A DNA stretch of 33,365 bases from Myxococcales bacterium (GTDB taxonomy: Bacteria; Myxococcota_A; Polyangia; Polyangiales; Polyangiaceae). Shown here piece after piece: positions 1 through 33,365 of the stretch (its first letter is position 1; each line of letters begins with the position of its first letter). The notes beneath the pieces are model-generated. The model saw nothing but the letters and a program-made list of their open reading frames with translations, was not told where the DNA came from and did no database searches. The stretch spans positions 22,958-56,322 of the forward strand of contig JAGQJA010000143.1 of NCBI GenBank assembly GCA_020430845.1, given 5' to 3'. The position numbers and the translations under genes are program-made.

Positions 1-1513
1 CTGGGGCGGCATGATCAACGGCCTCTTCACGCTACGCGGCGCGTGGGACAAGCTGCGCGAGGATCCGGTCCTCAAGTTCTTCGCCGCCGGCGTGACGTTC
101 TACGGCATGGCCACGTTCGAGGGCCCGCTGCTCTCGATCAAGAGCGTGAGCGCGCTCGCCCATTACACGGACTGGATCATCGGCCACGTGCACTCCGGCG
201 CGCTCGGCTGGAACGGGTTCATGGCGGCCGGGATGTTCTACTTCTTGGTGCCCAAGCTCTACGGGCGAAAGCTCTACTCGCCGCGCCTGGCGAACATGCA
301 CTTCTACGTCGGCACGTTCGGCATCATCCTCTACATGGCGTCGATGTGGGTCGCGGGTATCACCCAGGGCCTCATGTGGCGCGCGACGAACGCCGACGGC
401 TCACTCACGTACGAGTCGTTCGTCGAGACGCTGCTCGCGCTCCAGCCCATGTACTGGACGCGCCTCGTGGGCGGCACGCTCTACCTCGTGGGCATGATCG
501 TCATGCTCTACAACCTCCTCATGACGGCGCGGGGCGCTCGCGCCACCGACGGCGTCGTCGACGTCGTCGTCGAGCGTGACCTCGTCCCGGCGGTCCCGTG
601 GCGGACGATCGTGCTCGGCAAGCCCGTCGTCCTCACGCTGGTGGTCGGCGTCCTGGTGGGAGCCACCGCGGTCGTCAACGGGTACGCCGGGACGCTCTTC
701 GCGCTGACCGCGGTGACCGTGGCGACGCTCGGTGCGGTGGGCGCGTCGTTCGCGCAAGAGGACGGCAAGACGTCGTGGCACCGCCTGCTCGAGGGTCGGG
801 CGCTGCTCTTCACCGCCCTCACGGCGATCGCCGTCCTCATCGGCGGCATCTGCGAGCTCATCCCCGTCTTGACCATCAAGCCGGCCGAGGTCGCGAACGC
901 GAGCGACATCCAGCCGTACCGCGCCCTCGAGGTCGAGGGCCGCGACGTCTACCTGCGCGAGGGTTGCTACACGTGCCACTCGCAGATGATCCGGCCCATG
1001 GTGCACGAGACCAAGCGCTACGGCGACGTCTCGACGATGGCCGATTCTATGTATGACCATCCATTTCAGTGGGGGTCGAAGCGCACCGGACCCGACCTCT
1101 CGCGCGAGGGCATCCGCAACCCCAGCGTGCTCTGGCACTACCAGCACATGCGCGACCCGCGCGCCGTCTCGCCGGGCTCGAACATGCCGCCCTACGAGCA
1201 CATGGCCACCTCGCGCGTCGACTTCGCCGACATCCCCGCCAAGATGCGCGCGCTGCGCTCGGTCGGCGTGCCGTACACCGCCGCGCAGATCCACGAGGCC
1301 CAGGCCGACGCGCAGGCGCAGGCCGACGGCATCGTGGCCGAGCTCAAGGCGGCGGGCGCGGGCGACGCACAGCCCGACACGCAGCTCGTCGCGCTCATCT
1401 CGTACCTGATGAGGCTCGGCAAGGTCGGCCCGGCGCCCAAGCCGGCCCCGGCGGTCGCGGCCAGCAAGCCCGAGGTCGCGCCGGTCGGCGCGCCCCACGA
1501 AGGAGGACACTGA
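1..1513 (+). CDS. ccoNO: cbb3-type cytochrome c oxidase, fused subunits I and II (CcoN-CcoO), 5' partial
   Basis: This is the C-terminal part of the haem-copper oxidase subunit I fused in frame to subunit II, both in the inner membrane. The frame is open from base 2 (Trp-Gly-Gly before the first Met at 11), so the gene starts upstream. Residues 1-180 (counted from that Met) are CcoN: MINGLFTLRGAWDKLR and GHVHSGALGW, whose two His (59 and 61) are the haem ligands of the family. Residues about 200-285 are hydrophobic and join the two parts. CcoO follows, with a c-haem site C319-Y-T-C322-H323, the conserved DHPFQWGSKRTGPDL block and probable axial Met392 in SNMPPYEH. The last 30 residues are Pro/Ala rich. 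No stop separates the two parts, so one polypeptide carries both. Fused CcoNO is known in other phyla such as Bacteroidetes. Codons at 1043-1069 are unusually AT-rich. Confidence 0.95.
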   Translation, partial: WGGMINGLFTLRGAWDKLREDPVLKFFAAGVTFYGMATFEGPLLSIKSVSALAHYTDWIIGHVHSGALGWNGFMAAGMFYFLVPKLYGRKLYSPRLANMHFYVGTFGIILYMASMWVAGITQGLMWRATNADGSLTYESFVETLLALQPMYWTRLVGGTLYLVGMIVMLYNLLMTARGARATDGVVDVVVERDLVPAVPWRTIVLGKPVVLTLVVGVLVGATAVVNGYAGTLFALTAVTVATLGAVGASFAQEDGKTSWHRLLEGRALLFTALTAIAVLIGGICELIPVLTIKPAEVANASDIQPYRALEVEGRDVYLREGCYTCHSQMIRPMVHETKRYGDVSTMADSMYDHPFQWGSKRTGPDLSREGIRNPSVLWHYQHMRDPRAVSPGSNMPPYEHMATSRVDFADIPAKMRALRSVGVPYTAAQIHEAQADAQAQADGIVAELKAAGAGDAQPDTQLVALISYLMRLGKVGPAPKPAPAVAASKPEVAPVGAPHEGGH

Positions 1514-1515
1514 TC

Positions 1516-1704
1516 ATGCTCCGCGAGCTGCTCTCCAAGAGCCCCCTCACCGCGATCCCCATGGGGACGCTGCTCCTGTTCATCATCCTGTTCGTCGTCC
1601 TCGTGATCGCCGTCTACGGACGGCGCGCCGCCGCGTGGGACCCCATCGCGCACCTGGCGCTCGAGGGAGAGGACGACGCGCTTCCCAAGGAGGACCCGCG
1701 ATGA
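1516..1704 (+). CDS. ccoQ: CcoQ-like small cbb3 oxidase subunit
   Basis: A 62-residue protein with one membrane segment (about residues 15-35, GTLLLFIILFVVLVIAVYG) followed by a basic stretch and an acidic tail. Size, topology and position between ccoNO and ccoP match CcoQ/FixQ, which stabilises the oxidase; sequence similarity in this family is low, so context carries much of the call. The start ATG lies 2 bases after the ccoNO stop and is preceded by AGGAGG at 1501-1506. Its stop overlaps the next start as ATGA at 1701-1704, indicating translational coupling. Confidence 0.75.
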   Translation: MLRELLSKSPLTAIPMGTLLLFIILFVVLVIAVYGRRAAAWDPIAHLALEGEDDALPKEDPR

Positions 1705-2270
1705 GCGCCAAGCACGACCACGAGGCCGAGCCCGTCGTCCACGAGTACGACGGCATCCAAGAGTGCGACAACAGCCTCCCCAACTGGTGGCTGGCCACGT
1801 TCGCGGCGACGATCATCTTCGGCGGGCTCTACTGGTTCCACTACGAGGCGTTTCACTTCGGTGAGTCGCCCAACGAGGTGTACCAGACCGAGCTCGACCA
1901 GCGCGCGGCGGCCGAAGCCGAGAAGATCAAGAAGGCGGGCGCGATCACGCCCGAGGCGCTCGTCAGCTTGTCGAAGGACAAGGGGACCGTCGCGACCGGC
2001 CAGGACATCTTCAAGAAGAACTGCGTGCAGTGTCACCGCGAGGACGCGGGCGGCAACGTCGGCCCCAACCTCACCGACAACGCGTGGCTCCACGGCGGCT
2101 CGCCCGACGCCATCTTCAAGACGGTGTCCCAGGGCGTGCCGGCCAAGGGCATGCAGCCCTGGCAGCCGCAGCTCGGCGTCGAGCGCACGATGGCGGTGGT
2201 CGCCTACGTGCTCACCCTCAAGAACACCAACGTACCCGGGGGGAAGGCGCCGCAAGGGACCGTCGAGTGA
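1701..2270 (+). CDS. ccoP: cbb3 oxidase subunit III (CcoP), mono-haem form
   Basis: A 189-residue membrane-anchored cytochrome c that passes electrons to the oxidase core. An acidic N-terminal segment with the CcoP-type pattern YDGIQECDNSLPNWW precedes one transmembrane helix (about 29-47). A periplasmic domain follows with a single haem site C108-V-Q-C111-H112 and likely axial Met151 in AKGMQPW. Classical proteobacterial CcoP is about 300 residues with two CxxCH sites; here only one exists and the protein is correspondingly short. The ATG at 1701 overlaps the ccoQ stop, and its own stop overlaps the ccoG GTG (GTGA at 2267-2270). Confidence 0.92.
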   Translation: MSAKHDHEAEPVVHEYDGIQECDNSLPNWWLATFAATIIFGGLYWFHYEAFHFGESPNEVYQTELDQRAAAEAEKIKKAGAITPEALVSLSKDKGTVATGQDIFKKNCVQCHREDAGGNVGPNLTDNAWLHGGSPDAIFKTVSQGVPAKGMQPWQPQLGVERTMAVVAYVLTLKNTNVPGGKAPQGTVE

Positions 2271-3691
2271 GCGAGCCAGCACGAAAGCACCTCCCGCTCC
2301 TCGAGGACGACGCCCGCTACGCGCGGCGCTCGTCGCTGCGCAAGGACGGCTCGCGCGTCAAGGTTGTGCCCGCCGACGTGCGCGGGCGCTTCCAGACGGC
2401 GCGCAAGGCCGTGTTCGCGCTGCTCATCGTGGTGTGGGCGGCGCTGCCGTGGATCCAGATCGGCGGGCACCCATCGGTGCAGCTCGACGTCGCCGCGCGC
2501 CGCTTCTACCTGTTCGGCAAGGTCTTCAACGCGCAGGACACGTGGCTCGTCTTCTTCTTGCTGACCGGCGCCGTCTTCGCCTTGCTCTACGTGACGGCGC
2601 TCGCGGGTCGCGTGTGGTGCGGGTGGGCGTGCCCGCAGACCGTCTTCCTCGAGGGCATCTTTCGCCCGATCGAGCGGCTCATCGGCGGGACCCGCGAGAA
2701 GCGCCTTCGGCGCGCGGCCGGCCCGTGGAACGCCGAGCGTGTGCTGCGCGGTGGCGCCATCCGGCTCTTCTGGCTCGTGGCGGCGCTCTTCGTCGCGCAC
2801 GTGTTCCTCGGCTACTTCGTCTCGCTCCCGCGGCTCTTCGTGATGGTGCGCGAGAAGCCGAGCGAGAACTACGAGCCGTTTCTCTGGATGGTCGCGCTCA
2901 CGGTCCTCTTCTACATCGACTTCTCTTGGTTCCGTGAGCAGCTCTGCCTGGTCGTGTGCCCGTACGGTCGCATGCAATCGGTGCTCTTCGACTCCGACAC
3001 GTTGGTCGTGGGCTACGACGAGACGCGCGGTGAGCCGAGGGCCAAGGGAAAGGCCAAGGCCGAGGGCAAGGGCGACTGCGTCGACTGCAACCGTTGCGTC
3101 GTCGTGTGCCCCACGGGCATCGACATCCGCAACGGCATCCAGGTCGACTGCATCGCGTGCACGCAGTGCATCGACGCCTGCGACGCGATCATGGACAAGC
3201 TCGAGCGGCCGCGCGGCCTCATCCGCTACGACTCGCTCGCGGGCCTGCAGCACAAGCCCAAGCGCATCTTGCGTCCGCGCATCTACTTCTACACGGCGCT
3301 GATGTGCGTCGGCGCCGCGGTCGCCACCTTCGCGTTCAGCAAGCGCACGTCGTTCGAGGCGAACCTGCTCCGCCTCCCGGGCGCGCCGTACGTCGTCGAA
3401 GACGGCAAGGTGCGGAACTCGTTCGAGATCCACCTCGTGAACAAGCGCGGCGAGACCACCACCTTCGTCATCGAGCCGGTCGAGAGCCCCAACGTGGAGC
3501 TCGTGACGCCCACGTCGCGCGTCGAGCTCGGATCGTTCGAGAGCCGACGCATCCCCATCTTCGCCGTGCAGCCGCAGGCACACGCGGCCTCGAAGATGCT
3601 CACGGTGCGCATCCGCGCGGTGGGAGGCCCCGAGGAGGTGGCGCGCGAGGTCAAGGCGCTGCTGCTCGCGCCGTCGGGGGGACACACGTGA
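2267..3691 (+). CDS. ccoG: cbb3 oxidase assembly protein CcoG (RdxA/FixG family)
   Basis: A 474-residue polyferredoxin-like membrane protein needed for copper delivery or maturation of cbb3 oxidase in characterised species. It shows several membrane helices, the family signature RVWCGWACPQTVF, and two ferredoxin clusters in CVDCNRCVVVCPTGID and CIACTQCIDAC. A C-terminal Ig-like periplasmic domain (about residues 385-474) follows the last helix. The GTG at 2267 is chosen because it overlaps the ccoP stop in GTGA and gives the usual N-terminus; the next gene begins in the same manner. CcoH, CcoI and CcoS are not in the window and may lie upstream or elsewhere. Confidence 0.94.
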   Translation: MSEPARKHLPLLEDDARYARRSSLRKDGSRVKVVPADVRGRFQTARKAVFALLIVVWAALPWIQIGGHPSVQLDVAARRFYLFGKVFNAQDTWLVFFLLTGAVFALLYVTALAGRVWCGWACPQTVFLEGIFRPIERLIGGTREKRLRRAAGPWNAERVLRGGAIRLFWLVAALFVAHVFLGYFVSLPRLFVMVREKPSENYEPFLWMVALTVLFYIDFSWFREQLCLVVCPYGRMQSVLFDSDTLVVGYDETRGEPRAKGKAKAEGKGDCVDCNRCVVVCPTGIDIRNGIQVDCIACTQCIDACDAIMDKLERPRGLIRYDSLAGLQHKPKRILRPRIYFYTALMCVGAAVATFAFSKRTSFEANLLRLPGAPYVVEDGKVRNSFEIHLVNKRGETTTFVIEPVESPNVELVTPTSRVELGSFESRRIPIFAVQPQAHAASKMLTVRIRAVGGPEEVAREVKALLLAPSGGHT

Positions 3692-4458
3692 GCGCGGAGC
3701 TCGCCGCCGCGGCGCTGGGCATGGGGCTCGTGGGGAGCCTGCACTGCGTCGCCATGTGCGGCGGCGTGTCGGCCACGCTCTGCGGCGCCGGCGGCGCGTG
3801 CGAGCGCCCCCGCGATCGACTGCCGCGCAGGGTCGGCTACGCGGCCGCGTACAACCTGGGGCGCGTGCTCACGTATGTCGCGCTCGGCGCGCTCTTCGGC
3901 GGCTGGGCGTCGCTCGGGCTCGAGATCGCGCCCGGGCTCCCCGTGCGGACCGGGCTGCGCGTCGTCGCCGCGTTGGCCGTGCTGGCCGTCGCGCTCCACC
4001 TCGCGGGCGTCTTCCCCGCGTACAAGGTGGTCGAGCGCCTCGGCGTGCCGCTCTGGTCTCGCGTCGCGCCGCTCGCGCGGCGTCTCTTGCGCGAGCCGAC
4101 ACCCGCGCGCGCGCTCGCCCTCGGCGCCGTGTGGGGCCTCATCCCCTGCGGGCTGCTCTACGGCACGCTCTTCGTGGCCGCCGGAGCCGGCAGCGCGGCC
4201 GGCGGCGCGGTCGTGATGGCCGCGTTCGGGTTGGGCACGTTGCCGGCGCTCGGCTCGATCGGCGCGTTCGCGAGCAGCGTGGGGTCGTGGCTCGCGCGCG
4301 CGTGGGTGAGGCGCACGGCGGGCGTCGTGCTCGGCGGTCTCGCCACGTGGAGCCTGCTCGCCGCGCTCGCGGGCTCCGGCGTCATCGACGGCGCGTACGT
4401 CGGCCTCGGCCCGGCGCACGCGTGCTGTGGAGCGGGGAGCCCGCACGCGCACCGCTGA
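3688..4458 (+). CDS. SafE/TauE-like (DsbD_2 family) membrane protein of the cbb3 operon
   Basis: A 256-residue integral membrane protein with about six helices. The N-terminus (LGMGLVGSLHCVAMCGG) and the mid-protein WGLIPCGLLYGTLFVA carry the paired Cys-containing hairpins typical of the sulfite exporter TauE/SafE or DsbD_2 family; proteins of this type often accompany ccoG and are linked to copper handling for cbb3 assembly. The C-terminus is short with GPAHACCGAG and HAHR, possible metal ligands. The GTG start overlaps the ccoG stop (GTGA, 3688-3691), so this is the last gene of the coupled run. The transported substrate cannot be read from sequence. Confidence 0.85.
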   Translation: MSAELAAAALGMGLVGSLHCVAMCGGVSATLCGAGGACERPRDRLPRRVGYAAAYNLGRVLTYVALGALFGGWASLGLEIAPGLPVRTGLRVVAALAVLAVALHLAGVFPAYKVVERLGVPLWSRVAPLARRLLREPTPARALALGAVWGLIPCGLLYGTLFVAAGAGSAAGGAVVMAAFGLGTLPALGSIGAFASSVGSWLARAWVRRTAGVVLGGLATWSLLAALAGSGVIDGAYVGLGPAHACCGAGSPHAHR

Positions 4459-4487
4459 GCGCGCTCGCCGTTCGAGAGAGACGCTCA
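4456..4487. terminator. Inverted repeat at convergent gene ends (SafE-like and speA)
   Basis: TGAGCG at 4456-4461 is complementary to CGCTCA at 4482-4487 with a 20-nt spacer that also contains GAGCGCGCTC. Each arm contains the stop codon of one of the two facing genes. There is no T-run; a bidirectional terminator role is inferred from position. Confidence 0.35.
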
Positions 4488-6524
4488 GGCCTCTTCGCCG
4501 TCGCCGCCGCTCAGGTAGGTGTACTCGCCGAGGCTCTCTTCGTAGTGGCGCATGAGGATGCGCATCTGCTGGAGCGTGATCTGGCCCTTCTTGAGGGCGC
4601 GCTCGGCCTGCTGGCGCACGCGCTCGACCATCGACTCCGGCGAGTACTGCACGTAGTGGAGCACCTCGGCCACGCTGTCGCCCTTGACGACGTGCGCGAC
4701 GTGATAGCCCTCTTCGCCCAAGCGCACGTGCACGGCGTTGGTGTCGCCGAACAGGTTGTGCATGTCACCCAAGATCTCTTGGTAGGCGCCGTTGAGGAAG
4801 AGCCCGAAGTAGTACGGGTGGCTCGGCTCGTACGCGTGCACCTCGAGCACCGGCTTGACGTCCTCGCGATCGATGAAGTGATCGATCGCGCCGTCGGAGT
4901 CGCACGTGAGGTCGGCGAGCGTGGCACGCTCGGTCGGCTCCTCGTCGAGCCGGTGGATCGGCATGATCGGGAAGAGCTGGTCGATGGCCCACGTGTCGGG
5001 CGCCGACTGGAAGACGGAGAAGTTGCAGTAGTAGATGCTGGCGAGCACCTTCTCGAGGTTGCGCAGCTCGTCGGGCACGTAGCGCATGCGGCGCACGTTG
5101 TTCAGGATCTTCTCGCAGCAGTTCCAGAACAGGCGCTCGGCGTAGGCGCGATCGCGCAGCGAGAGGTAGCCGAACTTGAAGAGGCTCTGCGCCTCTTCCT
5201 TGGCCTGGCTCGCGTCGTGGAACGACTCCTGGACGTTCTTGGGCACGATGCCGCGCCACGTGTCGTAGAGGTTGCGGATGACGCGGTGCTGGTTGGGCCG
5301 CGGCTCGTTGGGCGCGCCGAAGCGCACCTCGTTGGTGCCCACGATCTCGAACACGAGCACGGACTGGTGCGCGCAGATGGCGCGGCCGCTCTCGGTCACG
5401 ATCGTCGGGACAGGGATCGACGCCTTGTTGCACGCCTCTTGGATCGAGGCGACGACGTCGTACGCGTACTCTTGGATGTTGTAGTTCTTCGACGCGTGGA
5501 AGTCGGTCTTCGAGCCGTCGTAGTCGACGGCGAGCCCGCCGCCCACGTCGAGGTAGCGCATGTTGGCGCCCATCTTCGCCAGCTCGACGAAGATGTTGGC
5601 GGCCTCGCTCATGGCGTTCTTGATGGGGATGATCGACGAGACCTGGCTGCCGATGTGGAAGTGCAGCAGCTTGAGCGAGTCGAGCAAGCCGCGCTCGGCC
5701 AGACGATCGACGACTTCGACGATCTCGGCGCTCGTGAGCCCGAACTTGGCCCGATCGCCGGCGGAGTCGGCCCACCGCCCCACGCCCTTGGCCGTGAGCT
5801 TGGCGCGCACGCCGAGCGACGGCGCGATGCCGAGCTTCTCGGAGGCGGCGAGCACGTAGTCGAGCTCCTCGATGCGCTCGAGCGTGACGATGACCTCTTT
5901 GTCGAAGCGCTGCGCGAGGAGCGCCGTCTCGATGTACTTGGTGTCCTTGTAACCGTTGCAGAGGATGAGCCCGCCGGCCTCGTTCATGTTCGCCAGCGCG
6001 ATCAGCAGCTCGGGCTTGGAGCCGGCTTCGAGGCCGAAGCTCCATGGACGGCCGAACTCGATCACCTCTTCGACGATGTGGCGCTGCTGGTTGACCTTGA
6101 CGGGATAGACGCCGCGGTAGATGCCAGGATAGTTGTACTCTGCAATGGCCTTGGCGAAGCACTCGTTGAGGCGACGGATCCGGTCGGCCAAGATGTCGGA
6201 GAAGCGGATGAGCAGCGGCAGCTCGAGGCCGCGCGCCTTGAGGTCCTGCGACAGCTCGAAGAGGTCGATCGTGCGCTCGGGCTCCTCGGGGTTGGGGCGC
6301 ACCTCGACGTGACCGGCCGCGTTGACCGTGAAGTACGGCTCGCCCCACCCGCGGATCTGATAGAGCTCGATGCTCTTCTCCACGCTCCAGAGGGGCAAGG
6401 CCTCCGAGGGCGCGGCGGCGGGGACGGGCGGCGCGGACGCCCCGTTCACGTGACCGACCTCGGTCGGATCGGCGTCGTTGGCGGGCTTGACTTCGCTCTG
6501 GCTCACGGCGCCAGCATACGACAT
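4485..6524 (-). CDS. speA: Biosynthetic arginine decarboxylase
   Basis: A 679-residue cytoplasmic PLP enzyme that converts arginine to agmatine and CO2, the first step of the agmatine route to putrescine. The fold-III PLP lysine is K143 in GVYPVKVNQQ; further family blocks are DVGGGLAVDYDGS, SGRAICAHQS, the CDSDG motif and the C-terminal QMRILMRHYEESL. The length is normal for SpeA. The N-terminal 40 residues are an Ala/Pro-rich extension; the ATG at 6524 is the first start, but the GTG seven codons in is also possible because no clear ribosome site precedes either. The gene is divergent from the protease gene. An AT-rich codon patch lies at 6121-6147. Confidence 0.95.
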   Translation of the reverse strand: MSYAGAVSQSEVKPANDADPTEVGHVNGASAPPVPAAAPSEALPLWSVEKSIELYQIRGWGEPYFTVNAAGHVEVRPNPEEPERTIDLFELSQDLKARGLELPLLIRFSDILADRIRRLNECFAKAIAEYNYPGIYRGVYPVKVNQQRHIVEEVIEFGRPWSFGLEAGSKPELLIALANMNEAGGLILCNGYKDTKYIETALLAQRFDKEVIVTLERIEELDYVLAASEKLGIAPSLGVRAKLTAKGVGRWADSAGDRAKFGLTSAEIVEVVDRLAERGLLDSLKLLHFHIGSQVSSIIPIKNAMSEAANIFVELAKMGANMRYLDVGGGLAVDYDGSKTDFHASKNYNIQEYAYDVVASIQEACNKASIPVPTIVTESGRAICAHQSVLVFEIVGTNEVRFGAPNEPRPNQHRVIRNLYDTWRGIVPKNVQESFHDASQAKEEAQSLFKFGYLSLRDRAYAERLFWNCCEKILNNVRRMRYVPDELRNLEKVLASIYYCNFSVFQSAPDTWAIDQLFPIMPIHRLDEEPTERATLADLTCDSDGAIDHFIDREDVKPVLEVHAYEPSHPYYFGLFLNGAYQEILGDMHNLFGDTNAVHVRLGEEGYHVAHVVKGDSVAEVLHYVQYSPESMVERVRQQAERALKKGQITLQQMRILMRHYEESLGEYTYLSGGDGEEA

Positions 6525-6638
6525 ACGGCGCCAGGGCCCTCACAGTGTTCGCACACGACGCGCGTGTTCAGCGGTGCGGCGAGGGGCGCGCGTGGCTCGG
6601 CGTTTCGTTTCGGTGTCATCCGCGTTACGAAAGGGCGC

Positions 6639-7406
6639 ATGAGGAGGGTCTTCGCGGCGGCGCTGGCGGCGTGGGGCGTCGCGAGCGGATGCACGGGGCG
6701 AGGCGGCACGTCGGCGGCGGACGGAGCGGGGAGCGTCCACTATTGCCGCGACGCCGCGCTCGCCCCCGGACGCGCCGGCCTCGCCTCGGAGGTCGAGGCG
6801 GCCGTCGCGGTGATGGGATTCGGCCCCGACGGTGACTCCTTCTTGTGCTCCGGCGTCGTCGTAGGGCCCACCAAGGTGCTGACGGCGCGCCACTGCCTCG
6901 ACGATCGCGAGGACTGGGAGGTGCTGGTGTTCTTCGGGGCCGACGCCGCGGGAGATCTCGACCCCGAATCCGTCGGCGTCGCCGAGCGCGCGCTGCACCC
7001 CACGCGCGACCTCGCGGTCGTCACGCTGGAGGAGCCGACCGACGTGACGCCGGTCGCCTGGACGGGGGCCGAGTCGATCGGCGCCGGCGCCTCCGTGCTC
7101 GGCGTGGGGTACGGCGCACCCGTCGGAGAGGCGACGCGGTGCCTGCGGGCCGAAGCGAGCGGCACGAGCGCGGCCTACGCGCGGGGCGCCCCGACGCTCG
7201 ACGTGCGGCTCGGCGACGACCTCCTCTGCGAAGGGGACTCGGGCGGGCCGTTGCTCGTCGAGCGGGGCGATGAGCTCTTCGTCGCGGGCGTCCTCGCGAC
7301 GTCGCTCCGACCGGAGGGCGAGGAGTGCAGCGCGCAGGTCACGTTCGCGGCCCTGTCGGCCGACGACGCGTGGACCGTCGCCACGATCGGGCCCCCTGGC
7401 GACTGA
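6639..7406 (+). CDS. Trypsin-like serine protease, predicted lipoprotein
   Basis: A 255-residue S1-family protease. A signal peptide ends in VASGC (Cys18), so the mature protein is probably lipid-anchored. The catalytic triad is visible: H85 in LTARHC, D124 in HPTRDLAVV, and S201 in CEGDSGGPLL. The ATG at 6639 follows AAAGGG (6630-6635), a fair ribosome site, and gives a proper signal peptide; the open frame extends far upstream but that part is antisense to speA. The substrate is unknown. The convergent neighbour is the lipoprotein ending at 7431. Confidence 0.9.
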   Translation: MRRVFAAALAAWGVASGCTGRGGTSAADGAGSVHYCRDAALAPGRAGLASEVEAAVAVMGFGPDGDSFLCSGVVVGPTKVLTARHCLDDREDWEVLVFFGADAAGDLDPESVGVAERALHPTRDLAVVTLEEPTDVTPVAWTGAESIGAGASVLGVGYGAPVGEATRCLRAEASGTSAAYARGAPTLDVRLGDDLLCEGDSGGPLLVERGDELFVAGVLATSLRPEGEECSAQVTFAALSADDAWTVATIGPPGD

Positions 7407-7430
7407 CGCGCCGGTGCGCTCCGTGCACGC

Positions 7431-8177
7431 TCAGCGACACGCCTCGACGCGGAGGTCGTCCATCTCGACGGTGAGCTTGGAGCCGTTCGTCGTCGACGAG
7501 AACCGCACGATGCCGCATTCGAGCAGCAGCGAGCTCGGCGCCTCCGTGGGCAGCGGTCCGACGCTCACGTTGCCGAACGGGCCGACCGTGCTCTCGGCGT
7601 AGACCCCGTCGGGGCTCAGAGACAGCTTGACCATCACGCTCCCTGCGACCGCCCCTGCCACGGTGCCGAGCGCCGCGGGCGCAGGTCCGGGCCCGCCGTC
7701 TGCCAGGTCGAGATCCGCGTAGAGCTTGGGCTCCTCGTAGTAGAGCTTGTAGGCCGCACCTCCCGCGGACGCGCGGAGCGTGAGGCCGCAGCCGAGCACG
7801 CTCCCGCCCTTTCCGGCGGTCACGTCGATCGAGTACGACACGGTCACGGTGCGCGTGCCGGGTGCCAAGTCGAGCGGCTTGACGAAGTACGCCGACGTGC
7901 GGCCGGGGCCGTCGGTCGCGCTCGCGACGAGCTTGCCATCGGTGGCGAACGTGCTGTTCCCCGCCTTCTGCACGTCGAAGGTCTCGGCCGCGTCGAACGA
8001 TGTCGCGTAGAGCACTTGGCACGGACCGGCGTCGGCGGGGGCCGCGTCGGACGACGCGTCTTCGGAGGTCGCGGCGTCGGCGCCCTGGGGTGCCGCGGGC
8101 GCAGAGGAGAACGACCCGCAGTGCGCGAGCGAAGCCAGAGCCAGCAGGACTGTCACCACACCGAGCCGACGACCCAC
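7431..8177 (-). CDS. Predicted lipoprotein with LamG-like beta-sandwich domain
   Basis: A protein of 248 residues with a lipoprotein signal (GRRLGVVTVLLALASLAHC, lipidated Cys20), an Ala/Asp-rich linker and a domain with CQVLYATSFD at its start and DDLRVEACR at its end. This pattern of alternating strands resembles concanavalin-like/LamG domains of myxobacterial surface proteins. The GTG at 8177 is preferred because TACGAT (8189-8184) lies exactly 6 bp upstream; GTG 8183 and ATG 8246 are in frame alternatives. It resembles the lipoprotein at 19242-19991: both have C-G-[SA]-F-S-S-[AT]-P-A after the lipobox. No function is recognised. Confidence 0.75.
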   Translation of the reverse strand: MGRRLGVVTVLLALASLAHCGSFSSAPAAPQGADAATSEDASSDAAPADAGPCQVLYATSFDAAETFDVQKAGNSTFATDGKLVASATDGPGRTSAYFVKPLDLAPGTRTVTVSYSIDVTAGKGGSVLGCGLTLRASAGGAAYKLYYEEPKLYADLDLADGGPGPAPAALGTVAGAVAGSVMVKLSLSPDGVYAESTVGPFGNVSVGPLPTEAPSSLLLECGIVRFSSTTNGSKLTVEMDDLRVEACR

Positions 8178-8244
8178 CCCCACATCGTAGTGCGCAGGCG
8201 CCGGCGCGGCGTCACGAAATCGCCGGGCCGCGCGACGCCGATGC

Positions 8245-9024
8245 ATGCGCCCCGCGTACCTCGTCTCGATCTCGCTCGTCGTTGCGCTCGGTGGATGTGC
8301 GCCGAGCGCCCCGCCACCCCTTGCGGTCGCGGGTGTGGACGCGCGGGCGCCAGCGGGGGCGGACGCGCGGGCGGGGGCGGATGCGCGGGCGGGTGCGGGT
8401 GGGGATGCGGATACGCGAGCGCGAGCGCCAGCGGGGGCGGGGGCGGATGCGCGGGCGGATGCGGGTGTGGGTGCGCGGGCGGGTGCGGGTGGGGCTCCGT
8501 ACACCGGGACGCGGTCGCCGCCGCTCCGCAACGCCGAGCTCTTCTCGCCGATGCCGGGGGGCGCGATCGGCGGGTGGTGGGGCGACACGGGGCTCGACAT
8601 CGCCGGCGATCACCTCGAGGTCTTCGCCATCGCCGCCGGCACGCTCGACTACTCGGAGCGCGGGCACACCCACTGGACGCATGGACGCGACACGCCCTAC
8701 AGCGTGCGCCTCGCGCTCGACACGCCCATCCCTTGGGAAGGGCACCGTATTACACATGTATACTACACTCACCTCTCCCACCTCGAGACGACGCAGGCGG
8801 AGGGTGCGACCCCCCGAAAGCACGTCGAAGGCGGCGAGAAGCTCGGCGTCTCGGGGATCGGCAACGGTACGCCGCACCTGCACCTCGGCCTCTTGCTCGA
8901 CGGCGAGGTCGAGCAAGACTCGTGGACGTTCATCTTGCGCGAGAGCGACGTGCGCAAGGTGATGGGCGGCTACAAGAACGGCGTACGCCTGCCCGCGCTG
9001 CGCGGCCCGGGCGCGACGCGGTGA
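8245..9024 (+). CDS. M23/LytM-like peptidase-fold lipoprotein with altered zinc site
   Basis: A 259-residue predicted lipoprotein (lipobox ALGGC, Cys18). Residues 32-84 are a low-complexity Ala/Asp/Gly/Arg linker encoded by degenerate repeats. The C-terminal part has the LytM/M23 layout: DTGLDIAG (residues 114-121), YYTHLSHL with H175, and HLHLG with H211 and H213. In active M23 endopeptidases the first motif is HxxxD; here the His position is Asp114, with D118 kept. Either the metal is held by two Asp and one His, or the domain is a non-catalytic binder, as in EnvC/NlpD-like activators. The start is the ATG at 8245 inside ATGCAT. The codons at 8748-8775 are strikingly AT-rich. Confidence 0.75.
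   Translation: MRPAYLVSISLVVALGGCAPSAPPPLAVAGVDARAPAGADARAGADARAGAGGDADTRARAPAGAGADARADAGVGARAGAGGAPYTGTRSPPLRNAELFSPMPGGAIGGWWGDTGLDIAGDHLEVFAIAAGTLDYSERGHTHWTHGRDTPYSVRLALDTPIPWEGHRITHVYYTHLSHLETTQAEGATPRKHVEGGEKLGVSGIGNGTPHLHLGLLLDGEVEQDSWTFILRESDVRKVMGGYKNGVRLPALRGPGATR
8336..8492 (+). repeat. Degenerate GC-rich minisatellite inside the M23-like gene
   Basis: Short units such as GCGGGGGCGGATGCGCGG recur imperfectly and encode ADARAGA-type repeats in the linker of the M23-like lipoprotein. Units differ in length by multiples of three, keeping the frame open. Confidence 0.7.
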
Positions 9025-9055
9025 CCCTCGGCGCGGCGCCGCGGCGCTGCACGTT

Positions 9056-9859
9056 TCAAAGGCACCGGTGGTAGCCGCTCAGGAGCGGCGTCGCGGCGGG
9101 TTGGCACGTGCGTCCGCCGAGGCACTCTCCGACGTTCGCCGGGTTGCACAGCTGCCCGAACGGCGGTTGCCCTCCGTAGCCGTTGGGACAGCTGTCCGCG
9201 CTCAGGCTGCAAGTGAAGGCGATGCGGCTGTCGCTCATCCTCCTGCCGCAGCACGGTCGGCGCCCCGGGCAGTCGTCTGCGGAGTCGCAGTAGATGCGGT
9301 ACGCCTGGCAACCGGGTCCTTCCATGATCGCGCCGTTCCGGCAGATCGGCGCCTCGTTGTAGGTGAGGCAGCAGAACGGCAGCCTGCCGTCGCCGCACTG
9401 CACGTCGCCGGCCGCCGTGCGGCACGTGGGCGTCCCGTCTTGGTACGGCCCGCCATCGTCGGGGACGCCAGCGTCAACCATGCCCGCGTCGTCCCCGCCT
9501 CCGCCGCCCGCGTCGACATCTCCGCCGCCCGCGTCGTCCCCGCCTCCGCCGCCCGCGTCGAGATCGCCGCCCGCGTCGACATCTCCGCCGCCCGCGTCGA
9601 CATCTCCGCCGCCCGCGTTCGCATCGCCGGGCTCGACCGGCCCGATCAGCCCGCCATCGCAGAGTGGAGGACCGCCATCGTCGTGCGGCGCGCCCGGGTC
9701 GACGGGGGCGACGGGGCCCGGCAGCGGGTCCGTCCCTGGAGCCGGGCCCGCCTCGGGCGGCTCCGTCACGTCCATCTTTCCCAGCCCGGAGCACGCGGTG
9801 GCGGCGAGGATCAACGCGAGGACGGAGGGCAGAAGCGCACGCGAGCTCATGCGGCGCAC
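9056..9859 (-). CDS. Cysteine-rich predicted lipoprotein with Gly/Asp repeat linker
   Basis: A 267-residue secreted protein. The signal peptide ends in LAATAC (Cys23 from the first Met; Met4 at 9850 is an alternative start). Residues about 75-135 are a GGGDVDAGG-type repeat region. The C-terminal 130 residues contain about 16 Cys, including a CC pair in LPFCCLT and another in RRPCCGR, which suggests a small disulfide-rich domain like those common in myxobacterial surface lipoproteins. No enzyme motif is seen and the family is not recognised. It is convergent with the M23-like gene. Confidence 0.7.
   Translation of the reverse strand: MRRMSSRALLPSVLALILAATACSGLGKMDVTEPPEAGPAPGTDPLPGPVAPVDPGAPHDDGGPPLCDGGLIGPVEPGDANAGGGDVDAGGGDVDAGGDLDAGGGGGDDAGGGDVDAGGGGGDDAGMVDAGVPDDGGPYQDGTPTCRTAAGDVQCGDGRLPFCCLTYNEAPICRNGAIMEGPGCQAYRIYCDSADDCPGRRPCCGRRMSDSRIAFTCSLSADSCPNGYGGQPPFGQLCNPANVGECLGGRTCQPAATPLLSGYHRCL
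9483..9628 (-). repeat. Tandem repeats encoding the GGGDVDAGG linker
   Basis: A unit close to CCCGCGTCGACATCTCCGCCG (21 bp, + strand) recurs about seven times with substitutions (GACATC, GTCCCC, GAGATC). It lies in frame in the cysteine-rich lipoprotein and probably varies in copy number. Confidence 0.75.
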
Positions 9860-9983
9860 ATCGCAACGTCCGTGCCGTCGTCGAGATCGCCGTCGCCTAC
9901 GGCGCGAGCCAGCGAATTACGCACGATCACACGGCGTCGCACCGGCGGGGGGCCGAGTGGCGCGTGATGCGCGTGATGCACTG

Positions 9984-10694
9984 TCACGCCGCGCGGAGAT
10001 ACACCGGCGCGCCGGGGCCGCCGTACGGTCCGTGACTCCACGGGGGAGGCGCGGCGTGGTGCGCGTGGCCCCATCCCATCGACGCGAATCGCGTCCACGC
10101 TGCGTCTTGTCGGCGGCCGAGCGCGGTCACGAAGCTCGCGAGCGCGGTCGCCGCGAGCAAGCCGAAGGCGGTCGCGACGAAGCCGACGGTGGTGCCCGCG
10201 CTCGGCTCACGCCACTGGATCTGCGCCGTGATGTTGTTCAGGAAGCCGGAGAGCAGCCACGCCCCCCACCACAGCCCGAGCACCTTGGGGACGCGACCGC
10301 CACGCCATGCCGCCCCACCGCCGATCGTCTGCGGATCGCTCGCGGCGAAGATCTCCTTGAGCGCGATGTAGGGGCGCACGAGGTTCGCGAACGGGATGAA
10401 CCACACGCCCACGGCCCACCCCGGGGTCATCTGCAGGCCCTCTTGACCCAGCGCACGCACGTTGCTCGCGACCCGATGCACCCACGCGAGCACGGTCGCG
10501 GCCGCGAGCAGGAGCGTGAAGAGCTGGGCGAGGCTGGCCGCGAGGAGCAAGAGCGCGCCGCCCAGATCATCGTCGGCGGGCTGGCCCACGGCGAGGGTGA
10601 CGGCGTCGAGGAAGAACGCGGCGCACACCTGGAGGAAGACGAAGATCGTGGCGGCGGCGCCGAGGGCGCGGGGCGAGCGAAAGTAGTAGGTCAC
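9984..10694 (-). CDS. DUF4328 domain membrane protein
   Basis: A protein of about 236 residues with four or five hydrophobic segments. The block TPGWAVGVWFIPFANLVRPYIALKEI is cited here in parts: PGWAVGVWFIPFANL and RPYIALKEI are the hallmark of DUF4328. The C-terminus is His/Pro/Gly rich (GWGHAHHAAPPPWSHGPYGG). The GTG at 10694 is chosen because the hydrophobic protein starts there; the frame continues to a GTG at 10829, but the 45 extra residues are polar and look non-coding. No biochemical role is known for the family. Confidence 0.75.
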   Translation of the reverse strand: MTYYFRSPRALGAAATIFVFLQVCAAFFLDAVTLAVGQPADDDLGGALLLLAASLAQLFTLLLAAATVLAWVHRVASNVRALGQEGLQMTPGWAVGVWFIPFANLVRPYIALKEIFAASDPQTIGGGAAWRGGRVPKVLGLWWGAWLLSGFLNNITAQIQWREPSAGTTVGFVATAFGLLAATALASFVTALGRRQDAAWTRFASMGWGHAHHAAPPPWSHGPYGGPGAPVYLRAA

Positions 10695-10790
10695 GTGGAC
10701 CAGAGCCTCGCCGCGCGGACGCGTCGCGATCTTTTTCGCCGCCGTCGTCTGAGAGCTGTCCCCTGAGAAGAGGAGGAGCACGCGCCACGG

Positions 10791-10805
10791 GGAGACGTTG
10801 TCTCC
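10791..10805. promoter_or_regulatory. Inverted repeat in the divergent intergenic region
   Basis: GGAGAC-GTT-GTCTCC is a perfect 6-bp dyad between the DUF4328 gene (minus) and the c-haem protein gene (plus). It could be an operator for one or both; nothing else in the 236-bp gap (10695-10930) stood out. Confidence 0.3.
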
Positions 10806-10930
10806 GCGGATGGACCACGGGTGATCCACCGGAACTCCGAGGGATCACGAGACCTTGCGGCGAAAGGGGCTAGTGTGAGGCGAGGGCGCACTTTGTAAGG
10901 AACGGTACGCGGTTTGCACTGTGGGCCGCC

Positions 10931-11917
10931 ATGCTCGCTCGCCGCTTCTCGGAGCGGATCGGTCGCGCGCGCCCGCTCTCGGTGGCCGCCGTCTTGATCC
11001 CTGCCCTCGCGCTCGCCGCCGGCCTCGCCGCCGGACGAGGCGCCCACGCCGACGACGCCCCCGCCGACCGCGCCGAGCGAAGCGAGCGCTGCGCCGTGCG
11101 CCTCTCGATCGCGTTGACGGGCAAGAGCCCCGACGCGGCGCTCATGGGCTCGGCCGACCCGCAGTCGCGCGTCGACGCGATGCTCGCCTCGCCCGAGTTC
11201 GCCGAGCGGATGGCGCGCTTCGTCAACGCACAGCTCAACGGCGGACCGCAGGCCGACGCGACCGACGATCCCGTCTACTACCTGGCGAAGCACGTCGTGT
11301 CCCGCGGTGAGCCGTGGGCGGCGCTCTTCACGGGCCCCTACTCGGTGACCCCGACGGCCGACGCCATGCAGGTGACCGACGATCCGGCGGGCCTCGGCTA
11401 CTTCCGCACGCCCTCGTGGATGAAGCGCTACGCGGGCAACGAGGACCAGGGCTACATGCTCGTCGGCGCGTTCCGCATCATCGCGAACACGACGGGCCTC
11501 GAGCTGATGGCGTCGGTGGGCAACCCTGGTGACGACCGCTCGGCCGAGGGCCGCAAAGGCCCCGAGTGCAAGGGCTGCCACTACGACCGCTGGTACGCGC
11601 TCGACACGTTCGCCAAGCTCCTGCCGCGAAAGCGCGGACAGGGCGACGCGATCACCTTCTCGCCTCCGACCGAGGGCCCGCAGCAGCTGCTCGGAAAGAC
11701 GATCAAGGACGACAAGGAGCTCGTCTCGACGCTCGTCGCGTCCGACGCCTTCAAGTTCCACCAGTGCCGCATGGTGTTCCAGTTCCTCTACGGACGCGCC
11801 GAGAACCAGTGCGAGGCCACGGTGTTCGACGCGTGCGTCGACGCGCTCTCGAGCGCCGGCACCATCCAGTCGGCCGTCGCGGCGGTCGCCAAAGATCCCA
11901 CCTTCTGCGCGAACTAG
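10931..11917 (+). CDS. Exported c-haem protein with DUF1549-like N-terminus and DUF1585-like C-terminus
   Basis: A 328-residue protein with a long signal sequence (hydrophobic 17-38, likely cleaved near AHA-DD). Residues 55-105 (RLSIALTGKSP and LASPEFAERMARFVNAQL) resemble the start of the DUF1549/DUF1592 proteins of planctomycetes and myxobacteria. The C-terminal 75 residues (FHQCRMVFQFLYGRAEN and IQSAVAAVAKDPTFC) resemble DUF1585. Between them is a single CKGCH haem c site (CDS residues about 214-218). It is the first of three same-strand genes; the next start is 9 bp away. The three probably work together in the periplasm. Redox role is inferred from the haem site only. Confidence 0.72.
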   Translation: MLARRFSERIGRARPLSVAAVLIPALALAAGLAAGRGAHADDAPADRAERSERCAVRLSIALTGKSPDAALMGSADPQSRVDAMLASPEFAERMARFVNAQLNGGPQADATDDPVYYLAKHVVSRGEPWAALFTGPYSVTPTADAMQVTDDPAGLGYFRTPSWMKRYAGNEDQGYMLVGAFRIIANTTGLELMASVGNPGDDRSAEGRKGPECKGCHYDRWYALDTFAKLLPRKRGQGDAITFSPPTEGPQQLLGKTIKDDKELVSTLVASDAFKFHQCRMVFQFLYGRAENQCEATVFDACVDALSSAGTIQSAVAAVAKDPTFCAN

Positions 11918-11925
11918 GAGATGCC

Positions 11926-12567
11926 ATGAAGACCTACGCGCTCCTCTTCGTCTCCCTCGGCCTCGTCGCTTGCGACGACGATCCCAACGCGCTCCTCGGC
12001 AGCCGCGGCCCCAACGCCGCGGGCGGCGTCGACGGGACCACGGGCCCCGCCGCCCTCGAATGCACCGCCGAGGCCAAGGGCCGGAGCTACGCGCTCTTCG
12101 ACGGCTCCAAGCTCGAGGCGTCGCGCGCGAACGAGAACTTCGGCGTCAACCGCGCCCGGCTCAAGCCGTACGACGTGCTCGCTGGCGAGTTCCAGCGGGT
12201 GCTCGGCGTGACGCCCCCGAGCCTCGCCGGCGCGGCCTCGTCGTTCGACGCGCCGCCGCCACGCTGGTTCGCGGAGACCAAGTACGGCGGCGTCGCGGTG
12301 CACGCGATGTTCGACATCTCGTTCGAGGCGTGCGGCGCGTGGACCAAGACGCGGCCCGAGATGGCGACCGCGCCGACGGCCGAGACGGCCCGCGCGCAGT
12401 GCTCGGAGCTCATGCGCAAGGCGTGGAGCCGCACGCCCGCGCCCGAAGAGGTCGACGCGTGCGTCGATCTCGCCACCACCAAGGTCTCGTCCGAGCCCGA
12501 CGCGCGGCGACGCTGGTCGTACGTGTGCGCGTCGGTCCTCTCCTCCAGCCAGTTCTTGACGTTCTGA
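11926..12567 (+). CDS. Predicted lipoprotein of the DUF1501 unit
   Basis: A 213-residue protein with a short lipoprotein signal ending in LGLVAC (Cys16) followed by an Asp-rich stretch. The C-terminal part (AWSRTPAPEEVDACVDLA, then WSYVCASVLSSSQFLTF) resembles the helical region of DUF1592/DUF1800-type proteins that ends in SSxFLTF or SPxFLY. Four Cys could pair as disulfides. The ATG at 11926 follows AGGAG at 11916-11920, a good ribosome site. It ends 8 bp before the DUF1501 gene. Function is unknown; placement says it belongs to the same complex or pathway. Confidence 0.7.
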   Translation: MKTYALLFVSLGLVACDDDPNALLGSRGPNAAGGVDGTTGPAALECTAEAKGRSYALFDGSKLEASRANENFGVNRARLKPYDVLAGEFQRVLGVTPPSLAGAASSFDAPPPRWFAETKYGGVAVHAMFDISFEACGAWTKTRPEMATAPTAETARAQCSELMRKAWSRTPAPEEVDACVDLATTKVSSEPDARRRWSYVCASVLSSSQFLTF

Positions 12568-12575
12568 GGTCCGCG

Positions 12576-13826
12576 ATGAAGCTCTCCCGACGACAACTCC
12601 TCAAGGCGGCGATGGCGACCGGCGGGGCCGCGGCCGGCGCGCGCGCCCTCGGGCCTCTCGGACAGGCGCTCGCGGCGCCCGAGCCCGCGCACTTCGTGCA
12701 CATCTTCTTCAACGGCGGGCTCAACGCGCTCTTCGCGGGCAACGCCGACAAGTTCCTCACGTCGGGCACGTTCGGCGTCTCGAACGCCAACATCAAGCAG
12801 GTGGGCAGCGGCGTCTTCACCGACGCGACCACGTTCGGCACGTTTCCGCAGCTCGCGCTCGACCACTGGGCCGCCATCGGCGTGCGCCACGGCAACGCGC
12901 TGCACACCACGCCGCAGAACCTCAACTCGGGCGGCGAGCGCGCCATGATCATGGACGGCGCCGACTGCTTCTTGAACCAGCTCGCCTTTCACATGGGCGG
13001 CGACAGCGCGTTCAAGGCCGTGTACTTCGGCGACCGCGCGCCCGCGTACCGCGAGCAGAAGGCCTTCAACGGCGTGCCGCTCCAGCGTGTGTCGGACCTC
13101 TCCGACGCCATCAAGGCGCTCGGCGCGCAGGCCCCCGACGCCGACGCCCCGTCGCGAGAGCATTCGGCCGCGGCGCTCGAGGCCGCGCAGGCCATGTCGG
13201 CCCGGCAGATCCGGACCAACCCGGGCGCGCTGGCGGCGTTCGGCGACGCGATCACGTCCGCCGTCGGCGCGCTCCGCAAGCCGCTCCCGCCGCCCGTCAC
13301 GTTCGCCGAGATCGACGCGGCGTACGGGCTGGGCCAGAAGACCGCGGTCGACTCGTTCGCGTCGATGCTCGCGGGCGCCGAGATCATGATCCGCGCCGCC
13401 GGCACCAACGTCGTCAACATCACCGACTTCGGCCTCGCGTCGTGGGACTTCCACCAGACGAGCGGCGGCGCGTCGTCGAACGGCACCTTCTCGCGGCAGA
13501 AGTTCCTGGGCACCGGCGGCTTCCGCGGAAACCGCATCGCGCCCATCAAGACGTTCCTCGAGCGCATGCTCGCCCTGCAAGACCGCAACGTGGTCGTGTG
13601 CGTGTCGGGCGAGCTCGTCCGACTGCCGAGCGGCGATCACGGCAACGGCACGGTGGCCGCGCTGTTCGGCAAGTACGTCAAGCAAGGCGTGAGCTTCCCG
13701 GTGAGCACGGGCGCGGCCTTCTCGGCGTCGACGCCGGGGCCCAAGGCGTTCTGGGCTGCGGTCGCGGCGGCGTGCAAGGTGCCCGGCCAGCCGTTCGGCG
13801 CGAACCCGCACCCGCTCATCGTGTAG
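12576..13826 (+). CDS. DUF1501 family protein with Tat signal
   Basis: A 416-residue protein with the twin-arginine motif SRRQLLKAA at residues 4-12 and an Ala-rich signal, so it is exported folded. DUF1501 proteins belong to the alkaline phosphatase/sulfatase-like superfamily; HFVHIFFNGGLNALFAGN, the WDFHQTSGG block and VCVSGELVRLPSGDHGNG are in the expected order. In the family these surround metal-binding Asp/His residues, but activity has not been assigned. It is the last gene of the three-gene unit beginning at 10931. The mature protein has three Cys. Confidence 0.85.
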   Translation: MKLSRRQLLKAAMATGGAAAGARALGPLGQALAAPEPAHFVHIFFNGGLNALFAGNADKFLTSGTFGVSNANIKQVGSGVFTDATTFGTFPQLALDHWAAIGVRHGNALHTTPQNLNSGGERAMIMDGADCFLNQLAFHMGGDSAFKAVYFGDRAPAYREQKAFNGVPLQRVSDLSDAIKALGAQAPDADAPSREHSAAALEAAQAMSARQIRTNPGALAAFGDAITSAVGALRKPLPPPVTFAEIDAAYGLGQKTAVDSFASMLAGAEIMIRAAGTNVVNITDFGLASWDFHQTSGGASSNGTFSRQKFLGTGGFRGNRIAPIKTFLERMLALQDRNVVVCVSGELVRLPSGDHGNGTVAALFGKYVKQGVSFPVSTGAAFSASTPGPKAFWAAVAAACKVPGQPFGANPHPLIV

Positions 13827-13909
13827 CGCGCGGCGCCAGAGAGGACGCCGACGACGCGGCCCGGGCGCGGTGTCCGGGATCGTGTCCTGGTGGCACGAGG
13901 TGGGCGCGC

Positions 13910-13915
13910 CATACT
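13910..13915 (+). promoter_or_regulatory. -10-like box CATACT six bases before the exonuclease ATG
   Basis: CATACT followed by six bases and ATG matches the spacing expected if transcription begins at the start codon (leaderless). The same geometry occurs before several other genes in the window. Confidence 0.4.
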
Positions 13916-13921
13916 GGGGCC

Positions 13922-14443
13922 ATGAGCTACATCATGGTCGACATCGAGTCCGACGGGCCGATCCCCGGTGACTACTCGATGGTCTGTTTCGGCGCGGTCG
14001 TCGTCGAGCCGGGCCTCGAGCGCACCTTCTACGGACGCACGCGGCCCATCTCCGAGAAGTGGATCCCGAGCGCCCTCGAGGTGAGCGGCTTCACGCGTGA
14101 GCAGCACATCGGCTTCGACGATCCGCGAGACGTGATGGCCGAGTTTGCGGCCTGGCTGTCGGGGCTCGGCACCAAGAGGCTGATGTTCATCTCGGACAAC
14201 AACGGCTTCGACTGGCAGTTCGTCAACTGGTACTTCCACCACTTCCTCGAGAAGAACCCGTTCGGCTTCAGCTCGCAGAACCTGGGCTCGCTCTACAAGG
14301 GCGTCGTCAAGGACACGTTCGCCACCTTCAAGCACCTGCGGAAGACCAAGCACACGCACCATCCGGTCGACGACGCGCGCGGCAACGCCGAGGCGCTGCT
14401 GCACATGAAGGAGCACATGGGTCTCAAGATCTCGTGGACGTGA
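13922..14443 (+). CDS. DEDDh-type 3'-5' exonuclease/exoribonuclease
   Basis: A 173-residue cytoplasmic protein of the RNase H fold exonuclease superfamily. The four acids and the histidine are present: D7 and E9 in VDIES, D97 in SDNNGFDW, and H146 with D151 in HHPVDD. It is close in size and pattern to the Rv2179c-like 3'-5' exoribonucleases. No ribosome site precedes the ATG; a CATACT box lies 6 bp upstream, suggesting a leaderless mRNA. Substrate (RNA or DNA) cannot be decided from sequence. It is convergent with the GtrA gene. Confidence 0.82.
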   Translation: MSYIMVDIESDGPIPGDYSMVCFGAVVVEPGLERTFYGRTRPISEKWIPSALEVSGFTREQHIGFDDPRDVMAEFAAWLSGLGTKRLMFISDNNGFDWQFVNWYFHHFLEKNPFGFSSQNLGSLYKGVVKDTFATFKHLRKTKHTHHPVDDARGNAEALLHMKEHMGLKISWT

Positions 14444-14464
14444 CGCGGCGGCCGGACGCGTCAC
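14440..14464. terminator. 8-bp hairpin at the end of the exonuclease gene
   Basis: GTGACGCG (14440-14447), a 9-nt loop, then CGCGTCAC (14457-14464) form a perfect 8-bp stem that begins inside the stop codon. No T-run follows. It lies between convergent genes, so a terminator is inferred. Confidence 0.5.
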
Positions 14465-14489
14465 GCCTCGACCTCGCGCGCGGTCGGCC

Positions 14490-14912
14490 TCAGCCGCCGG
14501 CGTCGTCGGGCGGGAGCTTGAAGATCACGAGCTTGCGCATGGGGTACGCGAAGAGGACGAACACCGCGAACGTCCCGACGAAGCTCGCGAGCTCGGGCGG
14601 CAGCCACGTGATGCGCGGCTGCACCACCCGATAGACACCCCAGTTGAGCAGGAGCGTCGCCACCTCGAAGACGGCGAACAGCCTGGCCTGGCGCGAGAGG
14701 CTTCCGCGCTGCGCACGGAAGGTGAACCGGCGGTTGCCGAAGAACTGCACCGACGCGCCGGCGACGAGCGCGGGGAGGCGCGCCGACGTGGGGGCGAGCT
14801 CGAGCACCCGGATACACGCCGTGAGTACCGAGAAGTCGACCAGCGTCGCGCCGCTGCCGACGATGCACGCCCGCGCGAACCGCCACGCACGTTCGAGGAG
14901 CGGCTCGCCCAT
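14490..14912 (-). CDS. GtrA family membrane protein
   Basis: A 140-residue protein with four predicted membrane helices and the GtrA signatures CIVGSGATLVDFSVL near the N-terminus and FFGNRRFTF in the middle. GtrA-like proteins are flippase-like helpers that move lipid-linked sugars; no glycosyltransferase gene is adjacent here, so the sugar is unknown. TATGCT lies exactly 6 bp before the ATG, with no ribosome site, again suggesting a leaderless transcript. Confidence 0.85.
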   Translation of the reverse strand: MGEPLLERAWRFARACIVGSGATLVDFSVLTACIRVLELAPTSARLPALVAGASVQFFGNRRFTFRAQRGSLSRQARLFAVFEVATLLLNWGVYRVVQPRITWLPPELASFVGTFAVFVLFAYPMRKLVIFKLPPDDAGG

Positions 14913-14918
14913 GTCACG

Positions 14919-14924
14919 AGCATA
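14919..14924 (-). promoter_or_regulatory. -10-like box TATGCT six bases before the gtrA-like ATG
   Basis: TATGCT (14924 to 14919 on the minus strand) followed by CGTGAC and ATG. The spacing places the expected transcription start at the A of the ATG. Confidence 0.45.
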
Positions 14925-15066
14925 TCGCGGCGTCGCCGGGACGCCCCTGACACGTATGTCATGGCCACGTCACCCGGCACGCGTGGCACAGCCCGGCGCG
15001 ACTCCGATGCCGCACCCGTCGGCCTCGAGCGCGCGATCGCGCGGCAAATCAGGCCTGCGCCGGCGT

Positions 15067-15082
15067 TGGCGCGACGCTTGCG
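15067..15082 (+). promoter_or_regulatory. Sigma-54 (RpoN) promoter of the beta-propeller gene
   Basis: TGGCGCGACGCTTGCG fits the RpoN consensus TGGCACGNNNNTTGCW with one substitution at position 5 and one at the last base. The GG (15068-15069) and GC (15080-15081) are separated by the required 10 bp. The predicted start is near 15093, about 20 nt before the ATG, leaving room for the ribosome site AAAGGGAG. Confidence 0.55.
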
Positions 15083-15113
15083 ATGTGTCGTTCTCGAAAG
15101 GGAGACCTCACAG

Positions 15114-16892
15114 ATGATCCAGCGTTCGCTTCGTTTGACCATGGCCGCCTCGGCGCTGCTCTCGCTCACCAGCACGGTGGGCTGCGGAAAGAGCTCTTGC
15201 GACTTGATGCTCGCGTCGGCCGACCCGACCGCGGGACAGGCGCCCGCAGAGCGCAACGCAGGCAGCCCGACGCCGAGCGCCGCCGCGGCGCGTGTGCTCG
15301 AGGAGGCGGACATCATCCAGACCGACGGCGATCGCCTGTACACGATGTCCAAGGCCTCGGGCCTCGCCGTCGTGGGCATCGCCTCCGCAGACAAGCCGAC
15401 CCTGCTGGGCAAGCACCCGCTCGCGGGTCGGCCGTTCGAGATGTATCGCCGCGGCGACGTCGTGCTCGCGATGTCGAACGACGTGTTCGATCGCAACGGG
15501 GCGGAGCGGACCGCGGCCCAGGTCGACCGCGCCACGCCGTCGCCGCCGCCGAGCGAGCTGCCGAGGTCTACGCCGGTCACGGGCAGCGCCCAGATCGTCG
15601 CGCTCGACGCAAAGTACCCAGGGTCGATCCGCAAGATCGCGAGCTTCGAGATCCCCGGCGAGATCGCGGACACGCGCGCCGTCGGCGACGTGCTCTACGT
15701 CGTGTCGTACGAGGGCGACGCGTGCCACGGCTGCGCGTCCGAGCCCCGCACCGTGATCACGTCGTTCGACGTGTCCGACCCGGCCAAGGCCAAGCAGATC
15801 GACCAAGTGGCGTTCAACGCAGACCGAACCGCGACGAGCTGGAAGCGGAGCGTGGCCGCGAGCGCGCAGCGCCTCTACGTGGCGGGCCTCGAGATCGTCC
15901 GCAACGCAGACGGCACGCAGACCCAGTCGGCGATCGACGTGCTCGACGTGAGCGATCCTGCGGGTCGCATCGGCGTGGGCGCCAAGCTCCGCATCAAGGG
16001 CGAGATCTTGAGCCGCTGGCAGATGGATGAGCACGACGGCGTGCTCCGCGTCGTGAGCCAGCAGGACATCTCGCGCACCCGCAACGGGACGGGGGCGCCG
16101 TACGTCGACACGTTCACGATCACCGACTCGCGGACGATCTCGCCGCTCGGCGAGACCACGTTGAACACCCACATCCAAGAGGCGCTCAAGTCGGTGCGCT
16201 TCGACGGCCCGCGCGCCTACGCGATCACGTTCCAGAACACCGACCCGCTCTTCACGATCGACCTGTCGGATCCGGCCGCGCCGAAGCAGGCCGGCGAGCT
16301 GAAGATCCCCGGCTTCGTTCACCACATCGAGCCGCGCGGCGACCGCCTCGTCGGGCTCGGCGTCGAGCAGACGGCGAACTTCGGCCAGCTCCAGGTCTCG
16401 CTCTTCGACGTGTCGGACATGGCGAGCCCCAAGATGCTCGATCGCGTCGCCTTCGGCGCCTACAACGGCCTGCAAGACCTCACCGAGGATCAAGATCGCA
16501 TCCACAAGGCGTTCCGCGTCTTCGACGACCACGGCCTCATCGCGGTGCCCCACACCGCTCGCTACGCAGACGGCTACGGCACGTCGAGCTGCGCTCCGAG
16601 CGACGGCGCCGTTCAGCTCATCAAGCTCGACCGCGACGCCCTCTCCAAGCAGGCGCTCCTCACCACGCCCGGCGCGCCGCGGCGCGCGCTCGTCCACCGC
16701 GACCACCTCTTCACGGTGTCGGAGACGAACATCCGCGCGTTCACGCTCGACGTGCAGGACGGCGACAAACCCGTCGGAGATCTGACGATCGGCGAGTGCC
16801 AGCTCACCACGCCGCAGTGGGGCGACGACCGCGAATTCGAGGGGCGCGGTCGCATGGGCAACGACGTCTGGCGTGGCGGCACCTGCGAGTGA
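15114..16892 (+). CDS. Secreted beta-propeller domain lipoprotein (PF09826-like)
   Basis: A 592-residue protein with a signal peptide ending in STVGC (Cys24). The segment VLEEADIIQTDGDRLYTMS is the start of the family of secreted C-terminal beta-propeller proteins (PF09826). Propeller blades follow, each with a VLDVSDPA or TIDLSDPA-type strand turn (for example VLDVSDPAGRIGVG, TIDLSDPAAPKQAGEL, LFDVSDMASPKML). A late CAPSDG and a final GGTCE may form a disulfide. AAAGGGAG sits 11 bases before the ATG. It is preceded by a sigma-54-type promoter. Role is unknown; such proteins are usually cell-surface scaffolds. Confidence 0.82.
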   Translation: MIQRSLRLTMAASALLSLTSTVGCGKSSCDLMLASADPTAGQAPAERNAGSPTPSAAAARVLEEADIIQTDGDRLYTMSKASGLAVVGIASADKPTLLGKHPLAGRPFEMYRRGDVVLAMSNDVFDRNGAERTAAQVDRATPSPPPSELPRSTPVTGSAQIVALDAKYPGSIRKIASFEIPGEIADTRAVGDVLYVVSYEGDACHGCASEPRTVITSFDVSDPAKAKQIDQVAFNADRTATSWKRSVAASAQRLYVAGLEIVRNADGTQTQSAIDVLDVSDPAGRIGVGAKLRIKGEILSRWQMDEHDGVLRVVSQQDISRTRNGTGAPYVDTFTITDSRTISPLGETTLNTHIQEALKSVRFDGPRAYAITFQNTDPLFTIDLSDPAAPKQAGELKIPGFVHHIEPRGDRLVGLGVEQTANFGQLQVSLFDVSDMASPKMLDRVAFGAYNGLQDLTEDQDRIHKAFRVFDDHGLIAVPHTARYADGYGTSSCAPSDGAVQLIKLDRDALSKQALLTTPGAPRRALVHRDHLFTVSETNIRAFTLDVQDGDKPVGDLTIGECQLTTPQWGDDREFEGRGRMGNDVWRGGTCE

Positions 16893-16916
16893 CACCGGAT
16901 TGCCCATGAGAATCGG

Positions 16917-16956
16917 ACCGGCCGAGTTGTGACGACACCGGCCGAGTTGTGACGAC
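16917..16956 (+). repeat. Perfect 20-bp tandem duplication upstream of the fibro-slime gene
   Basis: accggccgagttgtgacgac occurs twice head to tail (16917-16936 and 16937-16956). The repeat ends 27 bp before the fibro-slime ATG, where a regulator could bind or a promoter could be duplicated. The 20-bp period puts both copies on nearly the same DNA face. Confidence 0.7.
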
Positions 16957-16983
16957 AAGACGCCGTTGATACCGTTCGTAACC

Positions 16984-18717
16984 ATGGCCCTCTCTCTCCC
17001 GGTCCGTGGGCGGCACGCCGCGCTCGCAGCGTTCTTGCTCGGTATGGGTGCGCTGCACTGCGGCGACAGCGACACCAGCGTGTTCGACGGCGGCGCGGAC
17101 GCCGGAGAGGACGGCGCGGGCGGCAGCAGCGGAGGCTTCGGCGCCACGTCGTGCGACGGGGCCCCGTGCCCGGCCGACGACGCGAGCGCTGCAGGCGCGT
17201 GCGGCAACGGTCGGATCGACGACAACGAGGGCTGCGACGACGGAAACACGAAGGCCGGCGACGGGTGTGACGCGACGTGCAACGTGGAGCCGGGCTGGGT
17301 GTGCCCCAACGCAGGCCTGCGATGCGAGGCCGCGAAGTGCGGCGACGGGATCATCGCGGGCGCAGAGGAGTGTGACTTCCCCGCGGGCGCGCCCGTCACG
17401 GGGTGCTCGGCCACGTGCCGCATCGAGCCTGGCTTCGACTGTGATCCCAAGACGCTCACCTGCGCGCCCGTGGTGTGCGGAGACGGCAAGGTCGGTCGCG
17501 GCGAAGGCTGCGAGGACGGCAACACGCTGCCGTTCGACGGCTGTTTCAACTGCCAGAAGGAGCCCGTATGCGTGAACGGCATCTGCCAGGCGTCGTGCGG
17601 CGACGGCCAGCGCTTCGCGAACGAGGCGTGCGACGACGGCAACACGCGCGACGGTGACGGCTGCTCGTCGACGTGCCAGGTGGAGCCCGGCTTCAAGTGC
17701 ACCGACGTCGTGGGGCAACCGCCGACGGTGATCCAGCAGCCCGTGCTCATCCGCGACTTCGTCGGCGTCGGCAACCAGGCCGGCGGCGCGACGGGCCACC
17801 CCGACTTCAACGGGCTCGGAGGCAGCGGCGTGCTCGACATCGTCGAGCGCACGCTCGGCGCCGGCGGCCGCATGGTGCTCAACTGCCCCGGCGGCGACTG
17901 CACGCAGAACCCGGGCTACCTCTACATCAACGGGCGCCGCAACATCTCGAGCAAGGCCAACTTCGACCAGTGGTACACCAACGTCGCGGGCGTGAACCTC
18001 GCGTCGACGGTCACCCTGCCGCTGACGCGCACGGTCGCCGGCACGTACACGTGGGACAGCGCAGACACCGCGGTCAACGGCGGCAAGGACTACTTCGATC
18101 CCGTCGGCCCCGCGGGCGGGTGGATCGGCGCCGGCAAAGAGGTCGCGGTGTGCAACCCGGCGCGCAACGTGTCGTTCACGTCCGAGACGCACTTCTGGTT
18201 CGAGTACCAGGGCGGCGAGAAGTTCGACTTCGCGGGCGACGACGACACGTGGGTGTTCGTCAACGGCAAGCTGGTCATCGACCTGGGCGGCCTGCACACG
18301 CCGCTCAGCGGCTCGTTCACGCTCGACGCGGCGAACGGCTCGGCGCAGTTCACCTCGAGCCTGCAGCCGGGCGGCGGCAACATCGCGCTCGGTCTCACCA
18401 AGGGCGGCACCTACGAGGTCGTGATGTTCCAGGCCGAGCGCAACCAGTGCGGCTCGAACTTCAAGGTGACGCTCAAGGACTTCAACCGGCCCAAGTCCGA
18501 GTGCAAGTCGACGTGCGGCGACGGCATCGTGGCGGCCGACGAGCTGTGCGACGACGGCAAGAACGACGGCTCGTACGGCGGCTGCATGCCGGGCTGCAAG
18601 GCGCGCGGCCCGTACTGCGGTGACGGCAAGGTGCAGCCGCCCGAGCAGTGCGACGACGGCAACACGAACAACGCCGACGGGTGCACGACGACGTGCCGGG
18701 TCTCGCAGGTGAAGTGA
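16984..18717 (+). CDS. Cysteine-rich repeat (DUF4215) and fibro-slime domain lipoprotein
   Basis: A 577-residue surface protein. A signal peptide ends in MGALHC (Cys26). Residues about 65-245 contain four DUF4215 units (CGNGRIDDNEGCDDGNT, CGDGIIAGAEEC, CGDGKVGRGEGCEDGNT, CGDGQRFANEACDDGNT). A fibro-slime domain (about 250-510) follows, with WFEYQGGEKFDFAGDDDTW and VFVNGKLVIDLGG. Two more DUF4215 units end the protein. The ATG at 16984 is preferred to the TTG at 16966. The Cys-rich units resemble calcium-binding or disulfide-stapled modules; the domain order suggests an adhesive matrix or ligand-binding protein. Confidence 0.88.
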   Translation: MALSLPVRGRHAALAAFLLGMGALHCGDSDTSVFDGGADAGEDGAGGSSGGFGATSCDGAPCPADDASAAGACGNGRIDDNEGCDDGNTKAGDGCDATCNVEPGWVCPNAGLRCEAAKCGDGIIAGAEECDFPAGAPVTGCSATCRIEPGFDCDPKTLTCAPVVCGDGKVGRGEGCEDGNTLPFDGCFNCQKEPVCVNGICQASCGDGQRFANEACDDGNTRDGDGCSSTCQVEPGFKCTDVVGQPPTVIQQPVLIRDFVGVGNQAGGATGHPDFNGLGGSGVLDIVERTLGAGGRMVLNCPGGDCTQNPGYLYINGRRNISSKANFDQWYTNVAGVNLASTVTLPLTRTVAGTYTWDSADTAVNGGKDYFDPVGPAGGWIGAGKEVAVCNPARNVSFTSETHFWFEYQGGEKFDFAGDDDTWVFVNGKLVIDLGGLHTPLSGSFTLDAANGSAQFTSSLQPGGGNIALGLTKGGTYEVVMFQAERNQCGSNFKVTLKDFNRPKSECKSTCGDGIVAADELCDDGKNDGSYGGCMPGCKARGPYCGDGKVQPPEQCDDGNTNNADGCTTTCRVSQVK

Positions 18718-18730
18718 CGCGGAGGCGTCA
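18715..18730. terminator. Hairpin carrying the stop codons of both convergent genes
   Basis: TGACGC-GGAG-GCGTCA is a perfect 6-bp stem with a 4-nt loop. The left arm starts with the fibro-slime stop TGA and the right arm ends with the reverse of the haemoglobin stop TGA. A compact shared terminator is inferred; there is no T-run on either side. Confidence 0.5.
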
Positions 18731-19117
18731 GGGCGTGTCGGGCGCGTTGCGCAAGAAGTCGGCGACTTCCGCGAAGCGGCCGTCGAGGAACGTACGGACC
18801 TCGCCCGAGACGCCGAGGTCATCCATCGCGCTCGCCATGCACCGGAGCCAGGCGTCACGCATGGCCGTGTCGACGCGCACGCGCGCGTGCCGCATCCGCA
18901 GGCGCGGGTGCCCGTGCACGGGGGAGTAGATCATCGGACCGCCGAGCCACTCGACGAGGAACGCCGCGAAGCGCTCGCGCACACCCGCGCTCACGCGGCC
19001 CTGCGCGTCGAGCTCGTGCAGACGGGCGAGCGCCGGCTCGTCGTCGTCCATGTGGGCGTAGAAGCGCGCGGCGAGCTCGCGGACGCGCGCCTCGCCTCCC
19101 AGGCGGTGGAAGGGCAT
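18728..19117 (-). CDS. Group II truncated haemoglobin
   Basis: A 129-residue haem protein of the 2-on-2 globin fold. It begins MPFHRLGGEARVRELAARFY, with B10 Tyr20; the block PMIYSPVHGHP and MRHARV gives the proximal histidine H77, and Trp90 in RDAWLRCM is the group II G8 residue. Such proteins bind O2 or NO in the cytoplasm and are often linked to nitrosative or micro-oxic stress, which fits an organism with cbb3 oxidase. A GTG at 19144 would add nine residues (VAPDFAPDD) that also fit the family, so the start is uncertain. Confidence 0.85.
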   Translation of the reverse strand: MPFHRLGGEARVRELAARFYAHMDDDEPALARLHELDAQGRVSAGVRERFAAFLVEWLGGPMIYSPVHGHPRLRMRHARVRVDTAMRDAWLRCMASAMDDLGVSGEVRTFLDGRFAEVADFLRNAPDTP

Positions 19118-19241
19118 GTCGTCGGGGGCGAAGTCCGGGGCCACGTCGAAGCGCGTATCAACCTGAGAGCGCGGGATCAAGAGAGGCCGACGCGAGCCTC
19201 GCGCGCCGGAACAGCCGCGCGCGCGAGCAACGTGCGCCAGC

Positions 19242-19991
19242 TCAGAGCTTGTCGCAGTAGAAGTCGTCGAAGAGCACGGACCAGGCGTCGGTCGTCGAGG
19301 ACTCGACGCCGACCTCGACCACGACGGGGTCGGAGAGTGTAGGGTTTGCCCCGCCGGGCGCGCCGCCTGTGATGTTGGCCTGCACGGAGACGGTGTTCGA
19401 GGTCTGGAGGCCGAGCACGACCTCCGTCCAGTCCGACGGCGTGGGTCCGAGCGCCACCGAAGCTGCGCCCACGAGCTCGAGCTTGCTCTCCGACGCGCGC
19501 ACGGAGGCCGTGCTCGACACGACGACGACCTTGGCTGTCGTGCCCCCTGCTGGCGCCGCGACCTTGATGCGAAAGCGGCAGAGCGTGGGCTGGAGCGGAA
19601 GGGAGACGCGGAGCATCGCGGTGCCCTGCAGTCCGCTGCTGAACGCTCGAAGGCAACGCGAACCGCCACACGCGACGGCGTCGAGCACCTCGAACTGCCC
19701 AGCGCCCGACCGCCGCGCGTCCGACCACGGGCCCACGTCTGCGGGAATGTTCGAGAGCTCGAAGTCGTCGCAGAACAGATGCTTGCCCGGCGCGCAGAAA
19801 CGCGACGTCGCGGCGTCGACCGTCGCACCGTCCGGCGAGGCGGCGTCGACAGCGACCGCGCCGTCCACACCTTCCGTAGCGGCATCGGTAGGCCCCGCCG
19901 GCGTCGAGCTGAAGGCCCCACACGCCGAGGACGACACGACGACGATCGCCACGATGGGCCAGCGCACAGCTTTTCGCACGCGGGAGAGCAT
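19242..19991 (-). CDS. Predicted lipoprotein with LamG-like beta-sandwich domain (relative of 7431-8177)
   Basis: A 249-residue protein with signal and lipobox VSSSAC (Cys24), an Ala/Asp-rich linker, and a domain starting HLFCDDFELSNIPADVGPW and ending SVLFDDFYCDKL. The paired DDF motifs at start and end, the mid LRAFSSGL strand and WTEVVLGLQ are typical of concanavalin-like/LamG folds in myxobacterial lipoproteins. The segment after the lipobox (CGAFSSTPAGP) is closely similar to that of the lipoprotein at 7431-8177 (CGSFSSAPAAP). Function is not known. Confidence 0.78.
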   Translation of the reverse strand: MLSRVRKAVRWPIVAIVVVSSSACGAFSSTPAGPTDAATEGVDGAVAVDAASPDGATVDAATSRFCAPGKHLFCDDFELSNIPADVGPWSDARRSGAGQFEVLDAVACGGSRCLRAFSSGLQGTAMLRVSLPLQPTLCRFRIKVAAPAGGTTAKVVVVSSTASVRASESKLELVGAASVALGPTPSDWTEVVLGLQTSNTVSVQANITGGAPGGANPTLSDPVVVEVGVESSTTDAWSVLFDDFYCDKL

Positions 19992-20086
19992 AGCGACTCG
20001 GGCGCAGATGTCTCGTCACCTCGCCGCTCGAGTAGGCCGAGTGGACCGAGCGGCACGGGCGCGCGCGCGAGGCGCGGGGGATCGTC

Positions 20087-20092
20087 TATCCT
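20087..20092 (+). promoter_or_regulatory. -10-like box TATCCT eight bases before the dehydrogenase ATG
   Basis: TATCCT is followed by eight bases and ATG at 20101. No ribosome site is visible between the box and the start codon. Confidence 0.4.
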
Positions 20093-20100
20093 CGACGCCC

Positions 20101-21093
20101 ATGACCATGATGGCGCTCGCCCTCCGCGATCCGGCAGAGCTCTCGACCGACGAGCCCGTACCGGAGCGAGCCCCGGGCGAGGCGCTCGTGCGTGTGCGCG
20201 TGTGCGGGGTGTGCGACACGGACCTCCAGCTCGCGCGCGGCTACATGGACTTCCGGGGCGTCCCCGGGCACGAGTTCGTGGGCGAGGTCGTGGCCGCTGA
20301 CGACGCGGCGTGGGTGGGAAAGCGCGTCGTCGCGGACATCAACGCCGGCTGCGGAACATGTGTAGAATGCATGCGATTCGGCGGCCACCACTGTCCGAAC
20401 CGCACCGTGCTCGGCATCGCGGGGCGGTCGGGCGCGTTCGCCGAAGCGATCACGATCCCCGAACGCTGCCTCGTCGGTGTGCCCGCCGGCGTGTCCGACG
20501 ACCTCGCCGTCTTCGCGGAGCCGCTCGCCGCGGCGCTCCACGTGCTCGACGAGATCGACGCGCTCGAGCGCGCAGGAGCCGAGCGACGCGCCGTCGTGCT
20601 GGGCGACGGAAAGCTCGGGCAGCTCATCGCGCGCGCGATCGCGAGCCAAGGCGTGGCGACGACGCTCGTCGGTCGTCACACGCACAAGCTCGAGCTCGCA
20701 CGCGCCGCGGGCGTCGAGACCTACCTCGACGGCGATCTGCCGCAAGAGCGCAGGCGCGCGCCGCTCGTCGTCGAGGCGACGGGGAGCGAAGGCGGCCTCG
20801 CCGAGGCGCTGCGCATCGTCGCGCCGCGCGGCACCGTGGTGCTCAAGACCACCGTCGCGGCCGAGCTCACGGTCGACCTCGCGCCCGTCGTCATCCACGA
20901 AGTGCGCCTCGTGGGCTCGCGCTGCGGAGACATGCAGCGCGCCGTCGATGCCCTGGCGTCGGGCGCGGTCGATCCCCTGCCCCTCGTCGAGGCGCGCTAC
21001 CCCCTCGCGCGCGCGCTCGAGGCGCTCGAGCACGCGGGACGACGTGGGGCGCTCAAGGTGCTGATCGACGTGCCGGGCCCGCAGCAGCGCTGA
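20101..21093 (+). CDS. Zinc-dependent medium-chain alcohol dehydrogenase-like protein
   Basis: A 330-residue MDR-superfamily oxidoreductase. The catalytic zinc ligands are C38 (VCGVCDTD) and H57-E58 (VPGHEFVGE). The structural zinc loop is complete with C84, C87, C90 and C98. The Rossmann part holds VVLGDGKLGQLIARAIA, slightly unlike the usual GxGxxG, so NAD versus NADP use is unclear. Substrate cannot be named; sorbitol/threonine/zinc alcohol dehydrogenases share this layout. It is convergent with the UbiD gene. The structural zinc loop is encoded by an AT-rich codon patch (20355-20381). Confidence 0.88.
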   Translation: MTMMALALRDPAELSTDEPVPERAPGEALVRVRVCGVCDTDLQLARGYMDFRGVPGHEFVGEVVAADDAAWVGKRVVADINAGCGTCVECMRFGGHHCPNRTVLGIAGRSGAFAEAITIPERCLVGVPAGVSDDLAVFAEPLAAALHVLDEIDALERAGAERRAVVLGDGKLGQLIARAIASQGVATTLVGRHTHKLELARAAGVETYLDGDLPQERRRAPLVVEATGSEGGLAEALRIVAPRGTVVLKTTVAAELTVDLAPVVIHEVRLVGSRCGDMQRAVDALASGAVDPLPLVEARYPLARALEALEHAGRRGALKVLIDVPGPQQR

Positions 21094-21124
21094 GCGGCGA
21101 CGGAGCGGCGCACGGCAGGCGTCG

Positions 21125-22978
21125 TCAGATCACGCCGTGCAGCGAGGCGCCGCGCGCGCCCAGCCGATCGACCCTCGCCGTGACGGCCGGATCCTCGACG
21201 AGCGGCGGCGCGTGGTGAGCCTTGATGCGCGCGTCGATGACGACCGGCCCTCGACAGCCCCAGTGCTTGTGCACCGTGACCGCGCCGACGCCGTGCACGT
21301 CGACGGCCGGGTTCGACCGCGTGAACGTCACCCAGACGAAGTTGGAGACCGTGCGGCTGGTGAAGTCCGAGTCGTCCGCGAGCACGACGAGCGGGAAGCC
21401 GTCGAGCGCTCCATCTCGCGCAGGAGCGTCGAGCGCGTCGACGAGGCGCTGCACGTCGGCCGCACCTTCTTCTGCGCTCGTCCAGCTCGGAGCTCGGAGC
21501 ACGAGGGCCCCGGGGATGGCGACCTCGGGATCGCCGAAGCCCGCGGGGAGCGGCAGATCTCGCCCGAGCCTGGAGCCCAGGGCGCGGCGCGCAGGACCGG
21601 TCGCCGCGAAGACGACCTTGGACCCCTCGTTGAGCCCGCTGCCCGAATAGTCGAGCGTGTCGATGGTCGTGTTGGTGTGAAAGTGCAGGTCTCGCTCGGG
21701 CGAGAAGCGCGCCAGCACATGGCACAAGAAGCCGCCGACGTCGTGGATGTCGAGCCCGCGCGCGTCCTCTCGCGACGCGATGAAGAGATACTTCGCGAGC
21801 GACATCTGCCCCTGGCCGAGGATGGCGTTGGCCTGCGTGAGCAGCTCCATCGGTCGGCGCGTCGCCGCGTCGGCGTACGGCACGTAGCGCTCGCTGCCGA
21901 ACGCGAAGAGCAGCGGGTGGACGCCCGCGGCGTCGACGGCGTGCACCGCAGACACGCCGGGCAGCACCGTCGGCACGAGCGGGCCGGTGAGCTCGTGGAT
22001 CAGCTCGCCGAACATCGTGTCTTCTTGCGGCGGCCGGCCGACGACGGTGAACGGCCAGATCGCCCCCTCGCGGTGGTGCACCGACTCGACGCGGAGCACG
22101 GGAAAGTGGTGGGCGCGCGCGTAGTAACCCAGGTGATCGCCGAACGGCCCCTCGAGCTTGGTCTCGGACGGCCCGATGCTCCCGCGGATGACGAAGTCGG
22201 CGTCGGCGTGCACGTGTGGGCCCGGGCCACGCCGCGCCATACGGATGCTGCGTCGGTTGAGCGCCCCCGCGAACGCGATCTCGGGCAAGCCCTCGGGCAG
22301 CGGCATCACCGCCGCGACGGACATCGCCGGCGGGCCGCCGACGAAGATGTTGACGGGCAGCCGCTCGCCGCGCGCGATCGCGTGCGCGTGGTGCACCCCG
22401 AGGCCGCGATGGATCTGATAGTGCAGCCCCACCTCACGGTCTTGCACGTAGTCGTTGCCGGCGAGCTGGACGCGGTACATCCCCATGTTCGACGCGCGCA
22501 GCCCTGGCGCGTCGGGATCTTCGGAGAAGACCTGCGGCAGCGTGATGAACGGCCCGCCGTCGTCGGGCCACGACGTGATCTGCGGCAGGTCGCGCACCTC
22601 GCAGCGATGCGCGAAGACCGCGCCGCCGCGCACTGGGAGCGGCAAGAGGTGCATCGCGACGGCGGGAAGACGCACCGCGCGCGCAGGGCTCGTCGCGAAC
22701 GCGCGGGGGTCGACCTTGGCGTCTACGAGCGCGCGCACACCGTCGAGGGCGTCGCGAAAGATGAAGCGCACCCGATCCATGCTGCCGAAGAGGTTCGACG
22801 CCAGAGCGAAGCGGCATCCGCGGACGCGCTCGAACAGGAGGGCGGGACCGCCGGCGGCGAACACGCGCCGCTGGACCTCGGCGACCTCGAGGTGCGCGTC
22901 GACCTCTTCCGTCACGCGGCGCAGGCGGCCGGCACGGTCGAGGTCGTCGATGCACTCACGGAGCGACGCGTAGCCCAT
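21125..22978 (-). CDS. UbiD family decarboxylase, long form
   Basis: A 617-residue member of the UbiD (prenylated-FMN-dependent) decarboxylase family. Signatures include TSWPDDGGPFITLPQV, MGMYRVQLAGND, the EGPFGDHLGYY active-site block and PPAMSVAAVMPLP. It is longer than E. coli UbiD (about 490 residues) and similar in size to the 600-residue forms seen in Bacteroidetes and delta-proteobacteria, often placed in menaquinone or aromatic-acid metabolism. The start MGYASLRE at 22978 is chosen over an upstream ATG at 23062 because the added residues do not fit the family. No UbiX-type flavin prenyltransferase gene is nearby. Confidence 0.88.
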   Translation of the reverse strand: MGYASLRECIDDLDRAGRLRRVTEEVDAHLEVAEVQRRVFAAGGPALLFERVRGCRFALASNLFGSMDRVRFIFRDALDGVRALVDAKVDPRAFATSPARAVRLPAVAMHLLPLPVRGGAVFAHRCEVRDLPQITSWPDDGGPFITLPQVFSEDPDAPGLRASNMGMYRVQLAGNDYVQDREVGLHYQIHRGLGVHHAHAIARGERLPVNIFVGGPPAMSVAAVMPLPEGLPEIAFAGALNRRSIRMARRGPGPHVHADADFVIRGSIGPSETKLEGPFGDHLGYYARAHHFPVLRVESVHHREGAIWPFTVVGRPPQEDTMFGELIHELTGPLVPTVLPGVSAVHAVDAAGVHPLLFAFGSERYVPYADAATRRPMELLTQANAILGQGQMSLAKYLFIASREDARGLDIHDVGGFLCHVLARFSPERDLHFHTNTTIDTLDYSGSGLNEGSKVVFAATGPARRALGSRLGRDLPLPAGFGDPEVAIPGALVLRAPSWTSAEEGAADVQRLVDALDAPARDGALDGFPLVVLADDSDFTSRTVSNFVWVTFTRSNPAVDVHGVGAVTVHKHWGCRGPVVIDARIKAHHAPPLVEDPAVTARVDRLGARGASLHGVI

Positions 22979-23080
22979 GGGAGCTGGCAGCTTGGGGTCA
23001 TCGCGGCCCGGAGGGAAGCGCCAATCCGTCGGACGAGAGGCGACACAAAAACGGCAGCTCACTTCGACGCGACTCGGCGC

Positions 23081-23086
23081 TAGCCT
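23081..23086 (+). promoter_or_regulatory. -10-like box TAGCCT eight bases before the LRR gene ATG
   Basis: TAGCCT is followed by eight bases and ATG at 23095, with no ribosome site between, matching the leaderless pattern seen elsewhere in the window. Confidence 0.35.
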
Positions 23087-23094
23087 CGCGACGC

Positions 23095-25458
23095 ATGGAC
23101 ACCCTCGCGATCATCAGCAAGGCGCAGTTCGACGGGGCGCATCGAGGGGCGGCGCCGGGCAGCGTGCTCGCGATCGACCGGTACATCAGCAGAGTGCCCG
23201 CCCTGCGCTCGCTCGAGCAAGGCGGCGCGCTCTTTCTCGTCACCGTGAGACCCGGCGATGTCCTGTGGCTCGTGGGCGTGCTCGAGACTCCGGCGTTCGA
23301 CGGGGACATGTGGGCCGGGCCGCCGAACACGACCCCGGTCGCCGACATCACGCATCTTCGAGGCGAGCTGCGCTTCGACAGCGGCAAGGGGCTCGTCGCC
23401 GCGCCCGGCAAGCTGGGCATGAGCTTGCAGACGCCGCGCGTGCTCGCGGAGAGCGACGTCACGCTCCTGCGCGCCGCGATCGGCGCGACGCCGCCAGCCG
23501 CTCCGGAACGCCGACCCGCAGCGCAACCCGCGAAGAAGAAGGCGGCGCGCTCGACCGCGGCGCCCGCACGGCGCCCGCGCGCGAAAGCCGCGGCGGTCGC
23601 GGCCCCCGCCGAGGTCCGTCGCGCCCCACAGAAGGGCGCGAAGACGAACGAAGGGACCTGGAGCCCACCGACGCTCGACGGACTCGGCGCGTGGCTCGAC
23701 CCGACGCTGCCCACGAGCCCGGCCGGCGGGCCCGCAGACCTCGAGGCGCAGCTGCGGAGCTCGGTCGACGACCTCGACGCGCGGCGCGTGCTCGCAGACG
23801 CCCTCCTCGAAGCCGGAGACCCGCGCGGCATGTACATGCAGCTGGCGGTCGAGCACGATGGGACGCCGTCGTGGGACCCCGCGCGCGAACGGCCAGCGCA
23901 ACAGCTCGCGAGCTTCGAGGCGCGCTACGGGATGAAGTGGTCGGAGCCGCTGCGTGGCGTGGGGGGCCTCGGCAAGCTCGCGCGGGACGAGACCCGCGCC
24001 CAGTTCGCGTTCCGGCGTGGAGCCATCGAGCTCTTGCGCGGAGACGCCCAGCGCATCGTCGCGCAGCTCGAAGCTGCGCAGGACGTCGCGCCGATCTGCG
24101 GGCTCGAGCTGAAGGCGGTGACCCCCGCCGCGCTGGCGGCGCTCACCGCCACGCGCGCGCTCTCGCGCATCCGGCGTCTCGACCTCGACTTGTCGCCCCA
24201 CCAAGACCAGACGAAGGCGCTGGCCGCGCTCTTCGCGTCGCCTCACCTGGGCGCGCTCACGCACCTCGGCATCGACGACGTGAGCGACGTCGAAGAAGTG
24301 ATGACGACGTTGGCGACGGCGGACGCGCTCGGCAACCTCCGGTCGTTGTCGCTCCGTTTGCCTGAGCTCGACCGAGCGAGCGTCGAGGCGCTGGGCCGGG
24401 CGCCCTGGGCCGCATCGCTCGAAGAGCTCGATCTGCGAATCACTGGCGATCTCGGCGAGCTCGGCCCGCTCGGGTCGCTGCCCGCGCTCGCACGCCTGCG
24501 CGTCACCGGAGAGCGCGCACCTGAGGCGATCTCGGCCTTGGCGGGGCGCACGGCCGGCACGCTGCGCGAGCTGTCGATCGAGGGCGGACAAGCTACGCCG
24601 CGGCAGCTCGCCGACCTCGGCAGCGCCGCGTTCGCGGGCCTCCGCGTGCTCCGCCTCGAAGGGATCGGGCTCAACGCCGCCAAGCTCGCGCGAGCGCTCG
24701 GCAGCTGGGAGCTCGCCGAGCTATGGCACCTCGACCTGGGTGGCAGCGCGCTGCGTGAGGCCGGAGCCGCGGCGCTCGCCGCCTCCCCCCTCATGGCAAC
24801 GCTGGAGCGGCTCGACGTCGGAGCTGCGCGACTCGGTGACGCGGGCGCGGCAGCGCTGGCCAAGGGGGTGGCGCCGCGCCTCAGGCGCATCAGCCTCGCG
24901 CACAACGCGCTGGGCGAGGCGGGCCTCGCGGCGCTCGCCGAGGGGCCGCTGCTCGCGCACGTCGAGCACGTCGATCTGCGGAACAACAAGTGTCACAACG
25001 CAGGCGGCCTCGCGTTCGCGGCGCTGCCCACGCTGCCGCGCGTCAAGCACCTGGCGCTCCACTACAATTGGATGGGCGTCCACGGGCTCCGCGCCATCTT
25101 GCAGCGCATGGAAGACGCCGAGGAGCTGCACCTCGACGAGAACAACTACGGTGTGGAGCCCGTGCGTGCGCTGGCCGCCTCGACCACGATCCGCAACCTG
25201 CGCGTCTTGTCGACGCGCGAGGCCGACGCCAAGTGGCTCGCCGCGTTCGCGTCTTCGCCCGCAGCCTCCCGCCTCGAGCAGCTCTCCCTCAGCAGCAGCG
25301 CCCTCGACGACGCGTCGGTCGACGCTCTTCTGGCGCTCCCCGCCCTCGGCTCGATCCACCTGACCTTCTGCTTCCACCTCTCGGAGCCCGCGCGCCAGCG
25401 TTTGTCTGCGCGATTCGGCCCCATGCTCACGTTCTGGCCACCGGAGAATGGAGCCTGA
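23095..25458 (+). CDS. Leucine-rich-repeat protein with TIGR02996-like segment
   Basis: A 787-residue cytoplasmic protein with no signal. Residues 1-125 form a conserved N-terminal module ([34 protein letters not shown]) of unknown role, possibly PUA-like. A basic Ala/Pro/Lys linker (about 130-190) follows. Residues about 218-255 ([21 protein letters not shown]) match the TIGR02996 repeat-companion domain of myxobacteria. The rest is about 15 degenerate leucine-rich repeats ([43 protein letters not shown]). This layout suggests protein binding. The gene reads straight into acr3 with a possible 11-bp overlap. Confidence 0.8.
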
Positions 25459-26569
25459 CATCCGCATGACACACGCCACGGCTGGCCTCATGGGCAAGCT
25501 CTCGTTCCTCGATCGGTACCTGACGCTGTGGATTTTCCTCGCGATGGGTCTGGGCGTCGCCTTGGGCGCGCTCGCGCCCGGCTTCAACACGGCCCTGAGC
25601 AAGTTGAGCGTCGGGACGACGTCGATCCCGATCGCCATCGGGCTCGTCACGATGATGTACCCGCCGCTGGCCAAGGTCCGCTACGAGGAGCTGGGCAAGG
25701 TCTTCCGTGACAAGCGCGTGCTCGCGTTGTCGCTCGTGCAGAACTGGATCGTCGGACCGCTGCTCATGTTCGGGCTCGCCGTCCTCTTCTTGCGCGACAA
25801 GCCCGAGTACATGCTCGGCCTCGTCCTCATCGGCCTCGCGCGCTGCATCGCGATGGTGATCGTGTGGAACGACTTGGCCAAGGGCGACACGGAGTACTGC
25901 GCCGGGCTTGTCGCGTTCAACTCCATCTTCCAGGTGCTCTTCTTCTCCGTCTACGCGTACTTCTTCGCCACGCTCCTGCCCACGTGGCTCGGGCTCGCGG
26001 GCGCGGCCGTCCACGTCTCGATCGGGGACATCGCGCAGAGCGTCGCGATCTATCTCGGCGTCCCGTTCGCGGCGGGCTTCTTGACACGCCGCGTGCTCGT
26101 GCGCGCGAAGGGGCGCGCCTGGTACGAGAAGAGCTTCGTCCCTCGGGTCGGGCCGATCACCCTCGTCTCACTCCTCTTCACCATCGTCGTGATGTTCTCG
26201 CTCAAGGGCGAGACCATCGTGCAGCTCCCGCTCGACGTGCTGCGCATCGCCGCGCCGCTGCTCGTCTACTTCGTCGTGATGTTCGCCGTCTCGTTCTTCA
26301 TGAGCAAACGCGTCGGCGCCGACTACAAACGTTCGGCCACGCTGTCGTTCACGGCGGCGTCGAACAACTTCGAGCTCGCCATCGCCGTCGCGATCGCGAG
26401 CTTCGGCATCCACAGCGGCGCGGCGTTCGCGGCCGTCGTCGGCCCGCTCGTCGAGGTCCCGGTGCTCATCGGACTGGTGAACGTCGCCTTGTGGGCTCAG
26501 CGACGCTTCTTTCCCGACACGCCTCTCGACGTCGCCCCCGCAGCCTGCGCCACCGAGGCGGAGGGCTGA
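25448..26569 (+). CDS. acr3: Arsenite efflux transporter, Acr3 family
   Basis: A 373-residue membrane protein with ten predicted helices that exports arsenite (As(OH)3) using the proton motive force. It shows the conserved Cys133 in [10 protein letters not shown] and the late [11 protein letters not shown] block with the essential Glu. The ATG at 25448 overlaps the end of the LRR gene; the ATG at 25466 gives a slightly shorter N-terminus with no overlap and cannot be excluded. arsC follows 5 bp after its stop, so the two are one operon. No ArsR repressor gene is visible nearby. Confidence 0.93.
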
Positions 26570-26574
26570 GCACG

Positions 26575-27012
26575 ATGCGCACCGACGAGACCATCCTCTT
26601 CCTCTGCGTCGCCAACTCTGCCCGCAGTCAGATGGCCGAGGGGTTGGCGCGCAAGCTCTTCGGCGCGCGCGTGCCCGTGATGAGCGCCGGGAGCGAGCCT
26701 TCGCACGTGAGCCCCTACGCGGTCGAGGTGATGGCCGAGGTGGGCGTCGACCTCTCGACGCACCGCTCCAAGTCGGTCGAGGGCATCGACCCGAGCCAGG
26801 TGGGCACCGTCATCACGCTCTGCGCCGAAGAGGTCTGCCCGGTCTTCCTCGGCGCAGCGCGCAGACTGCACTGGCCGCTCCCCGATCCCGCGAGCAAGGA
26901 CCCGACGCTAGCGCGCGACGAGATGCTCGCGCGCTTCAGGGCGGCGCGAGACGAGATCCAGCGCCGCCTCGAGGCGTTCGCCGCGCAGATGGGCTCGACC
27001 GAGGCCGGCTGA
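26575..27012 (+). CDS. arsC: Arsenate reductase (low-molecular-weight phosphatase family)
   Basis: A 145-residue cytoplasmic enzyme reducing arsenate to arsenite for export by Acr3. The phosphatase-like loop C11-V-A-N-S-A-R17 is intact, with the general acid Asp104 in PLPDP. A second pair of Cys, C83 and C88 in [10 protein letters not shown], is as expected for the relay Cys of this fold; whether thioredoxin or another reductant acts is not readable. Its start is 5 bp after the acr3 stop. It is convergent with the CLC-F gene and shares a hairpin with it. Confidence 0.92.
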
Positions 27013-27042
27013 CGCGGGAGACGCGGACGGGTCACCGCGTCA
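27010..27042. terminator. Inverted repeat between arsC and the CLC-F gene
   Basis: TGACGCGG (27010-27017, starting with the arsC stop) pairs with CCGCGTCA (27035-27042) over a 17-nt loop, a perfect 8-bp stem. The right arm lies in the last codons of the CLC-F gene. No T-run is present; function is inferred from its place between convergent genes. Confidence 0.45.
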
Positions 27043-28339
27043 TGGGCTCTTCGTCGTCCGCGGGAGGCGGCGTGCGGCGCGGCGACGTCGACAGGGGCAA
27101 CACGTCGCGCAGCGCGATCGGCCCCGCGAGCGGCCCGCCGTCCTTACCGTGGAGCAGGCGCTGCGCCGAGTAGATGCTCCGGTGTCCCGTCATCAAGTAG
27201 GCGAGCACGCACACGATCACGACGTGCGGGAGCACCTCCGCGCCGAGCAGCTCGACCGCCATGATCGACAGCGCGAGCGGCGTGTTGGACGAAGCGGCGA
27301 AGACGGCGGCGAGCCCGACGCCCGCGCCGAGCTCGATCGGCAGGCCCAAGACGCGCGCGAGCACGTTGCCGAGGGCCGCCCCGACGAAGAAGAGCGGCGT
27401 GACCTCGCCGCCGAGAAAGCCTGCCGCCAGCGTGACCGCCGTGAAGAGCAGCTTTGCCGCGAACGCGTAGCTGGGGAGCGCCGGATCGCCGAAGGCGCGC
27501 ACGATCGTGGGCACGCCGAGCCCCAGGTAGTCGCTCGTGCCCATGACCTTCCACGCGACGACGACCGTCGCGCCACCGATGAACATGCGCAGCGGCAGCC
27601 GCGAGACGCGCTTCTCTCCCTGCTTCTTGAGGAAATGCGTCAGCTCGATGAACGCCGTCGTCGCGAGCGCGATCGCCGCGGCGAAGACGACCCACTTGGC
27701 GAGGAGGAGCGGCGTGAGCGGCACGTGCGGGGACGCGGGGTAGTGCGTGTGACCGATGCCGAGCGCGCGCGTCGTCATGTCCCCGACGATCGACGCGACC
27801 AGCGCGGGGACGAGCGCGCGGTACTCGATGCGGCCCAGCACGATGAACTCGAGACCGAACACGGCGCCCGCGATCGGCGTGCCGAACACGGAGCCGAAGC
27901 CGCCGGCGACCCCCGCCGCGAGCAGCTGGCGCCGCATGGGACCCGCGAGCTGCAGGCGGTGCGAGACCCAGTCGGTGAGGCTGGCGCCCATCTGCACCGC
28001 TGTGCCCTCGCGACCGGCGCTGCCGCCGAAGAGGTGTGTGAGCACCGTGCCTGCGAGCACCATCGGCGCCATCCGGAGCGGGATCTCGGGCCCCTCGTCG
28101 TGGATCGTGTCGATGACGAGGTTGTTGCCGCCCTTGATGGACTGCCCGAAGCGCTCGTAGATGGCGCCGATCACGAGCCCCGCCACGGGCAGCGTGTAGA
28201 CGATGACCTCGTGGCTGCCGCGGAACGAGGTCGCGAGCTCGAGCAGCCACAAGAAGAGCGCCGAGCCCGCACCGCAGAGGACGCCGACGAGCGCGCCGAG
28301 CGCCACCCACTGCGCGAGCGCGCGTGTGCGTTGCCTCAT
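27032..28339 (-). CDS. CLC-F type fluoride/proton antiporter
   Basis: A 435-residue CLC-family membrane protein. The gating glutamate E111 lies in SAGREGTAVQMG, the form of the GREGT...QMG motif seen in CLC-F proteins. The Cl-coordinating GSGIP loop of chloride CLCs is replaced by KGGNNLV (residues 69-75), the known CLC-F feature. The C-terminus is a soluble Pro-rich tail. CLC-F proteins expel fluoride in exchange for protons. The strongest support is upstream: a fluoride-riboswitch-like aptamer lies in the 5' leader. Automatic pipelines may label it a chloride channel. The ATG at 28339 sits 2 nt after a UUCG hairpin. Confidence 0.85.
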   Translation of the reverse strand: MRQRTRALAQWVALGALVGVLCGAGSALFLWLLELATSFRGSHEVIVYTLPVAGLVIGAIYERFGQSIKGGNNLVIDTIHDEGPEIPLRMAPMVLAGTVLTHLFGGSAGREGTAVQMGASLTDWVSHRLQLAGPMRRQLLAAGVAGGFGSVFGTPIAGAVFGLEFIVLGRIEYRALVPALVASIVGDMTTRALGIGHTHYPASPHVPLTPLLLAKWVVFAAAIALATTAFIELTHFLKKQGEKRVSRLPLRMFIGGATVVVAWKVMGTSDYLGLGVPTIVRAFGDPALPSYAFAAKLLFTAVTLAAGFLGGEVTPLFFVGAALGNVLARVLGLPIELGAGVGLAAVFAASSNTPLALSIMAVELLGAEVLPHVVIVCVLAYLMTGHRSIYSAQRLLHGKDGGPLAGPIALRDVLPLSTSPRRTPPPADDEEPMTR

Positions 28340-28341
28340 GG

Positions 28342-28372
28342 CCGCCCGAAGGCGGTTGCCGCGTGGACCGCC
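28342..28372 (-). promoter_or_regulatory. Two mutually exclusive hairpins before the CLC-F start (possible expression platform)
   Basis: On the minus strand CCGCC-TTCG-GGCGG (28355 to 28342) forms a very stable UUCG hairpin ending 2 nt before the ATG. Its left arm is shared with a second possible stem, GGCGGT (28372-28367) with ACCGCC (28356-28351). Only one can form at a time, as in translation-controlling riboswitches. No purine-rich ribosome site is obvious here. Confidence 0.4.
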
Positions 28373-28467
28373 CGCCGCGTGTCGCGCTCTCTTCGATGTC
28401 TCACGAGTCCCTCCGCTCTCTCTGGGGCCGGGGCTCGAGTGAATCCCACGGCGCCGTCATGGCTGTG

Positions 28468-28535
28468 CCGTAGGAGTCATTGGCCGTGCTCTCTCTCGGT
28501 GAGCGCGGCGGGTGTCGGCGGACTCCACCGCCATC
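28468..28535 (-). ncRNA. Fluoride riboswitch aptamer (crcB motif)
   Basis: On the minus strand, GGCGGTGGAGTCCGCC (28532-28517) is stem P1 with its loop. Stem GCC...GGC encloses a second hairpin GCTC...GAGC (28504-28488). Then comes AATGACTCCTAC (28481-28470). Loop GGAGT pairs with ACTCC to make the pseudoknot, as in known fluoride aptamers. Compared with the well-studied aptamer (recalled from memory), the loop A6 is G and the partner U38 is C, which would replace the reversed A-U tertiary pair by G-C. The leader then runs about 130 nt to the CLC-F start. Confidence 0.78.
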
Positions 28536-28542
28536 GCGTTCT

Positions 28543-28571
28543 AGCGTGCCTGCCCGACCGCCGACTGTCAA
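28543..28571 (-). promoter_or_regulatory. Housekeeping-type promoter for the riboswitch and CLC-F gene
   Basis: A perfect -35 box TTGACA (28571-28566) is followed after 17 bp by CACGCT (28548-28543), a weak -10. The predicted start near 28536 is at the 5' edge of the riboswitch aptamer, which supports the pairing of promoter and aptamer. Confidence 0.45.
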
Positions 28572-28631
28572 CGGCGCGTCCCGCGGGCGTCGGGCTCGCG
28601 ACTGGTGCTCGGTGCGCGGAGCAAGACGCGT

Positions 28632-28664
28632 GTGCGCGCACGCGACCGGCACGTGCGCGCACGC
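28632..28664 (+). promoter_or_regulatory. Two identical dyads 21 bp apart, candidate enhancer-binding sites
   Basis: GTGCGCGCACGC occurs at 28632-28643 and 28653-28664; each contains the perfect 10-bp palindrome GTGCGCGCAC. The 21-bp period equals two helical turns. They lie about 109 and 130 bp upstream of the predicted start of the sigma-54 promoter at 28741, where enhancer-binding proteins usually bind. The remainder of the 28340-28813 gap shows only an AT-rich stretch at 28688-28717. Confidence 0.55.
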
Positions 28665-28740
28665 CCGGAGGGCGCATGCCGCGAGCCGTAAAATACTGCA
28701 ATTTCATGATCTTACGTGACCGCCCGCCGTCCGAGAGGGC

Positions 28741-28756
28741 TGGCAAGCACCTTGCT
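28741..28756 (+). promoter_or_regulatory. Sigma-54 (RpoN) promoter of the PEGA-like lipoprotein gene
   Basis: TGGCAAGCACCTTGCT matches the consensus TGGCACGNNNNTTGCW at all but one base. GG (28742-28743) and GC (28754-28755) are 10 bp apart. The predicted start near 28767 leaves a leader of about 47 nt, with GGAG 10 bases before the ATG at 28814. Confidence 0.7.
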
Positions 28757-28813
28757 CTACGGACCTCCCGATGGGCGGCGCGGGTCGCCCCGCAACCTTG
28801 GAGCAAGACGACG

Positions 28814-29452
28814 ATGATCAAGCGGACGGCGAGTGTGCTCGGCATTTCCCTCTCTCTCATGGCGTGCGCCGTGGCGCCCGCGCCTGCGGCCGAGCTGGAC
28901 GACGGACCGAGCGGCGCGGCCCGCCCGTCCGCGCTCGTCGACGCGCTGGGCGGCACGGACGACGCGACGGCGCCGACGGAGGGGGCCGACGCGATCGACG
29001 TCGGCAGCTCCTTCCGCATGCAGTTTCCGTCCGGACGCGTGTACGCGTACGCGAGCACGGGTGACACGTGCGCGTGGACGGTGAACGGCACCGCGAAGGG
29101 GACGTCGACGGTGCTCGACATGGCGCTCCTCGTCGGGACCTACGAGGTCGCGTGCAGGCGCGCCGACGGGGTGAGCGCGAGCAAGAGCGTCAGCATCACC
29201 GCGAGCACGACGACGACGGCGGTGATGACGTTCCCGCTGCCCGACGGCACGCTCCTGATGGCGGCCTCGGGCGGCACGTGCTGGTTCTACGTGAACGGCG
29301 CGCCGAAGGGCGGCGCGACGAGCTCGCTCCAGCTGTCGCTCAAGCCCGGCGCCTATACCGCGAGCTGCAAGCCGACGAGCGGCGCCGCGACGGTGTCGAA
29401 GTCCGTCCTCGTCCACTCGGGGGCCACGTCGATGGCGATGTTCAAGCTGTGA
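28814..29452 (+). CDS. Predicted lipoprotein with two PEGA-like repeats
   Basis: A 212-residue envelope protein. The signal and lipobox are SLSLMAC (Cys18). After an Ala/Asp-rich stretch two similar modules occur: GDTCAWTVNGTAKGTSTVL with VGTYEVACRRADG, and GGTCWFYVNGAPKGGATSS with PGAYTASCKPTSG. Each has two Cys and the VNG..KG and (V/P)G.Y pattern of PEGA domains, small beta folds common in myxobacterial surface proteins. The gene has its own sigma-54 promoter and a ribosome site GGAG. Function is not known; regulation by an enhancer-binding protein suggests a signal-dependent envelope role. Confidence 0.75.
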   Translation: MIKRTASVLGISLSLMACAVAPAPAAELDDGPSGAARPSALVDALGGTDDATAPTEGADAIDVGSSFRMQFPSGRVYAYASTGDTCAWTVNGTAKGTSTVLDMALLVGTYEVACRRADGVSASKSVSITASTTTTAVMTFPLPDGTLLMAASGGTCWFYVNGAPKGGATSSLQLSLKPGAYTASCKPTSGAATVSKSVLVHSGATSMAMFKL

Positions 29453-29465
29453 TCTCGCGCGGCGC

Positions 29466-29471
29466 TATACT
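29466..29471 (+). promoter_or_regulatory. -10 box TATACT six bases before the ATG at 29478
   Basis: TATACT is close to the ideal -10 and is followed by exactly six bases and ATG. A weak -35 (TTCAAG, 29441-29446) lies 19 bp upstream. Leaderless transcription is inferred. Confidence 0.5.
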
Positions 29472-29477
29472 GCGCCC

Positions 29478-31007
29478 ATGAGAGCTGCTGTCTTCGTCGT
29501 CGCCACCGGCGCGGCGGCCATCGCCGCGTTCGCCGCGTGCTCTTCGGACGACGACGCCGGCGCGCGCCCTGGGGACGACGCCGGCACACCGCCGACGCCC
29601 GACGCGCAGCCGCCGACCGACGCAGGGCCGCCGGACGCGTCGAGCGCGCCGCCGGTGTTCTTCAAGAGCGGGTCGCGGCTTGCGATCGAGGCCGTGCGCG
29701 CGGCGGACGGACAGAAGTTCTTCCGGCGCTTCTTCGACAAGCAGCTCGGAACGCCGTGCGATCTGTTCCGGACGTCGACGACCACGGCGCTCTGCGTCCC
29801 GCCCTCGGCGTCGCTCGTCTACGCCGACGCAACGTGCGCGACGCGCGCCGCGATCGCCCCCTCGGCGTGCTCGAAGGGCGTGAAGTACGTCGCCGAGTAC
29901 GCGTACGAGTGCGGCGCCATCAAGTCCGTCGTCGTGTCTCCGCTCGGAGCCGCCCTCCCCGGCACCACGTACTACGACAAGTCGCCGACCTGCACGCCGA
30001 ACGCCGCTTCGCCGGGAGAGATCCTCTCCGTGGGCGCGCCGCTCGCCGCAAACGCGCTCGTGTCCTTCACGCTCCAGACCGAGCCTGGGTCGGCTGAGCT
30101 CGGGAGGCAACGGTGGGTCGGGAGCGACGGCACGGAGCAAGTCGACGAGGGCGAGCTCTTCGACGTGAAGAAGAACCAACCGTGTCAGGGCGCCAGCGTG
30201 GGTCTCGCCTCGATCGGAGGCGCCGCGACGCGGTGTATTCCTCGACGGATCGCGGTGCATCGCGGCGGGGGCGACGGGCCGTTCACCGACGCGACGTGCA
30301 CGACGCCCGCGGCGGACTACGGGCTCTCGAGCGCCTGCCCGACGCCGCAGGTCGCGCTCGAGCGCGCGCTTCGTCCGGACTCGGGCACCTGCACCAACAA
30401 CTTCTACTTTGCGCTGCACGACGTGGGCGCCCAGGTGACCACGCGCTACCTCTCGCAGGGCGCCAACTGCAACCCCGACACTTCGACCTCGCGGTCGGCG
30501 TGGGTGCTCGGCGCTGCGCTCCCAGAGGCGACGTTCCCCGCCGTCGCGATCACCGACTTCGGCGTGGGGCGCGTGCGCGCGCGCGGCCTCGCGTCGAACG
30601 GCACGCGCCTCTCCAACGGGACGCTCTTCGACACCGTGGCGGGGGCGGCGTGCTCCGAGCAGAAGGTCGGCAACGCCTACTATTGCGTCGCGGGCACGGT
30701 GTCGGCCGACACCGATCTCTTCTCGGACGCGGCGTGCACGATGCCCATCGTGCTCGGCCCGACGTCGTGTACGGCGTACCAGCCGCCCCAGCCGTACGCC
30801 GCGGTGCGGACGGCGCTCGACGCGAACGGCTGTGACAGCGTGATCACAGAGATGCACCCGCTCACGCCGGTCCTCGGGCTCGCGCAGATCTACCGCAAGA
30901 ACGGCGCGCTCTGCGAGGTAGAGGCGTTCTCGGGCAAGGCACTCGCGGTCGGCCCCGTGGTCGATGCGTCGACGCTCTTCGAGACGGTCACGCTCGTCAC
31001 CGAGTAG
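29478..31007 (+). CDS. Predicted lipoprotein with three cysteine-rich modules
   Basis: A 509-residue protein with lipobox AFAAC (Cys21) and an Asp/Pro-rich linker (22-58). The rest reads as three modules of roughly 150 residues. Each has a FFD/LFD turn then a Cys (TPCDLF, NQPCQG, AACSEQ), a middle Cys (ALCVPP, TRCIPR, YYCVAG), the block (Y/F)xDAxC (YADATC, FTDATC, FSDAAC) and a later segment with a further Cys (KSPTCTP, GANCNPD, GALCEVE). The family is not recognised. It starts with a leaderless-type box and overlaps the last 11 bp of the convergent membrane-protein gene. Confidence 0.7.
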   Translation: MRAAVFVVATGAAAIAAFAACSSDDDAGARPGDDAGTPPTPDAQPPTDAGPPDASSAPPVFFKSGSRLAIEAVRAADGQKFFRRFFDKQLGTPCDLFRTSTTTALCVPPSASLVYADATCATRAAIAPSACSKGVKYVAEYAYECGAIKSVVVSPLGAALPGTTYYDKSPTCTPNAASPGEILSVGAPLAANALVSFTLQTEPGSAELGRQRWVGSDGTEQVDEGELFDVKKNQPCQGASVGLASIGGAATRCIPRRIAVHRGGGDGPFTDATCTTPAADYGLSSACPTPQVALERALRPDSGTCTNNFYFALHDVGAQVTTRYLSQGANCNPDTSTSRSAWVLGAALPEATFPAVAITDFGVGRVRARGLASNGTRLSNGTLFDTVAGAACSEQKVGNAYYCVAGTVSADTDLFSDAACTMPIVLGPTSCTAYQPPQPYAAVRTALDANGCDSVITEMHPLTPVLGLAQIYRKNGALCEVEAFSGKALAVGPVVDASTLFETVTLVTE

Positions 31008-31830
31008 ACGTCGCCGCACGCAGGCGCGCGTCCGAACCTTCGCGCTGTCGGCTCCGCCCGCGCACGAGCGGGCGCCCGGCGAACGCCTGGAGCAACGTAC
31101 CGACGCACGCCACGGCGAGCACGGCGGCGGCGCCTAGCACCACGGCCGTGCGCACCGGCATCGGCAGACCGAGCCGCGACGCGCACCAAGCGAGCGCGGG
31201 GAGCACCTGTACCGCGTGCAACGAGAAGAAGTGCGCGACCCTCAGGTCTCCGTGCTCGACGCTCCAGCTCACGACGGGCAGCCCCGGGCCGCCGTCGTCT
31301 CCGCCCACCGAGTGGCGCATGCGGCTCCCCATCGCAAAGCCAGACACCGGCGAGAGCGCGAGCAGCCATAGGCCGGCACGCCACGCCCACGCCATCGACC
31401 CCTCGAGCTCGCGCCCGTCGAGCTCGACCAGGGGCAGCGCCGACGCGAGCGTGGCGACCGCGAGCAAGCCGACGGTGGCGGCGACGATCGCACCGACCAT
31501 GAGGGTCCATCGGGTCGCGTTGCGCGCCCCGGACACGTTGAAGTGCGAGGTGGTGCCGCCGAGCGCCTGCGCCGCGATGATCGCCATCTCGACGACCATC
31601 GTCGACGCAAAGAGCCACGCGAGGAGCGCGCGCACGGCAGGCGCGACCGAGAGCCTCGGCAGCACCAGCCCCATGGTGGCCAAGAACAGCGCGATCGAGA
31701 CGGCGAACCTCAGCGGCTTGAGCGCAGGGTGGACCCCCATGATCGGGGGCCGGCGGCGGAGGAGCGCGAGCGCACACGCGACGGCCAGGACGGCGTGACC
31801 GGTGGCCGACCACAGCAACGGCGCGGGCAT
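30997..31830 (-). CDS. Uncharacterised multi-pass membrane protein
   Basis: A 277-residue protein with about seven hydrophobic segments. Blocks such as TTSHFNVSGARNATRW, SRMRHSVGGDDGGPGLPVVSWS and HGDLRVAHFFSLHAVQVLPAL mark a widespread but undescribed membrane family. The C-terminus is short and basic. Its ATG is 6 bp after the stop of the TetR gene, so the two form an operon with the regulator first. Its last 11 bp overlap the convergent lipoprotein gene. The TetR partner suggests a role in response to a small molecule. Confidence 0.75.
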   Translation of the reverse strand: MPAPLLWSATGHAVLAVACALALLRRRPPIMGVHPALKPLRFAVSIALFLATMGLVLPRLSVAPAVRALLAWLFASTMVVEMAIIAAQALGGTTSHFNVSGARNATRWTLMVGAIVAATVGLLAVATLASALPLVELDGRELEGSMAWAWRAGLWLLALSPVSGFAMGSRMRHSVGGDDGGPGLPVVSWSVEHGDLRVAHFFSLHAVQVLPALAWCASRLGLPMPVRTAVVLGAAAVLAVACVGTLLQAFAGRPLVRGRSRQREGSDARLRAATSTR

Positions 31831-31836
31831 GCCGCC

Positions 31837-32412
31837 TCAGCGCCGACGGGGCCCGCTCGTACGCGGCGCGTGCTTCGCCGCCTCGAGGATGCGCTCCGAG
31901 AGTGTCTCGTCGTCGAGCAGGCGCGCGAGCACGACCGCGCCGACCATCTGCGCGGAGAGGCGGAGCGCGTCGTCGCTGAGGTGCCCCGCGGGGCTCTTGG
32001 GATGGAGCTTCTGTTCGAGGAAACGCACGAAGCCACGCGCGGCGCGGCCGAACGCGCGCCGCACAGGGGCGGGCTGACGACGTCCCTCCCCTCCCAGGGC
32101 TGCGAGCACGCACCCGCTCTCGGGGTGCTGGACGTGCCCCATGGAGAGGTAGCGTCCGAGCGTCGCGTCGAGATCGCCGGCCTCCTCGGAGAGCACGGCG
32201 GCGCCCGTCGCCTCGGCGGCGGCCATCACGGCCTCGGCGACGAGCTGGTCGCGGTTCTTGAAGTGGCCGTAGAACCCGCCGTGCGTGAGCCCCGCCTCCT
32301 TCATCAGCTCGGGAATGCTCACGCCGTCGAGCCCGTCGCGCCGCAACGCGCGGGCCGCGCTCGCCACGATGCTCGCGCGGACTTTTTCTTTGTGTCCTTC
32401 CGGGTAGCGCAT
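31837..32412 (-). CDS. TetR/AcrR family transcriptional regulator
   Basis: A 191-residue DNA-binding repressor. The N-terminal helix-turn-helix is typical: RASIVASAARALRRDGLDGVSIPELMKEAGLTHGGFYGHF is shown by VSIPELMKEAGLTHGGFYGHF (residues about 31-51) with the usual GFYGHF end. The C-terminal ligand domain is helical with few conserved residues; GHVQHPESGCVLAALGG resembles the type that includes a single Cys. It is followed after 6 bp by the membrane-protein gene. A 14-bp palindrome starts 3 bp upstream of its start codon and may be its own operator. Confidence 0.88.
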   Translation of the reverse strand: MRYPEGHKEKVRASIVASAARALRRDGLDGVSIPELMKEAGLTHGGFYGHFKNRDQLVAEAVMAAAEATGAAVLSEEAGDLDATLGRYLSMGHVQHPESGCVLAALGGEGRRQPAPVRRAFGRAARGFVRFLEQKLHPKSPAGHLSDDALRLSAQMVGAVVLARLLDDETLSERILEAAKHAPRTSGPRRR

Positions 32413-32415
32413 TGA

Positions 32416-32429
32416 ATGATGGTCATCAT
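32416..32429. promoter_or_regulatory. Palindrome ATGATGGTCATCAT, candidate TetR operator
   Basis: ATGATG-GT-CATCAT is a perfect 6-bp dyad with a 2-bp centre. It begins 3 bp upstream of the TetR start codon (32412), the usual place for autorepression. Confidence 0.5.
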
Positions 32430-32454
32430 GTCATGCGGCTCGCGGCTCCGCAAG

Positions 32455-32484
32455 GCACGCACGTGTGCTCGGCCCCCCCCACAC
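32455..32484. repeat. Near-copy of a piece of the zinc-ribbon gene
   Basis: gcacgcacgtgtgctcgg is identical to 33015-33032 and is followed by a C-run and ACAC in both places. This copy lies in the short gap downstream of the zinc-ribbon stop. Confidence 0.5.
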
Positions 32485-32520
32485 GGCGACCCGCTCGCGC
32501 GGCGCGCGCGCGCTGCACGA

Positions 32521-33123
32521 TCACGAGCTCTGCCGACGCGCCGACGCGGGCTCGATGACGTCCTCCTCCTCGCTCGTGTCGACCGGCGCGACGCGTACCC
32601 GATCTGCAGGTGCAGGCTCCTCGGCCGAGACCGCGACGCGCGCGCGGCCCTCGACCGCCCGCCGCTCCCACGCGAGCCGCGCGGCCGCGAGCTCCGCGTC
32701 GAGGCGCACGACGCCGCGCCTCCGCGCCAGCACCGCGAAACCGAGCGAGACCGCCCACGCGACGAGCGTTCCGAGCCAGCCCCCGAACCCGGCGACGTCC
32801 CCCGCGAGCAGGCCCAGCGGGACGCACGCCGTCGCGATCACGACCGCGACGACCGCCACCTTGCGCGTGCGTTCCCGCACCTCGACGGCAGCGCGCAGGC
32901 GCTCGGCCTGGGCCGGAGCCATCTGCCAACGAGGCGCGATCCGTGGAAGACCACACCCCGCGCACACGCACCCGAGCGGGGCGCGATCGATCAGCGGGCG
33001 GATCTCGCCGCAGTGCACGCACGTGTGCTCGGGCCCCCACACGTACCCACACGCCTGACACGCGCCGTCTGCGGTCGTCGCCTCGCTCCCGCACCGGGCG
33101 CACGGCTCGAGCAGGCGATACAC
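32521..33123 (-). CDS. Zinc-ribbon membrane protein
   Basis: A 200-residue protein. The first 60 residues carry CxxC pairs at C8/C11, C22/C25, C35/C38 and C54/C57, so about two zinc ribbons. Two hydrophobic helices follow (about 88-130), then a charged, partly coiled C-terminus rich in Glu/Arg/Ala. The start is the GTG at 33123. The family is not recognised; similar proteins are common in myxobacteria. Part of its coding sequence (33015-33041) reappears 560 bp away at 32455-32484. Confidence 0.7.
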   Translation of the reverse strand: MYRLLEPCARCGSEATTADGACQACGYVWGPEHTCVHCGEIRPLIDRAPLGCVCAGCGLPRIAPRWQMAPAQAERLRAAVEVRERTRKVAVVAVVIATACVPLGLLAGDVAGFGGWLGTLVAWAVSLGFAVLARRRGVVRLDAELAAARLAWERRAVEGRARVAVSAEEPAPADRVRVAPVDTSEEEDVIEPASARRQSS

Positions 33124-33284
33124 GTCAGTCCGCGCTCGACGCGCGGTGTGCTCGACACATGCCGAACTCTAGCACCCTCGCGTGCGCGCGCCCCGCGCCG
33201 CTCCGGCTCCGCGGCGTGGATCGGCGTTGCCCCGCCGACCGGGATGCACCGTCGCTCGGCTCGACACCCTTCGAGACCAGCGGA

Positions 33285-33290
33285 TATCAT
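33285..33290 (+). promoter_or_regulatory. -10-like box TATCAT eight bases before a GTG start
   Basis: TATCAT is followed by eight bases and GTG at 33299, the same spacing as before the genes at 20101 and 23095. The 175-bp gap 33124-33298 shows nothing else clear. Confidence 0.35.
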
Positions 33291-33298
33291 TCCGTGCT

Positions 33299-33365
33299 GT
33301 GTCTGGCGGTAAAGACGACACCGTTCTGGCGCCCGCCAAAGGCGGCACGCGCTTCGGGGACGGGC
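33299..33365 (+). CDS. Start of a possible Ser/Thr protein kinase (3' partial)
   Basis: From GTG 33299 the frame reads VSGGKDDTVLAPAKGG then TRFGDG and runs off the window. In myxobacterial Ser/Thr kinases a short leader of the type DDTVLA...GTRFGDRY precedes the kinase domain, so this is a reasonable but thin guess from 22 residues. A GTG at 33294 in another frame is an alternative. A TATCAT box 8 bp upstream fits the leaderless pattern. Confidence 0.4.
   Translation, partial: MSGGKDDTVLAPAKGGTRFGDG

Follow-up and report, generated by a model that had tools for sequence, protein, structure and literature searches.

A fluoride riboswitch aptamer before a CLC-F antiporter gene of a Polyangiaceae genome, with a candidate relay of pairings and a candidate leader reading frame

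CLC-F fluoride/proton antiporters under riboswitch control were reportedly described by Stockbridge et al. in PNAS in 2012. According to the part of PMC11139923 available to us, such proteins carry the signatures GNNLI or GMGLI, GREGT/V and GEVTP, about 30% of CLC-F genes stand under a fluoride riboswitch, and CLC-F and Fluc are near-exclusive of each other. The accessible text of PMC13273304 states that stem P4, the terminator stem of transcriptional fluoride riboswitches, shares nucleotides with the pseudoknot. A further arrangement is known from ppe2 of M. tuberculosis, where, in the available portion of PMC11260477, a B12 riboswitch controls a leader ORF with an AUGA overlap, and termination-reinitiation was established by experiment.

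The locus described here lies in the window, i.e. the whole stretch of 33,365 nucleotides that was analysed, taken from a Myxococcales bacterium of the Polyangiaceae. The association of a fluoride riboswitch with CLC-F is already published and the present case belongs to it: aptamer class, gene and signature motifs are those of the published systems (as far as the available part of PMC11139923 describes them), whereas the host is a member of the Polyangiaceae and a leader ORF lies between aptamer and gene. Like the fluoride riboswitches of Pseudomonas syringae and Burkholderia pseudomallei, for which translational control is presumed in PMC13273304 (accessible text), the locus shows no intrinsic terminator; that text on the two riboswitches does not mention an X:Y pairing or a leader ORF, whereas the window has candidates for both.

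Identity of the aptamer and the antiporter

The elements on which the identification depends are the following.

27032..28339, minus strand: CLC-F type fluoride/proton antiporter, 435 aa, ATG start (Pfam, PDB search, published signatures, tree)
28464..28541, minus strand: fluoride riboswitch aptamer, RF01734 (Rfam match 34.5 bits, gathering 34, E 4.5e-6)
28522..28526, minus strand: loop strand GGAGT of the pseudoknot (sequence and Rfam alignment)
28566..28571, minus strand: TTGACA, a -35 box candidate that begins 30 bases ahead of the aptamer, with a weak -10 CACGCT 17 bases further

On the minus strand the TTGACA box (28571-28566) is followed by the aptamer (28541-28464), the leader and the 435-codon gene (28339-27032). 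The aptamer was the sole match at the gathering threshold in a cmscan search of the whole window, and the single RF01734 match across the whole 8.56 Mb assembly. It covers positions 1-64 of the 64 in the model and is thus not truncated, at a score only 0.5 bit above the cut-off (34.5 versus 34). P1 (GGCG..CGCC), the inner stem and both pseudoknot strands are present, the loop GGAGT at 28526-28522 and ACTCC at 28477-28473 being placed by the sequence together with the Rfam alignment. The loop and the strand ATGACTCCTAC are both exact, and the arrangement recurs in relatives. The aptamer ends 124 bases before the ATG of the CLC-F gene, a fluoride-related gene on the same strand. The earlier note had read this leader as a fluoride aptamer with an ACTCC:GGAGT pseudoknot and had proposed the RF01734 search as its test; the match above the gathering cut-off, with P1 and both strands in place, leaves that reading standing. 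The promoter candidate TTGACA/CACGCT is weak, at least one such match occurring in 27 of 100 shuffles, and a stricter scan of positions 26400-29500 found no sigma-70 site.

The protein is labelled PF00654 Voltage_CLC by Pfam, and NCBIfam ranks "ClcB-like voltage-gated chloride channel" first, at 110 bits and far under the cut-off of 482, so that the automatic label is indeed the voltage-gated chloride channel that had been foreseen. In the PDB search the entries 6D0J, 6D0K and 6D0N, all of one fluoride/proton antiporter, were returned with E-values of 9e-66 to 1e-64, while the best non-fluoride CLC (one entry) reached 9e-4, i.e. some 60 orders of magnitude weaker. The likeness to the Enterococcus casseliflavus CLC-F (6D0J) extends over residues 13-395 and includes GREGx and GEVTP; the two proteins differ in having GMNLV and GREGV in E. 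casseliflavus against GNNLV and GREGT in the window. The proposal that GREGT and KGGNNLV take the place of the chloride-type GSGIP was correct as to the presence of both motifs (KGGNNLV at residues 69-75, GREGT at 109-113), but only GNNLV (71-75) occupies the GSGIP site, whereas GREGT replaces GREGP. The selectivity stretch varies among the CLC-F rows of our tree (e.g. GSNL, GTNL, GANV), and GEVTP, found at residues 311-315 of the window protein, occurs in all 21 of the CLC-F rows but in none of the 15 other CLCs.

In the tree of 36 rows, one branch with 100/100 support separates these 21 CLC-F proteins (the window protein and 6D0J included) from the 15 other CLCs. The window protein thus groups with CLC-F, away from the chloride CLCs, in the comparison that the earlier note had named as a possible refutation. 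The genome contains two CLC matches, and its own second CLC (L052), with GSGIP and GREGP, falls on the other side of the branch. Long branches lead to the E. casseliflavus row and to two of the 15 other CLCs, so that their exact positions are uncertain. No CrcB/Fluc match was found in the genome, in line with the near-exclusivity of Fluc and CLC-F given in the seen part of PMC11139923, an absence that is not proof because the assembly is 88.7% complete.

We therefore assign a probability of roughly 0.9 to the reading in which a CLC-F antiporter gene has an RF01734 aptamer in its leader and in which the gene product would be an exporter induced by fluoride, exchanging cytoplasmic fluoride for protons. 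An ordinary chloride CLC behind a leader that resembles a riboswitch by chance, a reading favoured by the Pfam and NCBIfam names and the thin Rfam margin, is very improbable given the 100/100 tree, the PDB ranking, all three CLC-F signatures and an aptamer match directly before CLC-F in nine other genomes (116 searched, own included). RNA and protein were said to point to fluoride independently, and the Rfam match, the CLC-F clade and the PDB ranking agree on it; the chloride-channel label is hence corrected to fluoride exporter by two independent lines.

Alternative pairings in the leader

Three short strands, designated P, X and Y, could form mutually exclusive pairings in the leader.

28467..28477, minus strand: strand P, made up of the pseudoknot's ACTCC followed by TACGGC, with the loop and X as its proposed alternative partners (Rfam, pairing tests)
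28444..28452, minus strand: strand X, GCCGTGGGA, able to form 9 pairs with TCCTACGGC of P, one of them G-U (shuffles, alignment)
28427..28433, minus strand: strand Y, CCCCGGC, alternative partner of X (GCCG-U-GGG) (18-leader alignment; window alone p=0.186)

The strand that closes the pseudoknot, P, reads ACTCCTACGGC, and nine of its bases are complementary to X downstream. The pairing P:X was calculated at -19.7 kcal/mol in the window; 300 shuffles of the 70 bases downstream gave -11.7 (sd 2.0), and none was as low. In relatives X is CGTAGGAG and similar. A value of p<0.05 was obtained in 15 of the 39 leaders scored; the set comprised 42, from which L064, L069 and L070 were left out because no P strand could be recognised at the positions taken for them. 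The leaders come from related loci, and p-values combined over them are not true probabilities. In an alignment made by sequence alone of 18 leaders, which were chosen as showing the pattern (L002 and L010, where the pattern is absent, being omitted), P:X was paired in 93.1% of cells and controls slid by 1 to 3 columns in at most 59.7%, percentages that lean towards the pattern because of this choice. P:X showed no two-sided changes in these 18 leaders, and such changes can hardly be expected since the aptamer nearly fixes P. The predicted P:X pairing is thus well supported in the window. By eye, the aptamer loop GAGTCC could also pair directly with GGACTC at 28410-28405; this candidate was dropped, as P:X recurs in relatives.

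The second pairing, X:Y, has X in common with P:X, and the two are mutually exclusive. Y is CCTCCGGCGCC in many relatives and CCCCGGC in the window, where it is partly gapped in the alignment. In the same 18 chosen leaders X:Y was paired in 82.7% of cells and slid controls in at most 48.6%; the covariation score was matched by 7 of 500 shuffles and the percentage paired by 18 of 500, a yardstick that related sequences can exceed even without structure. Two-sided changes were seen in four cells (CG to UA twice, GC to AU twice), a count that 14 of 500 shuffles reach. The number of pairs with a two-sided change, 2 of 9, is not special, being reached by 173 of 500 shuffles and lying within the 0 to 3 of the slid versions. 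Tested leader by leader, X:Y gave p<0.05 in 13 of 20 chosen leaders, a hand-picked set (the 18 together with L002 and L010) with mostly CLC-F or crcB behind, in which the X of L064 is misplaced; the window, at p=0.186, is not significant. These sets count as a leader L008, where a 65-codon frame stands behind the aptamer. Taken together, the proposed X:Y pairing is supported across relatives, not in the window alone.

Ribosome access and the leader reading frame

Downstream of Y the leader contains a possible ribosome site, a short reading frame and a hairpin.

28410..28414, minus strand: Shine-Dalgarno-like GGAGG, 5 bases before GTG 28404 (sequence)
28336..28404, minus strand: candidate leader ORF, GTG start, 22 codons, translation proposed (sequence)
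28342..28355, minus strand: hairpin CCGCC-TTCG-GGCGG directly before the CLC-F ATG (sequence; drawn in folds of 28456-28320)

The GGAGG of the window falls within a few alignment columns of the corresponding sites in four relatives (L016, L059, L065 and L075). Several relatives have an anti-Shine-Dalgarno sequence, CTCC or CCTCC, within Y, after which come AGGAG or GGAGG and then a start codon. The openness of the ribosome site was calculated for 11 leaders, the subset of the chosen 18 with a nameable Shine-Dalgarno-like site after Y. Its mean was 0.20 with X held by P and 0.57 with X and Y mutually engaged, a rise that is partly built in because the site can only gain when Y is occupied elsewhere. 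The window went from 0.40 to 0.62 in the same comparison; as exceptions, L005 fell from 0.85 to 0.67 and L008 stayed at 0.25 to 0.26. With X merely free, the mean over the same 11 leaders was 0.26. Shorter folds of the window gave 0.40/0.78, 0.40/0.56 and 0.42/0.45 for X occupied/free with growing piece length, and in the whole-leader fold the openness of GGAGG was equal in both states (0.40 and 0.39). A further short-piece test gave 0.40 to 0.59 for the window and 0.20 to 0.30 for the mean of the 18 leaders, with a rise above 0.1 in six and a fall in one. From the X-free mean of only 0.26 and the lack of difference in the long window fold it follows that a relay of this kind would need to act during transcription.

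These calculations and alignments suggest, with somewhat better than even odds, a fluoride-dependent switch among P, X and Y that opens GGAGG. Fluoride and magnesium would fill the aptamer and hold ACTCC in the pseudoknot with GGAGT; X (28452-28444), freed in this manner, would pair with Y (28433-28427), and the GGAGG at 28414 would stay open. Without fluoride, P would pair with X, the aptamer would be undone, and Y could mask the ribosome site.

A transcriptional mechanism, in which the P:X hairpin stops RNA polymerase directly or via Rho acting on an untranslated leader, with the leader ORF and Y incidental, appears unlikely, at rather less than one chance in two. Untranslated GC-rich leaders can be open to Rho as a matter of general knowledge, and this one might be. 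In addition, P:X corresponds to the P4 terminator stem in sharing pseudoknot nucleotides, as that stem is described in the available part of PMC13273304. Against this, no T run follows X in the window, and Y is conserved beside X. An intrinsic terminator in the leader was rejected, the terminator scan having found no site there; its two matches lie inside the coding region. Two relatives (L007 and L014) carry the Shine-Dalgarno sequence inside X, before an in-frame CLC-F start, a simpler arrangement that likewise argues for control of translation.

The start codon served by GGAGG in the window is GTG 28404, which is out of frame with CLC-F. The TGA of the candidate leader ORF (28338-28336) overlaps the CLC-F ATG at 28339 by four bases (ATGA), and its frame is also open from an earlier GTG (37 codons). 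By eye, no Shine-Dalgarno sequence is visible before the CLC-F ATG. It is quite conceivable, at slightly under even odds, that ribosomes enter at GTG 28404, translate the 22-codon leader and reinitiate on the overlapping ATG of CLC-F. The best support for such coupling is the analogy with ppe2, because the 4-base overlap is common anyway. The two loci share a riboswitch-led ORF and an AUGA overlap, and reinitiation is proposed for the window; ppe2, according to the seen part of PMC11260477, differs in being a B12 OFF switch with another aptamer and gene, and is experimental, whereas the window is read from sequence alone.

The competing possibility is that the aptamer acts on translation via P:X and that CLC-F starts independently at ATG 28339 or at a non-standard start, the leader ORF being due to chance; it is a serious contender at appreciably less than an even chance. 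Open frames are frequent in the DNA of the window, and among the 21 CLC-F genes without an aptamer match before them 15 have a candidate ATG or GTG with A as the next base (16 if TTG is counted), several of these starts also having no evident Shine-Dalgarno sequence. The 4-base NTGA overlap was accordingly rejected as stand-alone evidence of coupling, being common without an aptamer too. What speaks against an independent start is that the frame of CLC-F offers no ATG, GTG or TTG upstream of ATG 28339 as far back as the preceding stop codon, and that GGAGG-GTG roughly coincides in the alignment with the ribosome sites and start codons of three genes in relatives: CLC-F in L016, crcB in L059 and a DUF190 gene in L075. 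The start at this place in L016 is the only in-frame candidate for its CLC-F. In L061, L065 and L073 an AGGAG-led short ORF has a 4-base overlap onto a candidate CLC-F start, L061 also having other candidate starts. No near relatives of the window's leader ORF were present among the loci compared. Short ORFs with 4-base overlaps that start in the aptamer (ATG 28480 and ATG 28460, by eye) were dropped as expected in GC-rich DNA.

Considered as a whole, a shared P/X/Y/Shine-Dalgarno relay, hitherto undescribed, in Myxococcota and some neighbours, with CLC-F in the window and some relatives reached only via leader-ORF reinitiation, is a tentative proposal. Neither such a relay nor a fluoride riboswitch acting on a leader ORF was met in the literature covered, which included the accessible parts of PMC13273304 and PMC11139923 and had most subscription papers and supplements outside its scope; this silence argues only weakly for novelty. 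The relay of alternative pairings, readable by comparison, is a possibly general wiring of fluoride riboswitches in Myxococcota. If the leader-ORF step is true, the fluoride riboswitch, like that of the B12 class (ppe2), would regulate a landing-pad ORF instead of the gene itself.

In L075 the ORF between the aptamer and CLC-F encodes a DUF190 protein (PF02641, E 1e-5, 26.1 bits, cut-off 23.4) and overlaps the CLC-F start by four bases. A shorter ORF resembling it, which has no Pfam match, lies at the same place in L006. Leader ORFs could be relics of such a first gene; the leader peptide of the window has no likeness to the DUF190 protein by eye.

Relatives, neighbouring genes and further aptamers

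Among 116 genomes (own included), searched with stricter filters so that weak matches were lost, an aptamer match was found in 16 and exceeded the cut-off in 14. A CLC-F protein match at E 1e-40 or better was present in 40 of the 116 (own included), and in 10 of these 40, again with the own genome, an aptamer match stands just before the CLC-F gene, the small ORF of L006 intervening in one of them. This proportion is near the roughly 30% given in the seen text of PMC11139923. In a sample of the phylum (377 genomes, own included) the aptamer was matched in 24 and lay over the cut-off in 19. The eleven best named protein relatives, with at least 64% identity, are records of Myxococcota or Deltaproteobacteria and one Planctomycetota MAG, and include Archangium, Polyangium, Hyalangium, Corallococcus and a "Polyangiaceae bacterium" (L079).

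Convergent with the CLC-F gene, 25448-27012 (plus strand) holds genes for an arsenite exporter, ACR3 (TIGR00832, 457 bits), and, after it, a protein of the low-molecular-weight phosphatase type (PF01451; ATG at 26575), probably an arsenate reductase. Apart from the window's own copies, ACR3 was found in three loci (L114, L124 and L128) and ArsC in one (L128) in a search of L022-L151 with flanks of 1.5-4 kb, some of which are aptamer loci without CLC-F. A functional link between CLC-F and the arsenic genes was rejected, as the neighbourhood is not conserved in these loci, and the rarity of ACR3 and ArsC beside them leads us to take it as chance. Also on the plus strand, 23095-25458 encodes a leucine-rich-repeat protein weakly resembling the STM4015 family (95 bits, cut-off 275), and 29478-31007 a DUF7481 protein (PF24297, E 4e-14), by eye a lipoprotein with a proline-rich linker.

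In one relative, G026 (loci L003, L017-L021 and L173; contigs C26, C53 and C247), the fluoride aptamer is matched six times, with five scores exceeding the cut-off and four of the aptamers lying inside 18 kb of contig C26. This genome is without a CLC-F match at E 1e-40. The genes behind its aptamers include an enolase (L017), crcB (L003), a Na+/H+ exchanger (L020) and a dynamin-like GTPase (L019, on C247). Judged from their arrangement, the aptamers of this genome form a predicted dispersed fluoride regulon. The 65-codon ORF after the aptamer of L008, the start of which is crcB-like by eye, gave no match in Pfam and may be what is left of a broken gene.

In five genomes of the phylum (L019, L055, L056, L057 and L066) a fluoride aptamer match stands upstream of a gene for a Dynamin_N-family GTPase, with Pfam E-values of 3e-30 to 1.5e-22 and, by eye, starts some 15-60 bases after the aptamer. 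A search combining "fluoride riboswitch" and "dynamin" found no paper in the literature covered. Metal-fluoride complexes are ligands of GTPases, and a dynamin-like protein as a fluoride-stress gene is worth a look.
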